Part shown: positions 1 through 64,000 of the stretch, piece after piece
Numbering within the stretch: the first letter of the stretch is position 1
Layout of the letters: the number at the start of each line of letters is the position of its first letter
NCBI GenBank assembly: GCA_030610855.1
Contig: JAUWQY010000003.1
Location: 1-64,000 of the forward strand
Length of the DNA: 64,000 nucleotides
Reading direction: 5' to 3'
DNA from: Dehalococcoidia bacterium
GTDB taxonomy: Bacteria > Chloroflexota > Dehalococcoidia > GIF9 > AB-539-J10
Program-made: the position numbers and the translations under genes
Notes under the pieces: model-generated
Database searches by the model: none
Told to the model about the DNA's origin: nothing
What the model saw: the letters and a program-made list of their open reading frames with translations, nothing else

Positions 1-215
1 GGAGGAAAACAGAATCGCTGAATGTAGCGGCTTGCGGCGCAATCTGCATGTATCTCAGCCATCATAAATATTGAACCTATCACCGAGTGGCCAGTCTTCG
101 TCGTTTCAACCAACCACGTATTATTTTTTGATGAAAACTTAAGACAGTTATCAGATTACACAGCAGGTCACACTCTGGCTGATTGTTGGGCTAAAGCTAG
201 AGGATACGCAACTGG

Positions 216-791
216 TTATGCCACAAGATGAAGAATGACGAGCTCTCCAACGGGTGGGTTTTTCTGTACTGCCTCAAAGTCTGAATCGGCTGTGATGAAT
301 GTTCGAGCATGTGTTTCAGCAAGTGCCAGGTGCATGGCATCTGCTGGGCTCAGTTTGAATTGTCGCATATAGTGGGGAGTTAGGTCAACAACATGTTCCC
401 ACAGTGCGTCTCTCTTCGGGATTACCTCAATTGGTACTCCAGCACTTGACCAGCTTTTCATCATTGAACCTACAGCAGTAATCCAGCCTTCATAGGATGC
501 GAAGATTCTCTCACACCAACGTAGATAACATGTCTTGCTCCAGTGAGCATTTGGGGGTTGCTTTGCCAGTTGACAGTAAGCCAACTTGGCCGTTGCCCAA
601 AGACATTCATTTACCGACATCGCAGATAACAATATGTCAGACTTACCTGTCAGTAAGGTCGCCATCAATCTAACACACGTGGGGTACAGCCTATGAGTCC
701 TAACGATAGTTCCAACTAGAATATTCGCATCAAGGTAGACGGGAGGGTCAATTGCCATTTGTGGTGTCCAGTCAGAATACTGCATACTCAC
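216..791 (-). CDS. PIN-domain protein (VapC-like putative ribonuclease)
   Basis: YLDANILV near N-terminus, LSPADAMHLALA and TFITADSDFE near C-terminus, matching PIN acidic motif spacing. Confidence 0.75.
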   Translation of the reverse strand: MSMQYSDWTPQMAIDPPVYLDANILVGTIVRTHRLYPTCVRLMATLLTGKSDILLSAMSVNECLWATAKLAYCQLAKQPPNAHWSKTCYLRWCERIFASYEGWITAVGSMMKSWSSAGVPIEVIPKRDALWEHVVDLTPHYMRQFKLSPADAMHLALAETHARTFITADSDFEAVQKNPPVGELVILHLVA

Positions 792-792
792 A

Positions 793-1182
793 CTACTCAG
801 GAGTGGTTACAATGTCACTTAGGTCAAGGTCAGGCATCCCATGAATGCACCCTATGTGGCGCACAAACGCTTTGAATAACTCGGGAGACATTTGCTGCCT
901 ATACTGTTCTAGGTCAATACCACCATATCGTTGTTGGTATTCCTCACCTCTTACCACTATACCTGGCGCAACCACAATCTCAGCGGGTAATTCTAGAGGT
1001 TCTGCGACGGTTTGAACTGGTTGTGGGAAATCAGATTCCCTAAGAGAAAATATGTCTTTGATTTGCCTCCAAGCAAGCGAGCCAGTATCTTCAATCCCAA
1101 GCTCAAATGGGTCTGAGATTTCTTCGACGTCACGCGGTTTTGGTAGTTGTATGCGCTCAATGGTGGCGGTATCAGTTGACAT
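793..1182 (-). CDS. Hypothetical protein, 1 nt upstream of the PIN gene (possible partner/antitoxin)
   Basis: Open frame tightly packed in the same operon; no recognised motif. Confidence 0.55.
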   Translation of the reverse strand: MSTDTATIERIQLPKPRDVEEISDPFELGIEDTGSLAWRQIKDIFSLRESDFPQPVQTVAEPLELPAEIVVAPGIVVRGEEYQQRYGGIDLEQYRQQMSPELFKAFVRHIGCIHGMPDLDLSDIVTTPE

Positions 1183-1184
1183 CG

Positions 1185-1853
1185 TTAATTCCCCCCCCTC
1201 TTCAAGTAACTAGAGACTGACTTGGCTTGACCCGTTTGCCACTGCCCAGCAGCCTCAAGAAATCTTCGCACGTAGTCGGTATCAAACGCAACCTCTTTGT
1301 TCTGCTGATATCGTAAGCTCAAGAAGATAAAGGTATCTGGAACTTGGCCTCTTCCATAGTGCAGGTACGTTCTGAGCAATTGCTCTTTTCCCATAGGCCC
1401 AGTTTGAGAATGTTTCAATATATCGCCTTCTGTCTGGTCAAATATCAATCCAATGTCGGTGGTAGGGTCTACCAGGTCGCTTGGCTGAAGAAAACGATTC
1501 TTCATAACAAGAAGAAGTTCGTGAAACGGTAAGGCATATGGCTCTATGAAAACGGATTCATACCAGATTTGGCCAATTCTAGGCAGTTTTGATGCACTAT
1601 TTGATTTCACCAGCTTGTCTGCAGCTATATTAATGCTATCCTCCATGGATTCCATTCCTTCTTGTATGAACTCAAAAGCCTTGATTTGGAGTACCACCTG
1701 CTGCTTCTTATCCTCTAGATTTAGAATCAGAGGCGACCCCCCAATTTCTGCTGACGGGTTCTCTCCTACGCTACGGATTATGTTGCGCATCTCAAGCCAC
1801 GGGTTGGATGCTTCAGAGAATCGCAATCCTAAGGCTGTCTTGACTAATTCCAT
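1185..1853 (-). CDS. Hypothetical protein, first gene of the PIN operon
   Basis: 222-aa ORF, 2-nt gap to the next gene. Confidence 0.55.
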   Translation of the reverse strand: MELVKTALGLRFSEASNPWLEMRNIIRSVGENPSAEIGGSPLILNLEDKKQQVVLQIKAFEFIQEGMESMEDSINIAADKLVKSNSASKLPRIGQIWYESVFIEPYALPFHELLLVMKNRFLQPSDLVDPTTDIGLIFDQTEGDILKHSQTGPMGKEQLLRTYLHYGRGQVPDTFIFLSLRYQQNKEVAFDTDYVRRFLEAAGQWQTGQAKSVSSYLKRGGN

Positions 1854-2026
1854 GACTTTACACCACCTGCCTCCCCAAAGTGTCTGAAAGGATAAAACAC
1901 AATGGTATTGCTTGTCAACTGATTACCCCGCTAAAAGCAACACAGTTATATAATCATTATACCATTGCCGGCCAGAGGAATTCGCCTTGTCAATCCAAAC
2001 ACTCAGGCTGAGCAGTTCCGGGTTGA

Positions 2027-2070
2027 ACAAAGTGACGAATTGTGTGTCAGGTCACAATCCGTCACTTTGT
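2027..2070. terminator. Long inverted repeat (acaaagtgacg...cgtcactttgt), probable terminator or dispersed repeat
   Basis: 11-bp perfect arms plus inner attgtg/cacaat pairing, in the gap between the PIN operon and the ars-like cluster. Confidence 0.6.
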
Positions 2071-2143
2071 GCAGCCATTAATTAACTCTCCACGCTTGCA
2101 CTGAGGGTAGCTCCTTCTTTCAACTTCCCCAATGAACTAACGC

Positions 2144-2851
2144 TCAGCTCTGTATCCAGAGCACGACAAGGTATATTCCCACACCTATGAAGATAATGGA
2201 AACTGCCACACGAATGATTTTCTCAGCGCGGGTGAGCGCGTTAAGCCAGGTAGAAACCCTGGCTACACCAGCGGATATAAGCACGCCGAATACTAAAACA
2301 GGTAGCCCAGTGCCAATGGCATATACCGCAGGCAGTGTCACACCGCCAGCGGATTTAAGGGACAGAGGTATCAATACTCCAAAGAATAGGACAGCGCTAT
2401 AAGGGCAAAAGGCAAGGGCAAACAGAGCACCCAACAGGAATCCACCTATCATCCCCCAGTCGGCGACCTTTCCTCCTATTGAAGACAGCTTTCCTCCTCC
2501 CGAACTAAAAGGCATCCTGTTTATACTCAACATTATCACCCCTACCACTATCAGAAGTGGCCCTAGGACTTGTTCACCGAAATCCTGAAGAAATGAGGCT
2601 ACTCCAGGCACCTCAAGTCCAGCCACAATTATCAGGGTGCCAATGATGGAATAAGAAAACATGCGCCCCAGTGTATAGAGCGTTCCAGTTATAACAGCGT
2701 ATCTGCGCTCTTTCACTCTACGGCTAACATATGCTATGGCAGCAATGTTGGTAGCCATAGGACAGGGACTAATAGCAGTTATCAACCCCAGAAGCAGTGC
2801 TGAGAGGGCGGGGATATTGATGTTTCCCGTAATACCACCCAAATCCATCAC
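2144..2851 (-). CDS. CcdA/DsbD-like membrane permease (ArsG-family-like transporter)
   Basis: Multi-TM protein with SPCPMATNIAAIAYVSRR and AFCPYSAVLFFGVLIPLSL, the paired TM-Cys motifs of CcdA/ArsG-type proteins; adjacent thioredoxin-fold genes. Confidence 0.75.
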   Translation of the reverse strand: MMDLGGITGNINIPALSALLLGLITAISPCPMATNIAAIAYVSRRVKERRYAVITGTLYTLGRMFSYSIIGTLIIVAGLEVPGVASFLQDFGEQVLGPLLIVVGVIMLSINRMPFSSGGGKLSSIGGKVADWGMIGGFLLGALFALAFCPYSAVLFFGVLIPLSLKSAGGVTLPAVYAIGTGLPVLVFGVLISAGVARVSTWLNALTRAEKIIRVAVSIIFIGVGIYLVVLWIQS

Positions 2852-3573
2852 GCCTCTCCGCTGAGGCTTTTCTCAACCTCGCTCTTCACTACTTCGACAA
2901 ACGCCTCGTCATCACCAATGACAAACCAGATGTCTGTTACCTGTTCAATATGGTCACTGCCGTCTTTTATGGTATTAATAAACAAGGATGACGTATAGGC
3001 GCCATATTTGTTAACAATGTCAGTCTTTGCCTCGTCCTGTACATTGATGGATTGGAAAATCACCTTGCCACTAGCCAGCTCATCTTTAAAGTAGGTTTCT
3101 AGGGTATAGCGTGTCTCTTCCTCGGCGTATCTACATCTATAGCATTGCTGTGTACGGTGAAAGTAAACAACATCAACCCTGTCAGCCGGGCCTGAAGAAT
3201 TGTTTGAATTTGGCTGCTCTTGGTAGCTCACTGTGATGGTTACTTGATTCATGACTTCGCCACCGCGGCCATCAGTCACCGTGACTGTAACATTGTAGGA
3301 GCCTTCAGAGTTAGGAGCAGTCCAGGTAACCGTAGCTCCTTCCCCATTTATTCCGCCTCCGCTAGCCGACCACTTATAGCTTAGCTCGTCGCCGTCGCGG
3401 TCTGAAGCAGTACACACAATCTGGCAGCTTCCCGAAGGGAGAACTCTCTCCGGCTCAGCTTCCAGACTGGTGATAGCTGGCCGATGGTTGGCTAGCATCG
3501 TGTAAAATAGGATTGAAAGTAGCACTGCTGCCGCCACAATTCCCATAATTAATAGATATCTTTTTTTGTTCAT
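2848..3573 (-). CDS. ArsF-like thioredoxin-fold protein with N-terminal TM and PKD/Ig-like domain
   Basis: Start taken at MNKKRYLLIMG; PKD-like TASDRDGDELSYKWSASGG...VTVTDGRGG; C-terminal VVYFHRTQQCYRCRYAEEET. Confidence 0.7.
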   Translation of the reverse strand: MNKKRYLLIMGIVAAAVLLSILFYTMLANHRPAITSLEAEPERVLPSGSCQIVCTASDRDGDELSYKWSASGGGINGEGATVTWTAPNSEGSYNVTVTVTDGRGGEVMNQVTITVSYQEQPNSNNSSGPADRVDVVYFHRTQQCYRCRYAEEETRYTLETYFKDELASGKVIFQSINVQDEAKTDIVNKYGAYTSSLFINTIKDGSDHIEQVTDIWFVIGDDEAFVEVVKSEVEKSLSGEA

Positions 3574-3602
3574 TAGTTTCTCTCCTCTGAAGTCTCTTTC
3601 GT

Positions 3603-3692
3603 TCAAGCCTGTATCCAAGGCATCACATAATATATTACCACTCTTATAAGGGTGATGGAGACTACCGTTTGAATGACTTTCTCGTGGGTCTC
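3603..3692 (-). pseudogene. C-terminal remnant of a second ArsG-like permease
   Basis: Minus-strand translation EKVIQTVVSITLIRVVIYYVMPWIQA* aligns with the intact permease C-terminus EKIIRVAVSIIFIGVGIYLVVLWIQS*. Confidence 0.75.
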
Positions 3693-3979
3693 CGTCCCCT
3701 CTTCCCAGTGTTTCTCTTTGGATTTCCGTATTGTTGTTTATACTCCTTGAGCAGCGCCTTCGAGTAATCAGCTTCTGCACCTGGCGCAACATAACTGTAA
3801 ATTTTGACCCTTTGGAGCAGGTCTTTTTTGATAGCCTCGTCATCGGCTAGCCGGAGGTCGGCAACCTCCTTGAGAATGTTCTCCAGGTTCGCAATGTCCA
3901 CCTGGAAGCCGCCCGGCAAGACCAGTTTCTTTACCATCCTTGCCGCAGCTGCGGCACAGCATGGTTTCTCACCTGTCAT
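3662..3979 (-). CDS. Small conserved hypothetical of ars/thioredoxin clusters; C-terminal tail runs into the permease remnant
   Basis: Start at MTGEKPCCAAAAARMVKK after an aaggaggt RBS; basic tail NPKRNTGKRGRRPTRKSFKR lies partly in the remnant. Confidence 0.55.
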   Translation of the reverse strand: MTGEKPCCAAAAARMVKKLVLPGGFQVDIANLENILKEVADLRLADDEAIKKDLLQRVKIYSYVAPGAEADYSKALLKEYKQQYGNPKRNTGKRGRRPTRKSFKR

Positions 3980-4027
3980 TCTTACCTCCTTGTGTACTTG
4001 CATGACTTCTGTACCAAGGTTAATCTT

Positions 4028-4291
4028 CTACCTTTTGGTTTTATCTTCTTTAGTTAAGGCGTCAGCGATAAGGAGAGCAAGCTCGGCCTTGGTGGGCACC
4101 CGCCCAGCACAGACCAACTCTTCGTTGATTACCAATCCGGGAGTAGTCAGAATGGGATACTGCACTATTTTCATCATATCCTTGACCTCCTCTATGCTGG
4201 CATCAACGCCAAGTTCTTTCACCACCTCTCTGGTAGTCTTTTTCAACTGGTGACATCTAGCGCATCCGGGTCCTAGAATCTTTATGTTCAT
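4028..4291 (-). CDS. Small redox-active thioredoxin-family protein
   Basis: MNIKILGPGCARCHQLKKTTREVV, CxxC thioredoxin-fold motif. Confidence 0.85.
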   Translation of the reverse strand: MNIKILGPGCARCHQLKKTTREVVKELGVDASIEEVKDMMKIVQYPILTTPGLVINEELVCAGRVPTKAELALLIADALTKEDKTKR

Positions 4292-4976
4292 CCTTTTACC
4301 TCCTTATCAATTTCTCAAAAACTAACACGCTTTTCTCTAGGCGTCCAAGCTCTATAAGCTGGTGACAAAACCATATAACAATCCCGCCGCAGTGCAGCAT
4401 GCGATTAAGATGACATGAGCAACGCAACACCTATACCTTTTAGCTTCAAGTTGTCCACAGGTGTGGTGTAGAAACACAAGTTAACGCTATACTGCTACGC
4501 CAGAGATAACAAAACAGGTCATTGTGCAGCAATCCAGGTGGTTGTGGGCTTTCATCCTCATGAGGCGCACTCCGGACCTCTGCTTGATCCGGTGATCCTT
4601 CATACGCGCAGCGCCAAATGCTACACTATCGCTAATCTATATGTAGCACAGTTGCAGTGACGGGCAGATACGCACGGTTACGGCAACCACCTTGAGCATA
4701 GCTCCTGGTGTTTCCTACTAGGACCCGGATCAATGCAGCCGGTGCCGCGCATGAGAGCGCCACTGATAACTCAGACTCAAGAGGGCCTGGATGCCCAATC
4801 CAGTTCCTCATCTCGAAGCTGCATCTGCGTCACCGGGATCTCTAGGTCAGTGCGATGCTTCACCCTTGATACGGTTCGCGCGGAGCTCAGTAGTGGTTTG
4901 CGAGCGCCCGCCAGCCCCAGATCGCTCGGGACCGTTCCCTGAGTTCAGGACTCGCTCGATCATGGGTTGTCTGTGA

Positions 4977-7900
4977 TCACGGCTCGTCCAGGAGGAACAG
5001 CCATCTGTCCAATGGGTCGGGGTAAGCATAGAACCTCTTCAGGTGGATAACCTTCTCGGTGGGGAAGGCCCTCTGCAGATAGAAGGGTCCGCTGCAGACC
5101 CAGAAGTGACCCTTCTCCGGGGCGGTGTACCAAGCATGAAGGTTATCGTAGCGCTCGGTCGCCTCGTTGGCATCGACGTAGTCACCCATCGTCGGCGGGT
5201 AGGGGATGTTGTCTGGGTAAATCCCTGCCCTGAAGGTATCCAGCTGGTCCTTCAGGATGGGCAGGCTCGGACCGGCGATGAAGTCCGTCCACTCGACTTC
5301 GTTAGCCGTGGCCTTGGTCTTGCCGAAGGCAAGCAGACCATCCGCCTCGGCTCCGATACCGAGGGCAAGAACGTGCCAGAAGCCGTTGCCGCCATCGTAA
5401 TCGGGCCACATGGTCGTGACCGTAAGCTCAGCATCCACATACCATTGATCGGAGTAGTACTCGACGACCAGCCCGTAGCTTGGATTATCGGTGATGAACT
5501 TCACACCCTTGAACTGGCTCATCAAATCGTCGAAGTAGTACACCGCGTCTGCATCGTAGATGGAGCTCTCCGGCTTGGCGCGATCGAACAGAAGGATCGT
5601 GTAGAGGATGAAATCGCCCATGGACAGCGTGCTGCCATCATGCAGCGGGGTCTCGAAGATGTCCAGCGGGTAGTAGCTCACCGACTTCGTCAGCGCGACC
5701 CTATCGCTGGGGTCAGGGAACCGCTCCGCCACGGTGATGAACTCCTGTGTCGTGGCATCCCAGTCGGCCCAGGCGTCGTCGGGAACGGTGATCTCAGTCG
5801 CGAAGTCAAGTGAGCACCACTCGGTGTTGATCACGCAGACTGGCAGGCCGGTCTGACACGTAACCTCGGCACTGTCGATGCGTCCCGCCCAGCGCAGCCC
5901 AGTGCGCGTGTCGGGGTGGTGACCCATGTCGCCGGTGCCGCGGATGGGGAGCGTGTCGTAGAACCGGCTGCTGCCCCCAATCGGGTTCCAGGGGCGGGCT
6001 AGTATCCCGGGCATGGCTACCCTTAGCGTGCCACCGTACGGGGAGCCGCCTTCGTCCGTGAAGTGTACCGTAAGTGCCCACATCCAGGACCGGTACACAC
6101 CGCCCGCGAGGTCAGCTGCCACGTCCACGTTGGCCTGCATCGGGGTGAACCACTCATTCGTTACAATGAAGACCCTCACAGAGTCCTCCATCGTGCCCCA
6201 CATGCATGTCTCGAACAGGTCAGCCCGCTCTTCCATGGTGGTGAAGTCGTTGCTCCACAGCTTCTCAGCCTCGGTGAAGTAGGGCTGGTCGTGGCCGTAG
6301 GCCTCCCATAGAGGGCTCAGGGGCAACACGTCGGTGTACATGAAGCCGAGCATCGGTCCTTCGTTACGGGAGATGACGGTGCTCACCCAGCCGCCGGTGT
6401 AGATGTGCCAGAGGCCGAGGTCAGGGTCGCTGTTCAACCAGATATCTGACAGCTCGGGAAGGGTGCCGTACTGTTCCGCCACGGACAGGCCCCAGTCTTC
6501 CAGCAGATCGGCGAGGTAGTCACCCATCTCGGTCCTCTCATCCTCCGTCCTGATGAGGAAGATGACCTCGACCTGCTCATCACCACCACCGTAGTCGTAC
6601 CACCAGTAATCGCCGTGATACGTGCAGCCGAGCGAGAGCATCCCCGCCTCGAACTGCAGCCAGGCGGCATCGAGCTTCTCACTCGTGTGCGCGTAATACG
6701 CCTCAACATCAGCCATGAGGGTTGGGTACCTCTCAGCCGCCTCGAAGGCGTGGTTCAAACACGTGTATCTTGGCACTCCGAGGCCACCCATCATGCTCCC
6801 GACAATGTAGTCGCGGTCGATCAGCCAGTTGATGGTCTCGCGAATCTCGGGCAGGCAGAACGGATTCAGCTTCCCGGTTGCGGTAAACAGCGGGCCTACA
6901 GGGTTGAACGTGTACTCGTACCAGTTCCCGAGGTTCTTCTTAGCCACCAGATCGGGATCAGCTAGCACCTCGGCGTAGAGTGTAGCATCCGTCACGCTGT
7001 ACGCGAAGATGTCCAGCTCATCGGCCTGCAGCAGCGCGATGGCCTCTGTGGCATCCGTCTCTTGTGTTATCACGATCTCCTCTGGGACGGGGAGACACTG
7101 TTGAGTCTGCAATTTGTAGTGCGAACGCACTTCACTGATATCAAGACAAGAAAGATATATAAAAGGTCTAAGATACAAATCGTCATAACGCATTATTACT
7201 CGATTATCAGTGTCGCACGTAGGGTTACATGCTGTATGATGCGTACATCCTGTATTCTTCTTGTCTTCAAGATCATCCAGCCCAAGAGTATGACCAATCT
7301 CGTGTAACGCCACTCTCAGGAAAGGGATTCCACTATAATCAAAATCACAGTAATCATCTGCTATCCACTTTGTCGACGCGCCTCCGGGGTGGGTATTGAA
7401 ATATATGGTGAATTGTCCTGCAGGACTATAGCCCCATAAGTACCATGTAGTTCTAGCATAAACATCACAAGGTAGTAAATCATACCACTGGCAAAAATTC
7501 GTTTCACGAAAGACTATATCAGCCTCGTCTTCATCTCCAGTTATGTCAAAAGTGATAGTATCATCCAATGCAGTTTGCCACATCAGGAAAGCATCAGCTA
7601 TTTCCTGATGAAATAAGGATTCATCGTCCTCATCACCCGGAACCGAAGCTATGTAATAACTGACAGTAACACCTGGATTCCAACGTTGTCCCCAGAAATT
7701 CCATCTAGAAAAGTGATTGGTAGAGACATGAATAACATTAGCGTTTGTGTCAACTACATAATCATTAGCTAGATGTGCTTCTTCAGAGCCGCTCAATGCG
7801 AAATAGACAGAAAGAAATCTCTCGGAGAAATCTGTTCCATCAATAAACCCATCGTCGTCCAAATCGCTATACGGCAAAGTGATTGTGCAGTTCTTGCTTA

Positions 7901-8204
7901 GAAGAATGTTATCAGGTTCTATTAGGATTGCAGGTGTAAACGATGCAAATTCGCACTTATCTGAAACAGACAAATCAAATGTGGTTTCGCTTACACTAAT
8001 AGTTATTTCATCCGTAAGAGCATCTGGCGGTATTTCGATACGCGTTCCGTATATGGAACTCTCTGGATCAGTAACCTCGAGCACTCCACCATCAGGTCCA
8101 ATCACAGCTTCAGCCTCTGGTTCCTGCGCTGTGTCACAAGATACGGGGATTGCCAGAGCCAGCAATGAAAACACTACGGCTGCTATGACTATGCCTCTTC
8201 GCAT
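4977..8204 (-). CDS. Secreted lipoprotein fusion: ZU5-like region + matrixin/M10-like zinc metalloprotease + family-5-type ABC substrate-binding protein
   Basis: Signal/lipobox MRRGIVIAAVVFSLLALAIPVSC; zinc motif HEIGHTLGLDDLED; SBP-like RTEDERTEMGDYLADLLEDWGL and GGTLRVAMPGILARPWNP. Confidence 0.75.
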   Translation of the reverse strand: MRRGIVIAAVVFSLLALAIPVSCDTAQEPEAEAVIGPDGGVLEVTDPESSIYGTRIEIPPDALTDEITISVSETTFDLSVSDKCEFASFTPAILIEPDNILLSKNCTITLPYSDLDDDGFIDGTDFSERFLSVYFALSGSEEAHLANDYVVDTNANVIHVSTNHFSRWNFWGQRWNPGVTVSYYIASVPGDEDDESLFHQEIADAFLMWQTALDDTITFDITGDEDEADIVFRETNFCQWYDLLPCDVYARTTWYLWGYSPAGQFTIYFNTHPGGASTKWIADDYCDFDYSGIPFLRVALHEIGHTLGLDDLEDKKNTGCTHHTACNPTCDTDNRVIMRYDDLYLRPFIYLSCLDISEVRSHYKLQTQQCLPVPEEIVITQETDATEAIALLQADELDIFAYSVTDATLYAEVLADPDLVAKKNLGNWYEYTFNPVGPLFTATGKLNPFCLPEIRETINWLIDRDYIVGSMMGGLGVPRYTCLNHAFEAAERYPTLMADVEAYYAHTSEKLDAAWLQFEAGMLSLGCTYHGDYWWYDYGGGDEQVEVIFLIRTEDERTEMGDYLADLLEDWGLSVAEQYGTLPELSDIWLNSDPDLGLWHIYTGGWVSTVISRNEGPMLGFMYTDVLPLSPLWEAYGHDQPYFTEAEKLWSNDFTTMEERADLFETCMWGTMEDSVRVFIVTNEWFTPMQANVDVAADLAGGVYRSWMWALTVHFTDEGGSPYGGTLRVAMPGILARPWNPIGGSSRFYDTLPIRGTGDMGHHPDTRTGLRWAGRIDSAEVTCQTGLPVCVINTEWCSLDFATEITVPDDAWADWDATTQEFITVAERFPDPSDRVALTKSVSYYPLDIFETPLHDGSTLSMGDFILYTILLFDRAKPESSIYDADAVYYFDDLMSQFKGVKFITDNPSYGLVVEYYSDQWYVDAELTVTTMWPDYDGGNGFWHVLALGIGAEADGLLAFGKTKATANEVEWTDFIAGPSLPILKDQLDTFRAGIYPDNIPYPPTMGDYVDANEATERYDNLHAWYTAPEKGHFWVCSGPFYLQRAFPTEKVIHLKRFYAYPDPLDRWLFLLDEP

Positions 8205-8580
8205 GATATTCCTCCTTTGCCACTCTCAGGCACTGTGTGGATAGAATAACTACATAGTCTCCAATCTGTCAAGAGGTGTTTCTAGATCCGATGCAGCGTT
8301 TACGGGTTGTTGCAGACGATGCTCATATGCCTAACAGAAACTCCCCCCTTGTACAATGAAAGTAGATCTAATACAAGGAGGTGAGATATGCCAGACCTGA
8401 AGGCAGGCGGGCAGATCAGGGGAATACTGCACTGATCGTGAGTCTTCAAGGGCAACTACGCGGTATCGGAAGTGGCGAGGAAAAATGAAAGCAGCTATAG
8501 GTTGAACAATGTGGCTTTCTGTTACCTGTGCTGGTTGCTATGAGAATACATTCATCCGGCCTGACAGATTCGCAACTAGT

Positions 8581-9051
8581 CTAGCGATTCCCCTTACTGG
8601 AGCTCACGGATGCCGATGCGCTTAGCCCTATTCCAACTCTGGTTTCTGCTTCCCTTGCAAGGTTGAATCTTATCTCCCCGTGATATATTCGATGGCCATG
8701 CCATCCGATGTTAGCTTCAAAGACCCTTGGGCCGGATTGTAACTTGTCGGCGTGATGTCCATAATAATTACTAGTTCCCTTCCTGAACTTACTTTTCTCA
8801 GCTTCTGACACATCTACTGGGTCCACATCTAGGTGGTTGTCTTTCTCGTCCCAGCGCAGTACAAACTCTGGTAATGTCCCCATCGCGGCATTCTTCGGCT
8901 TCAATCTTACGATGACCAGAAGCCCCGTGGGTCCAATTTGCCGACCGTCTAGGACTATGTCATATCCTGGGTGGATAAATGTGTGCCGTTCATTTACGTT
9001 AAACGCACTACGCGCCTTGCCATCACGTTTTGTTACCTTGTTTACGTTCAT
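8581..9051 (-). CDS. Hypothetical protein
   Basis: 156-aa ORF, no recognised motif. Confidence 0.45.
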   Translation of the reverse strand: MNVNKVTKRDGKARSAFNVNERHTFIHPGYDIVLDGRQIGPTGLLVIVRLKPKNAAMGTLPEFVLRWDEKDNHLDVDPVDVSEAEKSKFRKGTSNYYGHHADKLQSGPRVFEANIGWHGHRIYHGEIRFNLAREAETRVGIGLSASASVSSSKGNR

Positions 9052-9120
9052 GTTTTATCTAGTCTTCGTAACCACCATTATAACATGGGTGACTAGGCTG
9101 ACCGTTGCCAGAAGAATGAA

Positions 9121-9142
9121 AAATAGTCCCAATGGACTATTT
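9121..9142. terminator. Hairpin aaatagtcc-caat-ggactattt
   Basis: 9-bp perfect inverted repeat downstream of the RM operon. Confidence 0.5.
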
Positions 9143-9253
9143 CAGAACTGCCTCGTGATCTATGAGATTTGGCTGATCCTAAGAGTGCACAAAATGACGA
9201 AATGTGTGACGGAAGTTCGAGCCTGCTCGAACTTCCCCTGAAACGCAACCGAA

Positions 9254-10993
9254 CTATACTACTACTAGTTTCTTCACGTCATTAAAGCCCGGTGCAGCAG
9301 TCATACGTCCTCTCAAGTCGTTCTTGGCCGTAGGGTCTACTAACGCTTTTTGCAGTGCGCTGCGTAGAACTATAATTACATCCGGACATTTCGTCTTGAG
9401 TAAATCCTCTATTCCTTTGAAATGCTTGGTTTCAATTTCTCCTTCATATGATATCACCGCACGACATCTCACCTTGGGTCCTGTTTTCTTGGCGAGTGCT
9501 GATACAAATTGCCCGTACATCATTAGTTCGGCAACGATAGACTTGTTTGGCACTAATTTGGAGCCCCATTCCTTAACGCTTTTGCATTCAACCAAAGACA
9601 GGAAGCCATTCGTAACTAATAAGTCCGGATTGGTTCTGGCCATTCTATTCCAGTGGGGGTCGTCCGCGAAATACTCGACCAGTTGACCTTGGTACTTAGC
9701 AACATAGAAATGGTCCTTTTGCAGTTGTTGTAGAAAGACATAAGTGGCTGCTTCATAATCAGATTGGAACTGATATTGTATTGAGTATGTGGGAAGGATG
9801 GCTTTGATATTTAATCTGCTTGAGAGAGCTTGGGAGCTCTCGTTGGCTTCCTCCTTAAATTTGGCGAGCCACGTATTTATCGATGCCCACTCAACATCGT
9901 GAATAATCCTAGAGGGATTTGACTTCATTCCAATGTGTGAGAGGAGATCATCAAGCTGATGCTGTACGAGTTCGTACCGTTCCGGCGGTACGTCGTAAGA
10001 CATGGAGAAATCAAACCAAGAACCATGGTCACAGATCTGCTTGATGGTTAGCCCTGTTACTTCATGAATTAAAGAGCCAATAGTGCCAGTTTCGAATAGG
10101 CCGTTTCTCGCTTCAACCGTGGCCAATTTTTTTATTAATTGCGCTTTGTGGCGTAGCTGGAGATGGTTTATTAATATGACCGCCGCTGCGGCCAGGTCGC
10201 CCCAACCACCTAGGTCAGCCCACCAAATTGGAACGCTGGCACGATAGTAGTCTAGAACAGTTTTGCCACGTGGTGTAACTACAAAAGTCCGGGTTTCCTT
10301 ATTTTCTTTGATAAGGCCTATTTGCTTGCACCAATCCATGAAAGGCATAGTATCCCTGGCGACATTCCTCTTGTGGCTAGGTGTCAGTTTTTCGAAGTAT
10401 GTCTTTGCCCATTTCGCCGAAGCGACTTTCTTCACCGTTTGAGGGAACTTTGTTTGAGGTTCAGTCAAGTCGGCCGATAAATCGGAGAGAATGGCAGCAA
10501 TTTGAAACAGGTTCAATTCTTTGGATTGGTCAAGACTGGCTAGAATAGCCAGACATAACCGAGTTCTAAGATTCGCGTACGTTCCGCCTGCTTCCTGCAG
10601 GTAAGAAGTGTTAGCAATCTTGAAACGGCAGATTCTGTCAACAAGAATCGCTTCTTCTAGTATATCGTTAGGGCACTCCTGGCTGATTTTGTATTTTGAA
10701 AGTGCTCTGCCCCATTCGGTTGGAAAATGAGCAAACTTGGAGCCGGTTCTTTTCCGATAGACTAGACCTAAGTAACGAGCGGTTTCGAGATGGTCTCTTG
10801 CACGACGCCCAATTTGGTCTCTCACCTTAGCGATACTTGCTTTGCTCAGATGTGTTTCGATCAAGTGGTCTGCTATTGCCATGTCATCGACTGCAATGCC
10901 TTTATCAACCAGGTATGCTACACGATTAACCACAGTCCTGATTCTGTGCAGAGTGTGTACCCTTGTGACGCTGGGGGCAGATTTCTCTTCCAT
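9254..10993 (-). CDS. Putative type II restriction endonuclease (PD-(D/E)xK)
   Basis: NPDLLVTNGFLSLVECKSV fits PD...ExK; directly downstream of a DNA methyltransferase. Confidence 0.75.
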   Translation of the reverse strand: MEEKSAPSVTRVHTLHRIRTVVNRVAYLVDKGIAVDDMAIADHLIETHLSKASIAKVRDQIGRRARDHLETARYLGLVYRKRTGSKFAHFPTEWGRALSKYKISQECPNDILEEAILVDRICRFKIANTSYLQEAGGTYANLRTRLCLAILASLDQSKELNLFQIAAILSDLSADLTEPQTKFPQTVKKVASAKWAKTYFEKLTPSHKRNVARDTMPFMDWCKQIGLIKENKETRTFVVTPRGKTVLDYYRASVPIWWADLGGWGDLAAAAVILINHLQLRHKAQLIKKLATVEARNGLFETGTIGSLIHEVTGLTIKQICDHGSWFDFSMSYDVPPERYELVQHQLDDLLSHIGMKSNPSRIIHDVEWASINTWLAKFKEEANESSQALSSRLNIKAILPTYSIQYQFQSDYEAATYVFLQQLQKDHFYVAKYQGQLVEYFADDPHWNRMARTNPDLLVTNGFLSLVECKSVKEWGSKLVPNKSIVAELMMYGQFVSALAKKTGPKVRCRAVISYEGEIETKHFKGIEDLLKTKCPDVIIVLRSALQKALVDPTAKNDLRGRMTAAPGFNDVKKLVVV

Positions 10994-12283
10994 TTATTTG
11001 CTCACAATGACAATACTTTCTTCACTCATCGTATCTCCGGTAGGACCTGTCCATGCGATCATTTTCTTGGGAATATTTCTATAGTGCGTAGTCTCGTGTC
11101 TCATACCTGCCGCCTCAGCTAATTCTGTTGTGACTTTGCCCATGTCTATTAGTATCCTACTCATAGAACGATGACCAATCACTATACAAGCCTTGCTGTT
11201 AGGTCGCAATACTCTTTGCATCTCCTTCAAAGTGACGAAATAATCAGCCATGAAAGGGAGGGCCTCTGCCAGCCTTCTTTCAGAGACTTTATTCGCAGCT
11301 TCCCAAAAGGTGTTTGACGGGATTTTAGTGCTAGTAATGTTCTTTACGCTCATACCACCCAGAGACTTGATTTCGAGGGCTTTCACTTCATCTTGTGTGA
11401 AGCCTAGCCACAGCAGGAAGAGTTTACTCCAACGAATGTAAGGGATCGTGTTTCGCTCCTCCCCGTATGGAGGAGATGTGACAATCAGGTCGATTTCGCT
11501 GTCGCCAATTGGAAGCGACCGGGCGTCACCGTTCTTTACTTCAACCTTAGCTCGCTTCTTTTTTGTGTACGCTGTCAGTCTTTTTTCAATATCACCTATG
11601 TTACCCCAAAATATTGTGAAGGCATCAGGATTGTGGTCTTGTAGTTTGTATTCAGTCATTACTCTAATATACCTACTGGATTTCCAGTCAACATTCGATG
11701 ATTTCATGACGGCGTGCGCGAAAGCTATCTTGAAAATACCCTTCAACTCTTCATCGGTAACAGTCTCGACTGCTTTTCGAAGGTGAGATAGTTGAGCGAT
11801 GACGCCCGGTTTGAACCAGTGATTTAAGTTAGTGAACGCCGGAACGTACTCTTCCAATGCATTCCCATCGAAGGTCTGAAGAGAGCTTCGTAAATCTGCT
11901 TTGATGGCGTCAAAGGACGTTACATCAATAACGGCAGTCTTCGCCTTAGCCAGAAGTACCGCAAATGGATTTATATCTACGCCTATGCTGGGAATTCCTT
12001 GAAGAGATGACTCGACTAGGACGGTTCCGCTGCCGCAAAAGACATCACATATCTTGCCGGATTCGCTATCGGTCCAGTACATTGCTATGAGCCTGTGGAC
12101 TATTTGCGGTATTAATCTAGCTGGATATGGGAACAGCCCATGCGTCAAGTACTGAGTATCGGCGGTCGCAAATTCCCAGCCTACTTCGGAGTCTGGTCTT
12201 AGCAGAGCAAAACCCGGGAGCATTTGGTTGGTGCGCTCGTATTGCAAATTCTTACCTCCACCAACGACTTGGGGCGCAGACAA
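10994..12283 (-). CDS. DNA methyltransferase (amino-MTase, RM-associated)
   Basis: Motif I DVFCGSGTVLVES, GVDINPFAV, catalytic VTSPPYGEERN; stop abuts the start of the endonuclease gene. Confidence 0.9.
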   Translation of the reverse strand: MSAPQVVGGGKNLQYERTNQMLPGFALLRPDSEVGWEFATADTQYLTHGLFPYPARLIPQIVHRLIAMYWTDSESGKICDVFCGSGTVLVESSLQGIPSIGVDINPFAVLLAKAKTAVIDVTSFDAIKADLRSSLQTFDGNALEEYVPAFTNLNHWFKPGVIAQLSHLRKAVETVTDEELKGIFKIAFAHAVMKSSNVDWKSSRYIRVMTEYKLQDHNPDAFTIFWGNIGDIEKRLTAYTKKKRAKVEVKNGDARSLPIGDSEIDLIVTSPPYGEERNTIPYIRWSKLFLLWLGFTQDEVKALEIKSLGGMSVKNITSTKIPSNTFWEAANKVSERRLAEALPFMADYFVTLKEMQRVLRPNSKACIVIGHRSMSRILIDMGKVTTELAEAAGMRHETTHYRNIPKKMIAWTGPTGDTMSEESIVIVSK

Positions 12284-12653
12284 CGCCTATTGTGCGACGG
12301 GCACGCTAGTCCTATGGTAACTTGCCATAATCAAAAAGGAGTCTCTATGGTTATAGTTATGGTAATTATACATCCGATGTAAGTCATCAACAACAAATAG
12401 TCCCATTGAAGCGCGTGCTCATACAACAACATAATGGTCCGTATGATGTGCTGAATTACCACTGCACAAAACTGACTTTTGTGTAATTCACCGAATTGCC
12501 CGATAATTCAGTTTGTTGCCCCAGGGTTCGTGGATTTGTGAATAAACCAGTGAATTGGTCAATCGCAAAACTCGTGTGCTAATATCATTCTACCTGGGTC
12601 ATGAAACCAGCAACAGGAGAGAAAGATGGCATGGATTGGAGGATATTAGATTG

Positions 12654-13454
12654 ATGGAGGAGTATTTGAAAGCTAACCGGGAGTTATGGGACGAATTGAC
12701 GCCGATTCACGCCCGCTCAGAATTCTATGATGTAGAGGGATTCATGAGCGGCAGATGTGCACTGTCATCAATTGAGCTTGAAGAAGTTGGTGACGTGTCT
12801 GGCAAATCATTACTTCATCTGCAGTGCCACTTTGGGATGGGCACTCTTTCCTGGGCCAGACTGGGCGCAAAAGCTGTCGGGGTCGACTTCTCAGACAAAG
12901 CCATTGCCCTGGCCCGCTCATTGAGTCGGGAAACGGGAATAAGAGCCGAGTTCGTCTGCTCTGATGTATATGAACTACGTGATGTCCTGGATGAGAAATT
13001 CGATATTGTTTTCACTTCCGCCGGTGTCCTGTGCTGGCTTCCCGATCTGAAATGTTGGGCGGAGATAGTAAGTCATTTCCTTAGACCGGGTGGCTTCTTC
13101 TATATCTTTGATAGCCATCCCTTCGGTTTTATCTTCAATGATTCAGCTGGTGTCACCGAATTGGAGATTACACAGTCATACTTCTCGGGGCCGGAACCTA
13201 AGCACTGGGAGCCGGAAGGTGATTATGCCGACCCCAATGCTGAGGTTACTCACGGATCTTACGAATGGACTCACAGTCTGGGCAGCATTGTCAACGCACT
13301 GACTGAAGCCGGGCTCAGGATTGATTTTCTCCATGAGTTCCCGGTGCTGTTCTTCTGCGGCTATCCTTTTATGGAACAGGATAAAGATGGGTGGTGGCGG
13401 TTGAGAGGCGACAAGGTGCCCCTTACCTTTTCCGTCAAAGCTTCCAGATTGTAA
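12654..13454 (+). CDS. Class I SAM-dependent methyltransferase
   Basis: LLHLQCHFGMGTLSWARLGAKAVGVDFSDKAI; start chosen at MEEYLKANRELWDEL. Confidence 0.8.
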   Translation: MEEYLKANRELWDELTPIHARSEFYDVEGFMSGRCALSSIELEEVGDVSGKSLLHLQCHFGMGTLSWARLGAKAVGVDFSDKAIALARSLSRETGIRAEFVCSDVYELRDVLDEKFDIVFTSAGVLCWLPDLKCWAEIVSHFLRPGGFFYIFDSHPFGFIFNDSAGVTELEITQSYFSGPEPKHWEPEGDYADPNAEVTHGSYEWTHSLGSIVNALTEAGLRIDFLHEFPVLFFCGYPFMEQDKDGWWRLRGDKVPLTFSVKASRL

Positions 13455-13577
13455 GAGACCTACCTGCGTAGGGCATTGCCAAAAGGGGTCATCGTTAAGC
13501 CAGCCTTATTGCACCTTTTAGCGTTTTGTGACTCATTTAGTCTTCAAATATGGGGACATCACATGAAAAGTCGTCCG

Positions 13578-13605
13578 TTGACAATAGCCTCAATAATGAT
13601 ATAAT
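13578..13605 (+). promoter_or_regulatory. Sigma-70-like promoter TTGACA-N16-TATAAT
   Basis: Exact -35 and -10 hexamers upstream of the surface-protein gene. Confidence 0.7.
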
Positions 13606-13731
13606 AGCAGAGGGATATTGTGGAGTTGATGGTCGGATGTTGGCGTTAGGTGACTGTTCTAATCTCTCTCAAGCTCATTTCATATTACACTTTTGGAAGA
13701 ACCGAACTACCATAGAATGAGGAGGAAAGAT

Positions 13732-16700
13732 ATGGGAAATCGCGCGACCCACGGAATTGTTGCAGCTATTATTACTTTGAGCATACTTGTATCGATGATT
13801 GCGGTGCCATCGGGTATCGCACAAGCCGCCAGTCCCAATATATCATACGGTGACCGTGTGGCTGTTACCTGGTACGGGGATGGAGTTGCAGTCCGAGACT
13901 GCGCATCAACATCTTGTGACCCACCGGTCTGGGAGATGCCTGCAGGTTTCGAGGGTGAGGTAAAAGGTGGCCCGCAGTACAACGGAGGTTATAAATGGTG
14001 GTATATAGAATGGGTTAATAACAAGGTAGGGTGGACAGCCGAAGCCTCGTTAGGCGGTATTGCCTACCTTCAGCCTTTGCCCGGAGGTGGTAAATATCCG
14101 AATGTAACAAACAATGGTCTAAGTTATCGCGTACGTGTTTACGATGATATTGGCACAACCGGTCTTTGTGTTCGAACGGGGGCTGGTCTGGGGTACTACT
14201 GCGATCCTGCGAAGAAGAAGTATCCTGGTAGCAAAGGATGGACGACAGCCGGACCAGTCGTTTCACAATCGGAGGAGTTGGTTTGGTGGTACATCGAGTG
14301 GGACAACAGCGATAAGGGCTGGAGTGCCGACTCACGTGCTTATATAGAAGCAGGGGTGTACCTTGTGAAGGAAGGTTCAACTCCTCTTCCTTCCGCTGGA
14401 GATGTTTCCGTCACAACCTATTCAGCAACTAGTATCGGTCAGACTCAAGCTACTCTGCGCGGCGCGATCACCGACTTCAACAACAACTCCGCAGGCTATA
14501 TCAGATTTGGATATAGACCTAGTGGCGGTTCATGGTCCTATACTTCGTGGGTGTACCGAACTACCACTACTGCTTACTCGCAAACAGTCTACGGTCTTAG
14601 CCCTAACACCAATTACGAGTTCTACGCTCAGGCATACGGAGCCGAGGACACCACGATAGATACAGGTGATACCCTCACCTTCCATACGGCCTCAACTCCT
14701 AGCGAATTACTCCCACCGACCAATCCTCGCCCTGGCGAAACTACTAGTCCTGGGCCGGTTCTCGATAGCAGTACGGTCACCTTGCAGTGGGATGCCTCTG
14801 TCGGAGCTACTCGTTACGCGCTTGGGGTGGTTAACTGCAATACGGGCATATTGGAGGTTGACACATGGGTCGACGGTATCTCTTATCCTGTTACCCTCCA
14901 ACCAAATACACCCTACCGATGGAACGTGGCAGCCTGGAATGATGCCGGTTATTCCTCGTTCACTGCTCTCCGGTATTTTCAGACACCGTCGGGCGGAGTC
15001 GATCTAGTTCAACTGATACAAGAGCTAACAATTGACAGTATTAGCGTAATCGTTGATGAACAGTCTTTTCGCATTCTCACTTTAGAGCATAAAATTGACG
15101 TAAGTACTAAGGAAGTTATACCAGGTTCCGGATTGACCAAAGTGTACGTGGATGCAAATGGGGAACTTGTATCTAATGTAGAAATCGCTAGAAAAATTGG
15201 GCAAATAGATCTTGCCCGCGAGGAAAGTCCAAGTCTCATGGAAACCCTGGAAACACTAGAAGCCCTGAAGCTACACAAAGCAAACCTAGAAAGCCTCGAC
15301 AATCGACTAAACAATGCCTTTACAACGATTAAGGTTGTGAAAAGTGTGGACGACGCATTGAATGCAGCCCTGCAGATCATTGATATACAAATGGAGATAG
15401 TATCGGTGCAGATAGATGTTTTTGTACTAACAGGGGAAAGTTCGGAGGCGATCAGTATCTTGGGTGATGTGAAACTCGAACTAGCGTCATATCGAGAAAC
15501 CATAATTGGCCTGGATAAAGCTACACTTACAGTAAAAGCAGTTCAAGCTTTTGTGCCGAAGGCCATTGCGTTTATATTCCGTCTCGTCTTCCACCCAATG
15601 GAGAATGTTAAGAACGATTTGAGTAATGAACTGAACAGTGCCATTGATTCCTATAAGGAAGCTCGAGATGTATTGGCGATGAGCGAAGGAGAGATAGCAA
15701 CTTATGCAGATGCTCATTCGTTTCGTCACGGCTACTTGTATGGGAAGCCCCATGCAGATAATGCGTTGTTCCTCGCTCGTATGATTTTTGGAAACTATGA
15801 TAAGGCACTGATCGGACTCGGAGTGGATTTGCTCTTATCGGCGGTAACTGGGGGAGCGTGGGCGTTGAAGGAAATAACTGTCCCTGTACAGGAAGCAGCT
15901 AATGACTTGAAGTGGACAATGAACATTTGTTACGAGGCAGTGCTGGGACGGGGACTCGCCGCATGCAAATTGGCATACGAGCTATCCGCTAGTGCTCTGT
16001 ATACTATGAGGTTAGGTGGTAACGGGGCCCAAACTAATGATCTTATAAAAAAGGCATCCGCATGTGAAACAGAGGCGCGCAATTCGGCACAAACGGTATA
16101 TGACGCTGTAGTGGATTACTTCGGGCCAATCAACACAATCCTTGATTTTTGGGATTGGCTGGTTTCTGGCATCGAGGAATTCTGGAGTTATGTGATACAC
16201 AGTCCTGGAGAACTGCAGATCTATAATGATGAGGGTCTAGTAACTGGTCTAGTGAATGGGGAGGTCAGGCAGGAGATTCCAAATGCCTTGTACGATGCTG
16301 TGAGCAACGGTATTGTACTTTTCTCTCATTCTGAACCCGATTCATATCGATGCTGTGTAGTAGGAACCGCAGAAGGCAGGTATGGGTTGGGGATTGAATG
16401 GGATGATCTAGGAGAGGTGTCGGGTTTCGCAGTAGTTGACGTCGAAACATGGCCAACTGCGGTGCACAATTATACCATTGACTGGGATACACTAGCTAAA
16501 GGTGAGTCTGGGATTACGATTGAGAAGGATTACGACGGCGATGGGGAAGTGGATGAGATCATTATCACGGGCATTCCGGAAACACCAACCTACCCTTCAC
16601 CGCTACCAAATTCTGCAAATGTCCCTCCAGACAAAGTATTGAGCTGGACCGGGGACGACTCTGACTCTGTTACTTACAACATCTACTTGGGCAACAATGC

Positions 16701-17208
16701 TACTAGTTTACAGTTGGTCTCCGAGAGGCAGGTAGAAAAGGCTTATGTTCCTATGTTGGAGCCCAATACTACATATTACTGGCGTGTGGCAGCAATCAAT
16801 GAACATAACATATGTAGCACAGGCTCGGTCTGGGTGTTTGCTACAGGTGAATCAGGACTTCCTTTTCCATGTTTCATCGCCACGGCAGCCTATGGGACAC
16901 CCATGGAAGAGGAGGTACAGGTTCTCCGCGAGTTTAGGGACACGTACCTAGCGGTCAATCCAATAGGACGGGCTCTAACAGACATTTACTACAGGGTTAG
17001 CCCGCCAATGGCCAAGTTCATTATTGAGCATCCCAGCCTGAAACCGATAGTGCGAACCGGCCTGCTGCCCGCTGTGGCTATGAGCACTGTGATTGTGAAT
17101 ACTACCGTGGCTGAGAAGATTGCCATATTGGGATTGTTTACATTGGCCGCAGTGGCGGTGGCTATATTGGTAACAAGACGACGACATAGAGGCTCGCAGT
17201 GTAGCTGA
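13732..17208 (+). CDS. Large secreted protein with SH3-like and fibronectin-III-like repeats and CFI-box C-terminal domain
   Basis: Signal peptide after MGNRATHG; two SH3-like repeats; FNIII-like stretches; CFIATAAYGTPMEEEVQVLREFRD and C-terminal TM followed by RRRHR. Confidence 0.75.
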   Translation: MGNRATHGIVAAIITLSILVSMIAVPSGIAQAASPNISYGDRVAVTWYGDGVAVRDCASTSCDPPVWEMPAGFEGEVKGGPQYNGGYKWWYIEWVNNKVGWTAEASLGGIAYLQPLPGGGKYPNVTNNGLSYRVRVYDDIGTTGLCVRTGAGLGYYCDPAKKKYPGSKGWTTAGPVVSQSEELVWWYIEWDNSDKGWSADSRAYIEAGVYLVKEGSTPLPSAGDVSVTTYSATSIGQTQATLRGAITDFNNNSAGYIRFGYRPSGGSWSYTSWVYRTTTTAYSQTVYGLSPNTNYEFYAQAYGAEDTTIDTGDTLTFHTASTPSELLPPTNPRPGETTSPGPVLDSSTVTLQWDASVGATRYALGVVNCNTGILEVDTWVDGISYPVTLQPNTPYRWNVAAWNDAGYSSFTALRYFQTPSGGVDLVQLIQELTIDSISVIVDEQSFRILTLEHKIDVSTKEVIPGSGLTKVYVDANGELVSNVEIARKIGQIDLAREESPSLMETLETLEALKLHKANLESLDNRLNNAFTTIKVVKSVDDALNAALQIIDIQMEIVSVQIDVFVLTGESSEAISILGDVKLELASYRETIIGLDKATLTVKAVQAFVPKAIAFIFRLVFHPMENVKNDLSNELNSAIDSYKEARDVLAMSEGEIATYADAHSFRHGYLYGKPHADNALFLARMIFGNYDKALIGLGVDLLLSAVTGGAWALKEITVPVQEAANDLKWTMNICYEAVLGRGLAACKLAYELSASALYTMRLGGNGAQTNDLIKKASACETEARNSAQTVYDAVVDYFGPINTILDFWDWLVSGIEEFWSYVIHSPGELQIYNDEGLVTGLVNGEVRQEIPNALYDAVSNGIVLFSHSEPDSYRCCVVGTAEGRYGLGIEWDDLGEVSGFAVVDVETWPTAVHNYTIDWDTLAKGESGITIEKDYDGDGEVDEIIITGIPETPTYPSPLPNSANVPPDKVLSWTGDDSDSVTYNIYLGNNATSLQLVSERQVEKAYVPMLEPNTTYYWRVAAINEHNICSTGSVWVFATGESGLPFPCFIATAAYGTPMEEEVQVLREFRDTYLAVNPIGRALTDIYYRVSPPMAKFIIEHPSLKPIVRTGLLPAVAMSTVIVNTTVAEKIAILGLFTLAAVAVAILVTRRRHRGSQCS

Positions 17209-17249
17209 TTATTGATTGGTGACTAGCCACCTGTTAAAGGAGGTACAGC

Positions 17250-18737
17250 ATGAAGCCAATGCTTAAATTGAGGAAGCGTCGGTATTTGGCACCAGTTAGT
17301 ATCTTTCTTATTGTCACAGCCTTAGTTGCCGGGTTTGCAGGATGTGGAGACCGTGGTATCGTCGAGTATACACTGACTATCGCCAGTACTTCTGGAGGGT
17401 CAGTGACTTTACCTGGAGAAGGGATTTTTGTCTGTGATGAGGGAACAATAGCCAGTCTGGTGGCCGAGGCTGAGGCAGGCTACCACTTCGTCAATTGGAC
17501 TGGGGATGTGGACACCATCGCCAATGTCAACTCCGCGGCAACCACAATCATCATAAATGACAACTGTTCTATCACGGCTAATTTCGCGGGCTCAGCATCG
17601 GTTCAATATGACCTCACGGTTACCAGTACTTCTGGAGGATCCGTAGTCTTCCCTGGGGAAGGGACTTTCCCCTGTGACGAGGGAGAGGTGGTCCCTTTGT
17701 TTGCTGAGGCCGCGGAAGGCTTCTACTTTGTCAACTGGACTGGCGATGTGAGTGCCATTACCGATATCAATTCCGCCACAACCACGATCACCATGTATGA
17801 AGACTATTCCATCATGGCCAATTTTGCGGGGGCACCGTTGGTTCAGTATGAACTCACCATCTCCAGTACCTCCGGTGGGTCGGTTGTTGCACCTGGAGAA
17901 GGAACCTATATCCGCGACGAGGGAACAGCGGTCAGTCTATTGGCGGAGGCCGAGGAAGACTACCGCTTTGTGAGTTGGACGGGCGATGTGGCTACCGTTG
18001 GCGACGTCAATACAGCTTCAACAAGCATCACTATGAACGACCATTACTCGATAAGTGCGAACTTTGAGGAAGATGAAGTACACTTCCCCGATCCCAACCT
18101 TGAGGCAGTGATCAGGAATGCGATCAGCAAGCCCACAGATCCCATCTATCCCTCAGACCTTGAGGGGCTCGCTTCGCTCGATGCTCAAGGTAGGGATATA
18201 GTTGACCTCAACGGACTCGAGCACTGCATCAATCTGGTATGGGTGGCCTTATCGAACAATCAAATAACCGACCTATCGCCACTTGCCAACCTTCCCCACG
18301 TGTATTTTCTTGCGCTTACGCAGAACCAGATAAGCAATATGGCACCACTGACCAACCTAATCAGCCTAACAACATTGTGGATTGGTTGGAATCTGATATC
18401 GGTCATCCCACCCCTAGACGACCTCACCAACCTGACAGATCTGCACCTTTACGGGAACCAGATCGACGATATCTTGCCCCTGGCGAGCCTCACCAAGCTA
18501 GAAGACCTCGCGCTTGACTATAACCAGATAAGCAATATCTTACCCCTGGCGAGCCTCACCGGCCTAGAACACCTCTCGCTTGACTCTAACCAAATAAGCG
18601 ATATCTCGCCGCTGGTGGATAACACCGGACTGGGAGAAGGAGATTACCTTTTTTTGCAGTCGAATCCTTTGACTTCAGATTCCATCAACGTTTACATACC
18701 GGAACTTGAGGCGAGAGGCGTGACTGTCTATTACTAG
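17250..18737 (+). CDS. Lipoprotein with three InlB/Listeria-Bacteroides-type repeats and leucine-rich repeats
   Basis: Lipobox LVAGFAGC; three copies of YxLTIxSTSGGSVxxPGEG...NWTGDV...ITANF; LRR LTNLTDLHLYGNQIDDILPLASL. Confidence 0.8.
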   Translation: MKPMLKLRKRRYLAPVSIFLIVTALVAGFAGCGDRGIVEYTLTIASTSGGSVTLPGEGIFVCDEGTIASLVAEAEAGYHFVNWTGDVDTIANVNSAATTIIINDNCSITANFAGSASVQYDLTVTSTSGGSVVFPGEGTFPCDEGEVVPLFAEAAEGFYFVNWTGDVSAITDINSATTTITMYEDYSIMANFAGAPLVQYELTISSTSGGSVVAPGEGTYIRDEGTAVSLLAEAEEDYRFVSWTGDVATVGDVNTASTSITMNDHYSISANFEEDEVHFPDPNLEAVIRNAISKPTDPIYPSDLEGLASLDAQGRDIVDLNGLEHCINLVWVALSNNQITDLSPLANLPHVYFLALTQNQISNMAPLTNLISLTTLWIGWNLISVIPPLDDLTNLTDLHLYGNQIDDILPLASLTKLEDLALDYNQISNILPLASLTGLEHLSLDSNQISDISPLVDNTGLGEGDYLFLQSNPLTSDSINVYIPELEARGVTVYY

Positions 18738-18949
18738 GATCGGGGCGTTACGAGCCGGGCCGGCGAGTGCGTAGCCGGACGGCACGGAGAACGTAACCTG
18801 CCTGATGGAAAATACCGCACGACGATGCTGTGCCTGAGAAGGGAGTGGGATCTCTCAGGGGGGGCGGTTATTTCCGGGATAATTCCCTGCAGCAAAATAG
18901 CGTTTTGTGACTTCTTAACCCTATGGTATGCCTTGGACACCGCACCATA

Positions 18950-18977
18950 TTGATAATTCCTCCACCACTGATATAAT
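18950..18977 (+). promoter_or_regulatory. Sigma-70-like promoter TTGATA-N16-TATAAT
   Basis: Hexamers with 16-bp spacer just upstream of the RCC1 lipoprotein gene. Confidence 0.65.
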
Positions 18978-18998
18978 CATTCTACAAGGCTCACACAG

Positions 18999-21116
18999 AT
19001 GAAAAGAGTAAGTATGATTCTGATTGTGGCAGTCTTGATTGCAGGGATAGTGGGCTGTGTTGATACTTATTATGACCTCACCATCTCGAGCACCGAGGGT
19101 GGCTCTGTAACCACGCCTGGTGAGGATACTTTCACCTATGATGAAGGAACAGTGGTTGACTTGGTGGCAACTCCGGCTGCAGGCTATCGGTTTGACGAGT
19201 GGACCGGCGACGTGGACACTATTGATAATGTCCATGCTGCTTTAACCAATATCGCCATGAATGGCGACTACTCTATCACCGCCGAGTTTGTCAAGCAGTA
19301 TAACCTCTCCATCAACAGCACAGCGGGAGGTAATGTAACCACACCCGGAGAGGGAGTGCTTACCTATGACGAGGGAACGGTGGTCGACCTGGTGGCTGAG
19401 GCTGAGGAAGGTTATTATTTCGTCGAGTGGACTGGCGATGTGGACACCTTCGGCAATATCACTGCCACTATAACCACCATCACTATGGACGGCGACCATA
19501 CTATCACCGCAAACTTTGAAGAATATACACCCATGGTCACTGTAGGCGGTTGGCACATAGTAGGGCTCAAGACTAACGGCACTGTGGTCGCCGTGGGAGA
19601 AAACTACTATGGTCAGTGCAATGTCGGTGACTGGACGAACATCGTCCAGGTCTCCACAGGCTGGCTGCACACGGTGGGGGTTAGGTCCGACGGCACCGCG
19701 GTGGCCACGGGAGACAATGGATACGGGAAGTGTGATGTTGACGGCTGGACGGACATCATCCAGGTTGCCGGAGGCCGGCATTACACGGTGGGACTTAAGT
19801 GCGACGGCACCGTAGTCGCCGTGGGACGGAACATCTTCGGGCAATGTGATGTTGGCAACTGGACGGATATCATCCAGGTCTCCGCAGGCTTGGGGCACAC
19901 GGTGGGACTTAAGTCCGATGGTACTGTGGTCGCCGTGGGAGACAACGAGTACGGCCAGTGTGATGTCGGTGGCTGGACAGATGTCGTCCAGGTCTCAGCA
20001 GGCAGGCTGCATACGGTCGGGCTTAAGGAGAACGGCACCGTGGTCGCCGTGGGACGCAACGGCTACGGGCAATGTGATGTCAGTGGCTGGACGGACATCA
20101 TCCAGGTTTCCGCAGGTGAGTGGCATACTGTGGGACTCAAATCTGATGGCATCGTTCTCGCCTTGGGTTACAACCCTGAGGGCGAGCTCGAAGTTGAAAA
20201 CTGGACGGACATCGTCCAAGTCGCGGCAGGCAGCTATCTCACGGTTGGCCTTAAGTCTGACGGTACTGTGGTTGCTACGGGGCAGTACTTCCGCGGGCAG
20301 TGTGATGTCAGCGGCTGGGCAGATATCTCCCAGGTGGATGCGAACGGCAGGCACACTGTTGGGCTTAAGTCCGATGGAACAGTGGTAGCCGTGGGAAGTA
20401 ACGATCTGGGGCAGTGTGATGTGGGCAACTGGACGGATATCATCCAGGTCGTCGCAGGTAGCCATCACACGGTGGGGCTTAGGTCCGATGGCACCGTAGT
20501 TGCTATGGGGAACAACCAAAATGGTCAATGCAATGTTGGTAACTGGACAGAGACCGTTCAGGTCGCTGGAGGAGGCTGTTACACGGTGGGTCTCAAGTCT
20601 GACGGCACTGTGGTCGGCGTGGGTGCCAGCGGGGATGGCCAGCTCGAAGTTCAAGACTGGACAGACGTTATCCAGGTCGCCGCAGGCGACATGCACACTA
20701 TGGGGCTTAAATCCGATGGCAGAGTGGTCGCTGTAGGACGGAATGAGTACGGCCAGTGTGATGTCGGTGGCTGGACAGATGTCGTCCAGGTCACCGCAGG
20801 CATCTATCACACCCTGGGGCTTAGGTCTGATGGCACAGTGGTCACCGCGGGAGACAACGAGTACGGCCAGTGTGATGTCGGTGGCTGGACAGATGTCGTC
20901 CAGGTCTCCACAGGCTACTATCACACGGTGGGGCTTAAGAACGACGGCACCACGGTGGCCGTGGGATGGAACGACTGGGGCCAGTGCAATGTCGACGGTT
21001 GGACTAACATCGTCCAGGTCGCGGCAAACTGGCAACACACGGTGGGCCGTAAGTCCGATGGGACCATGGTGGCCGCGGGCCCAGAGGTTCAGCTTGCCAA
21101 ATGGGATTTGTTCTAG
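18999..21116 (+). CDS. Lipoprotein with two InlB-type repeats and about 14 RCC1-like repeats
   Basis: GIVGC lipobox; repeated IQVSAGxxHTVGLKSDGTVVAVGxNxYGQCDVGGWTD, 38-aa period. Confidence 0.85.
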   Translation: MKRVSMILIVAVLIAGIVGCVDTYYDLTISSTEGGSVTTPGEDTFTYDEGTVVDLVATPAAGYRFDEWTGDVDTIDNVHAALTNIAMNGDYSITAEFVKQYNLSINSTAGGNVTTPGEGVLTYDEGTVVDLVAEAEEGYYFVEWTGDVDTFGNITATITTITMDGDHTITANFEEYTPMVTVGGWHIVGLKTNGTVVAVGENYYGQCNVGDWTNIVQVSTGWLHTVGVRSDGTAVATGDNGYGKCDVDGWTDIIQVAGGRHYTVGLKCDGTVVAVGRNIFGQCDVGNWTDIIQVSAGLGHTVGLKSDGTVVAVGDNEYGQCDVGGWTDVVQVSAGRLHTVGLKENGTVVAVGRNGYGQCDVSGWTDIIQVSAGEWHTVGLKSDGIVLALGYNPEGELEVENWTDIVQVAAGSYLTVGLKSDGTVVATGQYFRGQCDVSGWADISQVDANGRHTVGLKSDGTVVAVGSNDLGQCDVGNWTDIIQVVAGSHHTVGLRSDGTVVAMGNNQNGQCNVGNWTETVQVAGGGCYTVGLKSDGTVVGVGASGDGQLEVQDWTDVIQVAAGDMHTMGLKSDGRVVAVGRNEYGQCDVGGWTDVVQVTAGIYHTLGLRSDGTVVTAGDNEYGQCDVGGWTDVVQVSTGYYHTVGLKNDGTTVAVGWNDWGQCNVDGWTNIVQVAANWQHTVGRKSDGTMVAAGPEVQLAKWDLF
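19540..21070 (+). repeat. Tandem coding repeat, about 114-bp period (RCC1-like units)
   Basis: Recurring gtggggcttaagtccgatggcac...tgtgatgtcggtggctggac. Confidence 0.85.
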
Positions 21117-21293
21117 CAATGCCATAGTGATCAACAATGTTGCGGCCAAGAATACGGCTATAGTAAGCTTCTGGGCGCTGGTTTCAATGGTAGCGGCTTT
21201 ATAGGTGATAAGGTGATGCTATAGAAATCCATAGCATACCTTAGGATTAGACTACACAATTACTTGTTAAGTGTGGTTCGCAAAACAAAAGGG

Positions 21294-21331
21294 CTGGATA
21301 TCCCAAAACCAGGAGTGTCCAGCCCTTCTGG
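21294..21331. terminator. Hairpin agggctgga...tccagccct
   Basis: 9-bp perfect inverted repeat adjacent to the DUF5679-like ORF end. Confidence 0.55.
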
Positions 21332-21358
21332 ATACCGGTGCGCCTTGTAGCAGCAGTC

Positions 21359-21496
21359 CTACTTGCCGATTCTGAATACCTTCGTGCCACAGGTTAGGCA
21401 GACGCCCCGGGTTGCCGGTCTACCGTTCTTCATTGTGATTCTTCGGGGATCCTTGATCTCCTTCTTGGCACGGCACTTCATACAGTATGCTTGCAT
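21359..21496 (-). CDS. DUF5679-like small zinc-ribbon protein, 45 aa
   Basis: Own translation: MQAYCMKCRAKKEIKDPRRITMKNGRPATRGVCLTCGTKVFRIGK, two CxxC knuckles; below the ORF-track cutoff. Confidence 0.8.
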   Translation of the reverse strand: MQAYCMKCRAKKEIKDPRRITMKNGRPATRGVCLTCGTKVFRIGK

Positions 21497-21670
21497 TTGA
21501 CCCTCCTATCTCTTAGTGTGGATAGTAGGCCATTTGCGTCCGCAGTGTCAATAGCCATGATCACCGGGACTGTCAACATACGCTCACCCCTTGCTCTAAG
21601 AATGATGTAGGGTGAAGCATTCACCCAAGTTGTCGATCAATATTCCTGTGGCAGTGGACGGCCTGCAGCA

Positions 21671-21898
21671 TCATGGTGTTAGACTCGTCCATTTGCTCTT
21701 TTCATACACTCCTCCCAGCACAACTCCTATCCTGAACATCTCCATCTTGGACTTCTCTTCAGCATACCGCTTGGCAAAGGTGTCCAAGGCAGTGAAGAAG
21801 TCCGGATCGACTTCTGCTATCCACTTTGCCTGCTCGTCATCATTGAGTATCACGTCGTCCAAGTATTCACGTATTTTGTCCCTAAGTTCGTCATTCAT
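21671..21898 (-). CDS. Hypothetical small acidic protein
   Basis: Start chosen at MNDELRDKIREYLDD. Confidence 0.5.
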   Translation of the reverse strand: MNDELRDKIREYLDDVILNDDEQAKWIAEVDPDFFTALDTFAKRYAEEKSKMEMFRIGVVLGGVYEKSKWTSLTP

Positions 21899-21915
21899 AA
21901 TTTCCTTTCTGGAGA

Positions 21916-21977
21916 CCCTGCACACCGGGGGAAACCAGGGGAATCGGGGGAAACCCCCAAAACCCCAGCGTGCAGGG
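21916..21977 (-). promoter_or_regulatory. Hairpin with G-run/C-run interior (ccctgcac...gtgcaggg)
   Basis: 8-bp perfect arms enclosing gggggaaaccaggggaatcgggggaaaccccc, between two minus-strand genes. Confidence 0.5.
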
Positions 21978-21998
21978 CCACGTATTATGGTGAGGTTG

Positions 21999-22970
21999 TT
22001 ATCGTTTAGCGTGGCATACCGGGCATATGCTGGCATGGTCTTGCTCAGAGGCAAAGGTGGCGCAGGCGTTGAGTGCCCGTGGTATGCGCTCGGGCTTCCT
22101 AATGACATGACTTGACGCCCAGGTAATCAAGTTCAGCAGGTCATATGTGTTGCGTGGCGGGTTCTGAATAGCCTGGGCTCTTACAGCCTCAGCATCCGAT
22201 CCCGTTATCCCCGCCTGCCGCAGCAGTGCTTCCAGCATATGAGCTCGCTGCTCGGGCGACACTCGCTCCTGTATCATCTCACGGTAGCGATCGACAATCT
22301 CTCCTAGCGATTGGTAAGCTGCCCTCACGGATTGCCTGAACCACTGCCATATGCCATCACCTTCACCGCCCCCGGTAAACTGGGTCAGCACGGTTTTGCT
22401 TGTCGCACCGTTGGTGCAGACCAACCGCAGCACGTAGCTTTGCACTACTGGCTGTATCGTGTTGATAGGGCTGAAACTGACCAGTGCTCCGGCTCTTACC
22501 ATATCGCCACGGCGGACAGGCTGCTGCTGCGTACCCACCAGCTCCAACATGGCGGAGCGGTTGGGCAGAATACTGACTCTGTGGAAGTCAATGCCCGGGA
22601 CAGCCTTCTCAATCGTGAACACTACGCGGTCCACCGGCAGATTACGCACCCCACGATACTCGCCGAAGGCTTGTACCTGCCCTTCCTCGAGGAGTAGGTT
22701 ATATCTTTCCTTTCGTGACAGGAGTTCGGTAGCAACTCTGCCAAACAGGTCGGGGCTGAGGTTCTGGCATACCCCCCTGTGCAGACCGACAAAGCTCGTC
22801 ATTGCCTTCACCCCGTTCTCGCTCAGCGGGACAAGCTGCCCGCCGCTGCCAGGCCTGATCATCACCTGCTCAGGCTCGACAATCACCCGTGTCCTGGGTG
22901 AGTGCTCCACCTGCCTTACCGTAGTTTGACAGATGGGCTGGAGTTTTTCCAATGCTTCTATTCTGTTCAT
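21999..22970 (-). CDS. DUF932-like phage/plasmid protein with C-terminal CxxC
   Basis: FSPINTIQPVVQSYVLRLVCTNGATSKTVL; C-terminal SICPVCHAKR. Confidence 0.6.
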   Translation of the reverse strand: MNRIEALEKLQPICQTTVRQVEHSPRTRVIVEPEQVMIRPGSGGQLVPLSENGVKAMTSFVGLHRGVCQNLSPDLFGRVATELLSRKERYNLLLEEGQVQAFGEYRGVRNLPVDRVVFTIEKAVPGIDFHRVSILPNRSAMLELVGTQQQPVRRGDMVRAGALVSFSPINTIQPVVQSYVLRLVCTNGATSKTVLTQFTGGGEGDGIWQWFRQSVRAAYQSLGEIVDRYREMIQERVSPEQRAHMLEALLRQAGITGSDAEAVRAQAIQNPPRNTYDLLNLITWASSHVIRKPERIPRALNACATFASEQDHASICPVCHAKR

Positions 22971-23195
22971 GTATCCCCCTTGCTTATTCTTCTCGTCCGT
23001 TCTTGTTCTTAATACCCTTTCATAGTCGCCTCCTCACTAAAGCTAATCCGATGACCGGGGGGTTTCTGTGACATAAGGAAAGACGGGAGAATGAATCTCC
23101 CGTCCTCTGTTTTCGGCGTTAAATCGTTTATGGCCCGAGGCAGGTTCTATCTTCAGTGGGCTTCAACCGTACCAGGTGAAGGATGTCGGCCGGCA

Positions 23196-23396
23196 CTACT
23201 CAGACTTCGCTTGCTTTTCTCTCTGTTCCTGCTCCCATTCTGCTTTCGCCTTCTCCCAATCCTTGCCGAACCATTCTTGCCAGAGCGCGTCCTGTGGGCA
23301 ATCCTCGGGTGGGTGCCTCGGATTGAAGTGGGGATCATTCGGGTCATATTTCTTGCCTGACCCTGGCCGCCATCCGGCTTTCTGTTCTTCAGCCAT
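23196..23396 (-). CDS. Hypothetical small protein
   Basis: Start chosen at MAEEQKAGWRPGSGKKYDPNDP behind an RBS. Confidence 0.5.
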   Translation of the reverse strand: MAEEQKAGWRPGSGKKYDPNDPHFNPRHPPEDCPQDALWQEWFGKDWEKAKAEWEQEQREKQAKSE

Positions 23397-23449
23397 TGAG
23401 GCACCTCCTTTCATTGTAAGTATTGCATGTATAACCGTCAACCTGCCTT

Positions 23450-24196
23450 TCAGCCTTTCCCCTGGACCTGGATTTCCTTGAAGATCCGGGATAACCGGTC
23501 CGTCCACCAGGGCGGCAGCTTGTTGTTGCACTGGTAGAAGCCGAAGTTCTCCATGTCCAGCACCAGGCACGCTTTCTTCTGTGCCACCTTGCCCTTTATG
23601 CCCTTGAAGAAGTCATAGGCCTTACAGGTGAAGTCGGCCATTTCATCCCTCTCCCAAAGCTGGTGGGCGTAGGTAGGTCGCTTCCAGATGATGCGGTGGA
23701 CAGAAGTGCAGACATTGAGGTCCAGTTTTCGCGAGTAGTGACTTATGAAGAGTATGAGCTGCTCCCGCTGTCCGGCGATGGCCAGCAGTTCGTCCAGTTC
23801 CACAGCATCACCGCTCTGGCTTCTCCGGGCGTGTGCTGACTGTGCCGCCTCGTCATAGATCACCACCGCCTTGTCCTTCCATTGGCTCCTCTTAATAGTC
23901 ACCTGCATCCAGGACGGCGTGATGCGCTGGAAAGATGCCCTCTGCTTTTCGTCCATCCGGGGCATGTGGAGTATGGCCGGTAGTTTACGCCGGCTGTGCA
24001 CCCCGTTGGCGATCTCATGGGCCAGCGCCGTCTTGCCGGTCCTGATGTCGCCCATGATCATCACCACACCCGGATAGGGTATTGCAGAGTAGAGCGCGGT
24101 CTTCCGCGGCACTGAGAGGATGATTCGGGCATACTCCTCGCTTTTCCGCTTCCGGTAGTTGCGGAGCGTGTCAGTTTGGCTCTGCTTCGGTGTCAT
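23450..24196 (-). CDS. P-loop ATPase (Zot/FtsK-HerA-like)
   Basis: Walker A GDIRTGKTALAHE, Walker B KAVVIYDEAA, ILFISHYSRKL. Confidence 0.65.
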   Translation of the reverse strand: MTPKQSQTDTLRNYRKRKSEEYARIILSVPRKTALYSAIPYPGVVMIMGDIRTGKTALAHEIANGVHSRRKLPAILHMPRMDEKQRASFQRITPSWMQVTIKRSQWKDKAVVIYDEAAQSAHARRSQSGDAVELDELLAIAGQREQLILFISHYSRKLDLNVCTSVHRIIWKRPTYAHQLWERDEMADFTCKAYDFFKGIKGKVAQKKACLVLDMENFGFYQCNNKLPPWWTDRLSRIFKEIQVQGKG

Positions 24197-24449
24197 CTAC
24201 ACCCCCTTTCTTCCTTGCTAGCTTCACATAGTCGGAGAACGGATTGGGCCTGCGGAACTGCCCAACCCTGTTGAGATGCACCCAGACCACCGCCCAGTAC
24301 CCGAAGTTGTTGAACTTGTACCGGGCCAGGTTGCGATGGGCTTTCCCCTCGGCCTCATTGAGATCTTGTTCTAGCCGGGCCTTGATAGCAGTAGCCGCAT
24401 CTACTGCGTCCCCCGATGGTAGCTTTAGTTCGCATTGCTTGTGTGTCAT
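24171..24449 (-). CDS. Hypothetical protein
   Basis: Overlaps the ATPase start; same operon. Confidence 0.45.
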   Translation of the reverse strand: MTHKQCELKLPSGDAVDAATAIKARLEQDLNEAEGKAHRNLARYKFNNFGYWAVVWVHLNRVGQFRRPNPFSDYVKLARKKGGVDDTEAEPN

Positions 24450-24464
24450 AGTTCACCCCTCTTT

Positions 24465-24710
24465 CTAGTGGATGTTTATTTCCCCATCGTAATCGCCATG
24501 GCGACCTGTAACAGACTCTGCAATCCGTATGGCCTCAACTCTCTTATCCTGCCAGGATTGCCCAAGTTTGGCATCACAATAAATATCTAGCCATCCCCAG
24601 GCTGTGCCAGTGCCATGCTTAACTCTGACATTGGTGAATCCTGCTTCTATTAAGGCATCCTTAACAGCTTTGGTTTCCTCTCGATGTGTTTTATGGTTTC
24701 TCCAGGTCAT
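24465..24710 (-). CDS. Small MGE protein, possibly LPD29-like
   Basis: Start at MTWRNHKTHREETKAVK; ALIEAGFTNVRVKHGTGTAWGWLDIYC. Confidence 0.5.
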   Translation of the reverse strand: MTWRNHKTHREETKAVKDALIEAGFTNVRVKHGTGTAWGWLDIYCDAKLGQSWQDKRVEAIRIAESVTGRHGDYDGEINIH

Positions 24711-24849
24711 TTTTACCCCCTTTCTAAGGCTATTCCAGCGAGTTGGAGTTCTTGTTGCATAGCTTTTCTTGAGCTTAACTGCCCAGGGGAGGGCCGGACA
24801 GGTTATCCGGCTTGTCCGGATAGTCCGGCCCTTAGTCTGGTAAGTCAAA

Positions 24850-25899
24850 CTACCATTCCACGTTCACTGGCATAATGACGTGAATGGTCCCGTTTTGCTT
24901 GACGACTCCTGGAGATTGGGCGTTCTTTGTCCGCAGTGTTACCGGTCCGCTTGTCCTGGCCAGCACGTCTTTGATGTAGTTGCCATCGAAGGCCATCTTG
25001 GCCTTGCCCATGGCCGGCACCGGCACCGTGATTTCGCTCTTCTCATCGGCTTTGGCAGAGACGATGAGATTCGCCTGTTTGGTCTGGAACCGCACGATGT
25101 TTCTGCTGGGCTTGGTGGCCATGACCACCTTCAAGGCGTCCTTTAAGGCCGCGCTGTCCACAGTGAGGGGCTTTCCGTTCTTGGGGATCACGTGCTTGTA
25201 GTTCGGATAGGTCCCCTCAATTAGCCGTGCCGTGAGCACCAGCCCTTCACCGACAAAGCTGATATGATGCTCGCCTTTATGAAGTGATACTTTGCCGGGC
25301 ATGAGCCTCTCGATGAGCTTTATCGCCTTGCCAGGAACGATAGTCTGCTCCGACTGCCCCTTTGCCTTGACTGTCGTTTCCGCCAGTCGGAAGCCGTCGG
25401 CGGCAGCCAGCGCTATTCTGCCCTTGTCAGGAGTGAAGCAGACGCCAGTCAGGACAGGTCTGCACTCCTCTTTCGCCATAGCATAACTAATTTGCTTCAT
25501 GGCGCTTGCCAGACCTGTGATCTCGACCGCTTTCCCCTTCACCCCCGGCACCACCGGGAAGTCCTGGGATTCCTGGCATTCAATTGTGATCGCGGCTCCA
25601 GCTTCCACCTTCAGTGAGTTTGCGCCCACCAAAGATAGGCTGACTGTTTCCGTCTTCACTGCCCGGAGTAAGATTTCCAGGTCCCGAGGCGGGACGCAGA
25701 CCGCTCCCTGCCGTGTGATATTGGCCTTGCAGCTCCCTGTTACCGCGACTTCCAGGTCAGTGCCAGTGAGCGTGACTTGCCCACCGGCCGCCCGGATGAG
25801 GACAGACGTGCACACCGGCAGAAGATGCTTCCCCGGCACTGCGGACTTGACCTTGCCCAAGGTCTCCAGGAGTGCCATACGCTGTGTCGTCGCTCGCAT
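24850..25899 (-). CDS. dnaN: DNA polymerase III beta sliding clamp
   Basis: Full-length clamp-like: VLTGVCFTPDKGRIALAAADGFRLAETTV, IEGTYPNYKHVIP, C-terminal VIMPV. Confidence 0.9.
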   Translation of the reverse strand: MRATTQRMALLETLGKVKSAVPGKHLLPVCTSVLIRAAGGQVTLTGTDLEVAVTGSCKANITRQGAVCVPPRDLEILLRAVKTETVSLSLVGANSLKVEAGAAITIECQESQDFPVVPGVKGKAVEITGLASAMKQISYAMAKEECRPVLTGVCFTPDKGRIALAAADGFRLAETTVKAKGQSEQTIVPGKAIKLIERLMPGKVSLHKGEHHISFVGEGLVLTARLIEGTYPNYKHVIPKNGKPLTVDSAALKDALKVVMATKPSRNIVRFQTKQANLIVSAKADEKSEITVPVPAMGKAKMAFDGNYIKDVLARTSGPVTLRTKNAQSPGVVKQNGTIHVIMPVNVEW

Positions 25900-26000
25900 A
25901 GAGCACCCCCTTTAGTAAGTTATTGTCCCCGTTAGCGCCACCCGGGCCGCACCACTTGGCGGTGGGGACTTTGCGGCCCTGGGGAGCTCAGCTCCCCCCT

Positions 26001-26201
26001 CTATGATTTCAGTCGAAAGTCCAGCACGGCGGACAGTACCCCTTTGGCCTCGTTAAGCTCCTGGACGATAATCTCGGAGTCGGTCATCTCCTGCACATCG
26101 GACAGTATGGCCATGACAAACAGGATGCTGCCATCCACCTGCCCTAACAGGTACCGGTAAAGCCCTAACTCCATTCTGTGCCTCTCAGATACTGACTGCA
26201 T
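26001..26201 (-). CDS. Hypothetical small protein
   Basis: 66-aa ORF in operon context. Confidence 0.4.
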   Translation of the reverse strand: MQSVSERHRMELGLYRYLLGQVDGSILFVMAILSDVQEMTDSEIIVQELNEAKGVLSAVLDFRLKS

Positions 26202-26284
26202 TTGTCACCCCCTTGCATTAGACCTGAGGCTGAACGCCCCACCGCCGGGGGCAAAGTCGCCCTTGCCCCCGGGTGGTCGAGCGT

Positions 26285-26452
26285 TTAGCTCCGCGGCTTG
26301 ATGGCATTGAGGTTCACCTTAATATCACTGCCAGGGACTTCAACGAAGCCATTGGTAGTGGCTACCACCAGCGTCTTGCCTGTCTTGGACGGAACACCGC
26401 CGTTGATGGGACAGGTGATGACCAGGTTCCCATTCTTGATCTCGAACTTCAT
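26285..26452 (-). CDS. Small MGE protein, 55 aa
   Basis: Own translation: MKFEIKNGNLVITCPINGGVPSKTGKTLVVATTNGFVEVPGSDIKVNLNAIKPRS; RBS-like gggggtgct upstream. Confidence 0.6.
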   Translation of the reverse strand: MKFEIKNGNLVITCPINGGVPSKTGKTLVVATTNGFVEVPGSDIKVNLNAIKPRS

Positions 26453-26468
26453 GTAGCACCCCCTTATC

Positions 26469-26783
26469 TTATTTTGCCAATTCGCGCACGCAGGCCTTCA
26501 TCTTCTTGACCTGCTGCCGCGTGTATCCAGGACAAAACTTGTCCAGGTTGATCGTAGTCCTGACCGGCAATTTGTCAGGACTACGACCCGATAGCTCCGG
26601 TTTGAGCGTGCCGCCGCCGTTCTTGTGGAAGGCCACCACTGCCCCCTGGTATGTAACATACCGAAAGGGCCGTGGCTTTTGCTTGCGGCGTCTTGCAGCC
26701 TCGAGCTGGGCGTTACAATTACCGCAATAGCCCTTCTCCCTCGCGGGACGACGCTCGCAAATGAGGCATTTCCTCGTCTGCAT
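26469..26783 (-). CDS. Zinc-ribbon-containing small protein
   Basis: CLICERRPAREKGYCGNCNAQ; gggggtgatgt RBS before ATG. Confidence 0.6.
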   Translation of the reverse strand: MQTRKCLICERRPAREKGYCGNCNAQLEAARRRKQKPRPFRYVTYQGAVVAFHKNGGGTLKPELSGRSPDKLPVRTTINLDKFCPGYTRQQVKKMKACVRELAK

Positions 26784-26807
26784 ACATCACCCCCTTGTTC
26801 AGTTCCT

Positions 26808-27590
26808 TGGGGCTTTTGGCCCCATCGCTGGCCGCTAACAAGCCAAAGCCGGCTAGCGGCCAGTACATGGAATCAAAAACATAACTCCCCCGACCACGAA
26901 AGCCGGGGGGCTGAGCCTCGCGCCATTCTCCCTGTGACAGTCCACCCGTCCACCACGTCACGGTAGTTCCACCTGGGACTTTTGCAGGCGGATAGACTCT
27001 CATGGCCGGTAAGGGCCTTGGGGGCTTGCTATACTGCCCCTGCTGACGGCCGAACACACGCCCCGCTTACCCCACGGAGCCTCTACCAAGTAAGGACGTG
27101 GGAAAGGCGTATGCCGGCTGATGCCAGCCGCGCCCTGTGCTCTTGGAGCTAGGGGGAGATACCCCACAGCCGTACCATGAGCTGCAACCACCGTGCCAGC
27201 AGTCCACCTTTGACGTAGGCGCACTATGGCAATTGCACCCCGGTCCTTTTACGTCAGGCGGGACGGCAACCGATTCGCTCGTCGCACGCTAGGCTGATTT
27301 AGGCCAGCCGGTCCCCGTAGCTTAACCTCGCACCACGGCTAGGGCCAGGACTCGACCTTATCCCGGGAGCTGCGTTTGGAATACCCTATGCCTGGCGGTC
27401 AGACCGCAGGCATCCCGGTGTGCTCTATGTTAAGCTATTGGCTCAGGTGCCCGCGTCCCCCACCTCTAACTTAGAGGTCAGCCCCGAAAGCCCCGAGTGT
27501 GGGCACGGGTTAGGATTCCTCGGCCGCTCATAGAGTATGGGCCGTTGCAATAGCAAAGGCGACGGGCCCGAAGGCCCGCCGCCCCCACAG
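26808..27590 (-). ncRNA. Candidate large structured non-coding RNA of the mobile element
   Basis: About 780 nt without convincing coding capacity, with many perfect hairpins: cUUCGg-capped stem 27558-27583; acctcta/tagaggt 27462-27478; atgcctg-cggt-ctg-accg-caggcat 27388-27413; ggctg/cagcc 27292-27309 and 27116-27129; tgacgta/tacgtca 27211-27256; tggccgcta/tagcggcca 26829-26862; tggggc/gcccca 26808-26824. Confidence 0.6.
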
Positions 27591-27600
27591 ATCGCTCAAT

Positions 27601-27640
27601 AAAGCTAATCCGACATGTAGCGGTTTTTGTTACATTAGCT
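27601..27640 (-). promoter_or_regulatory. Conserved motif copy 2 (ctacatgtcggattagcttt) with agctaat/attagct dyad, just 5' of the candidate RNA
   Basis: Shared with 28309-28328 (19/20) and, as 12-bp core aaagctaatccg, with 23039-23050. Confidence 0.55.
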
Positions 27641-27661
27641 ATGCTTTGGCTTTGAGCGGTG

Positions 27662-28282
27662 TTAGTTGATCAGTAGCTTATATCCCTCAGCTTTGACCCA
27701 GCGGCTAAGCCGCTGCCGCTCTGTGTTGCCCAGGCTTTGCGTTTGCTTAGGCCTGCCGCCTTTGGCGTTGCGCGGCGCTCCGAGCGGTTTGCCTTGCAGG
27801 CGCTTCAATACCAGGCCCTGAATATCCTTCGGGATTTGCTGCCATAGCCGCCGCGCATCGAGTCTGTCAATCATTTTAGCTTCAAACTCTACTTCGCCAA
27901 CTAGCAATTCAGCCAGTTCTACCTCTTCTCCGTCGCTGTTTGTTATAACTTCGGATAGATAACCCTGGTGGAATTGACTGTGCAGCTTGTACTTCGCCCA
28001 CCAGTTCTGCCAGTCACGCCGCGCTATGGTGTAGGCGAAGGCCGGATCTTCAGTACCGGCGGCCAGGATTGCTGTCATGAGTTCCTGGAACATATCCTGG
28101 CGCTCATTAGCCGGCACTTTGCGGCTGAAGATATATGCCGCTTCGACTGCCAGCCTGGCATTCAGTCCCAGGCCCTCGAGTGATTGCCGCGTTTGCTTCA
28201 CAAGCTCAATATAATCATCATCAACGGCAAAATTAGGCCCCAGGAATGCTTTGCTCACTCTGTGGTATGTAGTATTTAACAT
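27662..28282 (-). CDS. Hypothetical regulator/sigma-like protein
   Basis: 206 aa; C-terminal RLQGKPLGAPRNAKGGRPKQTQSLGNTERQRLSRW resembles a DNA-binding tail; flanked by the inverted 20-bp motif. Confidence 0.5.
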   Translation of the reverse strand: MLNTTYHRVSKAFLGPNFAVDDDYIELVKQTRQSLEGLGLNARLAVEAAYIFSRKVPANERQDMFQELMTAILAAGTEDPAFAYTIARRDWQNWWAKYKLHSQFHQGYLSEVITNSDGEEVELAELLVGEVEFEAKMIDRLDARRLWQQIPKDIQGLVLKRLQGKPLGAPRNAKGGRPKQTQSLGNTERQRLSRWVKAEGYKLLIN

Positions 28283-28308
28283 GTTCGATCCCCCCGTTTT
28301 GTTATTTA

Positions 28309-28328
28309 CTACATGCCGGATTAGCTTT
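28309..28328 (+). promoter_or_regulatory. Conserved motif copy 3 (ctacatgccggattagcttt)
   Basis: Inverted relative to copy 2, 19/20 identity. Confidence 0.5.
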
Positions 28329-28590
28329 GGCTGTATTCAGTTGTTAATGTTCAAATTCGATGATTCCATCATCACACAAAAGGACAGAAAGTGATATTTC
28401 AAAATGAACCTATATTCCCGTGATATTGGCTGGGCAGCTTCATTTTGTCTGGATGATTGGAATTAGCTCAAATGGCGAACGCCAGTCCACCCCTAGGTAA
28501 TAGAGGGACTGCTCAGGCAGAGCCGCAGGGGGCAGCGTGCTATATTAAGGGCAAGACCAAGAGGGCTGACCTCACTAGCAAGCTGGCGAT

Positions 28591-29223
28591 TTACTCGACT
28601 TCTATGACTTTGACTCTGTGTTGTGGTTTGTTCAATTCTGTAATCTCCAGCAGCTTCTCCTTGGACACAGGTAAACGCAGCTTTCCTGCACGAACGTCAC
28701 CGACTAGCCCGTCAATCAAGAGAGAGAATGCGTCTTCACTGAAAAGGAGATAGTCATTTTCCCGTAGTTTGCTCATAATCTCGGACTGTGGTCGACGTGA
28801 TTCACGGGCTAACTGAGATACAGAGATGCCCCTGACATCGTCAGGCAGCCCCCTGGGGCCGATACATACCATGACCAGCCCTAAAGGTTGTTGTTTATCA
28901 GTGGGACCCTGGAGTAGACAATCTGTGATAGCTGACAGCCTGCCTTTGGAAACTATCGCTGTCACAGCCAATTCAACCAGGGACAACATCAGCTTCGCCT
29001 CCCCGTGACCACGACTGGCTGAAGCCTCAATCTCTCTCAACTGCTGCAACTGCTCCACAATAGTACGGTATACTGCTCTCAGACTTGACGCTTCATCCTC
29101 TCGCTTCAGCCGGGTCTCTTCTCGGGCAAATAGTGCGTCCAGAGCGAGACCCGTTTCGGTCAGGTTGTTCGCCTTGGACGGCAAATCCTCCAGGCGGCTA
29201 TGAAATGGTTTCAGATCTCCCAT
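28591..29223 (-). CDS. Hypothetical protein, operon with HTH/coiled-coil gene
   Basis: 210-aa ORF overlapping the upstream gene by 13 nt. Confidence 0.5.
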   Translation of the reverse strand: MGDLKPFHSRLEDLPSKANNLTETGLALDALFAREETRLKREDEASSLRAVYRTIVEQLQQLREIEASASRGHGEAKLMLSLVELAVTAIVSKGRLSAITDCLLQGPTDKQQPLGLVMVCIGPRGLPDDVRGISVSQLARESRRPQSEIMSKLRENDYLLFSEDAFSLLIDGLVGDVRAGKLRLPVSKEKLLEITELNKPQHRVKVIEVE

Positions 29224-30578
29224 GCTTCTAAATCGTTGATCAGCCTCTCAGCGGTAAGCGACAGTCCTGTGTATTGCAGAGAGTAGCTATGTTGGCGTTT
29301 CAGCCAGATGCCGAGGCCTCGAACAACTGGTAAGACGAGGGTCTTGACCCGGTTGCCTGCGATATCTTCCTCGCCTCTTATTAAAGCTGGCAAGTCGTTG
29401 AGCCATTCGCTAACCTGAAGAATCCCCTGGCATCGCCCGACCTCACTGCCCACTTCAAGGGCTTGGTCCCTGAGCCGCCTTATCTCCGCCAGAGCCTCCT
29501 CGTTTCCGCGTCGCAGTTCCTCGCCGAAGTTATCGATTGCCTCCTGAGCGATAGGGATGATCATGGCGATCTCTTGGCTCACGTTCTCCCTAGTTTCCTT
29601 AATGCTGGCCTCCAGATTCATCTTCTCCTGTTTGAGGCTGTCAATAACTGCCCCGGTGGCCTCTATCTCACTCTTGCTCCTGGCAATAGCTTGCTTCATC
29701 CTATCCATCTCCTGCTGTCGGCTCTGGATTAGCGTTTCGAAGGTCAGCCCTTTCTCGAGACTCCCAAGCTCGTGCAGTAACCGGCTCCTGAGTTCGGAGG
29801 ACTTGATAGCGTGATGCTGGGCAATCGCTTGTAGCTTTTCCTGAAACTCACTCAATTCCTTGAGGGTGAACCCTATATCCTCAAGCTTCTGCGTCTCGCG
29901 CTTCAGAGCGGAGAGGGTTGTTTCCGCCTTCTGGGCCTTGGGCTCCATGTTAGCAATCCGGCGTGACAGTGTGCGTTCACGTCTCTCCAGGTCCTTGACC
30001 CGAGGGGTTAGCAGTTTGCTCTTCTGTTCGAGCATGGCTACTGAGCTGGCCAGTTCCTCTCTCTGCCTGGTTAGGTCGGCGAGCTGCTTTTGGCAGTGCT
30101 TCACTTTGTTTGACATAGGTTCCAGGTCGGTGGCTTTCTTCTCCAGTTCGCGAACTTTGTTATCGAGAGCCTCGAGGCTCAAGCCGCTCCTCTGCTGGAC
30201 CTGCTGAATACTGTAGACCAGTTGGACGAACTCCCTGGCATCGTCCTCGTCTGGCACCGACTTAAGAATCATCGGCCAGCGGTCGATGTCGGCCGGCTCG
30301 AGCCCGAGTTCGTTGATTCGATTCAGAAGGATGAGCCCCGTAGCGCACTGCCCGGGAGTTAGTTTTGACCGTTTCAGGTCGAAGGACAACTCCCGAAGCG
30401 TTTCGATGTGTTCACCGATATCGGCCGCCTCGGGAAAGCTTCCTGCCTTCAACTCAGCGACGACGTTGGCCACTGTCCCTTTACTGATACTGCCTCTGGC
30501 GGCAATATCATCATAGGACAGGCCGGACAGGTAAAGCCTGACAATGGTGAGTTTCTTTTTCGCTGTTAACTTCTCCAT
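29211..30578 (-). CDS. HTH plus long coiled-coil protein
   Basis: N-terminal HTH LYLSGLSYDDIAARGSISKGTVANVV then heptad-rich coiled coil; RBS aaggag before MEKLTAKKK. Confidence 0.65.
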   Translation of the reverse strand: MEKLTAKKKLTIVRLYLSGLSYDDIAARGSISKGTVANVVAELKAGSFPEAADIGEHIETLRELSFDLKRSKLTPGQCATGLILLNRINELGLEPADIDRWPMILKSVPDEDDAREFVQLVYSIQQVQQRSGLSLEALDNKVRELEKKATDLEPMSNKVKHCQKQLADLTRQREELASSVAMLEQKSKLLTPRVKDLERRERTLSRRIANMEPKAQKAETTLSALKRETQKLEDIGFTLKELSEFQEKLQAIAQHHAIKSSELRSRLLHELGSLEKGLTFETLIQSRQQEMDRMKQAIARSKSEIEATGAVIDSLKQEKMNLEASIKETRENVSQEIAMIIPIAQEAIDNFGEELRRGNEEALAEIRRLRDQALEVGSEVGRCQGILQVSEWLNDLPALIRGEEDIAGNRVKTLVLPVVRGLGIWLKRQHSYSLQYTGLSLTAERLINDLEAWEI

Positions 30579-30775
30579 TCTCACTCTCCTTTTATAGGTG
30601 ATTCTTGCACCCACAAATCCTGGATATTTGAACTTGATTTGAACGACGCGAACAGCACTTGAACGGAGTCCTGAACATTATTTGAACGCAAACTGAACAC
30701 GAGATCCTCCTCTGATTCTCCTTGTATTTCATCAGTCAGAAACTGTTTCCGGCTCCGCGTCCCGTCGACCGGATT

Positions 30776-31282
30776 TCAGCCGTAACAAGCGCGATGGGGG
30801 TTTCGCCAGGCAATCTCGCCCGCCTCTCTACCTGCCTTTGTGAGGCGGAAATTCCGGCGCGGCGGACCGGGCGGATAATGGTCCTGAAAAGTGGATGGCT
30901 CTTCGTGTCCGGCAGGTTGGACCCAGCCTAGCCGCCGAATCGTCGAGAAGTAAACAATGAAAGAATGGTATCTGCAGCCTCGCGATTTGTAAGGCATTCG
31001 TGACAGATATTGCTCAGCCAGCTTCTCGATGTTATCGGGCTCTATGGAACGTTGCCCTCGCCGGGCTTGCCTTTCCTCCGCTCTCGTCGCCTCGTCCACT
31101 GCTGTAGCACGCATCAACGCCCGCTTATAGTAGAAGAATATATCGCTTTGACAAGCTCCGAGCTCAGGGTCAATTGACGGCGAGCCAAGTGGGCCGTGCC
31201 CCAAAAGAAACCTCAAGACAAACGTGCCGCAGCCGATAGCTCTCAGGAATCCGCCTCGGGCTGGTTTCAGCAGTTCAGACAC
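30776..31282 (-). CDS. Hypothetical protein
   Basis: 168-aa ORF between element genes. Confidence 0.4.
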   Translation of the reverse strand: MSELLKPARGGFLRAIGCGTFVLRFLLGHGPLGSPSIDPELGACQSDIFFYYKRALMRATAVDEATRAEERQARRGQRSIEPDNIEKLAEQYLSRMPYKSRGCRYHSFIVYFSTIRRLGWVQPAGHEEPSTFQDHYPPGPPRRNFRLTKAGREAGEIAWRNPHRACYG

Positions 31283-31315
31283 TTCGCTTCACCTCAGAGA
31301 TGCTGGATGTGCCGA

Positions 31316-32002
31316 TCAATCTTCCTTGCTCCAGAGTTTCTGATACCATTCTTGATGTTCTGTGCCTGATATCTTTCGATACCGGGCTGTAGTGTTGAAG
31401 CTTTGGTGGCCTAAATGCTCCTGAAGAAGCCGCAGCCCGTCGCCTGAATCATCAAGTTTTACTGCATGGACTGCGAAGGCATCGCGCAATCGGTGCGGGC
31501 TGACGTTATGAACTCTTCCGGTCTCAGGATTCACAAGCTTTGGTAGACCTGCTCTTTCAGCACAGGTACGGACTATCTGCCAACCTCGATGCCGGTTTAT
31601 TCCGAAGATAAACAACTTACCGTCTCTGGATACCGGGCCGTCGCGTCCGATGTACTCCTTCAGCATGCCCAAAGTACCACTGTCTACCGGCAGCACCCTC
31701 TGCCGACGACGTTCCTGTTCCTCAGCCTGAGCCTTGTCAATCATGCTCCCGCACTTGGGGCAAAATGCGTGGCTTCTGCCCAGTCTCTGTCCACACTCGC
31801 TACACGATAGTTTTAGGCGAGCTTTGAGGTGTTTGATTGTGACTATGTCATGTTCAAAGTCCACATCTTCAACAGTCAAAGCTAGAGCCTCACTGATTCG
31901 GCAACCAAGATGGAATAACACGCGGATCAACAGCCTATCCCTCACAGTGGTGGCTGCCCTCTCCATCAGAGTTACCTCGTGTGGTTCAACGTAGGCTTTC
32001 AT
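31316..32002 (-). CDS. Tyrosine recombinase catalytic domain with inserted zinc ribbon
   Basis: HLGCRISEALALTVEDVD, HRLRDAFAVH, LLQEHLGHQSFNTTARY; inserted CSECGQRLGRSHAFCPKCG; no N-terminal core-binding domain. Confidence 0.8.
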   Translation of the reverse strand: MKAYVEPHEVTLMERAATTVRDRLLIRVLFHLGCRISEALALTVEDVDFEHDIVTIKHLKARLKLSCSECGQRLGRSHAFCPKCGSMIDKAQAEEQERRRQRVLPVDSGTLGMLKEYIGRDGPVSRDGKLFIFGINRHRGWQIVRTCAERAGLPKLVNPETGRVHNVSPHRLRDAFAVHAVKLDDSGDGLRLLQEHLGHQSFNTTARYRKISGTEHQEWYQKLWSKED

Positions 32003-32257
32003 TCTTTCTTGTCTGTTACCTCTCTCCTAGGCTTGCCGGACATTTAGCAGCTTGAGCATCTATCGCCTCACTGATTGCCTCCTGTAACCAATAGGCATCT
32101 GCCCGCCGATAATTGCCTCCAATGGCCAGTGCCAGACACATGGCAGGCCACAGCGCCGAACCTACGGGCGCTAGCAATCGCACCCCAGCTGGCGGGTGGA
32201 TTTGATGCAACAGCCGATCTCTGCGAGAAACTAGTCACATAGGGTAGCCCTTTCAGG

Positions 32258-32503
32258 CTAATGTGGTTCATCCTGTCCCTCCCTCGTCACTTGGTTTTCG
32301 TTCGCCTTGCCTGCTGAAGACAAGAATTCCTCCAGCGCCTTCCGGGGGACAACGAGGCGCCGTTGTCCAATGCGAATCGCTGGAATGCCTCCGCTGTTGG
32401 CTAAGAGATACGCTGTACCACGGCTAATGCCCAGTATTTTTGCAGTTTCCTCGACAGTGAAAACTAATCGGTCAATCTTCCCGCGGTCAGTCTCCATTTT
32501 CAT
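32258..32503 (-). CDS. Excisionase/MerR-type HTH protein
   Basis: FTVEETAKILGISRGTAYLLANSGGIPAIRIGQRRLVVPRKALEEFL. Confidence 0.8.
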   Translation of the reverse strand: MKMETDRGKIDRLVFTVEETAKILGISRGTAYLLANSGGIPAIRIGQRRLVVPRKALEEFLSSAGKANENQVTREGQDEPH

Positions 32504-32514
32504 CCTCCTGGTAG

Positions 32515-32544
32515 TTGACTAGAGCCATCACTATGTATTATAAT
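32515..32544 (+). promoter_or_regulatory. Promoter TTGACT-N18-TATAAT for the divergent 318-aa/integrase operon
   Basis: Hexamers in the divergent intergenic gap. Confidence 0.55.
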
Positions 32545-32616
32545 TGAGACTAATAGGACTTACCAGGTTTACCATTAGGAACAACAATCACGCATTTTAG
32601 GAATTAGAGGAATAGC

Positions 32617-33573
32617 ATGCCAACTAAGGGTCTACGGGCTTGGATTGGGGATGATGAGGAACTTCAAATTTGTCGTTACACACTTGAGTTTCGTGATATG
32701 CGGCGCACCAAGCTAGCAGAGAAGATACGGGCCGAAGTGCATTGGCCGGGCAAGCGTCCCGAAATCGAGGTGTTGGAGCGCAAAATTTCACATTACCGGA
32801 AACACGCTGTTGATCATCCTGAAGACAAGCCCTGGAGCATGGCTAGTCTAGACAGATACCCAATCTCTCCGCAGGCAATCCCGCCTGTGCTTGCGTGTTG
32901 GAAGAACGCTGTCCAAAGCGGTACCATCCTAACCATACGGGAAGCCAAATGGGCGTCGAGGCTCTACGCGCTCATGGCGGACGAAGTACACCAGAGCTTT
33001 ATCTGGCATCATGGTGCCAAGTGGCTGGAGCTAGACACGTCGTGTAACAATGCAATCGTGAAGAAATCCTCTGCTCGGCAATCATCTAGGCGTAATAAAG
33101 AGACGGCCAGCGAGTTTTCACTACGGGCCGAAGAAGGTGATCATGGAGCAATAGAATGCCCGAAATGTCGGACACCAATAGGAATAGGCCCCACAACTCG
33201 AACGGCCATATGTCTCGGCTGTGAAGGTCAGTTCGACATCGTTAGGATTCCAGCAGGGACCGAAGACCCAGGCACTCTTCGTAAAGAAACCTCCGTAGTG
33301 AAGACTATCCCGCCAATTATTGAAGGTGTTAGCTCCCTGACTTACTGCGCGAAAGGCTATGCGAACCTGGAGTTGATATATGACCTGATAGGTCAGCCTT
33401 TTGATTCAACATGTATGGATAGGCGAATTATGGGATTGGGCAGGTTGATACCTGACCTCAATGACGAGGCTTCGCTTTTGCCATATCTGGCAATGGCCAT
33501 TCAAGACTTCAAAGACTTTAGAGACAAAGTGAGGAGGCTAACCAATGAGAGGTCACATAAAAAAAAGAGGTAA
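32617..33573 (+). CDS. Hypothetical protein with zinc-ribbon-like motif
   Basis: IECPKCRTPIGIGPTTRTAICLGCEGQFDI; overlaps the integrase start by 29 nt. Confidence 0.6.
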   Translation: MPTKGLRAWIGDDEELQICRYTLEFRDMRRTKLAEKIRAEVHWPGKRPEIEVLERKISHYRKHAVDHPEDKPWSMASLDRYPISPQAIPPVLACWKNAVQSGTILTIREAKWASRLYALMADEVHQSFIWHHGAKWLELDTSCNNAIVKKSSARQSSRRNKETASEFSLRAEEGDHGAIECPKCRTPIGIGPTTRTAICLGCEGQFDIVRIPAGTEDPGTLRKETSVVKTIPPIIEGVSSLTYCAKGYANLELIYDLIGQPFDSTCMDRRIMGLGRLIPDLNDEASLLPYLAMAIQDFKDFRDKVRRLTNERSHKKKR

Positions 33574-34696
33574 GAACAGCTATTCCATCGTGGTCAGCTT
33601 GGGTAAGGATGCTACTACCGGCAAATACAAATACCAGTGGGTAAGCGTCAAGGGAACTAAAAAGGACGCCGAAAAGCGGCTTAGCGAGTTGCTGCACCAG
33701 CTCGATCACGGGGCTTTTATTAGGCCCGGTAGAACAACACTGAGGGAATACCTAGAGAAATGGCTCTCAGAGTACGTGAAACCCAACCTGTCACCGCGAG
33801 GCTTTGAAAGGTATCAAGGCATTGTCATACATTATTTTATCCCTGAAATGGGGAATATTATCCTGACGCAGCTAAAACCGGAGCACATTCAGAAGCACTA
33901 TATCTCCATGTTCAATAAGGGCCTCACCGCCGGAACGGTTCGCTATCACCATGCTGTGATTCACAAGGCATTACAGACGGCTATCAAGTGGGGACTGTTA
34001 AACCATAACGCAGTTGAGGGTGCGGACGTACCCCACTCCCGTCAAAATGAGATGCAGACATGGGATGAATATGAAGTCAACCGCTTCTTGGAGACTACCA
34101 GGGGTAGTCATTACTATGCTCTATTCCACACGGCACTATTCACCGGGATGCGACGGTCTGAATTGCTAGCATTGCAGTGGCGAGACATAGACCTCCATCA
34201 AATTCACGTTAACCGCTCACTTCACCAGCTAAGGGATGGTAGCTACGTGTTTACACCGCCGAAATCAGCCAAAAGTAGACGTACCGTAGCCCTCTCCCCT
34301 TCATCCGTTCTTACGCTAACAGAGCATAAAGAAAAGCAACAGGGAATGCGAGGCATGTTAGGGACACGGCTAAAGAACGATGACTTGGTCTTCAGCACAC
34401 CGGATGGCAAGCCATTACGTCCTAACACGGTCACCCGTGCGTGGGCTACGTTGGCAGCTAAAGCAGGTGTCAAACCTATTCGCTTGCATGATGCACGCCA
34501 CAGCCACGCCTCTTTGATGCTCAAGCAGGGGGTACACCCCAAGATAGTCCAAGAGAGGCTAGGCCATTCCAGTATTCAGATCACCCTTGATACTTACAGT
34601 CACGTAGCCCCTGGACTTCAGCAGGCAGCAGCGGAGAGCTTTGATAGACTGCTTAACAGCAAGAGTGAAGACCTGACTGTTGAAAATCATTATTAG
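33545..34696 (+). CDS. Phage-type tyrosine integrase
   Basis: AP2-like N-term MRGHIKKRGKNSYSIVVSLGKD; catalytic GMRRSELLALQWRDID, HDARHSHASLML, RLGHSSIQITLDTYSHV. Confidence 0.95.
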   Translation: MRGHIKKRGKNSYSIVVSLGKDATTGKYKYQWVSVKGTKKDAEKRLSELLHQLDHGAFIRPGRTTLREYLEKWLSEYVKPNLSPRGFERYQGIVIHYFIPEMGNIILTQLKPEHIQKHYISMFNKGLTAGTVRYHHAVIHKALQTAIKWGLLNHNAVEGADVPHSRQNEMQTWDEYEVNRFLETTRGSHYYALFHTALFTGMRRSELLALQWRDIDLHQIHVNRSLHQLRDGSYVFTPPKSAKSRRTVALSPSSVLTLTEHKEKQQGMRGMLGTRLKNDDLVFSTPDGKPLRPNTVTRAWATLAAKAGVKPIRLHDARHSHASLMLKQGVHPKIVQERLGHSSIQITLDTYSHVAPGLQQAAAESFDRLLNSKSEDLTVENHY

Positions 34697-34725
34697 CATA
34701 TTATTAGCAAAACGACAAGAATAAG

Positions 34726-34761
34726 CCCCCTGTTCACAGAATTTAGCTTCAAAACAGGGGG
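34726..34761. terminator. Hairpin ccccctgtt...aacaggggg downstream of integrase
   Basis: 9-bp perfect inverted repeat. Confidence 0.65.
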
Positions 34762-34773
34762 TGGCCTTATCAT

Positions 34774-34850
34774 TGGTAGCGCATACCGGATTCGAACCGG
34801 TGATCTCCTCCTTGAGAGGGAGGTGTCCTAGGCCTCTAGACGAATGCGCC
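34774..34850 (-). tRNA. tRNA-Glu (CTC), CCA encoded
   Basis: Cloverleaf ggcgcat...atgcgct-a-cca, loop ctCTCaa, T-arm ggttcgaatcc. Confidence 0.93.
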
Positions 34851-34857
34851 GCACTAG

Positions 34858-34928
34858 CTGGGGATCCAGGATTCGAACCTGGCCTAACTGATCCAGAGTC
34901 AGTCGTCCTACCGCTAGACTAATCCCCA
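34858..34928 (-). tRNA. tRNA-Gln (CTG), CCA not encoded
   Basis: Acceptor tggggat/atcccca, loop ctCTGga, T-arm ggttcgaatcc. Confidence 0.92.
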
Positions 34929-35021
34929 ACAGACCAGTATTATAGCTATTTTTGCTGTCTGGAGCAACGAGAGAGAATCCGAAAGCAGCTCTACGTTGGC
35001 AGTTGATAACCTGGAGCGCAG

Positions 35022-35417
35022 CTAGCGCTTCGTGTATTGTGGTGCCTTGCGAGCTCGCTTGAGTCCGTATTTCTTGCGTTCTTTGACTCTGGCATCTCGA
35101 GTAAGCAAGCCTTCTTTGCGCAGAATGGGCTTAAAGAGCTCATTCTCTTTCACGAGGGCTCGAGCAATGCCGTGACGGATGGCTTCAGCCTGGCTACTGA
35201 GACCGCCGCCATTCACTTTTGCTGTGACGCGAAATCTGCCCGTAGTATCCGTGGATAGAAAGGGATGCTCGATCTTGCGGCGATGCTCAAGGCGAGAGAA
35301 AGCCTCTTGATAGGGCTTATCATTGACTACGATCTCCCCCTTGCCGGAGAAAAGCCTAACCTGTGCTATGGCACATTTGCGTCTACCTGTTCCCCAAATG
35401 TAAGTTTCCTCGCTCAT
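35022..35417 (-). CDS. rpsI: 30S ribosomal protein S9
   Basis: GTGRRKCAIAQVRLFSGKGEI; C-terminal KYGLKRARKAPQYTKR. Confidence 0.97.
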   Translation of the reverse strand: MSEETYIWGTGRRKCAIAQVRLFSGKGEIVVNDKPYQEAFSRLEHRRKIEHPFLSTDTTGRFRVTAKVNGGGLSSQAEAIRHGIARALVKENELFKPILRKEGLLTRDARVKERKKYGLKRARKAPQYTKR

Positions 35418-35423
35418 AAGTTA

Positions 35424-35960
35424 TCACCTTGCCTTTGGTAATATTTCGCTTTCATCGCGTTTATCCTCAGCGTCACAACGTTCCTTCCCTTCCCTTCGTC
35501 CAAGGTCAGAATGACAGGGGGCGAAAAGTTCAGCGCCAGGGCGGCAGAGGGAAGCCTGAGCCTGGTGGGGATGCTCGTTTCCAGCGTAAACCTTCAGTTT
35601 CTTAAACATAGCTCTGCCTAGACTATTGTGAGGCAACATGCCCTTAACCGCAAGTTCAACGACGCGGACGGGGTTTTGACTGAAAAGCTCCTTAAAGCTC
35701 GGGCTCTTCAAGCCACCGGGATATCCAGAGTGTCTATAGTAAATCTTCTGTTCCGCTTTCCTGCCAGTCACCCTCACTTGGGCGGCATTGACCATTACAA
35801 CGTAGTCACCGGTATCAATATGAGGGGCATACATTGGCTTATGTTTTCCCATGAGTAAATGAGCTACCCGTGCCGCCATTCTTCCCAAGGTCTTGTCCGC
35901 GGCATCAATCACCCACCACTCTCGCTTGATATCTTTAGCTCTAGGGCTATAAGTCTTCAT
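35424..35960 (-). CDS. rplM: 50S ribosomal protein L13 with atypical C-terminal extension
   Basis: [29 protein letters not shown]...[12 protein letters not shown] then non-canonical tail. Confidence 0.95.
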
Positions 35961-35962
35961 CT

Positions 35963-36748
35963 CTAGCTTCCCAAAGGTGCAGGATAGTTGACATTCATAA
36001 GGTATAAGCCACACGGAGGAGACAGAGGACCGGCCAGACCCAGACTCCTCGCCTCCATTATATCACGAAAGTCCGGAACGCCTATCTTCCCTCGGCCCAA
36101 TTTGGTGAGAAGACCTACGGTGCTACGTACCTGGTGAGGCAAAAAGGAACTAGCCACGATGCGAAAAACGGTGAAGTCGCCCGTTCTTTCGACTCCCGCT
36201 TCATGAACGTTGCGAAACGTGCTCCTGCTATCATCCAGAGCACTGGCAAAGGAGGCAAAATCATGCTCACCTTGGATAAGCTGGCAGGCCTCATTCATCG
36301 TCTCTATGTCCAGCATTCTAGGCATGAACAGAGCAAATCTCTGGCTAAACGGCGATCGCGTATTGCTATTAAGAATACGATAATGGTACTCCCGGCTCAG
36401 AGCATGACGTCGGACGTTGAAATCATCCCTAGCCCTGTAGGCTGCTTTCACCGCGATATCTCCAGGTAAATAATGGTTCAGTGCTCTAACTAGCGTCATG
36501 GTATCCAATGCAGATTTCGCCCAGAAGCTCGCCACTTGCCCTTTGGCGTGTACGCCGGTATCAGTTCTACTAGCTGCCATAACTCGGCTGCTTCGCCCAC
36601 AGAATTGCCTTAGAGCTTGCTCAAGCTCACCTTGAACAGTAGGCAAGCCGACCTGCCATTGAAAGCCGTGATACTGCGTGCCGTCATATTCTACGAGCAA
36701 AATGTACTTACTTAACCAGCTCAATTTGAACCATAGGCGCACTATCAC
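35963..36748 (-). CDS. truA: tRNA pseudouridine synthase A (start uncertain)
   Basis: [42 protein letters not shown]. Confidence 0.93.
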
Positions 36749-37061
36749 CAGGGCGAGGTCCTAGCTTTAGCAGTCTTGTATAACCTCCGTTACGATTGGC
36801 ATAGCTCGGAGCAATCTCCGCAAATAGCTTGTCAACCACCCTCTTACCGGTAACAAAGGATAAGGCCTCCCGCCTGGAGGCAAGGCTCCCGTCCTTACCT
36901 AAAGTAATCATCTTCTCCGCCAAACTGCGGACCTCTTTGGCTTTGGCTTCAGTGGTGACGATTCTTTCGTGAGTCAGAAGCGCCGTAACCTGATTTCGGT
37001 ATAGCGCCCACCTGTGCCCTGTGGACCTATTCAGTTTCCGTCCTGCTAACTTGTGTCTCAT
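36708..37061 (-). CDS. rplQ: 50S ribosomal protein L17
   Basis: [45 protein letters not shown]. Confidence 0.97.
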
Positions 37062-37978
37062 TCCTCCTTCTTCTTAAGAGCAGGAGAGCCTGGCTTTGCC
37101 AGCAGCTCCTCCACTTCTGCTCGAGACTTCTCCCCCAGACCGGGCAAAGGCGGCAAACCATCCCTGCCTTTCTCTATCAATTGTCCCAAAGTGAGAATGC
37201 CCGCCCTCTTCAAGCTATTATAGGAACGAGTCGATAGATTCAGTTCTTCCAGAGGAGTATCATATTGCTCGGGCAAAACGCCCAGATCTTCTGCCATGGG
37301 AACTTCAAGTTCCCTGATGGAGGAGAATTGGTTGATCAAGATGGTAGCACTCTGAGTGAGCGCCTCCCAGGGGGGAATCGTGGCGTCGGTCCAGATTTCC
37401 AGGGTGAGCCTTTCCTGGCTCGCTTCTTGGCCGGGCCTGATGGATTCTACAGAGAAATTGACTTTCCGCACCGGGGTGAAGATGGCGTCTATTGCCAGAG
37501 CTCCAGCCGGCAGACCATCGGTCGACTTAGCGGGCACATAGCCTTTTCCTAACTCCACGTTAAGCTCGACGTAAAGTCTAGCCTTAGGGGAGTCAAGAGC
37601 AGCTAGATAAAGCTCAGGATTGGCAATGCGAAAGTCAGTCGACGGCTTAATATCGCCGGCACAGACCTTGCCTTCCCCCTCTACCTCCAGGGTCAACTGT
37701 CCGGGTTGATGGGAGAGAGCGTAGAGTCTGAGCTGCCTGATATTCATCAAGAACTCCATAGCATCCTCTTTCACATAGGGAATGGGACAGAACTCATGCT
37801 GAATTCCTTCGATCTTGACCCATGTTACCGCAGCACCATAGAGAGAACTGAGAAGCATACGTCGCAGGGCATTGCCCAAAGTGGTACCGAAACCTGGCTC
37901 CAGAGGTTCAGCAAGAAAACGACCATGATTGCTGGTACCTTCAACACAACTTACAGTGGGGATAGACAATCCGGACAT
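37058..37978 (-). CDS. rpoA: RNA polymerase alpha subunit
   Basis: [31 protein letters not shown]-terminal alpha-CTD. Confidence 0.97.
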
Positions 37979-37981
37979 AGC

Positions 37982-38614
37982 TCACCTCGAGTAGTATTCA
38001 ACGACAGCTTTCTCGTTGAATCCAGCTTCAATGTCTTCCTTGGCCGGCAGATTCACTACTCTGCCTGTCATGCTTTCTTTGTCCAGGCTTAGCCAATTAG
38101 GGATGAGTTTTCCCTCAACCTCCTCAGCTACCCTCTTATAGTACTCGGTCTTTGTACTGGCATCCCGCCACTTTATGATGTCTCCCGCTTTCACTAGAAA
38201 GGAAGGGATATCTGTTTTCTGTCCATTGACAGTTAGGTGGCCATGCCCGGCTATCTGTCTGGCTTGGGCCCGAGAATCAGCAAAGCCCAGGCGATAAACC
38301 ACGTTATCCAATCTTCTTTCCAGCAAAATGAGAAGGTTTTCTCCGGTGGTACTTGGTCCCTTCTTCGCCTCAACAAAAAACCTGCGAAATTGTCGCTCCA
38401 GAACACCATAGCTAAAGCGAACCTTCTGCTTTTCCCGCAGTTGGAGTCCGCGATCGGAAATAACGGTGCGCCCTCGGCGCCGAGAACGCCCGCCAGGAGG
38501 AACACTTCTCTTCTCTAAAGGGCATTTAGGTGTAGCGCACCTCTCGCCCTTGAGCATCAACTTGTCTCCAAAGCGCCGACATAGGCGACAGACCGGACCT
38601 GTGTAACGCGCCAT
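37982..38614 (-). CDS. rpsD: 30S ribosomal protein S4
   Basis: [14 protein letters not shown]...[21 protein letters not shown]. Confidence 0.97.
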
Positions 38615-38615
38615 T

Positions 38616-38999
38616 TTATACTCTTCTCCTCCCTCGCGGTCGGCAGCCATTATGGGGAATGGGTGTCACGTCTCTGATGGCAGTGACAATAATCCCGGAA
38701 GCCTGCAAAGCACGAATCGCTGCTTCGCGTCCGCTACCCGGGCCTTTAACGTATACTTCGACTCGGCGCATGCCATCACCCGTTGCCCGGTGTGCCGCGT
38801 CTCTGGCGGCTAACTGGGCAGCGTAAGCGGTGCCTTTCCTGGAACCCTTGAATCCGGCACTACCGGAACTCCCCCAGGCGATAACATTGCCCTGCATGTC
38901 AGTAATGGTAATGCTTGTGTTATTGAAAGTGGACTGGATATAAGCCTTGCCTTCACTAACCTTTCTATGGGCCTTGCGAATCTTCTTCTTCTTTGGCAT
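38616..38999 (-). CDS. rpsK: 30S ribosomal protein S11
   Basis: [41 protein letters not shown]. Confidence 0.97.
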
Positions 39000-39017
39000 T
39001 TTATGAAAACGCGCCCC

Positions 39018-39407
39018 TTACTTCTTAGCTATGCCACGTCGCTGCCCTCGACCGGCCACTGTCTTCCTGGGCCCTCTTTTTGTCCGGGCGTTTGTACGTG
39101 TTCTCTGCCCGTGAACTGGCAACCTCATGCGGTGTCTTGTGCCCCGATAGCAGCCAATCTCAATGAGGCGCTTTATGTCAGATTGAACATCTCTCCTGAG
39201 ATCGCCCTCCACCCTATGCTCTTTATCAATGACGTCTCGGATTCGGGCAACTTGTTCTTCACTGAGGTCCTTAACTCTAATGCCAGGATCGGTGCCGGTG
39301 GCAGCCAGAATGCGCTGACTTGATGTAATACCGATGCCGTAGATGCGCTGAAGGGCTACCCCAACGGGCTTATCCTTAGGAAGGTCTATACTAGCAATGC
39401 GTGCCAT
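39018..39407 (-). CDS. rpsM: 30S ribosomal protein S13
   Basis: [39 protein letters not shown]. Confidence 0.97.
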
Positions 39408-39516
39408 TATCTATCCCTCAATCCTCAATGCCTGAGCCCTAATCTCCGAATGCGAAACCCCTCCGATCATACAACAGCAGTCAGGATTTCGATTCTTATG
39501 TCTAGGGTCACTCATT

Positions 39517-39630
39517 CTATCCCTGCCTCTGTTTGTGTTTTGGATTCTCACAAATAACCCTGACCACACCTTCTCGCCTGACAACTTTGCATTTCCTGCA
39601 TATGGGTTTAACCGAAGCTCTTACTTTCAT
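39517..39630 (-). CDS. rpmJ: 50S ribosomal protein L36 (37 aa)
   Basis: Own translation: [37 protein letters not shown]. Confidence 0.95.
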
Positions 39631-39689
39631 CTTCCGTTACGATAGAGACAAACCCTGTTATGATAAACCTTATTGCTCAGCCTGTCAAA

Positions 39690-39908
39690 CTACTTGAGTC
39701 GATAAGTCACCCTGCCCCGGCTCAGATCATAGGGGGAGAGTTCCACCAGAACTCTATCTCCGGGCAAGATCTTGATATAGTGCTTTCTCATCTTGCCGGA
39801 AATATGGGCCAGTACTTTATGTCCATTTGCCAATTCGACACGAAACATGGTGTTAGGCAAAACCGTCATCACTTTGCCTTCGACTTCTATTCTTTCCTTC
39901 TTAGCCAT
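39690..39908 (-). CDS. infA: Translation initiation factor IF-1
   Basis: [51 protein letters not shown]. Confidence 0.97.
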
Positions 39909-39922
39909 TCTCTAGCTCATAC

Positions 39923-40660
39923 TCAAACAAGTATCTCAGCTTCATTGTCGCTTATGGCAACCGTGTGTTCAAAATGCGCCGAAAGACTACCGTCGGCAGT
40001 CAGTACTGTCCAGTGGTTGGGTGCCAGTTTCGTGTGCCAGTCTCCGGCATTAACCATAGGCTCTATAGCAAGAGTCATGCCTCTGCGGAGCAAGGGACCC
40101 TCTCCCACCACGAAATTGGGTATTTGCGGCTCTTCATGAAGATCCCGACCAACTCCGTGCCCTGTGTATTCTCTAACTACAGAGAATCCTCTCGATTCAA
40201 CGTAATGTTGAATCGCAGATGCGATATCATCTACCGATGCCTCGCTTATAGCTCGAGCGATGCCTGACCTCAGACTACCTTCTGTAGCCGAGATGAGTTC
40301 CTCGGCCTTACTGTTTATCCGTCCCAGGCCTATAGTTATGGCGGCATCGGTATGAAGGCCATTAAGCCTTGCTCCTACATCGAGAGAGACGATGTCTCCT
40401 TCTTCCAGTATTCGCTCACCGGGGATACCGTGAACTATCTCATCATTTACAGAAACACATAAACTGGCAGGGAAGCCGCGATAATTCTTGAAAGAAGGTA
40501 CGACACCCCGCTTTGCGGATTCTTCGGCCATGATTTCATCTAACCGGCTAGTCCTAATCCCGGGCCTCACTTCTGTTCTTAGTTTGTCTAAGATACCGGC
40601 GAGGATTTTGCCACACTTTCGCATGATAATTACTTCCTCATCAGATTTTATGATTATCAT
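39923..40660 (-). CDS. map: Methionine aminopeptidase type I
   Basis: VSLDVGARLNGLHTDAAIT; TGHGVGRDLHEEPQIPNF. Confidence 0.96.
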   Translation of the reverse strand: MIIIKSDEEVIIMRKCGKILAGILDKLRTEVRPGIRTSRLDEIMAEESAKRGVVPSFKNYRGFPASLCVSVNDEIVHGIPGERILEEGDIVSLDVGARLNGLHTDAAITIGLGRINSKAEELISATEGSLRSGIARAISEASVDDIASAIQHYVESRGFSVVREYTGHGVGRDLHEEPQIPNFVVGEGPLLRRGMTLAIEPMVNAGDWHTKLAPNHWTVLTADGSLSAHFEHTVAISDNEAEILV

Positions 40661-40715
40661 CTATTCTATCCTTGCTTACCTCTGATGTCATTCCGGTGAA
40701 GCACCTCGGCTTCGC

Positions 40716-41372
40716 TCAGGCCGGCAAGGACGCTTTGAGTGCAGAGATTATCTCGCTAGCTACCGCCTGTATTCCCAGGTTCCCGTTGACCCTGCTCAGC
40801 TTGTTCTGTTCCTCATAATAATCAAGGATGGGAGCAGTCTCAGTAAAGAAAACAGTCAGTCGGTCCCTTACTGTTTCCTGCCTGTCATCAGAGCGCTGAT
40901 ACAGTTCACCGCCGCATTTATCGCATCTGCCCGGCGTCTCAGGCGGCGAGTTTATCGCGTGATACGGCGTCTGACAGACCCGGCAAAGCCATCTGCCACT
41001 GAGGCGTTTGATCAGCTCCTCATCGGGGACTTCGATGTATATTGCTTTATCGACACGTTTTCCTTGCTCCTCGAGGGCCCTGTCCAGAACTTCAGCCTGA
41101 TGCAGGGTCCGTGGAAAGCCGTCCAAAATGCAGCCAGAGGCGCAGTCAGGCCGACCGAGTCTTTGCAGAATCATCTCTATGGTTATGTCATCGGGAGCTA
41201 GCAACCCCTTATCCATGTAGCTCTTAGCCGCGAGGCCAGGCCTGGTACCTTCCTCTAATGCCTGACGAAGCAGATCGCCCGAAGCTATGCGAGGCGAACC
41301 TATCTCCCGAGAGAGAATGTCTGCTTGAGTTCCCTTTCCTGCCCCCGGAGCGCCTAGCATGATGATGTACAT
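40716..41372 (-). CDS. adk: Adenylate kinase
   Basis: MLGAPGAGKGTQADIL; DGFPRTLHQAEVLD; zinc-type LID CRVCQTPYHAINSPPETPGRCDKCGG. Confidence 0.96.
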   Translation of the reverse strand: MYIIMLGAPGAGKGTQADILSREIGSPRIASGDLLRQALEEGTRPGLAAKSYMDKGLLAPDDITIEMILQRLGRPDCASGCILDGFPRTLHQAEVLDRALEEQGKRVDKAIYIEVPDEELIKRLSGRWLCRVCQTPYHAINSPPETPGRCDKCGGELYQRSDDRQETVRDRLTVFFTETAPILDYYEEQNKLSRVNGNLGIQAVASEIISALKASLPA

Positions 41373-42670
41373 TACTTCAGGAACCCCTCGTAGCGGCGCA
41401 TGGTTAGCTGAGCCTCCAGTTGCTTCATGGTATCGAGAGCCACACCAACGGCAATAAGCAGGGCGGTACTCTGGAGCACTAGCACCTCGACGCGGGTGAT
41501 TTGTGCCACAACGAAGGGCATAATTGCTACCATAGCGAGGAACAGGGCGCCACCAAAGGTAATGCGTTTTATGACCCTGTTCAGGTAATCGGCCGTTGTC
41601 TTGCCGGGCCGAACACCGGGGATGAAGCCGCTTTGCTGTTGCAGGGTCTGAGCCAGGTGCATCTGCTCAAATATGGTCAGGGTGTAGAAGAAAGCGAAAC
41701 CAATCACCAGGGCGAAGTACAATCCCTGGTAGACCAGTGTATCGGCCTGGAATATCTGAGACATTCTATTCCAGAAATTCGGATCCTGCTCTGGGCCCAT
41801 GAGGAAGCTAGCGATAGTGCCGGGAAATTGCATTATGGCCAGGGCGAAGATAATAGGTATCATACCGGCGGTATTTACTCGCAGCGGTATGTAAGTTGAC
41901 CCCGACTGGCGATACATGCGACCGCCGCGATAAGTGCTCCGGGCATACTGCACAGGAATGCGGCGATGGGCCTCAATGAATATGACTATAAGCACCAAGG
42001 TGGCTAAGCTGAGTATAATGAAGGCGGTGAGGCCCTCTGGGTCTCGGGCGGCTATGAAGCCGCGGCCAATCATCTCGGGCAGGCCGGCAAGGATGCCACC
42101 GAAGATTATTATCGATATTCCGTTCCCTATACCGCGCTCGGTGATCAACTCGCCTAGCCAGACAAGGAACATTGTGCCGGCGACCATTGTTATCACTATG
42201 CTGGCTGTGGTCAACGGAGCGAGCTCGATAGTAACGCCCTGGACGCGTAGTATCGTGAGTATGCCGTAGCCTTGGAGGGCGGCCAAAGGCGCGGTCAGCA
42301 GGTGGGTGATCCGATTGATCTTCTGGCGACCAAGCTCCCCCTCTTGAGACATGGCTTGAAGCCTGGGGATTACCGGGACCAGCAATTGCATGATAATGGA
42401 AGAAGTGATATAGGGATAGATGCCCGTAGCAATGATACTGAAACTCGACATAGCCCCGCCGCTAAAGAGGTCAATCATGCCGAAGAGGAGATTCTGCCCG
42501 AAGAATGCCTGCAATTTATCCAGATCCACTCCGGGCAAGGGAACGTGGGCCAAGAAGCGAAAGACGACCAACATTCCGAGCGTAAAGAGGATCTTTCGCC
42601 TCAGATCAGGCAGTGTCCATATGTCCATCATTGCCTGGACGAGGCGGGGTTGGGTTCTTTTGCGCTGCAT
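41372..42670 (-). CDS. secY: Preprotein translocase subunit SecY
   Basis: LPGVDLDKLQAFF; GTIASFLMGPEQ; GKTTADYLNRVIKRITFGGALFLAMVAIMP. Confidence 0.97.
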   Translation of the reverse strand: MQRKRTQPRLVQAMMDIWTLPDLRRKILFTLGMLVVFRFLAHVPLPGVDLDKLQAFFGQNLLFGMIDLFSGGAMSSFSIIATGIYPYITSSIIMQLLVPVIPRLQAMSQEGELGRQKINRITHLLTAPLAALQGYGILTILRVQGVTIELAPLTTASIVITMVAGTMFLVWLGELITERGIGNGISIIIFGGILAGLPEMIGRGFIAARDPEGLTAFIILSLATLVLIVIFIEAHRRIPVQYARSTYRGGRMYRQSGSTYIPLRVNTAGMIPIIFALAIMQFPGTIASFLMGPEQDPNFWNRMSQIFQADTLVYQGLYFALVIGFAFFYTLTIFEQMHLAQTLQQQSGFIPGVRPGKTTADYLNRVIKRITFGGALFLAMVAIMPFVVAQITRVEVLVLQSTALLIAVGVALDTMKQLEAQLTMRRYEGFLK

Positions 42671-42671
42671 T

Positions 42672-43115
42672 CTAAGCCTGTTCTATCTTCCCTCCGGCAG
42701 CAAGGATTTTTTTCTCCGCCGATGAGGAGAACTTGTCAGCCGTAACGACTAACGGATGCTTGATTTCGCCCTGGCCGAGGATTTTGGTCGGGCGGTCGAG
42801 AGTGCCGATCAATCCTGCCCGGAGCAATTCCTTGGGGGCTACCTCAGTTCCCGGTGGGAAAATGGTTAACTTTCCCACGTTGACAAGGCTATATTCAATC
42901 TTGAATATGTTAGTGAATCCTCTCTTTCGCGGGAGCCGCTGTATCAAAGGCAACTGGCCCCCTTCAAAGCCAAGGCGCACGCCACCGCCAGAGCGGGCTT
43001 TTTGTCCTTTGCAGCCTCGCCCTGAATAGGTGCCGTGCCCGCTGCCATCTCCTCGCCCTACGCGTTTTCTCTTATGCTTAGCGCCTGTAGGGGGCCTCAG
43101 TTCATTCTGTTTCAT
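42672..43115 (-). CDS. rplO: 50S ribosomal protein L15
   Basis: [49 protein letters not shown]. Confidence 0.96.
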
Positions 43116-43641
43116 CTGTCTTTTCTTCCTGAGCTTCAGCATTCATCTGAATCGGTTCTTCGCTTTGCCTCAAGTTAGCCAGGGCAAGCATCGTTGCTTT
43201 CGCTACGTTGATCTTGCTCCGTCCACCCATTGATTTGCCAAGGATATCTTTTATGCCTGCCAGTTCAAGCAGGGCTCGAGAAGTCCTGTTGACAATTAAC
43301 CCTGTGCCGGGCGCCGCTGGCTTGAAGAAGACCCTGGACGCGCCAAACTTGGCCACGATTTCATGAGGGATAGTACCGTCCCTGACCGGCACCTTGATCA
43401 TCTCTTTCCTCGCCATAGCACCTGCCTTGCGAATTGCCTCAGGAACCGCAGCTGCCTTAGCTGAGCCAAATCCGACATTCCCCTGGCCATCGCCAACTAC
43501 CACTGAGGCCCTGAATCGAAGGTGTCTACCACCCTTAACCACTTTAGTTACACGGTCGATGCCCAGCAGTTTGTCCTGGAGAGTCATGTCTGAGGCGTCG
43601 ACTCTGGTCTTCTTCGTTCTTACTTTAGTAACTGCTTTCAT
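43102..43641 (-). CDS. rpsE: 30S ribosomal protein S5
   Basis: [35 protein letters not shown]. Confidence 0.97.
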
Positions 43642-43651
43642 TAGCTCGCTC

Positions 43652-44017
43652 TCAAAACTCCAATCCGGCTTTCCTAGCAGCCTCGGCTAAAGCCTTAACT
43701 CTGCCGTGGTATTTGTGGCCGCCACGGTCAAAAACCACCTCTTTGATTCCTCTATTCAGCGCTTCCTCCGCAAGCAGGGTTCCCACTATTTCCGCCTTTC
43801 TGCTTTTTCCCGCTGTATCGGTCTGGCCTCTCACTTGAGAGTCAAGAGTGCTCATTGAGACCAGAGTCCGGGCCGCAGAATCATCAATGAGTTGGGCGTA
43901 GATGTGATTCAAGCTGCGGAAGACACATAATCGAGGTCGCGACGCTGCGCCCATCACCTTTCGCCTCACCCGTCTGTGGCGGATCATTCTGATTGTCTTT
44001 GAATCTTTTCTGCTCAT
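43652..44017 (-). CDS. rplR: 50S ribosomal protein L18
   Basis: [20 protein letters not shown]...[28 protein letters not shown]. Confidence 0.96.
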
Positions 44018-44025
44018 TACGATCA

Positions 44026-44574
44026 CTACTTCTTGGTTCTCTTGCCCGCCTTGCCGGGCTTAAGATGTAGCTCCTCTTCAGAGTATTTGATGCCCTTTCC
44101 TTTGTAAGAATCGGCAGGGCGTATCGCTCGAATTCTAGCGGCTACTTCCCCGACTGCTTCTTTGTCAATACCGGCGACGCGAATCCGATTTGTCCCTTCA
44201 ATGCTTATGTTAATGCCGGAAGGAGGCGAAAACTCTACGGTATTGGCGTATCCTACCTGAAGCAGAAGCTTATCGCCACTCTTCTGTGCCCTGTAGCCTA
44301 CGCCATTCACCTCCAGGATCTTCTCAAAACCTTCGTTCACCCCTCTAACCATGTTCGCCAGGAGGCTACGAGTCAGCCCATGTAAAGAACGATGAATCTT
44401 GCTGTCGGTTGGTCGAGTTACAATCAAGTGCCCGTTCTTTAAAGCGATAGAAATGTCGGGGTGAAACCGACGGTGGAGTTCTCCCTTACTACCTTTGACC
44501 GCAACTTCGCTCCCGTTAATCCTCACCTCGGTACCTTGAGGCACAGCAATGGGAAGTAAGCCAATACGAGACAT
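44026..44574 (-). CDS. rplF: 50S ribosomal protein L6
   Basis: [36 protein letters not shown]. Confidence 0.97.
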
Positions 44575-44596
44575 AATCTATAGCTCCTCAGTCAAC

Positions 44597-44992
44597 TCAC
44601 CACACATAACACAGAATCTCACCGCCGAGATGTTGCCGCCACGCCTCCTGGCCGGTCATGATGCCTTTAGGTGTAGATAGAATTGCAGTGCCTAAGCCAC
44701 CATAGACGCGAGGAATCCTGCGCCTTTCCACATACACGCGTAGTCCCGGCTTACTCACCCTTTCCAAACCCAAGATTGCAGGCTGGTTATCCGTGTATTT
44801 GAGGTGGATCTTTATCATCGACTCCGGTTTTCCTTTCAGTACTTCATAACGGTCGACAAAACCCTCTTCCTTAAGTATTTTTGCGAGAGAGAGCTTCATC
44901 TGAGAAGAAGGTACAAGCACACCGTCATGACCTGCCATGAGGGCATTCCGTATCCGGGTCAACATATCAGCAATCGGATCGGTAACTGTCAT
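44597..44992 (-). CDS. rpsH: 30S ribosomal protein S8
   Basis: [53 protein letters not shown]. Confidence 0.97.
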
Positions 44993-44997
44993 TTATC

Positions 44998-45183
44998 TCA
45001 CCAACTTGACTTTCTTACCCCGGGGATTACGCCCGTTACAGCGAGTTCCCGGAAGCAGATGCGGCACATGCCGAATCTACGCATATAGGCACGCGGTCTA
45101 CCGCATAACTGGCAACGATTACGTTGCTGTACCTTGTACTTCGGCGGTCGTCTTGACTTAACAATCCTGGATAACTTCGCCAT
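44998..45183 (-). CDS. rpsN: 30S ribosomal protein S14 type Z
   Basis: [25 protein letters not shown], zinc-binding form. Confidence 0.96.
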
Positions 45184-45184
45184 A

Positions 45185-45730
45185 TCAAGTTCTCCTGAAA
45201 GGCATACCCATTAGTTCCAACATGGTCATCGCTTCATTATCGTTCTTGGCCGTAGTAACAATGGTTACCTCGAGTCCGCGAACCTTATCTATTTTGTCGT
45301 AGTCGATCTCAGTGAAGACAGCCTGTTCTTTGATACCCAGACTGTAATTTCCTCGACCATCGAAAGAATCCCGTGATACTCCGCGGAAATCTCGAAACCT
45401 GGGTAGAACGACACTAACGAGTTTGTCAAAGAAATCGTACATCCGTCTACCTCGCAATGTAACCATCATCCCGATAGGCATGCCAGCCCTCAGCTTAAAA
45501 GAGGCGATAGGCTTTTTCGCCTTTGTCGTCACCGGATGTTGCCCCGAGATTGCAGCCAAATCCCTCTCGGCTGCTTCAAGAGCCTTGGCATCCTGTATGG
45601 CTTCGCCCAGGCCAATGCTAAGCACGATTTTTCTCAACTTGGGCAGCTGCATTATGTTGTCATAGCCCAGTCTAGCTTTGAGCTGGGGAGCTACCTCGGT
45701 CGAGTATTTCTCTGCCAAACGAGATTTCAT
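45185..45730 (-). CDS. rplE: 50S ribosomal protein L5
   Basis: [43 protein letters not shown]. Confidence 0.97.
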
Positions 45731-45741
45731 AATCAAAACTC

Positions 45742-46053
45742 TTAGTCAATCACTTCTTGACATGAATTGCAAATCCGCACCTTTTTGCCATCGGCCAGAA
45801 AACGGTAACCGACTCGAGTACGTTTGCTGCATTTGTTGCATAACAGCATTACGTTGGACAGCTGGATTGGAGCTTCAAGCTCAATTATACCCGCCTGGCG
45901 GGCAGCTCTGCGGGCTCGAGAATGTCGCTTAATCATATTGAGCCCTTCCACTATCACCTTGTCGTCCCTGGGGAAGGCACGGCGCACCTTTCCGCTCTTT
46001 CCCCTGTCCTTGCCGGCGATTATGATCACAGTATCATTTCTTCTGATTTTCAT
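45742..46053 (-). CDS. rplX: 50S ribosomal protein L24
   Basis: [44 protein letters not shown]. Confidence 0.97.
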
Positions 46054-46054
46054 C

Positions 46055-46420
46055 TTAAAGAACCTCCGGGGCCAGGGATATTATCTTGGTGAAGTTCTTG
46101 TCTCTAAGTTCTCGGGCCACAGGACCAAAGATGCGACTGCCTTTGGGGTTATTCTTGTCGCCGAGAAGGACCGCGGCATTCTCATCGAATCTGATATAGG
46201 AACCATCAGGACGGCGATAGGGCTTAGCCACACGTACAATCACAGCCCGCACTACCTCTCCCTTCTTTACCATTCCATTGGGCATGGCCCGCTTCACCGT
46301 AGCCACAATAATGTCGCCTATGCGGGCATATTTCCTTGCCCCAACAAGCACATTAATGCACATAACCTGCTTGGCCCCGGTGTTATCGGCTATCTTGAGT
46401 CTGGTTTGAGCCTGAATCAT
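46055..46420 (-). CDS. rplN: 50S ribosomal protein L14
   Basis: [46 protein letters not shown]. Confidence 0.97.
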
Positions 46421-46704
46421 TCCTTCTGCTCTGGTCCGGTTTCAACCATTTCCTTCTTAGGCACTATCTCTGTTACTCGCCATCTCTTATCCCTGGACAA
46501 GGGACGAGTTTCGACAATCTTAACTTTATCTCCCATCTTGCAGGCATTCTTAGCGTCATGGACCTTATACTTCTTAGTAACTCTGATGGCTTTCTTGTAG
46601 AGCGGGTGGACTTTCCTGGTTTCTACAGTCACCACCACGGTCTTGTCCATCTTGTCACTGACCACTAGACCTTCTCTAACCTTTCTCTTCCCGGGATAAC
46701 TCAT
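46417..46704 (-). CDS. rpsQ: 30S ribosomal protein S17
   Basis: [41 protein letters not shown]. Confidence 0.96.
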
Positions 46705-46925
46705 CTTATTATGTCAAGCTCTCTTTCTCTTAAAATAGTCTCTATTCTGGCAATCCTTCTCTTCACTCTCGGAATCTCCCGATGATTCTCCAATTGCCTG
46801 GTGGCCAGGCGAAAACGGAGGTTAAAGAGCTCCTCATGAGCCTCTTCGAGCTTCGTTACTAGCTCTTCGTTGGTCAAAACGCGAATCTCGCTAGCCTTCA
46901 ACTTTCTGCCTTTCCCTCGTGACAA
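46701..46925 (-). CDS. rpmC: 50S ribosomal protein L29
   Basis: [39 protein letters not shown]. Confidence 0.96.
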
Positions 46926-47316
46926 AACTGATGGCTATAGGAAGCTTGTAGGAGGCGGAATGAGCCGCCTCTGAAGCCGCGTCTTCTTTTACGCCAGCCA
47001 ATTCAAACAAGATTCTGCCGCGCTTAACTACGGATACCCAGTGATCCGGAGCGCCTTTCCCGCCGCCCATCCTCGTTTCCGCAGGCTTCCTGGTCACTAC
47101 TTTGTCCGGGAAGACTCTTATCCACAGCTTACCACCGCGATGCAGATGGCGCACAAGCACGCGGCGGGTTGCTTCAATCTGTCGCGCTGTTACCCAAGCG
47201 GATTCCTCAGCCCTCAGTCCGAAGTCACCAAAGGCAATTGTATCCCCACTTTGGGCACTGCCTTTCAGTCTTCCTTTATGCACTTTGCGATACTTCGTTC
47301 GTTTCGGCTGTAGCAC
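46891..47316 (-). CDS. rplP: 50S ribosomal protein L16
   Basis: [52 protein letters not shown]. Confidence 0.97.
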
Positions 47317-47977
47317 TTGTCTCCTTCACTTCAGGCACAATATCTCCCTTATAGATCCACACCTTGACTCCGATACGTCCCATCAATGTATGGGCCTCAG
47401 CAAAGCCGTAGTCGATATTGGCACGCAGCTTATGCAGCGGCATCTGGCCTTGCCGGACGGTCTCAGTTCTGGCGATTTCGAGCCCGCCAAGTCTTCCTTT
47501 GCACCTTATCTTTATTCCCTTAGCACCGACTTGCATAGTTCGGAAAGCTGCTTGCCTCATCGCCCGCCGGAACGGAATTCTCTCTTCAAGACGGCCGGCT
47601 ATGTTGCGAGCCACCAGAAGAGCTTCGAGCTCGGGGCGCTCGACCTCCCTGATGGTCAACCTAATCTTATCTCCACTGGCTTTCTCCAGATCCGATTTGA
47701 GTGCCTCCACATTCTGCCCTCCCCTGCCAATCAAGATGCCGGGGCGAGCCGAGTAAAGAGTTAAATATACCTCGTCTCCCGAGCGTTCGATTATTACTTT
47801 AGCAACTGCTCCTCCAACACACTCTTGTTCCACGACCCTGCGTAGCGTCAAATCATCTAACAGAAACTGAGTATAGTGCTTCCCGGCATACCACTTAGCT
47901 CGCCAATCCTGGTTGACACCCAGCCTGAAACCGTACGGATGAACTTTGTGTCCCAAACTACTCCTCCCTTTCAGCAA
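47276..47977 (-). CDS. rpsC: 30S ribosomal protein S3
   Basis: [38 protein letters not shown]. Confidence 0.96.
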
Positions 47978-48296
47978 CGAAAACTGTAATTCTACTAGAT
48001 CGCTTCAAGATAGGGCTTATTCTCCCCCTTGACTGAGGGCGGAATCTCTTCAGGGTATGCCCTTGATCAGCGAATATCTCAGTGATTCTAAGCTCGGCGG
48101 GCGGCATTTGGAAGTTATTCTCAGCATTCGCTGCTGCCGATCTGATCACTTTTGCTACGGCCTTGGCTGTCGGGGTAGGCAGAAACCTCAGGATCCTCAG
48201 TGCCTCGTCAACTTTCTTGCCTCTGACCATGTTTATCGTCAAACGAACCTTCTGAGGCGAAATGCCCACGTCCTTAGCCATAGCTCTTACCTTCAT
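47958..48296 (-). CDS. rplV: 50S ribosomal protein L22
   Basis: [54 protein letters not shown]. Confidence 0.97.
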   Translation of the reverse strand: MKVRAMAKDVGISPQKVRLTINMVRGKKVDEALRILRFLPTPTAKAVAKVIRSAAANAENNFQMPPAELRITEIFADQGHTLKRFRPQSRGRISPILKRSSRITVFVAEREE

Positions 48297-48302
48297 CGTT
48301 CT

Positions 48303-48590
48303 CTATTTCCTTGCCTGTACGGGCGCTTTAGCTTTGGCGGTGTGACCTCTGTATGTCCTGGTAGCAGCAAATTCTGCCAGTTTGTGCCCCACCATGTTCT
48401 CAGTCATGAAAATGGGTACGTGCCTCCTGCCGTTATGCACCGCAATAGTATGACCTATCATCTGCGGCAAAATGGTAGAGCAGCGAGACCACGTCTTTAT
48501 CACTGTCTTCTCGCCGGAATCATTGAGCGTTTCTATCTTCCTGAGCAATTTAGCATCGCAAAAGGGCCCTTTCTTAAGCGATCGTGACAT
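48303..48590 (-). CDS. rpsS: 30S ribosomal protein S19
   Basis: [43 protein letters not shown]. Confidence 0.97.
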
Positions 48591-49413
48591 CCTGCTTCCT
48601 CCCTCTAAGTATCACTTTGTCGGACGTCTTGCGCCGACGCGTCTTAGCTCCCAAAGCTGGCTTTCCCCACGGAGTTTTCGGGTGCATCCCTCTCGGGGCT
48701 CTGCCCTCCCCACCCCCATGCGGATGGTCGCGGGGAGTCATAGCGGCGCCTCTGACGGAAGGTCGTTTACCTAACCATCTGTTACTCCCGGCTTTGCCTA
48801 GCTTGATATTGCCGTGATCAACATTGCCTATCTGACCAACAGTAGCCCAGCACCTGTGGTGAAACTTGCGCAGTTCGCCAGAGGGCAGTTTGAGCACGAC
48901 ATATTTGCCCTCCTTGCTCACGATTCGAGCAGAGCTTCCTGCGCTGTGAACCAGCTTTCCTCCCTTGCCGGGCTCAAACTCGACATTGTGTACCAAAGCC
49001 CCCACAGGAATGGAAGCCAACGGCAGGGCGTTGCCGAGTCTTACGTCCACATCGTCGCCTGCCTGTATAGTATCACCCAGCTTTATGCCCAAAGGAGCGA
49101 GTATGTAGCGCTTTTCTCCGTCAGCATAATGAATGAGGGTGATACGAGCCGACCGGTTAGGGTCATATTCAATGGAAGCTACTTTTCCGGGGACGGCGAT
49201 CTTGTCCCTCTTGAAGTCCAGGAGGCGAAGCTTGCGCTTGCTTCCGCCACCTCTGTGACGCACTGTCAAAACGCCCCGGCTATTACGTCCTCCCTTCTTC
49301 TTTAGTGGCGCCAGCAAAGACTTCTCAGGAGCAACCTTGGTTAGCTCTTCAAAAGTAGCGCCAGACATGAATCTCCTGCCTGGAGAAGTCGGATTATATG
49401 TCTTCAATCCCAC
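48574..49413 (-). CDS. rplB: 50S ribosomal protein L2
   Basis: [52 protein letters not shown]. Confidence 0.97.
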
Positions 49414-49423
49414 AAATCGCTCC

Positions 49424-49519
49424 CTATTTATGTGTCCTTTGCCAGCGCGTCTTCTTCAGCAGCTTCTTGTGCTGGTGCTTGGACATCTTCTTTCTTCTCC
49501 ACTTAGTGACTGAACCCAT
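49424..49519 (-). CDS. 31-aa bS22/mS38 (AURKAIP1/COX24)-like protein
   Basis: Own translation: [31 protein letters not shown]; start overlaps the rplW stop (taATG); fills the rplW-rplB gap. Confidence 0.8.
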
Positions 49520-49827
49520 TAGACACCCTCAAAGAAAGTAATTTTGTCTCCCGGCGCCAGGCTGACTATTGCCTTCTTCCAGGAGGAGCCAGTTACCTGT
49601 CTCCTGCCTACCCTTCTTGTCTTTCCGGGCACCGTTATGACGTTGACCTTGTTCACCCTTACCTTGAAAGCTCGTTCCACTGCCTGTTTGATCTGACACT
49701 TGTTCGCTTTGCTCGCTACCTCAAAGGCGTACTTATCTCCCTGCTTGAGCAAGGTAGCCTTCTCTGTAATCAGAGGACGCCGCAGGACTTCGTAAAGATG
49801 CAATTCATTCACCCCAAATCTGCTCAA
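49519..49827 (-). CDS. rplW: 50S ribosomal protein L23
   Basis: LYEVLRRPLITEKATLLKQGDKYAFEVASKANKCQIKQAVE. Confidence 0.97.
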   Translation of the reverse strand: MSRFGVNELHLYEVLRRPLITEKATLLKQGDKYAFEVASKANKCQIKQAVERAFKVRVNKVNVITVPGKTRRVGRRQVTGSSWKKAIVSLAPGDKITFFEGV

Positions 49828-50428
49828 TGTTGCGTATCGCCGGTACAGTGGCTATCAGCATTTTGTAGGAAAGCAGGTCCAGCACATTGATAAGAGCCGA
49901 AGGCAGGACTTTGACTTCAGGCAAGTTAGCCGCTGATTTGACAACCCCGGGAGTCGACTGAGCAGTAAGAATCAATGTAGAAGAATCGCTCCCGAGCGAA
50001 GACAGAACCCTCATCATGTCTCTTGTCCTTGGTTCATCGAAATCGAGTTCCTGTACCAGTCTCATATTTCCCTCTCTGACTTTGGCAGAGAGGAGGCATT
50101 TCAACGCCAATCTTCTCATCTTCTTGGGCATCGATTGGCGATACGTGCGTGGCTTAGGGCCGAAAACAACTCCACCTCCCCTTAGCAGGGGTGATTTTAC
50201 GCTTCCCCTTCGCGCCCTACCAGTGTGCTTTTGGGCATAGAGTTTCCTTGTGCTCCCTGTGACTTCGCTCCTCGTCTTGGCAGATGCAGTACCTTGGCGT
50301 CTATTGGCCAATTGCCTGGTCATTGCCTGGTGAACTACTGCCTCATTGAAGGGAAGACCAAAAACGCCCTGGCTCAGGTGTATTTGGTCGACAACCTCAC
50401 CATTTAGACTATAAACTGGCACTTCCAC
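49805..50428 (-). CDS. rplD: 50S ribosomal protein L4
   Basis: RQGTASAKTRSEVTGSTRKLYAQKHTGRARRGSVKSPLLRGGGVVFGPKPR. Confidence 0.97.
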   Translation of the reverse strand: MEVPVYSLNGEVVDQIHLSQGVFGLPFNEAVVHQAMTRQLANRRQGTASAKTRSEVTGSTRKLYAQKHTGRARRGSVKSPLLRGGGVVFGPKPRTYRQSMPKKMRRLALKCLLSAKVREGNMRLVQELDFDEPRTRDMMRVLSSLGSDSSTLILTAQSTPGVVKSAANLPEVKVLPSALINVLDLLSYKMLIATVPAIRNIEQIWGE

Positions 50429-50434
50429 GTCCTG

Positions 50435-51061
50435 TTACCTTACCTTCTCAACTATCAATAGGCCGCCGTTGGCTCCGGGTACTGCACCCTTCACCAGAAG
50501 CAGACTACGCTCCGGATCAGTTTGGACCACCTCGAGACTAAGGGCTTTGACTCTCCTATTTCCCATATGTCCTGCCATGCGTTTTCCTTTCAATACCCGA
50601 CCTGGAGACGTGGTGGCACCAATCGAACCAGGGGCGCGATGCCGGTCGCTCTGGCCGTGGGTCTTTGGTCCACCCGAAAAACCGTGTCGCTTCACCACGC
50701 CGGCAAAGCCCTTGCCCTTAGAAAAGCCTGTTATGTTCACGGAGTCGCCGGCCTTCAGGAAGCCAATATCCACCTTGTCACCCCGCTTGACTGTGCTGAT
50801 ATCATCAGTTCTCAGTTCGCGAAGATGGCAGACCGGTTCTATCCCTCGAAGATGCCCCTTCTGCGGGGAGTTCAGCCGAGACTGTTTCACTCCACCTACC
50901 ATAAGGCCTAACTGGATAGCATTGTAGCCATCCTTGCCCTGGCTCTTCACCTGAGTTACCACCGAAGGCCCAGCCCGGATAACCGTCACTGCTATCGCCT
51001 CTCCGTTTTCCTGAAAGAGCTGCGTCATGCCTATTTTCTTACCAATAATGCCTGGAAACAT
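50435..51061 (-). CDS. rplC: 50S ribosomal protein L3
   Basis: MFPGIIGKKIGMTQLFQENGEAIAVTVI; KGKGFAGVVKRHGFSGGPKTHGQSDRHR. Confidence 0.97.
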   Translation of the reverse strand: MFPGIIGKKIGMTQLFQENGEAIAVTVIRAGPSVVTQVKSQGKDGYNAIQLGLMVGGVKQSRLNSPQKGHLRGIEPVCHLRELRTDDISTVKRGDKVDIGFLKAGDSVNITGFSKGKGFAGVVKRHGFSGGPKTHGQSDRHRAPGSIGATTSPGRVLKGKRMAGHMGNRRVKALSLEVVQTDPERSLLLVKGAVPGANGGLLIVEKVR

Positions 51062-51069
51062 AGTCCTAA

Positions 51070-51378
51070 CTATAACCTAATGTCAATCTCGACTCCGGAT
51101 GCCAGATTAAGCTGACTCAGGGCATCTATAGTCTTGGAACTCGGCTGCAAGATATCAATCAACCTCTTATGAGTCCTGATCTCGAACTGCTCCCTGGAAT
51201 CTTTGTCGATGTTGGACGAACGAATAACGCAGAACTTCTCAATATGTGTGGGCAAAGGTACCGGGCCAACTACTATAGCCCCGGTACGTGCAACTGTTTC
51301 CACTATTTGTCTTACCGCTTGATCAGCCAACCTGTGATCGAAGCTCTTTATTTTGATACGAACTTTCTGCTCAGTCAT
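51070..51378 (-). CDS. rpsJ: 30S ribosomal protein S10
   Basis: [69 protein letters not shown]. Confidence 0.97.
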
Positions 51379-53444
51379 CTGCTTCTTCCCGCTTTGGCAA
51401 CGATCTGCTCAGCCAAGCCTTGAGGCAATTCCTCATGGTGATGAAACTGCATGGTATGACTTGCTCTCCCTTGACTGAGCGACCTCAAATCGCCGGCGAA
51501 ACCGAATGTCTCCGCCAGAGGAACAAGGCAACGGATGGTGGAAGACTCATCACGACTCTCAATGCCTTCTATATGAGCTCTTCGAGAGTGCAAATCGCCG
51601 ATAGCGTCTCCCAGGAACTGATCCGGAGTTGTTATTTCCACCTCCATGATTGGCTCGAGGATAATAGGCTTAGCTTTGTTTATCCCATCGCGCATAGCCA
51701 TGAAAGCTGCCATCCTGAAAGCCACGTCCGAAGAATCGACCTCGTGAAAACTGCCGTCATACAAAGTTACCTTCACATCCACTACGGGATAACCGGATAA
51801 TCCCCCGCTCTGCAAGACTCCTTTAACACCGGCTTCTACTGATGAAATGAATTCCTTGGGTATAGCTCCACTTCGAATCTGGTCGCGAAACTCAAATCCA
51901 CTGCCACGGTCGCCCGGTTCAATTCTAAGCCAAACATGCCCGAATTGCCCTCTGCCGCCGGATTGACGTACAAATCTTCCTTCCGACTCCACAGGAACGG
52001 TGATTGTTCCCTTATAAGCGACTTGAGGCTTGCCGGCGTTGACCCTTATGCCATATTCGCGAAATACGCGCTCCATTAATACCTCGAGATGGAGTTCACC
52101 CATACCCGAGATCAGGGTTTGGCCTGTCTCCTGGTCATGATTAATCTTGAAGGTAGGATCCTCGATAGCGAGTTTCGCCAGGGTATCGTCCAACTTGTCC
52201 TGGTCAGCCCTACTCTTGGGCTCAACAGCCATGGAGAGTACAGGCTCAGCAAACCGTATAGCCTCAAAAAGCACCGGTCGCGTGGGCTCACAAAGAGTCT
52301 CACCTGTCGAGGTCATCTTGAGCCCCAGCGTAGCTACAATGGTCCCGGCCTCAGCATGGTCGACTTCCTCGCGGTGATCGGCATGCATGACATACAGTTT
52401 CCCCAACCTCTCCTTCTTATCTATGCTGGAGTTCAGGACTTGCGCCCCAGCTTTTGTGCTTCCTGAGTATACGCGCATGTAGACCAATCTGCCCATAAAC
52501 GGGTCGGAGACGGTTTTGAACGCCAATGCGGAAAAAGGCTCATCATCACTCGTCAGACGAAGGATTTCCTCTCCAGTTCTGGGGTTAGTAGCCAGAACGG
52601 GAGGGATGTCCAGCGGCGAGGGGAGATAATCAACAATAGCATCGAGCAATGACTGGATGCCTTTGTCTCTCAAGGCGCTGCCACAAAGGACAGGCACTAT
52701 GCGGTTAGAAATGGTCAACCTTCTTATGGCTGCCTTGATCTCAGAGGCAGCGATGTCTTGCCCGTCCAGATAGGGCAGCATAATCTGTTCATCGAGCTCA
52801 GCCAGGCTCTCTATCAGTGCTTGACGGTGCTTGGCCTGCAAAGCCTCAATGCCTTCCGTGATCGAATCTGAATTGGAATCGACGGCAAAAGGAATGACCT
52901 TGTTCTCCACAAGGTCGATGACGCCACGAAAGAGCTTTTCACTGCCTACGGGGAGTTGTACGGGTAACGCCTTGCTGCGCAACCTTTCGTTAATCATGAC
53001 CACTGTGTGATTGAAATCAGCGCCCAGCCTGTCCATCTTGTTGATAAAACAGATCCTTGCCACGCCGTATTTATTGGCCTGGCGCCAGACAGCCTCTGAC
53101 TGAGCTTCCACTCCGGCCACACCATCGAAAATCACAACACCACCATCTAATACGCGGAGGCTACGCTCTACTTCGGCCGTGAAATCTACGTGCCCGGGTG
53201 TATCGATGATGTTTATCCAGTGTTCGTGCCAGTGACATGTAGTAGCTGCTGCAGAGATGGTAATACCTCGTTCTCTTTCCTGCTCCATCCAGTCCATCAC
53301 TGCAGTGCCTGCATCCACGCTTCCAACCTTGTAAGTGCGCCCGGCATGGTGCAGGATCATCTCAGTAGCTGTGGTCTTGCCAGCATCTATGTGAGCAATG
53401 ATTCCTATATTCCGTATTTTTTCCAAAGGGAAAGTCCGCGACAT
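51375..53444 (-). CDS. fusA: Elongation factor G
   Basis: [46 protein letters not shown]. Confidence 0.96.
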
Positions 53445-53486
53445 GAGTTTGTCCTTTACCTCAAGTACTGCTTTCAACACTGCTCT

Positions 53487-53960
53487 TCACCAGCGGTAGT
53501 GAGCATAGGCTTTGTTCGCCTCTGCCATCCTGTGAATATCCTCCCGTTTCTTGATTGTGACCCCACGACCTTGGATCGCGTCAATTAGCTCTGAGGCCAA
53601 CTTGGCTTCCATTGATTTGCCACTACGAGCCCGCGCCGAAGCTATGAGCCACCTCATGGCAAGAGCACGCCCTCGATCCTCCTGGATCTCCATGGGCACC
53701 TGATAGGTGGCCCCGCCGACACGGCGCGACTTGACCATGACAAGCGGCGCCGCATTTCGTATCGCTCGCTCTAAGGCTTCGTCGGGATTGCTATTCACCT
53801 GCTCGGCAGCGAACTGCAAGGCATTGTAGACAATGCGCTCGGCTGTGTTCTTCTGCCCTCGAATCATGAGCCTATTGATAAACTTGGCCACGGTGACGCT
53901 GTTGTATTTAGCATCGGGTGGCGGCGTTCTCTTCACTACTCTTCTAGGGTCTCTTGGCAT
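53487..53960 (-). CDS. rpsG: 30S ribosomal protein S7
   Basis: KFINRLMIRGQKNTAERIVYNAL; ARSGKSMEAKLASELIDA. Confidence 0.97.
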   Translation of the reverse strand: MPRDPRRVVKRTPPPDAKYNSVTVAKFINRLMIRGQKNTAERIVYNALQFAAEQVNSNPDEALERAIRNAAPLVMVKSRRVGGATYQVPMEIQEDRGRALAMRWLIASARARSGKSMEAKLASELIDAIQGRGVTIKKREDIHRMAEANKAYAHYRW

Positions 53961-53972
53961 TTGACATCCCTG

Positions 53973-54386
53973 CTATTTCGGGGCCTTGGCCCCATACCTG
54001 CTGCGACTTCGTTTGCGATTGGCTACTCCTTCAGTGTCCAGAGTGCCACGGATAATGTGATAGCGGATACCGGGCACATCCTTGACCCTGCCGCCACGAA
54101 GCAAGACTACCGAGTGCTCTTGCAGATTATGTCCTTCACCGGGAATATAGGCAGTCACTTCCATGCCGTTGGTCAGCCGGACACGGGCAACTTTACGCAG
54201 AGCCGAGTTAGGTTTCTTGGGTGTAACCGTCTTGACCAGGATACATACTCCTCTTTTTTGAGGCGCCCCTTGACCCCAGGTAACTCTTGCTTTCATCGTA
54301 TTTCGGACGTAATGCAATGCTGGGACATCGCTTTTCTTTCTCAGCTTCTGTCTGCCTTTCCGAACAAGTTGATTCACTGTTGGCAT
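53973..54386 (-). CDS. rpsL: 30S ribosomal protein S12
   Basis: [68 protein letters not shown]. Confidence 0.98.
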
Positions 54387-54713
54387 TCTTATTCTCCCCT
54401 ATTTCGGGCAACTGAAAAGCCGCCTGGTTATATGCCGGTCTACTCCAAGAAAAACCTGCTCGGCTTTAGCCAGCCGGCTTTTGCAGTTCTCTAAGCCCTT
54501 ACCTTCTAGTAGACGCCAATTCCCCAATTTAACACAAGATAATTGGCATGTCAACTACAGTGTCTCAAATCCTGCCAATTATTGAGAACTGGGCGATTGA
54601 TGCTTCAGAACTGGAGTGGGGTATTGCCTCATTCTGAGGGAAAATGTGTTAATCTATGTGCCATACTGCGCACCAGACCTCCGTCTTTGCCCCACGGGGA
54701 TCGAGTTGAGAGT

Positions 54714-55364
54714 ATGAAGACCTTAGTTCAATGTGATTTCGACGGTACAATCACCGAGGAAGATGCCAGTTTCTTTATTCTGGATGCCTACGCCGAGGGA
54801 GATTGGCGACGATTGCTGCAAGAGTACAGGGAGCGCAGGATATCGGTATGTGGGTTCAATACCGTGGCCTTCTCCATGGTTAAGGCCGACAAACCTGCGC
54901 TGCTTCAGACGCTGAAAGGCAAGGTCAAGGTGCGGGCCGGGTTTCATGAACTGGTGGACTACTGCCTGAGAAAGGGCTTCAAATTCGTGATCGTGAGCAA
55001 TGGCCTGGATTTCTACATAGAGGCCGTTCTGAAAGACCTGAGCCTGGAAAACCTCGAAGTCTACTCAGCACAGACTTCGTTTCACCCTGAAGGGATGAGA
55101 GTTCAGTATGTGGGGCCCGACGGCAGGCGATTAAGGGATGGCTTCAAAGAGGCGTACATCCGGTCATTTCTGAAGCTGGGGTACAGGGTAATATATATGG
55201 GAAACGGCGACTCCGATTTTGCCCCGGCAAGACACGCCCATCACGTCTTTGCCACGGGCGAACTGCAAAAACGTTGCAGGGAGAACGGCCTGAATTGCAG
55301 ACCTCTTGAGAGTTTTATTGATGCCGTCAGAGATATGGAAGCGATATCACAGGTCCAGCTCTGA
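54714..55364 (+). CDS. HAD-superfamily phosphatase (MtnX/PSP-like)
   Basis: QCDFDGTITEEDASFFILDAY; FVIVSNGLDFYIEAVL; YMGNGDSDFAPARHA. Confidence 0.8.
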   Translation: MKTLVQCDFDGTITEEDASFFILDAYAEGDWRRLLQEYRERRISVCGFNTVAFSMVKADKPALLQTLKGKVKVRAGFHELVDYCLRKGFKFVIVSNGLDFYIEAVLKDLSLENLEVYSAQTSFHPEGMRVQYVGPDGRRLRDGFKEAYIRSFLKLGYRVIYMGNGDSDFAPARHAHHVFATGELQKRCRENGLNCRPLESFIDAVRDMEAISQVQL

Positions 55365-55907
55365 AGCAATTCCCTGCATCGCTTCGATTCCCAGGCTTAT
55401 GAACTCTTCCAGCTCCAGTCCGATTTCCCGGCACTCCGCCACTTGTTCTCGGCTAACTCCGGCAGCAAAGCTCTTTTCTCGAAAGCGCTTCATCACCGAT
55501 TTGCTCGCCAGTCCGCTCAGTTTGTCGGGGCGAACCAATGCGGCAGCAGTAATGAGTCCGCTGAGTGGGTCAGCGCAAAAGAGGGCCTTATCCAACTCGG
55601 TTTCCCGAGAAACATCGTGAGCTTCGTTATGGCACAGAACTGCATGGGTCATAGTCTCATTGGCCCCCAGTTCCCGTGCTATGTCAGCACCCAATATGCT
55701 ATGGCTGCTCATATCATGCTTAACCAATTCTACGTCTATGTCGTGAACGAGACCGGTAAGCCCCCACTCTTCTTCGTCCTTCCCGAGCTTTCTGGCCAGG
55801 ATGCGCATGATCGCCTCGGTGGCCAGCATATGCTTTATCATATTCCTATCATGGACATTCTCGTAGATGGAATCAAGAATCCTTTCCCTGTCGAGTTCAG
55901 AGCTCAT
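55347..55907 (-). CDS. HD-domain (HDIG) phosphohydrolase
   Basis: [43 protein letters not shown]. Confidence 0.85.
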
Positions 55908-58759
55908 ACCAATGCCTTCTCCCGCTGCCTCAATAATATACCACGTAGATACCGCCCTGTGGAAGAGGCGTCGTTTTCTGCCAATTGCTCAGGCGTCCCG
56001 GCAGCCACAAGATCGCCACCTTCATCGCCGGCACCAGGACCAAGGTCGATAACCCAGTCGGCGTTCTTTATCACATCGAGATGGTGCTCAATGACAACTA
56101 CCGTGTTCCCATGGTCCACGAGGCGCTGCAGCACTGTCAGCAGGCAAGCAATATCTGAGAAAGACAGACCGGTAGTTGGTTCATCCAGTATGTAAAGCGT
56201 CTTACCTGTGGAGCGACGTGACAGCTCAGCCGCCAGTTTTATTCGCTGGGCTTCTCCCCCGGAAAGGGTCGGCGCTGGCTGCCCCAGGCGAATATACCCC
56301 AGGCCTACGTCTCGCAGGGTCTCGAGCTTGTTCCTCACTTTGGGGAAATGGTCAAAGAAGAGCAAAGCTTCGTCCACCGTCATATCGAGGATTTCGGCGA
56401 TGTTCTCTCCCTTGAAGTGGATCTCCAGCGCTTCGCGGTTGTACCTTTTCCCTTTGCATACCTCGCAAGGAACGGTGACATTGGCCAGGAACTGCATCTC
56501 TATCTGCACGTAGCCCGCTCCCTGACAGGCTTCGCACCTTCCCCCTCTCACGTTGAAGGAGAAGCGTCCCTGGAGATAACCGCGCATTCTGGCTTCGGGA
56601 ACAGCGGCGAAAAGCTCACGAATAGGAGTAAATGTTCCCGTATAAGTAGCTGCATTACTCCGCGGTGTGCGACCAATCGGTGACTGGTCAATGTTGACCA
56701 CCTTATCAATGTGCTCGACGCCCACGATATCGTCGCATTCGCCGGGCCTTTCCTTGGCTCGATATAGGAGGCGTGCCAGCCTCCTATACAGGACCTCGTT
56801 GATGAGAGAGCTTTTGCCGCTTCCAGAGACGCCGGTAATGCACACGAACTTGCCGAGCGGGATGTGGCCGTCGATGTTCTTCAGGTTATTTTCCCTGGCA
56901 CCTTTGATTACCAGTTCTCTTCCTGAACCCGGGCGACGCTCGTGCGGCAGGGGGATTTGCTTGATCCCGCTGAGGTACTGGCCCGTTACTGAGTGAGGAC
57001 AGCTCATCACATCTTGCAGTGTCCCTGTGGCGACAACTTGTCCCCCGTGTCTACCGGCCCCGGGCCCCATATCGATAACGTGGTCAGCGGCTCTCATTAC
57101 AGCTTCATCGTGCTCGACGATGATTATGGTGTTGTCCAGGTCTCTCAGGTGCTTCAGCGTTGTTATGAGCCGGGAGCCGTCGGCAGGGTGCAAGCCCACC
57201 GTGGGCTCGTCACAAATGTAAAGAACGCCGGTCAGCCCACTGCCAATCTGGGTAGCCAGGCGGATTCTCTGAGCCTCACCACCGCTCAATGTTGCCGAAG
57301 GGCGGTCCAGAGTTAGATAGCCCAGACCTATATCTTTCAGAAAGCCCAACCGCGCATGAATCTCTCTGATGATCTGCTTAGCTATTGTGAGTTCGCGAGG
57401 ACTGATCTCATCGCCCAGTTGTGCCGCCCAGTTCAGAGCCCTCGTAACGGGTAGCGTGGTAACATCCATTATACTCTTGCCCGTAATAGTGACGGCCAGG
57501 GATTCCGGTTTCAGCCTCTTACTCCGGCAGACAGAGCAAGGATTGGATCCCATATAGCGCTCAATATCGGTCCTGATGCTATCGGACTCCGTCTCCCGGT
57601 AGCGGCGTTCCAGGCGTGGTATGACACCTTCGAAATTGGCGTAGTACTGCCGCAGTCTGCCATGGCGGTCCTCATATGTGACGGGAAATGGTTCACCCCC
57701 ATCCCCATATAGAATAATATGCAGGAATTCCTCGCTCAGTTCCGTGATCGGCGTGGTTAGAGAAAAACCGTGGCGGCCACTCAGCGACCGCAGCATGCTA
57801 TCGTACCAGGGTTTGAGTTGCCCGTTTGTGGTCCAGGGTTGGATAGCTCCTTCAGCGAGGCTCAGTCTCCTGTCAGGGACGACCAGGTTAGGGTCGATTT
57901 CCAGGTTGTATCCCAGTCCCGTGCAGGCAGGGCAAGCTCCGTAAGGGCTGTTAAAACTGAAGGTTCTGGGAGCTATTTCTCCCAGGCTTATACCGCAGTA
58001 GACGCAGGCAAAATGCTCCGAGAACAGCGATTCCTCGCCATCAAGGACTTTGATGAGCACTACGCCCGACCCCAGTTTCAGTGCTGTCTCAACAGAGTCG
58101 GCAAGCCGGGCGGCGCTCTCACCTTTCTCCATCTGTAGTCTATCGACCACCACTTCCACGGTGTGCTTCTTGTTCTTATCTAACTGCAACTCCTCAGACA
58201 GGTCATAGATTTGTCCGTCGACTCGAGCCCTGACGAACCCTGCCTTCTGCAAATCCTTGAATATTGTCTGATGTTCGCCTTTGCGGTCTCTGACCAGAGG
58301 CGCCAAGATCATGATGCGACTGCCTTCGGGAATCTCCTGAACGGAGTCGACGATCTGCTGCACTGTCTGCTGTGAGATCGCCCTTCCGCATTCAGGGCAA
58401 TGCGGGTGTCCGGTGCGGGCGAAGAGAAGCCGCAAATAGTCGTATATCTCGGTCAGGGTGCCTACAGTAGACCTCGGGTTATGAGACGGTCCTTTCTGGT
58501 CAATGGATATGGCCGGACTGAGCCCTTCAATGTAATCGACGTCCGGCTTCTCCATCTGCCCGAGGAACTGGCGGGCATAGGCAGAAAGGGACTCCATGTA
58601 ACGGCGCTGCCCCTCGGCATATATGGTATCGAAAGCCAGAGAACTCTTTCCTGAGCCGGAAACGCCGGTGATAACCACCAGTTTGTTCCGGGGGATGACG
58701 ACGTCTATATTCTTAAGGTTGTGTTCTCTGGCGCCCTTAACAGATATGACATCCGGCAT
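55904..58759 (-). CDS. uvrA: Excinuclease ABC subunit A
   Basis: [61 protein letters not shown]. Confidence 0.98.
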
Positions 58760-58831
58760 GGTTCCTATTGTAACACTGGCACGCGTGCTTCTCAAAGGGG
58801 AATCGACGAGATTGTCCGGCCACGCGAATCG

Positions 58832-58966
58832 CTATTGTGAGCCCCGACCTGGCGGGGCATGGCAATCCAATACAACGTCCCGAGACTGCCTCGGCTGGCT
58901 AGGCCAGCCTCGCAATGACAGGGTGAGAGTGTCATTGCGAGCACCTGAAAGGTGCGCGGCAATCTC
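58832..58966. repeat. Cluster of three dispersed hairpin repeats (attgcgag-hairpin-ggcaatctc type)
   Basis: 58832-58868, 58881-58920 (inverted), 58931-58966, each with its own internal hairpin. Confidence 0.7.
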
Positions 58967-58971
58967 TTCGG

Positions 58972-61077
58972 CTAAATCAGGCCTTCAAAATGCGTCAGTA
59001 CCGGGGCCAGCATGAGCGCGATCACGGACATCAGCTTGAGCATTATGTTCAACGACGGTCCGGCAGTATCCTTCATGGGATCGCCCACTGTATCCCCACA
59101 GACACTGGCTTTATGAGCCGCTGAGCCCTTGCCGCCGAATTTCCCCGCCTCAATCCATTTCTTGGCATTGTCCCACGCGCCACCGGCGTTGTTCAGTGTG
59201 ACGGCAAGTATAAAACCGGTAACCAGCGCGCCGATAAGAAAGCCGGCGAGGGCGTATTTGCCCAGAACTATTCCTACAATCACGGGCGCGATTATCGCCA
59301 TTAGAGAAGGAAGCAGCATTTGCCTCAATGCTATTCTGGTGGCAATATCCACGCACTTGCCGTATTCGGGCCTGACCGTCCCCTCCATCAAGCCCTTTAT
59401 CTCGCGCCACTGCCGGCGGACTTCATCTATGATTGCCGCCGTGGTTACACCCACTGCCTTCATGGTCATGGCACAGAAGACGGGAGGCATAAGGGCGCCT
59501 AGAAACAAGCCGACGATAACAGGCACACTTAACAGGCTCAGTGCCGGAGGCAGTATCAACTCGCCCGCGGATGAGACTGTCACTATGCCGACAGCCATAG
59601 AGAAGGCCAGAATCAAGCCCAGTGAGTTCATGGCAGCAGCACCGATGGCGAATCCCTTACCTGTGGCTGCCGTCGTATTGCCCAGAGAATCTAAAGCATC
59701 GGTCCGCTCGCGCACCTCGTCCGGCAATCCCGCCTGGGTCGCTATACCTCCGGCGTTGTCAGCTATAGGTCCGTAAGCGTCGGTAGCCAGCGTCACGCCC
59801 AGGGTAGACAACATGCCGACACAGGCCAGGGCCACACCGTAAAAACTGCCGAACTGGAAGGCTACGGCAATCGCTGTGGCTATCAAGAGCACCGGTGGCC
59901 ATGTGCTCATCAGGCCGGTGGCAAAGCCTCGAATTACGGTAGCACCGGCACCGGTAGTGGAGGCTTCGGAGATTTCTTGCGTTGGCTTGAAGGCGTAAGA
60001 GGTGAAGTAGTTCGTGCTTTCCCCTATCAAGGCACCGGCTACAAGGCCGGCGAGCATGGCCCAGAAGAGACCCAGACTGGCATCCATGAAATGAATCACG
60101 AGAAAGCCAAAGACTGCTGCCAGTATCGTGGCGCCAAGAGTGCCACGGCGCAAAGCGCCCAGGAGGGCCGCCATTTCCACTTTCTCTCCTATTCTGACCA
60201 GGAAACAGCCGATCACGGAGGCCAGAATCCCCCCCGCCATGATTAGAAGAGGCAGCCACCAGGCACGTTGCAGGGCAACCTGCTCTGACACTGCCGGACT
60301 GGGAAACAGTATTCCCTTAACCCACGGCGCTACCATAACGCCAACGGTGGTGAGCGCCATGGTGGCAATAATGGTTTGCACATAGGATTCAAAGAGGTCG
60401 CCGCCCATGCCGCACACATCGCCGACGTTATCGCCCACATTGTCAGCTATGACGGCCGCATTCCTGGGGTCGTCCTCCGGTATCCCGGCCTCCACCTTGC
60501 CCACCAGATCGGAACCGGCATCCGCCCCTTTAGTGAAGATCCCGCCGCCGACCCTGGCAAAAAGAGCTACCAGTGAAGCACCGGTGCCGTAGGCGGGAAT
60601 GATAAACAGGAATTGGAAGTCAGGGAGATCATGCCACACGAAGTAGAGTATGGATAACCCTATGAGACCCACGCTCACCACTGTCAGTCCCATAACTGCC
60701 CCGCCCCTGAACGAAACCCTCAGTCCCTGGTTGAGGCTCTTCTGTGCTGCGGCGCAAGTCCGGCCATTGGTCCTGAGCGCCATATTCATGCCGGCATATC
60801 CGGCACCCATAGAGCATATGGCGCCAAAGATGAACGCTACCGATACTCTCCAGCCCAAAGCCGGGACAACTGCCAGAACAACGGCTATTACGGCCACCAC
60901 AATGCCTAATGTGCGATACTCCCTGTGGATAAAGGCAAGCCCCCCCTCTTTGATGGCACCAGAGATCTCCTTAATCCTCTCCGACCCCGGGTCCTGGCGC
61001 AGAACGTAGCGTGCGAAGTATGCGACCACACCTGCACTCACAAGCCCCGCGATTATACAGATCCAGACTAAGTCCAT
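58972..61077 (-). CDS. hppA: Membrane-bound ion-translocating pyrophosphatase
   Basis: GADAGSDLVGKVEAGIPEDDPRNAAVIADNVGDNVGDVCGMGGDLFESY; 16-TM-like pattern. Confidence 0.97.
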   Translation of the reverse strand: MDLVWICIIAGLVSAGVVAYFARYVLRQDPGSERIKEISGAIKEGGLAFIHREYRTLGIVVAVIAVVLAVVPALGWRVSVAFIFGAICSMGAGYAGMNMALRTNGRTCAAAQKSLNQGLRVSFRGGAVMGLTVVSVGLIGLSILYFVWHDLPDFQFLFIIPAYGTGASLVALFARVGGGIFTKGADAGSDLVGKVEAGIPEDDPRNAAVIADNVGDNVGDVCGMGGDLFESYVQTIIATMALTTVGVMVAPWVKGILFPSPAVSEQVALQRAWWLPLLIMAGGILASVIGCFLVRIGEKVEMAALLGALRRGTLGATILAAVFGFLVIHFMDASLGLFWAMLAGLVAGALIGESTNYFTSYAFKPTQEISEASTTGAGATVIRGFATGLMSTWPPVLLIATAIAVAFQFGSFYGVALACVGMLSTLGVTLATDAYGPIADNAGGIATQAGLPDEVRERTDALDSLGNTTAATGKGFAIGAAAMNSLGLILAFSMAVGIVTVSSAGELILPPALSLLSVPVIVGLFLGALMPPVFCAMTMKAVGVTTAAIIDEVRRQWREIKGLMEGTVRPEYGKCVDIATRIALRQMLLPSLMAIIAPVIVGIVLGKYALAGFLIGALVTGFILAVTLNNAGGAWDNAKKWIEAGKFGGKGSAAHKASVCGDTVGDPMKDTAGPSLNIMLKLMSVIALMLAPVLTHFEGLI

Positions 61078-61384
61078 AGCTCTCCTTCCTATGCGGGCAT
61101 AGAATTAGGGCACTCAAGTAGAGTCCGGGTGCCCCTGTTTCGGTCTGCCGCAATATGCATGCTGGAGGTCTAAGTGTAATACAGAAGGCTCTACCCGTCA
61201 ACGAAAGCGTTATTGACCCCTGGTCGGGGTGCGATGTAAAATCAGGCGTGAAAGTGAAGAGAGACAGCCCGAAGCTCGCGGTAGACTTCAGGAAGCAACG
61301 GTCGGAAGATGCCGGAGATAATCAATGGTGGTTGGTTGTCCTCCTGCGAGTGTCGGTTCCTAGATAGCTGATAAAGGAGGCGAA

Positions 61385-62527
61385 ATGGATTTTGGATTCA
61401 CCGAGGAACAGAAGATGTTCCAGACGATGGTGCGGGATTTCTGTGCCCGCGAAATCGAACCCTACGCTGCCAAATGGGATGAGACCGACAAGTTCCCACA
61501 CGAGACTTACAGGAGAATGGCCGAGGCAGGGCTATGCGGTGTTCACTTCCCTGAGAAATATGGAGGAAGCGGCGATGAGGTAACCTTCACTATAGCCAGC
61601 GAGGAGATTTCGCGCGCCTCTGCCGGGTTGGGTGTGGCATATCTTGTCAGCCTCGGCCTGGGCATGTATCCCGTGGTCATGCACGGAAGTGAGCAGCACA
61701 AGAGTCACTACATTCCCCGTGTAATCAACGGGTCGGTAGTGGCTTTCGGCTTGACAGAGGCCATGGCCGGCAGTGATGTTGCTGCTCTGGAGACCAAATA
61801 TGGCCGGCAGGGAGATTACTATGTGCTTAACGGCACCAAGATTTTCATAAGCAATGCTGCTGAAGCCGATTTCGTAACTACCTTTGCTACCAAAGACAAA
61901 TCCCTGGGCTACCGCGGCATCAGTGCCTTCGTCGTAGATAAAGGTGCTAAAGGCTTCTCCGTAGGCAAGATAGAGAAGAAGATGGGACTGCACCCCGCTT
62001 CGGTAGCTGAGCTTATCTTCGACGATTGTAAGATACCCGTCGCCAACATGCTGGGCGAGGAGGGGAGAGGCTTCAAGATAGCTCTGGAAGGCATAGACGC
62101 CAGCAGGGTCAGCATAGCCTCTCAGGCGCTGGGGATTGCTCAAGCTGCCTATGATGCGGCCGTGGCCTATGCTAAGGAAAGGAAGCAGTTCGGTGCCGAA
62201 CTCGCGCGCCTGCAAGCAATCCAGTGGATGATTGCCGATATGGCTACGGAGATAGACGCGGCGCGGTTGCTGACCTACAGGGCTGCCTGGCTAACCAAGA
62301 AAGAAGGGCACGCTCCTCCCAAGGAAGCAGCAATGGCCAAGCTTTTTGCCTCTGAGGCGGCTCACAGGGTCTGCCACAAAGCTGTTCAGATATTCGGCGG
62401 CTATGGCTATACCAGGGACTTTCCCGTCGAGCGCTACTACCGTGACCAGAGAATAACCGAGATTTACGAAGGGACATCGGAGATGCAGAGGTGGACGATT
62501 GCCCGCCAGGTGTTGGGCACAAAGTAG
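61385..62527 (+). CDS. Acyl-CoA dehydrogenase
   Basis: [67 protein letters not shown]. Confidence 0.96.
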
Positions 62528-62541
62528 AGGAGTTGACGACC

Positions 62542-64000
62542 ATGTTTACGGAGAAAACTCTGCAAGAGGTGCGGGAGGGTAAGAAGCGGTGGGAGAAAGA
62601 AGTAGAGAAGGCTAGACGGCAGAAGCCTGAGAGGAAACAACGGTTCTCCACCGGTTCCGATTCTGAGATAAAGGGGATTTACACCCCGGACGATATCAAG
62701 GAGCTTGATTTTGCCAGAGATATTGGCTATCCCGGTATCTTCCCGTTTACCAGGGGATGCCAGCCCACAATGTACCGGGGACGAGAGTGGACTTTCCGCA
62801 TGTTTTCCGGAATGGGCAGTGCCGAGGATACTAACAGAAGATGGCATCACCTGCTTAAGGAAGGCGAGACGGGGCTGAGCACTGCCTTCGACTTCCCGAC
62901 GCTGATGGGGTACGATACCGATTCGCCTCGAGCCCGCGGTGAATGTGGGAGATGCGGCGTGGCGATCGACACTCTCAGGGATTTCGAGATTCTGACTCAC
63001 GGCATTCCCCTGGACGGTGTCACTACCTCTATGACCATTAATCCCCCTGCCCTCGTACTATGGGCAATGTACCTGGGTGTTGCCGACAAATCGGGCATAA
63101 ACTGGGATAGAATCGGGGGCACGATTCAGAACGATATGCTAAAGGAATTCATCGCCCAGAAGACGTTCATGCTCCCGCCTGAGCCGTCGATCAGACTGAT
63201 AAGCGACGCCGTCGAGTTCGGCACCGAGCATGTTCCCCTGTGGAATACCATAAGCATCAGCGGCTACCACATTCGGGAGGCAGGCTCCACCGCTATCCAG
63301 GAGTTGGCTTTTACCCTGGCCGACGGGATAGCCTATGTCCAGGACGTCATCGAAAGAAAGAAGCTGGATGTTGACTCTTTTGCCCCTCGTCTTTCCTTCT
63401 TCTTCAACTCTCATCTCGATTTCTTTGAGGAGATTGCCAAGTTCAGAGCAGCGAGAAGGATGTGGGCCAGGATCATGAGAGACAGGTTCAAGGCCAAGAA
63501 TCCTCGGTCCTGGTGGATGAGGTTCCATACTCAGACGGCAGGTTGTTCTCTAACCGCCCAGCAGCCCTACAATAATATTATAAGGACTACCACTGAAGCC
63601 CTGGCCGCGGTCCTGGGCGGAACGCAGTCTCTCCACACCAACGCTCTCGATGAGACGCTGGCTCTGCCCTCTGAATTCGCCGCCACCATTGCGCTGCGCA
63701 CCCAGCAAGTTATCGCCGATGAAATAGGCGTCACCAACGCCATCGACCCCCTGGCGGGCTCCTATTTTGTGGAGTCGTTGACGAGTCAGCTAGAGGAGAA
63801 GGCCTGGGAGTACATCAACAAGATAGATGACATGGGCGGCATGCTTGCTGCCATTGACAGAGGTTTCCCCCAAATGGAGATTGCCGATGCGGCCTATCAT
63901 TATCAGAAGCAGATAGATGACGCAGAGAAGGTCGTGGTCGGGGTGAACAAATATGTTACTAAGAAAGAGGCTCCTGCCGAGATACTGAAGGTTGATGAAG
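62542..64000 (+). CDS. Methylmalonyl-CoA mutase large subunit, N-terminal domain (partial at window edge)
   Basis: Own translation: [83 protein letters not shown]; absent from the ORF track because no stop lies in the window. Confidence 0.95.

Follow-up and report, generated by a model that had tools for sequence, protein, structure and literature searches.

The minus strand of the window (the whole 64,000-nucleotide stretch of Dehalococcoidia DNA that was analyzed) carries a reading frame which a preliminary description had read as an in-frame fusion of a matrixin-type metalloprotease to an ABC-transporter substrate-binding protein (SBP). The question raised by this locus is whether such a protein is genuine and, if so, what kind of SBP it contains and how the two parts could have come together.

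Architecture of the predicted protein

The frame was found to run from 8204 to 4977 through 1075 codons with no internal stop, and it opens with a lipoprotein signal, in agreement with the single-frame lipoprotein originally proposed (Table 1). Judged from this signal, the fusion protein is predicted to be lipid-anchored at the cell surface. A ZU5-like N-terminal region had also been proposed. Weak similarity to ankyrin ZU5 structures does exist (E 0.1–0.7), with the ZU5 profile (PF00791) giving E = 0.082 and 13.6 bits over residues 33–113, which lies below the cut-off of 21 and is suggestive at most.

Table 1. Features of the fusion locus in window coordinates.
Feature	Position	Strand	Basis
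Fusion ORF, 1075 aa, lipoprotein	4977..8204	minus (ATG 8204 to stop 4977)	ORF reading
Putative signal peptide, lipobox-like ..AIPVSC (Cys23), first 23 residues	8136..8204	minus	sequence; same style as ..VIPGC / ..VVSGC of relatives
ZU5-like region, residues 33–113, sub-threshold	7866..8108	minus	PF00791 profile, ankyrin ZU5 matches
Matrixin-like metzincin domain, residues 175–~365, C-terminal limit inferred	7110..7682	minus	PF00413, karilysin
Zinc site HEIGHTLGLDD, residues 301–311 (HExxH at 301)	7272..7304	minus	alignment to karilysin HEIGHLLGIEH
Met-turn candidate IMRY, residues 337–340	7185..7196	minus	sequence only
Domain and composition junction, residues 366–374 (QTQQCLPVP)	7083..7109	minus	GC change point; start of homologous SBP
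Permuted SBP block 1, residues 374–720, equal to canonical SBP_5 C-terminal half	6045..7085	minus	PF00496 144–347; 7fi3 329–586
Permuted SBP block 2, residues 721–1075 from ~GGTLRVAMP, equal to canonical SBP_5 N-terminal half	4980..6044	minus	7fi3 64–309
Non-coding tail of high-GC segment	4516..4976	none	composition
Low-GC element, 117 bp, abutting high-GC segment	4399..4515	none	86% identical stretch elsewhere in the genome (contig C68)

The protease part matches Peptidase_M10 (PF00413; Pfam) with 26.2–29.6 bits over residues 175–315, above the cut-off of 24, and its nearest solved structure is karilysin (E 0.003). With the matrixins (M10) and other metzincins it shares the HExxHxxG motif and a candidate Met-turn. 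The alignment to karilysin points to Asp311 as the likely third zinc ligand, at the position of the usual third His in HExxHxxGxxH. The earlier assignment as a matrixin-type zinc protease thus holds for profile, zinc motif and Met-turn and has to be amended at the third ligand, for which reason the domain is called here a matrixin-like metzincin. Asp as third zinc ligand is a variation seen in snapalysin (M7). The domain further differs from matrixins and other metzincins in a Cys-containing loop ahead of the Met-turn and in the attached SBP.

No close relative of the protease half was found in the genomes searched, and a scan of viral contigs with the protease returned no match. The AlphaFold model of the ZU5-protease part, made from the single sequence, has a pLDDT of 31 and was discarded. 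When 60 relatives were searched with PF00413, mostly short matches at 112–136 in proteins of ~175 aa were obtained; these were set aside as unrelated and are probably YbeY-like. The sole true matrixin from this search is a congeneric protein (L148; HEFGHFLCLDDL), which likewise has Asp at the third-ligand position and continues into fibronectin-like repeats with no SBP.

A circularly permuted family of SBPs

The assignment of the C-terminal part to the family-5 binding proteins was confirmed (SBP_bac_5, PF00496, from residue 370; 39.5 bits against a Pfam cut-off of 32.4). The order of its parts, which the preliminary description had missed, is unusual. The first part of the SBP corresponds to profile positions 144–347 of PF00496, and the start typical of a canonical family-5 protein (GGTLRVAMPG..PWNP) lies in mid-SBP, near residue 723. 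A profile built from 35 permuted relatives was compared with Thermococcus kodakaraensis OppA (7FI3, 732 aa). Profile positions 7–244 aligned to 329–586 of the 7fi3 chain (i-E 1.7e-30) and positions 413–667 to 64–309 (i-E 2e-15), so that the two blocks stand in reversed order relative to 7fi3. The SBP half is therefore a circularly permuted variant, in which the canonical C-terminal half precedes the N-terminal half.

AlphaFold predicted one compact, well-ordered fold for the 703 aa permuted SBP of the same alignment (pLDDT 91.2, pTM 0.86). 7fi3 headed the Foldseek list for this model (E 2.5e-18), followed by other cluster C SBPs, with TM values of about 0.3–0.4 of query length, which is to be expected since a sequential aligner can match one half only. 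The model agrees with a two-lobed cluster C fold. For the permutation the Foldseek result, which comes without aligned ranges, is supportive and not decisive. 7FI3 is also the best match by sequence (E 1e-46), and the nearest solved peptide-binding homologue has ~18% identity. Unlike 7FI3, the fusion has its SBP halves swapped and its SBP domain lacks a preceding signal peptide of its own. The SBP part is otherwise complete (residues 374–1075) and reaches the family C-terminus where the homologues also stop. In the family alignment 88 columns are conserved to ≥95% in the other rows; the fusion SBP retains 91% of these, and the two other Dehalococcoidia rows retain 91–92%. With conserved columns retained to this extent and the C-terminus complete, decay of the SBP is not apparent.

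The permuted order is not confined to the window. In a genome-wide pattern scan, it was found in 80 of 80 loci (81 ORFs) among the best 80 of 390 related stretches; as permuted sequences served as its seed and contiguous matches were favored, this is no measure of the share of canonical proteins. The record titles of these loci name Chloroflexota, Bipolaricaulota, Bacillota, Atribacterota, Thermotogota, Spirochaetota and Planctomycetota, with the proviso that many are metagenome-assembled genomes (MAGs) and that single phylum names may be wrong. A permuted SBP is carried by the cultured Bellilinea caldifistulae (L057), and further, more distant permuted members were found in Dehalococcoidia, one of them in a single-contig genome (L145). 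That both a cultured strain and a single-contig genome have this order shows that it is independent of the source assembly. A literature search returned no account of natural circular permutation in SBPs, the papers obtained being on engineered sensors or unrelated subjects; a natural arrangement of ABC-importer SBPs that is undescribed in the literature searched is thus common here and spread across several phyla.

A second rotation was also detected. If the blocks are labeled a-b-c as they occur in the window protein, this order was seen in 114 ORF copies and b-c-a in 16, copies being repeated since the loci overlap. The b-c-a copies represent five genes of the same Dehalococcoidia family (C19 of the window's own genome, G013 C145, G018 C48, G028 C23 and G028 C31). 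Four of the five start with a hydrophobic or lipoprotein-type leader, and the start of G028 C31 is missing from the sequence. Of the b-c-a loci (L014:1402-3675 on C19, L009, L016, L010 and L020), several head Dpp-type permease genes. When the b-c-a label is mapped on a quick maximum-likelihood tree, no fewer than four changes are required, which suggests that rotation happened repeatedly, the number itself being unsure given the long branches and the use of one quick method. Among the rotated relatives an SBP fragment of the canonical-like order c-a-b was noted (L141:2-1339); it is cut by the contig start, and a tandem or other order is possible.

At five loci (L032, L036, L038, L039 and L040) a permuted SBP was found at the head of an operon that also encodes two permeases and two ATPases, the operon genes being assigned by Walker A, LSGGQ and EAA motifs and hydrophobic segments, without profiles. 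As they often head complete Dpp-type operons in this way, permuted SBPs are probably functional. Contig C19 of the same genome as the window (L030) holds a b-c-a copy with a complete permease/ATPase set, of which the second permease is intact. Three of the four long ORFs listed from this operon (L030:11858-19219) have a GC3 of 0.79–0.84, and neighboring genes have 0.59–0.73. That a single bacterial family has both rotations, within one type of operon, provides a natural experiment on the contiguity that the binding protein needs for docking and closing.

Dpp/Opp-type importer operons of Dehalococcoidia, such as those on G014 contig 85 and G037 contig 20, encode the same permuted SBP family as the fusion. 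There the SBP carries a signal peptide or membrane anchor of its own and lies beside two permeases and two ATPases. The window SBP is by contrast an orphan that follows a protease. In the eight other ORFs examined from 2.1 to 17.2 kb, Pfam detected neither a permease nor an ATPase domain, as the preliminary description had stated for the adjoining genes. Orphan permuted SBPs occur elsewhere too (L033, L035 and L037).

Origin and possible function of the fusion

The domain junction coincides with a break in codon composition which had not been reported earlier. G+C content is ~42–43% upstream of the junction and 60% downstream, the best change point lying at 7092–7110 (residues 366–371), and GC3 rises from 34.5% before to 80.2% after it. 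The level of ~60% persists until about 4.53–4.65 kb and then drops back. Free-standing homologues start with a leader, either a signal peptide or a membrane anchor, and a short linker and then align from the junction point onward (VDEIVISQE against PEEIVITQE in the fusion), which argues that the fusion replaced the leader and linker of the SBP. The junction lies at most ~10 residues from the start of the aligned SBP domain in these homologues, and this position, together with the frame being open across the joint, makes it more than a chance event. On a quick maximum-likelihood tree the SBP part falls among paralogues from the genus and family, with a support of 91–95. Foreign origin of the SBP segment was considered and rejected, given this grouping and a GC3 the same as that of the C19 operon.

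An assembly chimera in this metagenome-derived genome would account for the jump from about 42% to 60% G+C at one position, in a genome of 76 contigs and with the fusion found in no second genome among those searched. This explanation is nevertheless very improbable, given that the joint preserves the frame and falls between two domains. Exact words common to the junction and to the remaining window sequence, or to other stretches of the same genome that were read, do not exceed 12 bases, and for the 117-bp element at the other end the longest exact word in common with C68 has 20 bases. As both flanks of the high-GC segment are low in G+C, two false joins would be needed. A misassembly at the junction is thus unlikely on the sequence as read. 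Doubt had been placed in advance on a fusion with no homologue combined with a frame-joining error; the lack of a homologue did materialize, and a frame-joining error is not supported.

Searches with the protease half in 52 family, 393 class and 400 phylum genomes (overlapping sets) gave partial, weak matches and no second fusion. With the SBP half, 60 relatives and 393 class genomes were searched, and the same protease was on no other protein among the matches listed; nor was a protease match obtained in the best 80 of 390 permuted-SBP loci. A unique fusion at an orphan locus, with a sharp composition break at the joint and a low-GC repeat next to the distal end of the high-GC segment, could also be a young chimeric gene of little or no joint function, formed when a copy of the SBP was placed downstream of a protease gene and the frame stayed open by luck. 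The in-frame joint at a domain boundary, the 1075 intact codons and the conserved SBP positions speak against this, and we consider it distinctly unlikely.

The main rival holds that the SBP serves as an exosite or targeting domain which holds peptide or glycan for the tethered protease, with no role in transport. It is in keeping with the lack of an adjoining permease or ATPase and with the joining of other permuted SBPs to non-transport modules (a kinase in L063, a beta-helix in L091). However, the fusion SBP retains the family positions found in operon-encoded members and a complete permease set is present on C19, and an exosite role appears somewhat unlikely.

The evidence leaves evenly balanced our preferred reading, namely a real, recent and lineage-specific gene fusion that works through a lipid-anchored protease and SBP as proposed. 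A low-GC lipoprotein gene encoding the ZU5-like region and the matrixin-like zinc protease would have been fused, with the frame kept, to a paralogue of the circularly permuted SBP_5 protein that is native to the lineage, taking the place of that protein's signal peptide and linker. From its position outside the cell, held by the lipid anchor, the protease would trim nearby extracellular polypeptides and the SBP domain would bind the cleavage products. If both halves are active, the protein would be a cut-and-capture device in one molecule, as the preliminary description had suggested, which is plausible. Against it weigh the Asp in place of the third His, the low identity to the nearest solved peptide-binding homologue and the absence of an adjoining permease. 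We infer that the SBP may also pass the products to a Dpp-type permease from another locus, for which the complete set on C19 is a candidate.

Other fusions and neighboring elements

Of the two findings the permutation has the wider reach, and the protease fusion is a single case that builds on it. In an Anaerolineae MAG (L063:4603-8355), a single frame of 1251 aa links a Ser/Thr kinase (PF00069, E 2e-52) through a membrane segment to a permuted SBP, and is a candidate one-protein nutrient receptor kinase. At L091:1552-10014 a permuted SBP is combined with DUF11 repeats and with right-handed beta-helix repeats in a frame of at least 2821 aa, and in two G011 paralogues an InlB B-repeat domain precedes the permuted SBP. 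A tolerance of permuted SBPs for added N-terminal modules may explain the different modules on these members. Tentatively, and a little short of an even balance, we propose a large bacterial permuted branch of the family-5 SBPs that was re-rotated several times in Dehalococcoidia within working importers, and whose N-terminus was reused as a fusion point for a protease, a transmembrane kinase and surface repeat arrays.

Two further observations were made in the window. The element at 4399–4515 is a dispersed repeat, its end lying close to the start of the high-GC segment. At 9254–12283, within low-GC sequence, a DNA methyltransferase is encoded beside a 579-aa protein that was placed in no family, and the pair is probably a restriction-modification system.

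Follow-up and report, generated by a model that had tools for sequence, protein, structure and literature searches.

The RNA locus and its neighbouring genes

The RNA locus described here is part of an integrated mobile element of an uncultured Chloroflexota bacterium and lies in a stretch of 64,000 nt, called the window in the following. Two minus-strand genes, A and B, are separated by an interval (26,784–27,661) that has no annotated protein and no protein family match. A conserved reading frame was not found; the longest open stretches vary in frame and place among homologues. This agrees with the first-pass annotation, which had seen no convincing protein here. What the interval contains is a large non-coding RNA on the minus strand, inside 26,800–27,613. 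The fold z-score, the homologues at the same locus and RNAalifold support a structured RNA of ~720 nt at about 26,875–27,597, where we inferred both ends, the 5′ end from a promoter-like motif and the 3′ end from a terminator-like hairpin. The minus strand folds with −410 kcal/mol (z −5.8, 20 shuffles), compared to a z of −2.6 for the plus strand (20 shuffles).

Gene A (27,662–28,282, minus strand, 206 aa) is located directly upstream of the RNA and likely encodes an ECF-type sigma factor, as suggested by weak but concordant matches of its sequence and its structural model (pLDDT 62). Foldseek places sigma factors on top, with overall E values of 0.02–0.18: the top six PDB matches are all sigma factors, although weak (E 0.18 and worse), and the top named matches in BFVD include phage sigma factors (probabilities 0.95, 0.91 and 0.60). 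NCBIfam sigma models match weakly (E 0.02–0.07), hhalign gives an E value of 0.045 over a short alignment of 27 columns, and Pfam gives no sigma match. Gene B (26,469–26,783, minus strand, 104 aa) is directly downstream of the RNA in all lineages and, according to the alignment, encodes a Zn ribbon and a small beta domain. The model of this protein (pLDDT 80) has no fold match in the PDB; we regard it as a candidate partner of the RNA. The same module contains a DnaN-like sliding clamp (24,850–25,899, minus strand; Pfam/PHROGs), which is also found in G330, a genome from another family of the same class, and on an IMG/VR contig. In all lineages, the replication module encodes both a DnaN-like clamp and an AAA+ protein.

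Several further genes were observed in the window. A tyrosine recombinase with an embedded Zn ribbon (31,316–32,002, minus strand) occurs in all bacterial elements (59% in G330). A 467-aa protein with an HTH/Sigma70_r4-like start and a long coiled coil (29,211–30,614, minus strand) has no homologue in the related elements by tblastn. At 33,545–34,928, an integrase adjoins two tRNA genes (Gln and Glu), which are likely the attachment site; the window contains no direct repeat of a tRNA end that would mark the left end of the element. Left of the element, large fn3, LRR and RCC1-repeat proteins are encoded on the plus strand (13,693–21,116).

Homologues and conservation

By BLAST, the RNA sequence was also found in two genomes of the same genus, G038 (81%) and G042 (73%). 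Over the RNA body, the identity to the window is 83.3% for G038 and 78.9% for G042, and genes A, B and DnaN are below this value with 61–73% nucleotide identity to the same two genomes. G330 was found through a distant relative of gene A (E 7.5e-38) and has a divergent non-coding region of ~950 nt with the same core motifs between genes A and B. Searching IMG/VR with a gapped pattern built on the shared core gave 18 matches, including the contigs L028 and L043; the others were judged to be chance matches from their gene context. With a second pattern, L028 and L043 were detected again and nothing else. These two contigs are 99.8% identical to each other over the RNA and ~54% identical to the window, with ~50% for G330. 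The order gene A–RNA–gene B is kept in the window, G038, G042, G330 and L043/L028. The comparison includes five distinct sequences that are effectively three deep lineages, and a firm alignment across all of them covers only a core of 181 positions.

IMG/VR lists both contigs as viral. They contain genes for an integrase, a methyltransferase, a helicase, a Ku-like protein and a ligase; no virion hallmark gene was found on contig G781 (L043). Downstream of the RNA, L043 has DnaN-like, AAA+ and phrog_1362-like genes, and a Ku-like protein and an ATP-dependent DNA ligase are encoded between its gene B and its DnaN-like clamp (11,605–13,812).

Phage and plasmid collections had no match at the DNA level. 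Gene A and DnaN likewise had none in IMG/VR or the phage and plasmid records, where gene B had a single short and weak match (L004). The exact RNA hairpin pattern had no match in IMG/VR, and a pattern scan of genome contigs returned only two same-genus records that were already known. The best weak class-level DNA match (L015) was rejected as a chance terminator hairpin. When a sample of the phylum, which may not include G330, was searched with the core model and strict filters, only the window genome and G042 were found.

Conserved core and covariation

All lineages share a core domain (model R1; 26,998–27,182, minus strand), which consists of a closing helix, a long arm, a GGGGC hairpin and the invariant segments ACGGCTGTG, CAAGAGYAC and AGCAAGCC..TWACCGAC. 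Over the 181 aligned positions with 40 pairs, 94.5% of the cells are paired. At 19 of the 40 pairs both sides have changed in a compensatory manner, compared to a mean of 8.1 in shuffled data, and 0 of 500 shuffles was as high. Slid controls of the structure have 1–4 pairs with compensatory double changes; this control flatters the structure because it was drawn by hand from the alignment and tested on the same sequences. We regard the shuffles and the double changes as the stronger points in support of the core.

The closing helix (27,181–27,175 with 27,005–26,999, and CGG at 27,172–27,170 with CCG at 27,009–27,007) has double changes at five pairs and no broken pair, reading CTCATGG/CCATGAG in the window, CGCATAG/CTATGCG in G330 and ACCGCAG/CTGCGGT in L043. 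Helix 2 (27,136–27,132 with 27,016–27,012) is 100% paired, with AGGGC/GCCCT, AGAGC/GCTCT (G042) and ACAGC/GCTGT (L043). The GGGGC/GCCCC hairpin with its conserved GTAGCAA-type loop (27,021–27,040) is likewise 100% paired; its stem varies between GGGGC/GCCCC, GGGGT/ACCCC and GAGGC/GCCTT. In the long arm (27,042–27,128; pairings 27,128–27,123/27,047–27,042, 27,110–27,106/27,062–27,058, 27,102–27,097/27,076–27,071 and 27,095–27,093/27,082–27,080), compensatory changes occur at every level, and the middle helix is the weakest with 76% of cells paired. All these helices are on the minus strand.

For the three same-genus sequences, RNAalifold predicts 244 pairs, 29 of them with double compensatory changes; in the alignment including G330, such changes affect 43 of 168 pairs. 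On the minus strand, the consensus fold of the three sequences reaches a z of −16, compared to −10 for the plus strand, based on 12 column shuffles that do not keep dinucleotides. Over the whole RNA, 32 of 263 pairs are double-changed among these three sequences (shuffled mean 13.4, maximum 20). The cells of the minus-strand fold contain 137 G-U compared to 7 A-C combinations, and those of the best plus-strand fold 72 compared to 24. The excess of G-U over A-C on the minus strand indicates that this strand is the RNA. The minus-strand sense proposed in the first-pass annotation is supported by wobble polarity, fold z-scores and the minus-strand flanking genes.

The individual stems that had been noted before differ in their conservation. 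The 9-bp stem tggccgcta/tagcggcca forms a covarying 3′ hairpin (26,828–26,863, minus strand) that precedes the ribosome-binding site of gene B; it is kept in the same-genus and G330 copies, with TA, CG, GC and AT at one pair. From the long-range pairing tgacgta/tacgtca only the centre is kept, with both ends lost in the two same-genus homologues, and the two-part stem atgcctg-cggt-...-accg-caggcat is broken in homologues. In place of the latter, the same-genus homologues retain an overlapping pairing (CTGCG/CGCAG inside CCGGGA/TCCCGG), which shows compensatory changes. The 5′ hairpin (27,558–27,583, minus strand) is present at the same place in homologues, and its C(UUCG)G tetraloop occurs in the window only; at the matching position, G330 has a perfect hairpin followed by TTTTT, and the 5′ hairpin is possibly the terminator of gene A. 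A hairpin with a CCTAAAT loop (27,292–27,309, minus strand) is common to all lineages (GGCTGgCCTAAATCAGCC in the window, GCAGCCCTAAATCTGC in G330, CTGACCTAAATCAG in L043). Near the 3′ end, a terminator scan, a type of scan that yields about as many hairpins by chance as are called, detected a terminator-like hairpin (26,887–26,910, minus strand) followed by GTTATGTTTTT (26,885–26,875). Its stem and U-run are kept in G038 and are weaker in G042 and G330. The U-run is absent from the L043 copy; the RNA could therefore belong to the gene B mRNA there.

Promoter-like motif

Upstream of the RNA lies an element-specific promoter-like motif (27,604–27,634, minus strand) with TGTAAC and TCGGATTAGC at a distance of 21 nt from start to start. 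Across the elements, we aligned 11 occurrences of this bipartite motif (TGTAAC-like and TCGGAWTAGC-like, 21–22 nt apart from start to start), which precedes the RNA and other element operons. In genome-wide scans with the pattern AACRA-N13-15-TCGGAWTNGC, matches were located in the element in three of three cases for G330 and four of five for G038. The window genome (G000) has a single match, at the RNA, and G042 has none to the exact pattern; the reversed-pattern control gave 0 matches. The motif is also found before other element genes (window 23,051–23,038, minus strand; L009 15,791 and 14,151; L012 2,972; L024 3,024), which suggests that the sigma-like factor of the element controls a small regulon. 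It could also be an operator for a repressor. In G038 and G330, two copies of the motif flank the 5′ hairpin (L009 18,690–18,577 and L024 5,859–5,741, both minus strand). The window-type motif was not found on the L043 contig; a different bipartite motif, TATGTCAAC-N-CTCAGCGATYAGT, is repeated there, once upstream of the RNA and once elsewhere (8,600 and 14,397, plus strand).

Relation to known RNA families

The first-pass annotation had proposed either a known class of giant RNA or a new one, and had suggested a cmscan search. With Rfam 15 (4,227 families), there was no match at gathering scores, and permissive settings gave chance-level matches only, i.e. no credible match to any family. Even with permissive filters and E≤10, the GOLLD and ROOL covariance models match none of the three copies searched (window, G330 and L043), and those of OLE and HEARO match neither at gathering nor at permissive settings. 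Group I and group II introns, RNase P and tmRNA gave no Rfam match, and ARAGORN found no tmRNA. Two apparent resemblances were rejected: a similarity to RNase P (AAGAGCRCA...GCGCGGCTGG) has no support from cmscan, and strong low-threshold matches at the 3′ end of L043 are plastid 3′UTR hairpin models on both strands of a long hairpin, which we take as chance.

GOLLD and ROOL are often located near tRNA islands. No tRNA island was found in the regions scanned (the window and the homologue loci): the window has two host tRNAs ~7 kb from the RNA, beside the integrase, and the homologue loci have a single tRNA or none. The phage or prophage setting is shared, as the RNA is found in an integrated element with integrases and on IMG/VR contigs. 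Many GOLLD members are >800 nt, prophage- or phage-encoded and have an extensive covarying fold, whereas ROOL is a phage- or prophage-encoded ornate RNA of ~660 nt; the function of both is still unknown (PMC12286853). The new RNA resembles GOLLD in size, phage or mobile-element setting and ornate covarying fold, and ROOL in size, phage or prophage setting and ornate fold; it differs from both in the missing covariance-model match and tRNA island, and from GOLLD also in its gene neighbourhood. ARRPOF is likewise a large RNA, and its name ties it to mobile-element replication (PMC12641628); however, hosts and genes differ, and there is no match in Rfam 15, which may or may not include an ARRPOF model. 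OLE is a highly structured RNA of ~600 nt linked to partner proteins (PMC12054373). The new RNA is likewise large and highly structured, but does not match the OLE model, and OLE is known mostly from Gram-positive extremophiles and anaerobes (Bacillota), not from Chloroflexota elements. Because the sequence and structure tests for the known classes fail, we file the RNA as a new class among the large ornate RNAs that phages and mobile elements encode; with the Rfam models excluded, covariation, gene order and wobble polarity point in the same direction.

Interpretation of the RNA and alternative explanations

The RNA has a conserved position and a conserved fold with compensatory changes, its polarity is that of the minus strand, and no protein is conserved. 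Both checks on homologues that had been proposed at the outset were run, and covariation was found while a conserved protein frame was not. We conclude, with a probability of roughly two in three, that the product of the interval is a structured RNA of about 700 nt that stands alone, acts in trans and belongs to a new class. Taken separately, the assignment to a new class is highly probable, and for a role as a trans-acting scaffold we see an even chance.

The most serious alternative, which we nevertheless consider unlikely, is that the RNA regulates gene B in cis, as the very long structured leader of its mRNA. The RNA is always directly upstream of gene B, its end hairpins adjoin a strong ribosome-binding site (AAGGGGGTGA), and the L043 copy has no U-run terminator. 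However, its size and complexity are far above those of usual leaders, its core has a closing helix of its own at a distance of ~200 nt from gene B, and in the window and G038 the terminator-like hairpin with its U-run lies before gene B. Less probable still is a replication element, i.e. an origin, a primer RNA or, as has been proposed for ARRPOF, a structured region for replication. The location inside the module with the DnaN-like clamp and the AAA+ protein in all lineages would fit, but wobble polarity shows that a single-stranded RNA of one sense is under selection, iterons and initiator binding sites were not identified, and no Rfam family matches.

We give very little credit to the idea that the RNA is a very divergent GOLLD or ROOL, or belongs to some other known family of large RNAs. 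It is of similar size, has an ornate fold and likewise lies in a mobile element, and GOLLD and ROOL are prophage and phage RNAs (PMC12286853), yet even permissive model searches (E≤10) of the window, G330 and L043 copies and the scan for tRNA islands speak against it. Many stems arise by chance in GC-rich DNA, and the plus strand likewise folds below its shuffles; nevertheless, a chance structure or a degraded coding sequence is refuted by the covariation at 19 of 40 core pairs and has a negligible probability, as the RNA is also better conserved than the flanking genes and homologues have no reading frame in common.

For the preferred reading of a stand-alone RNA, we propose the following mechanism. 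The sigma-like factor of the upstream gene A would direct transcription of the RNA from an ECF-type promoter specific to the element, and the transcript would end or be cut at the 3′ hairpins. It might then accumulate as a stable scaffold, either as RNA alone or in an RNP whose protein is perhaps the Zn-ribbon product of the downstream gene B, and perhaps as a homo-oligomer, the assembly form of GOLLD, ROOL and OLE. As its module also encodes a DnaN-like clamp and an AAA+ protein, the RNA may serve the early or replication stage of the element. More tentatively, the giant RNA might be a dedicated product of an alternative sigma factor encoded by the element, forming an RNA assembly or an RNP with the Zn-ribbon protein and acting in phage or element DNA replication or in host takeover.

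To our knowledge, very few classes of giant ornate RNAs are known from bacteria and phages. The new class comes with a conserved neighbourhood of a sigma-like factor, a Zn-ribbon protein, a sliding clamp and an AAA+ protein. Together with the element-specific promoter-like motif, this neighbourhood leads to testable hypotheses on the timing, the binding partners and the role of the RNA.
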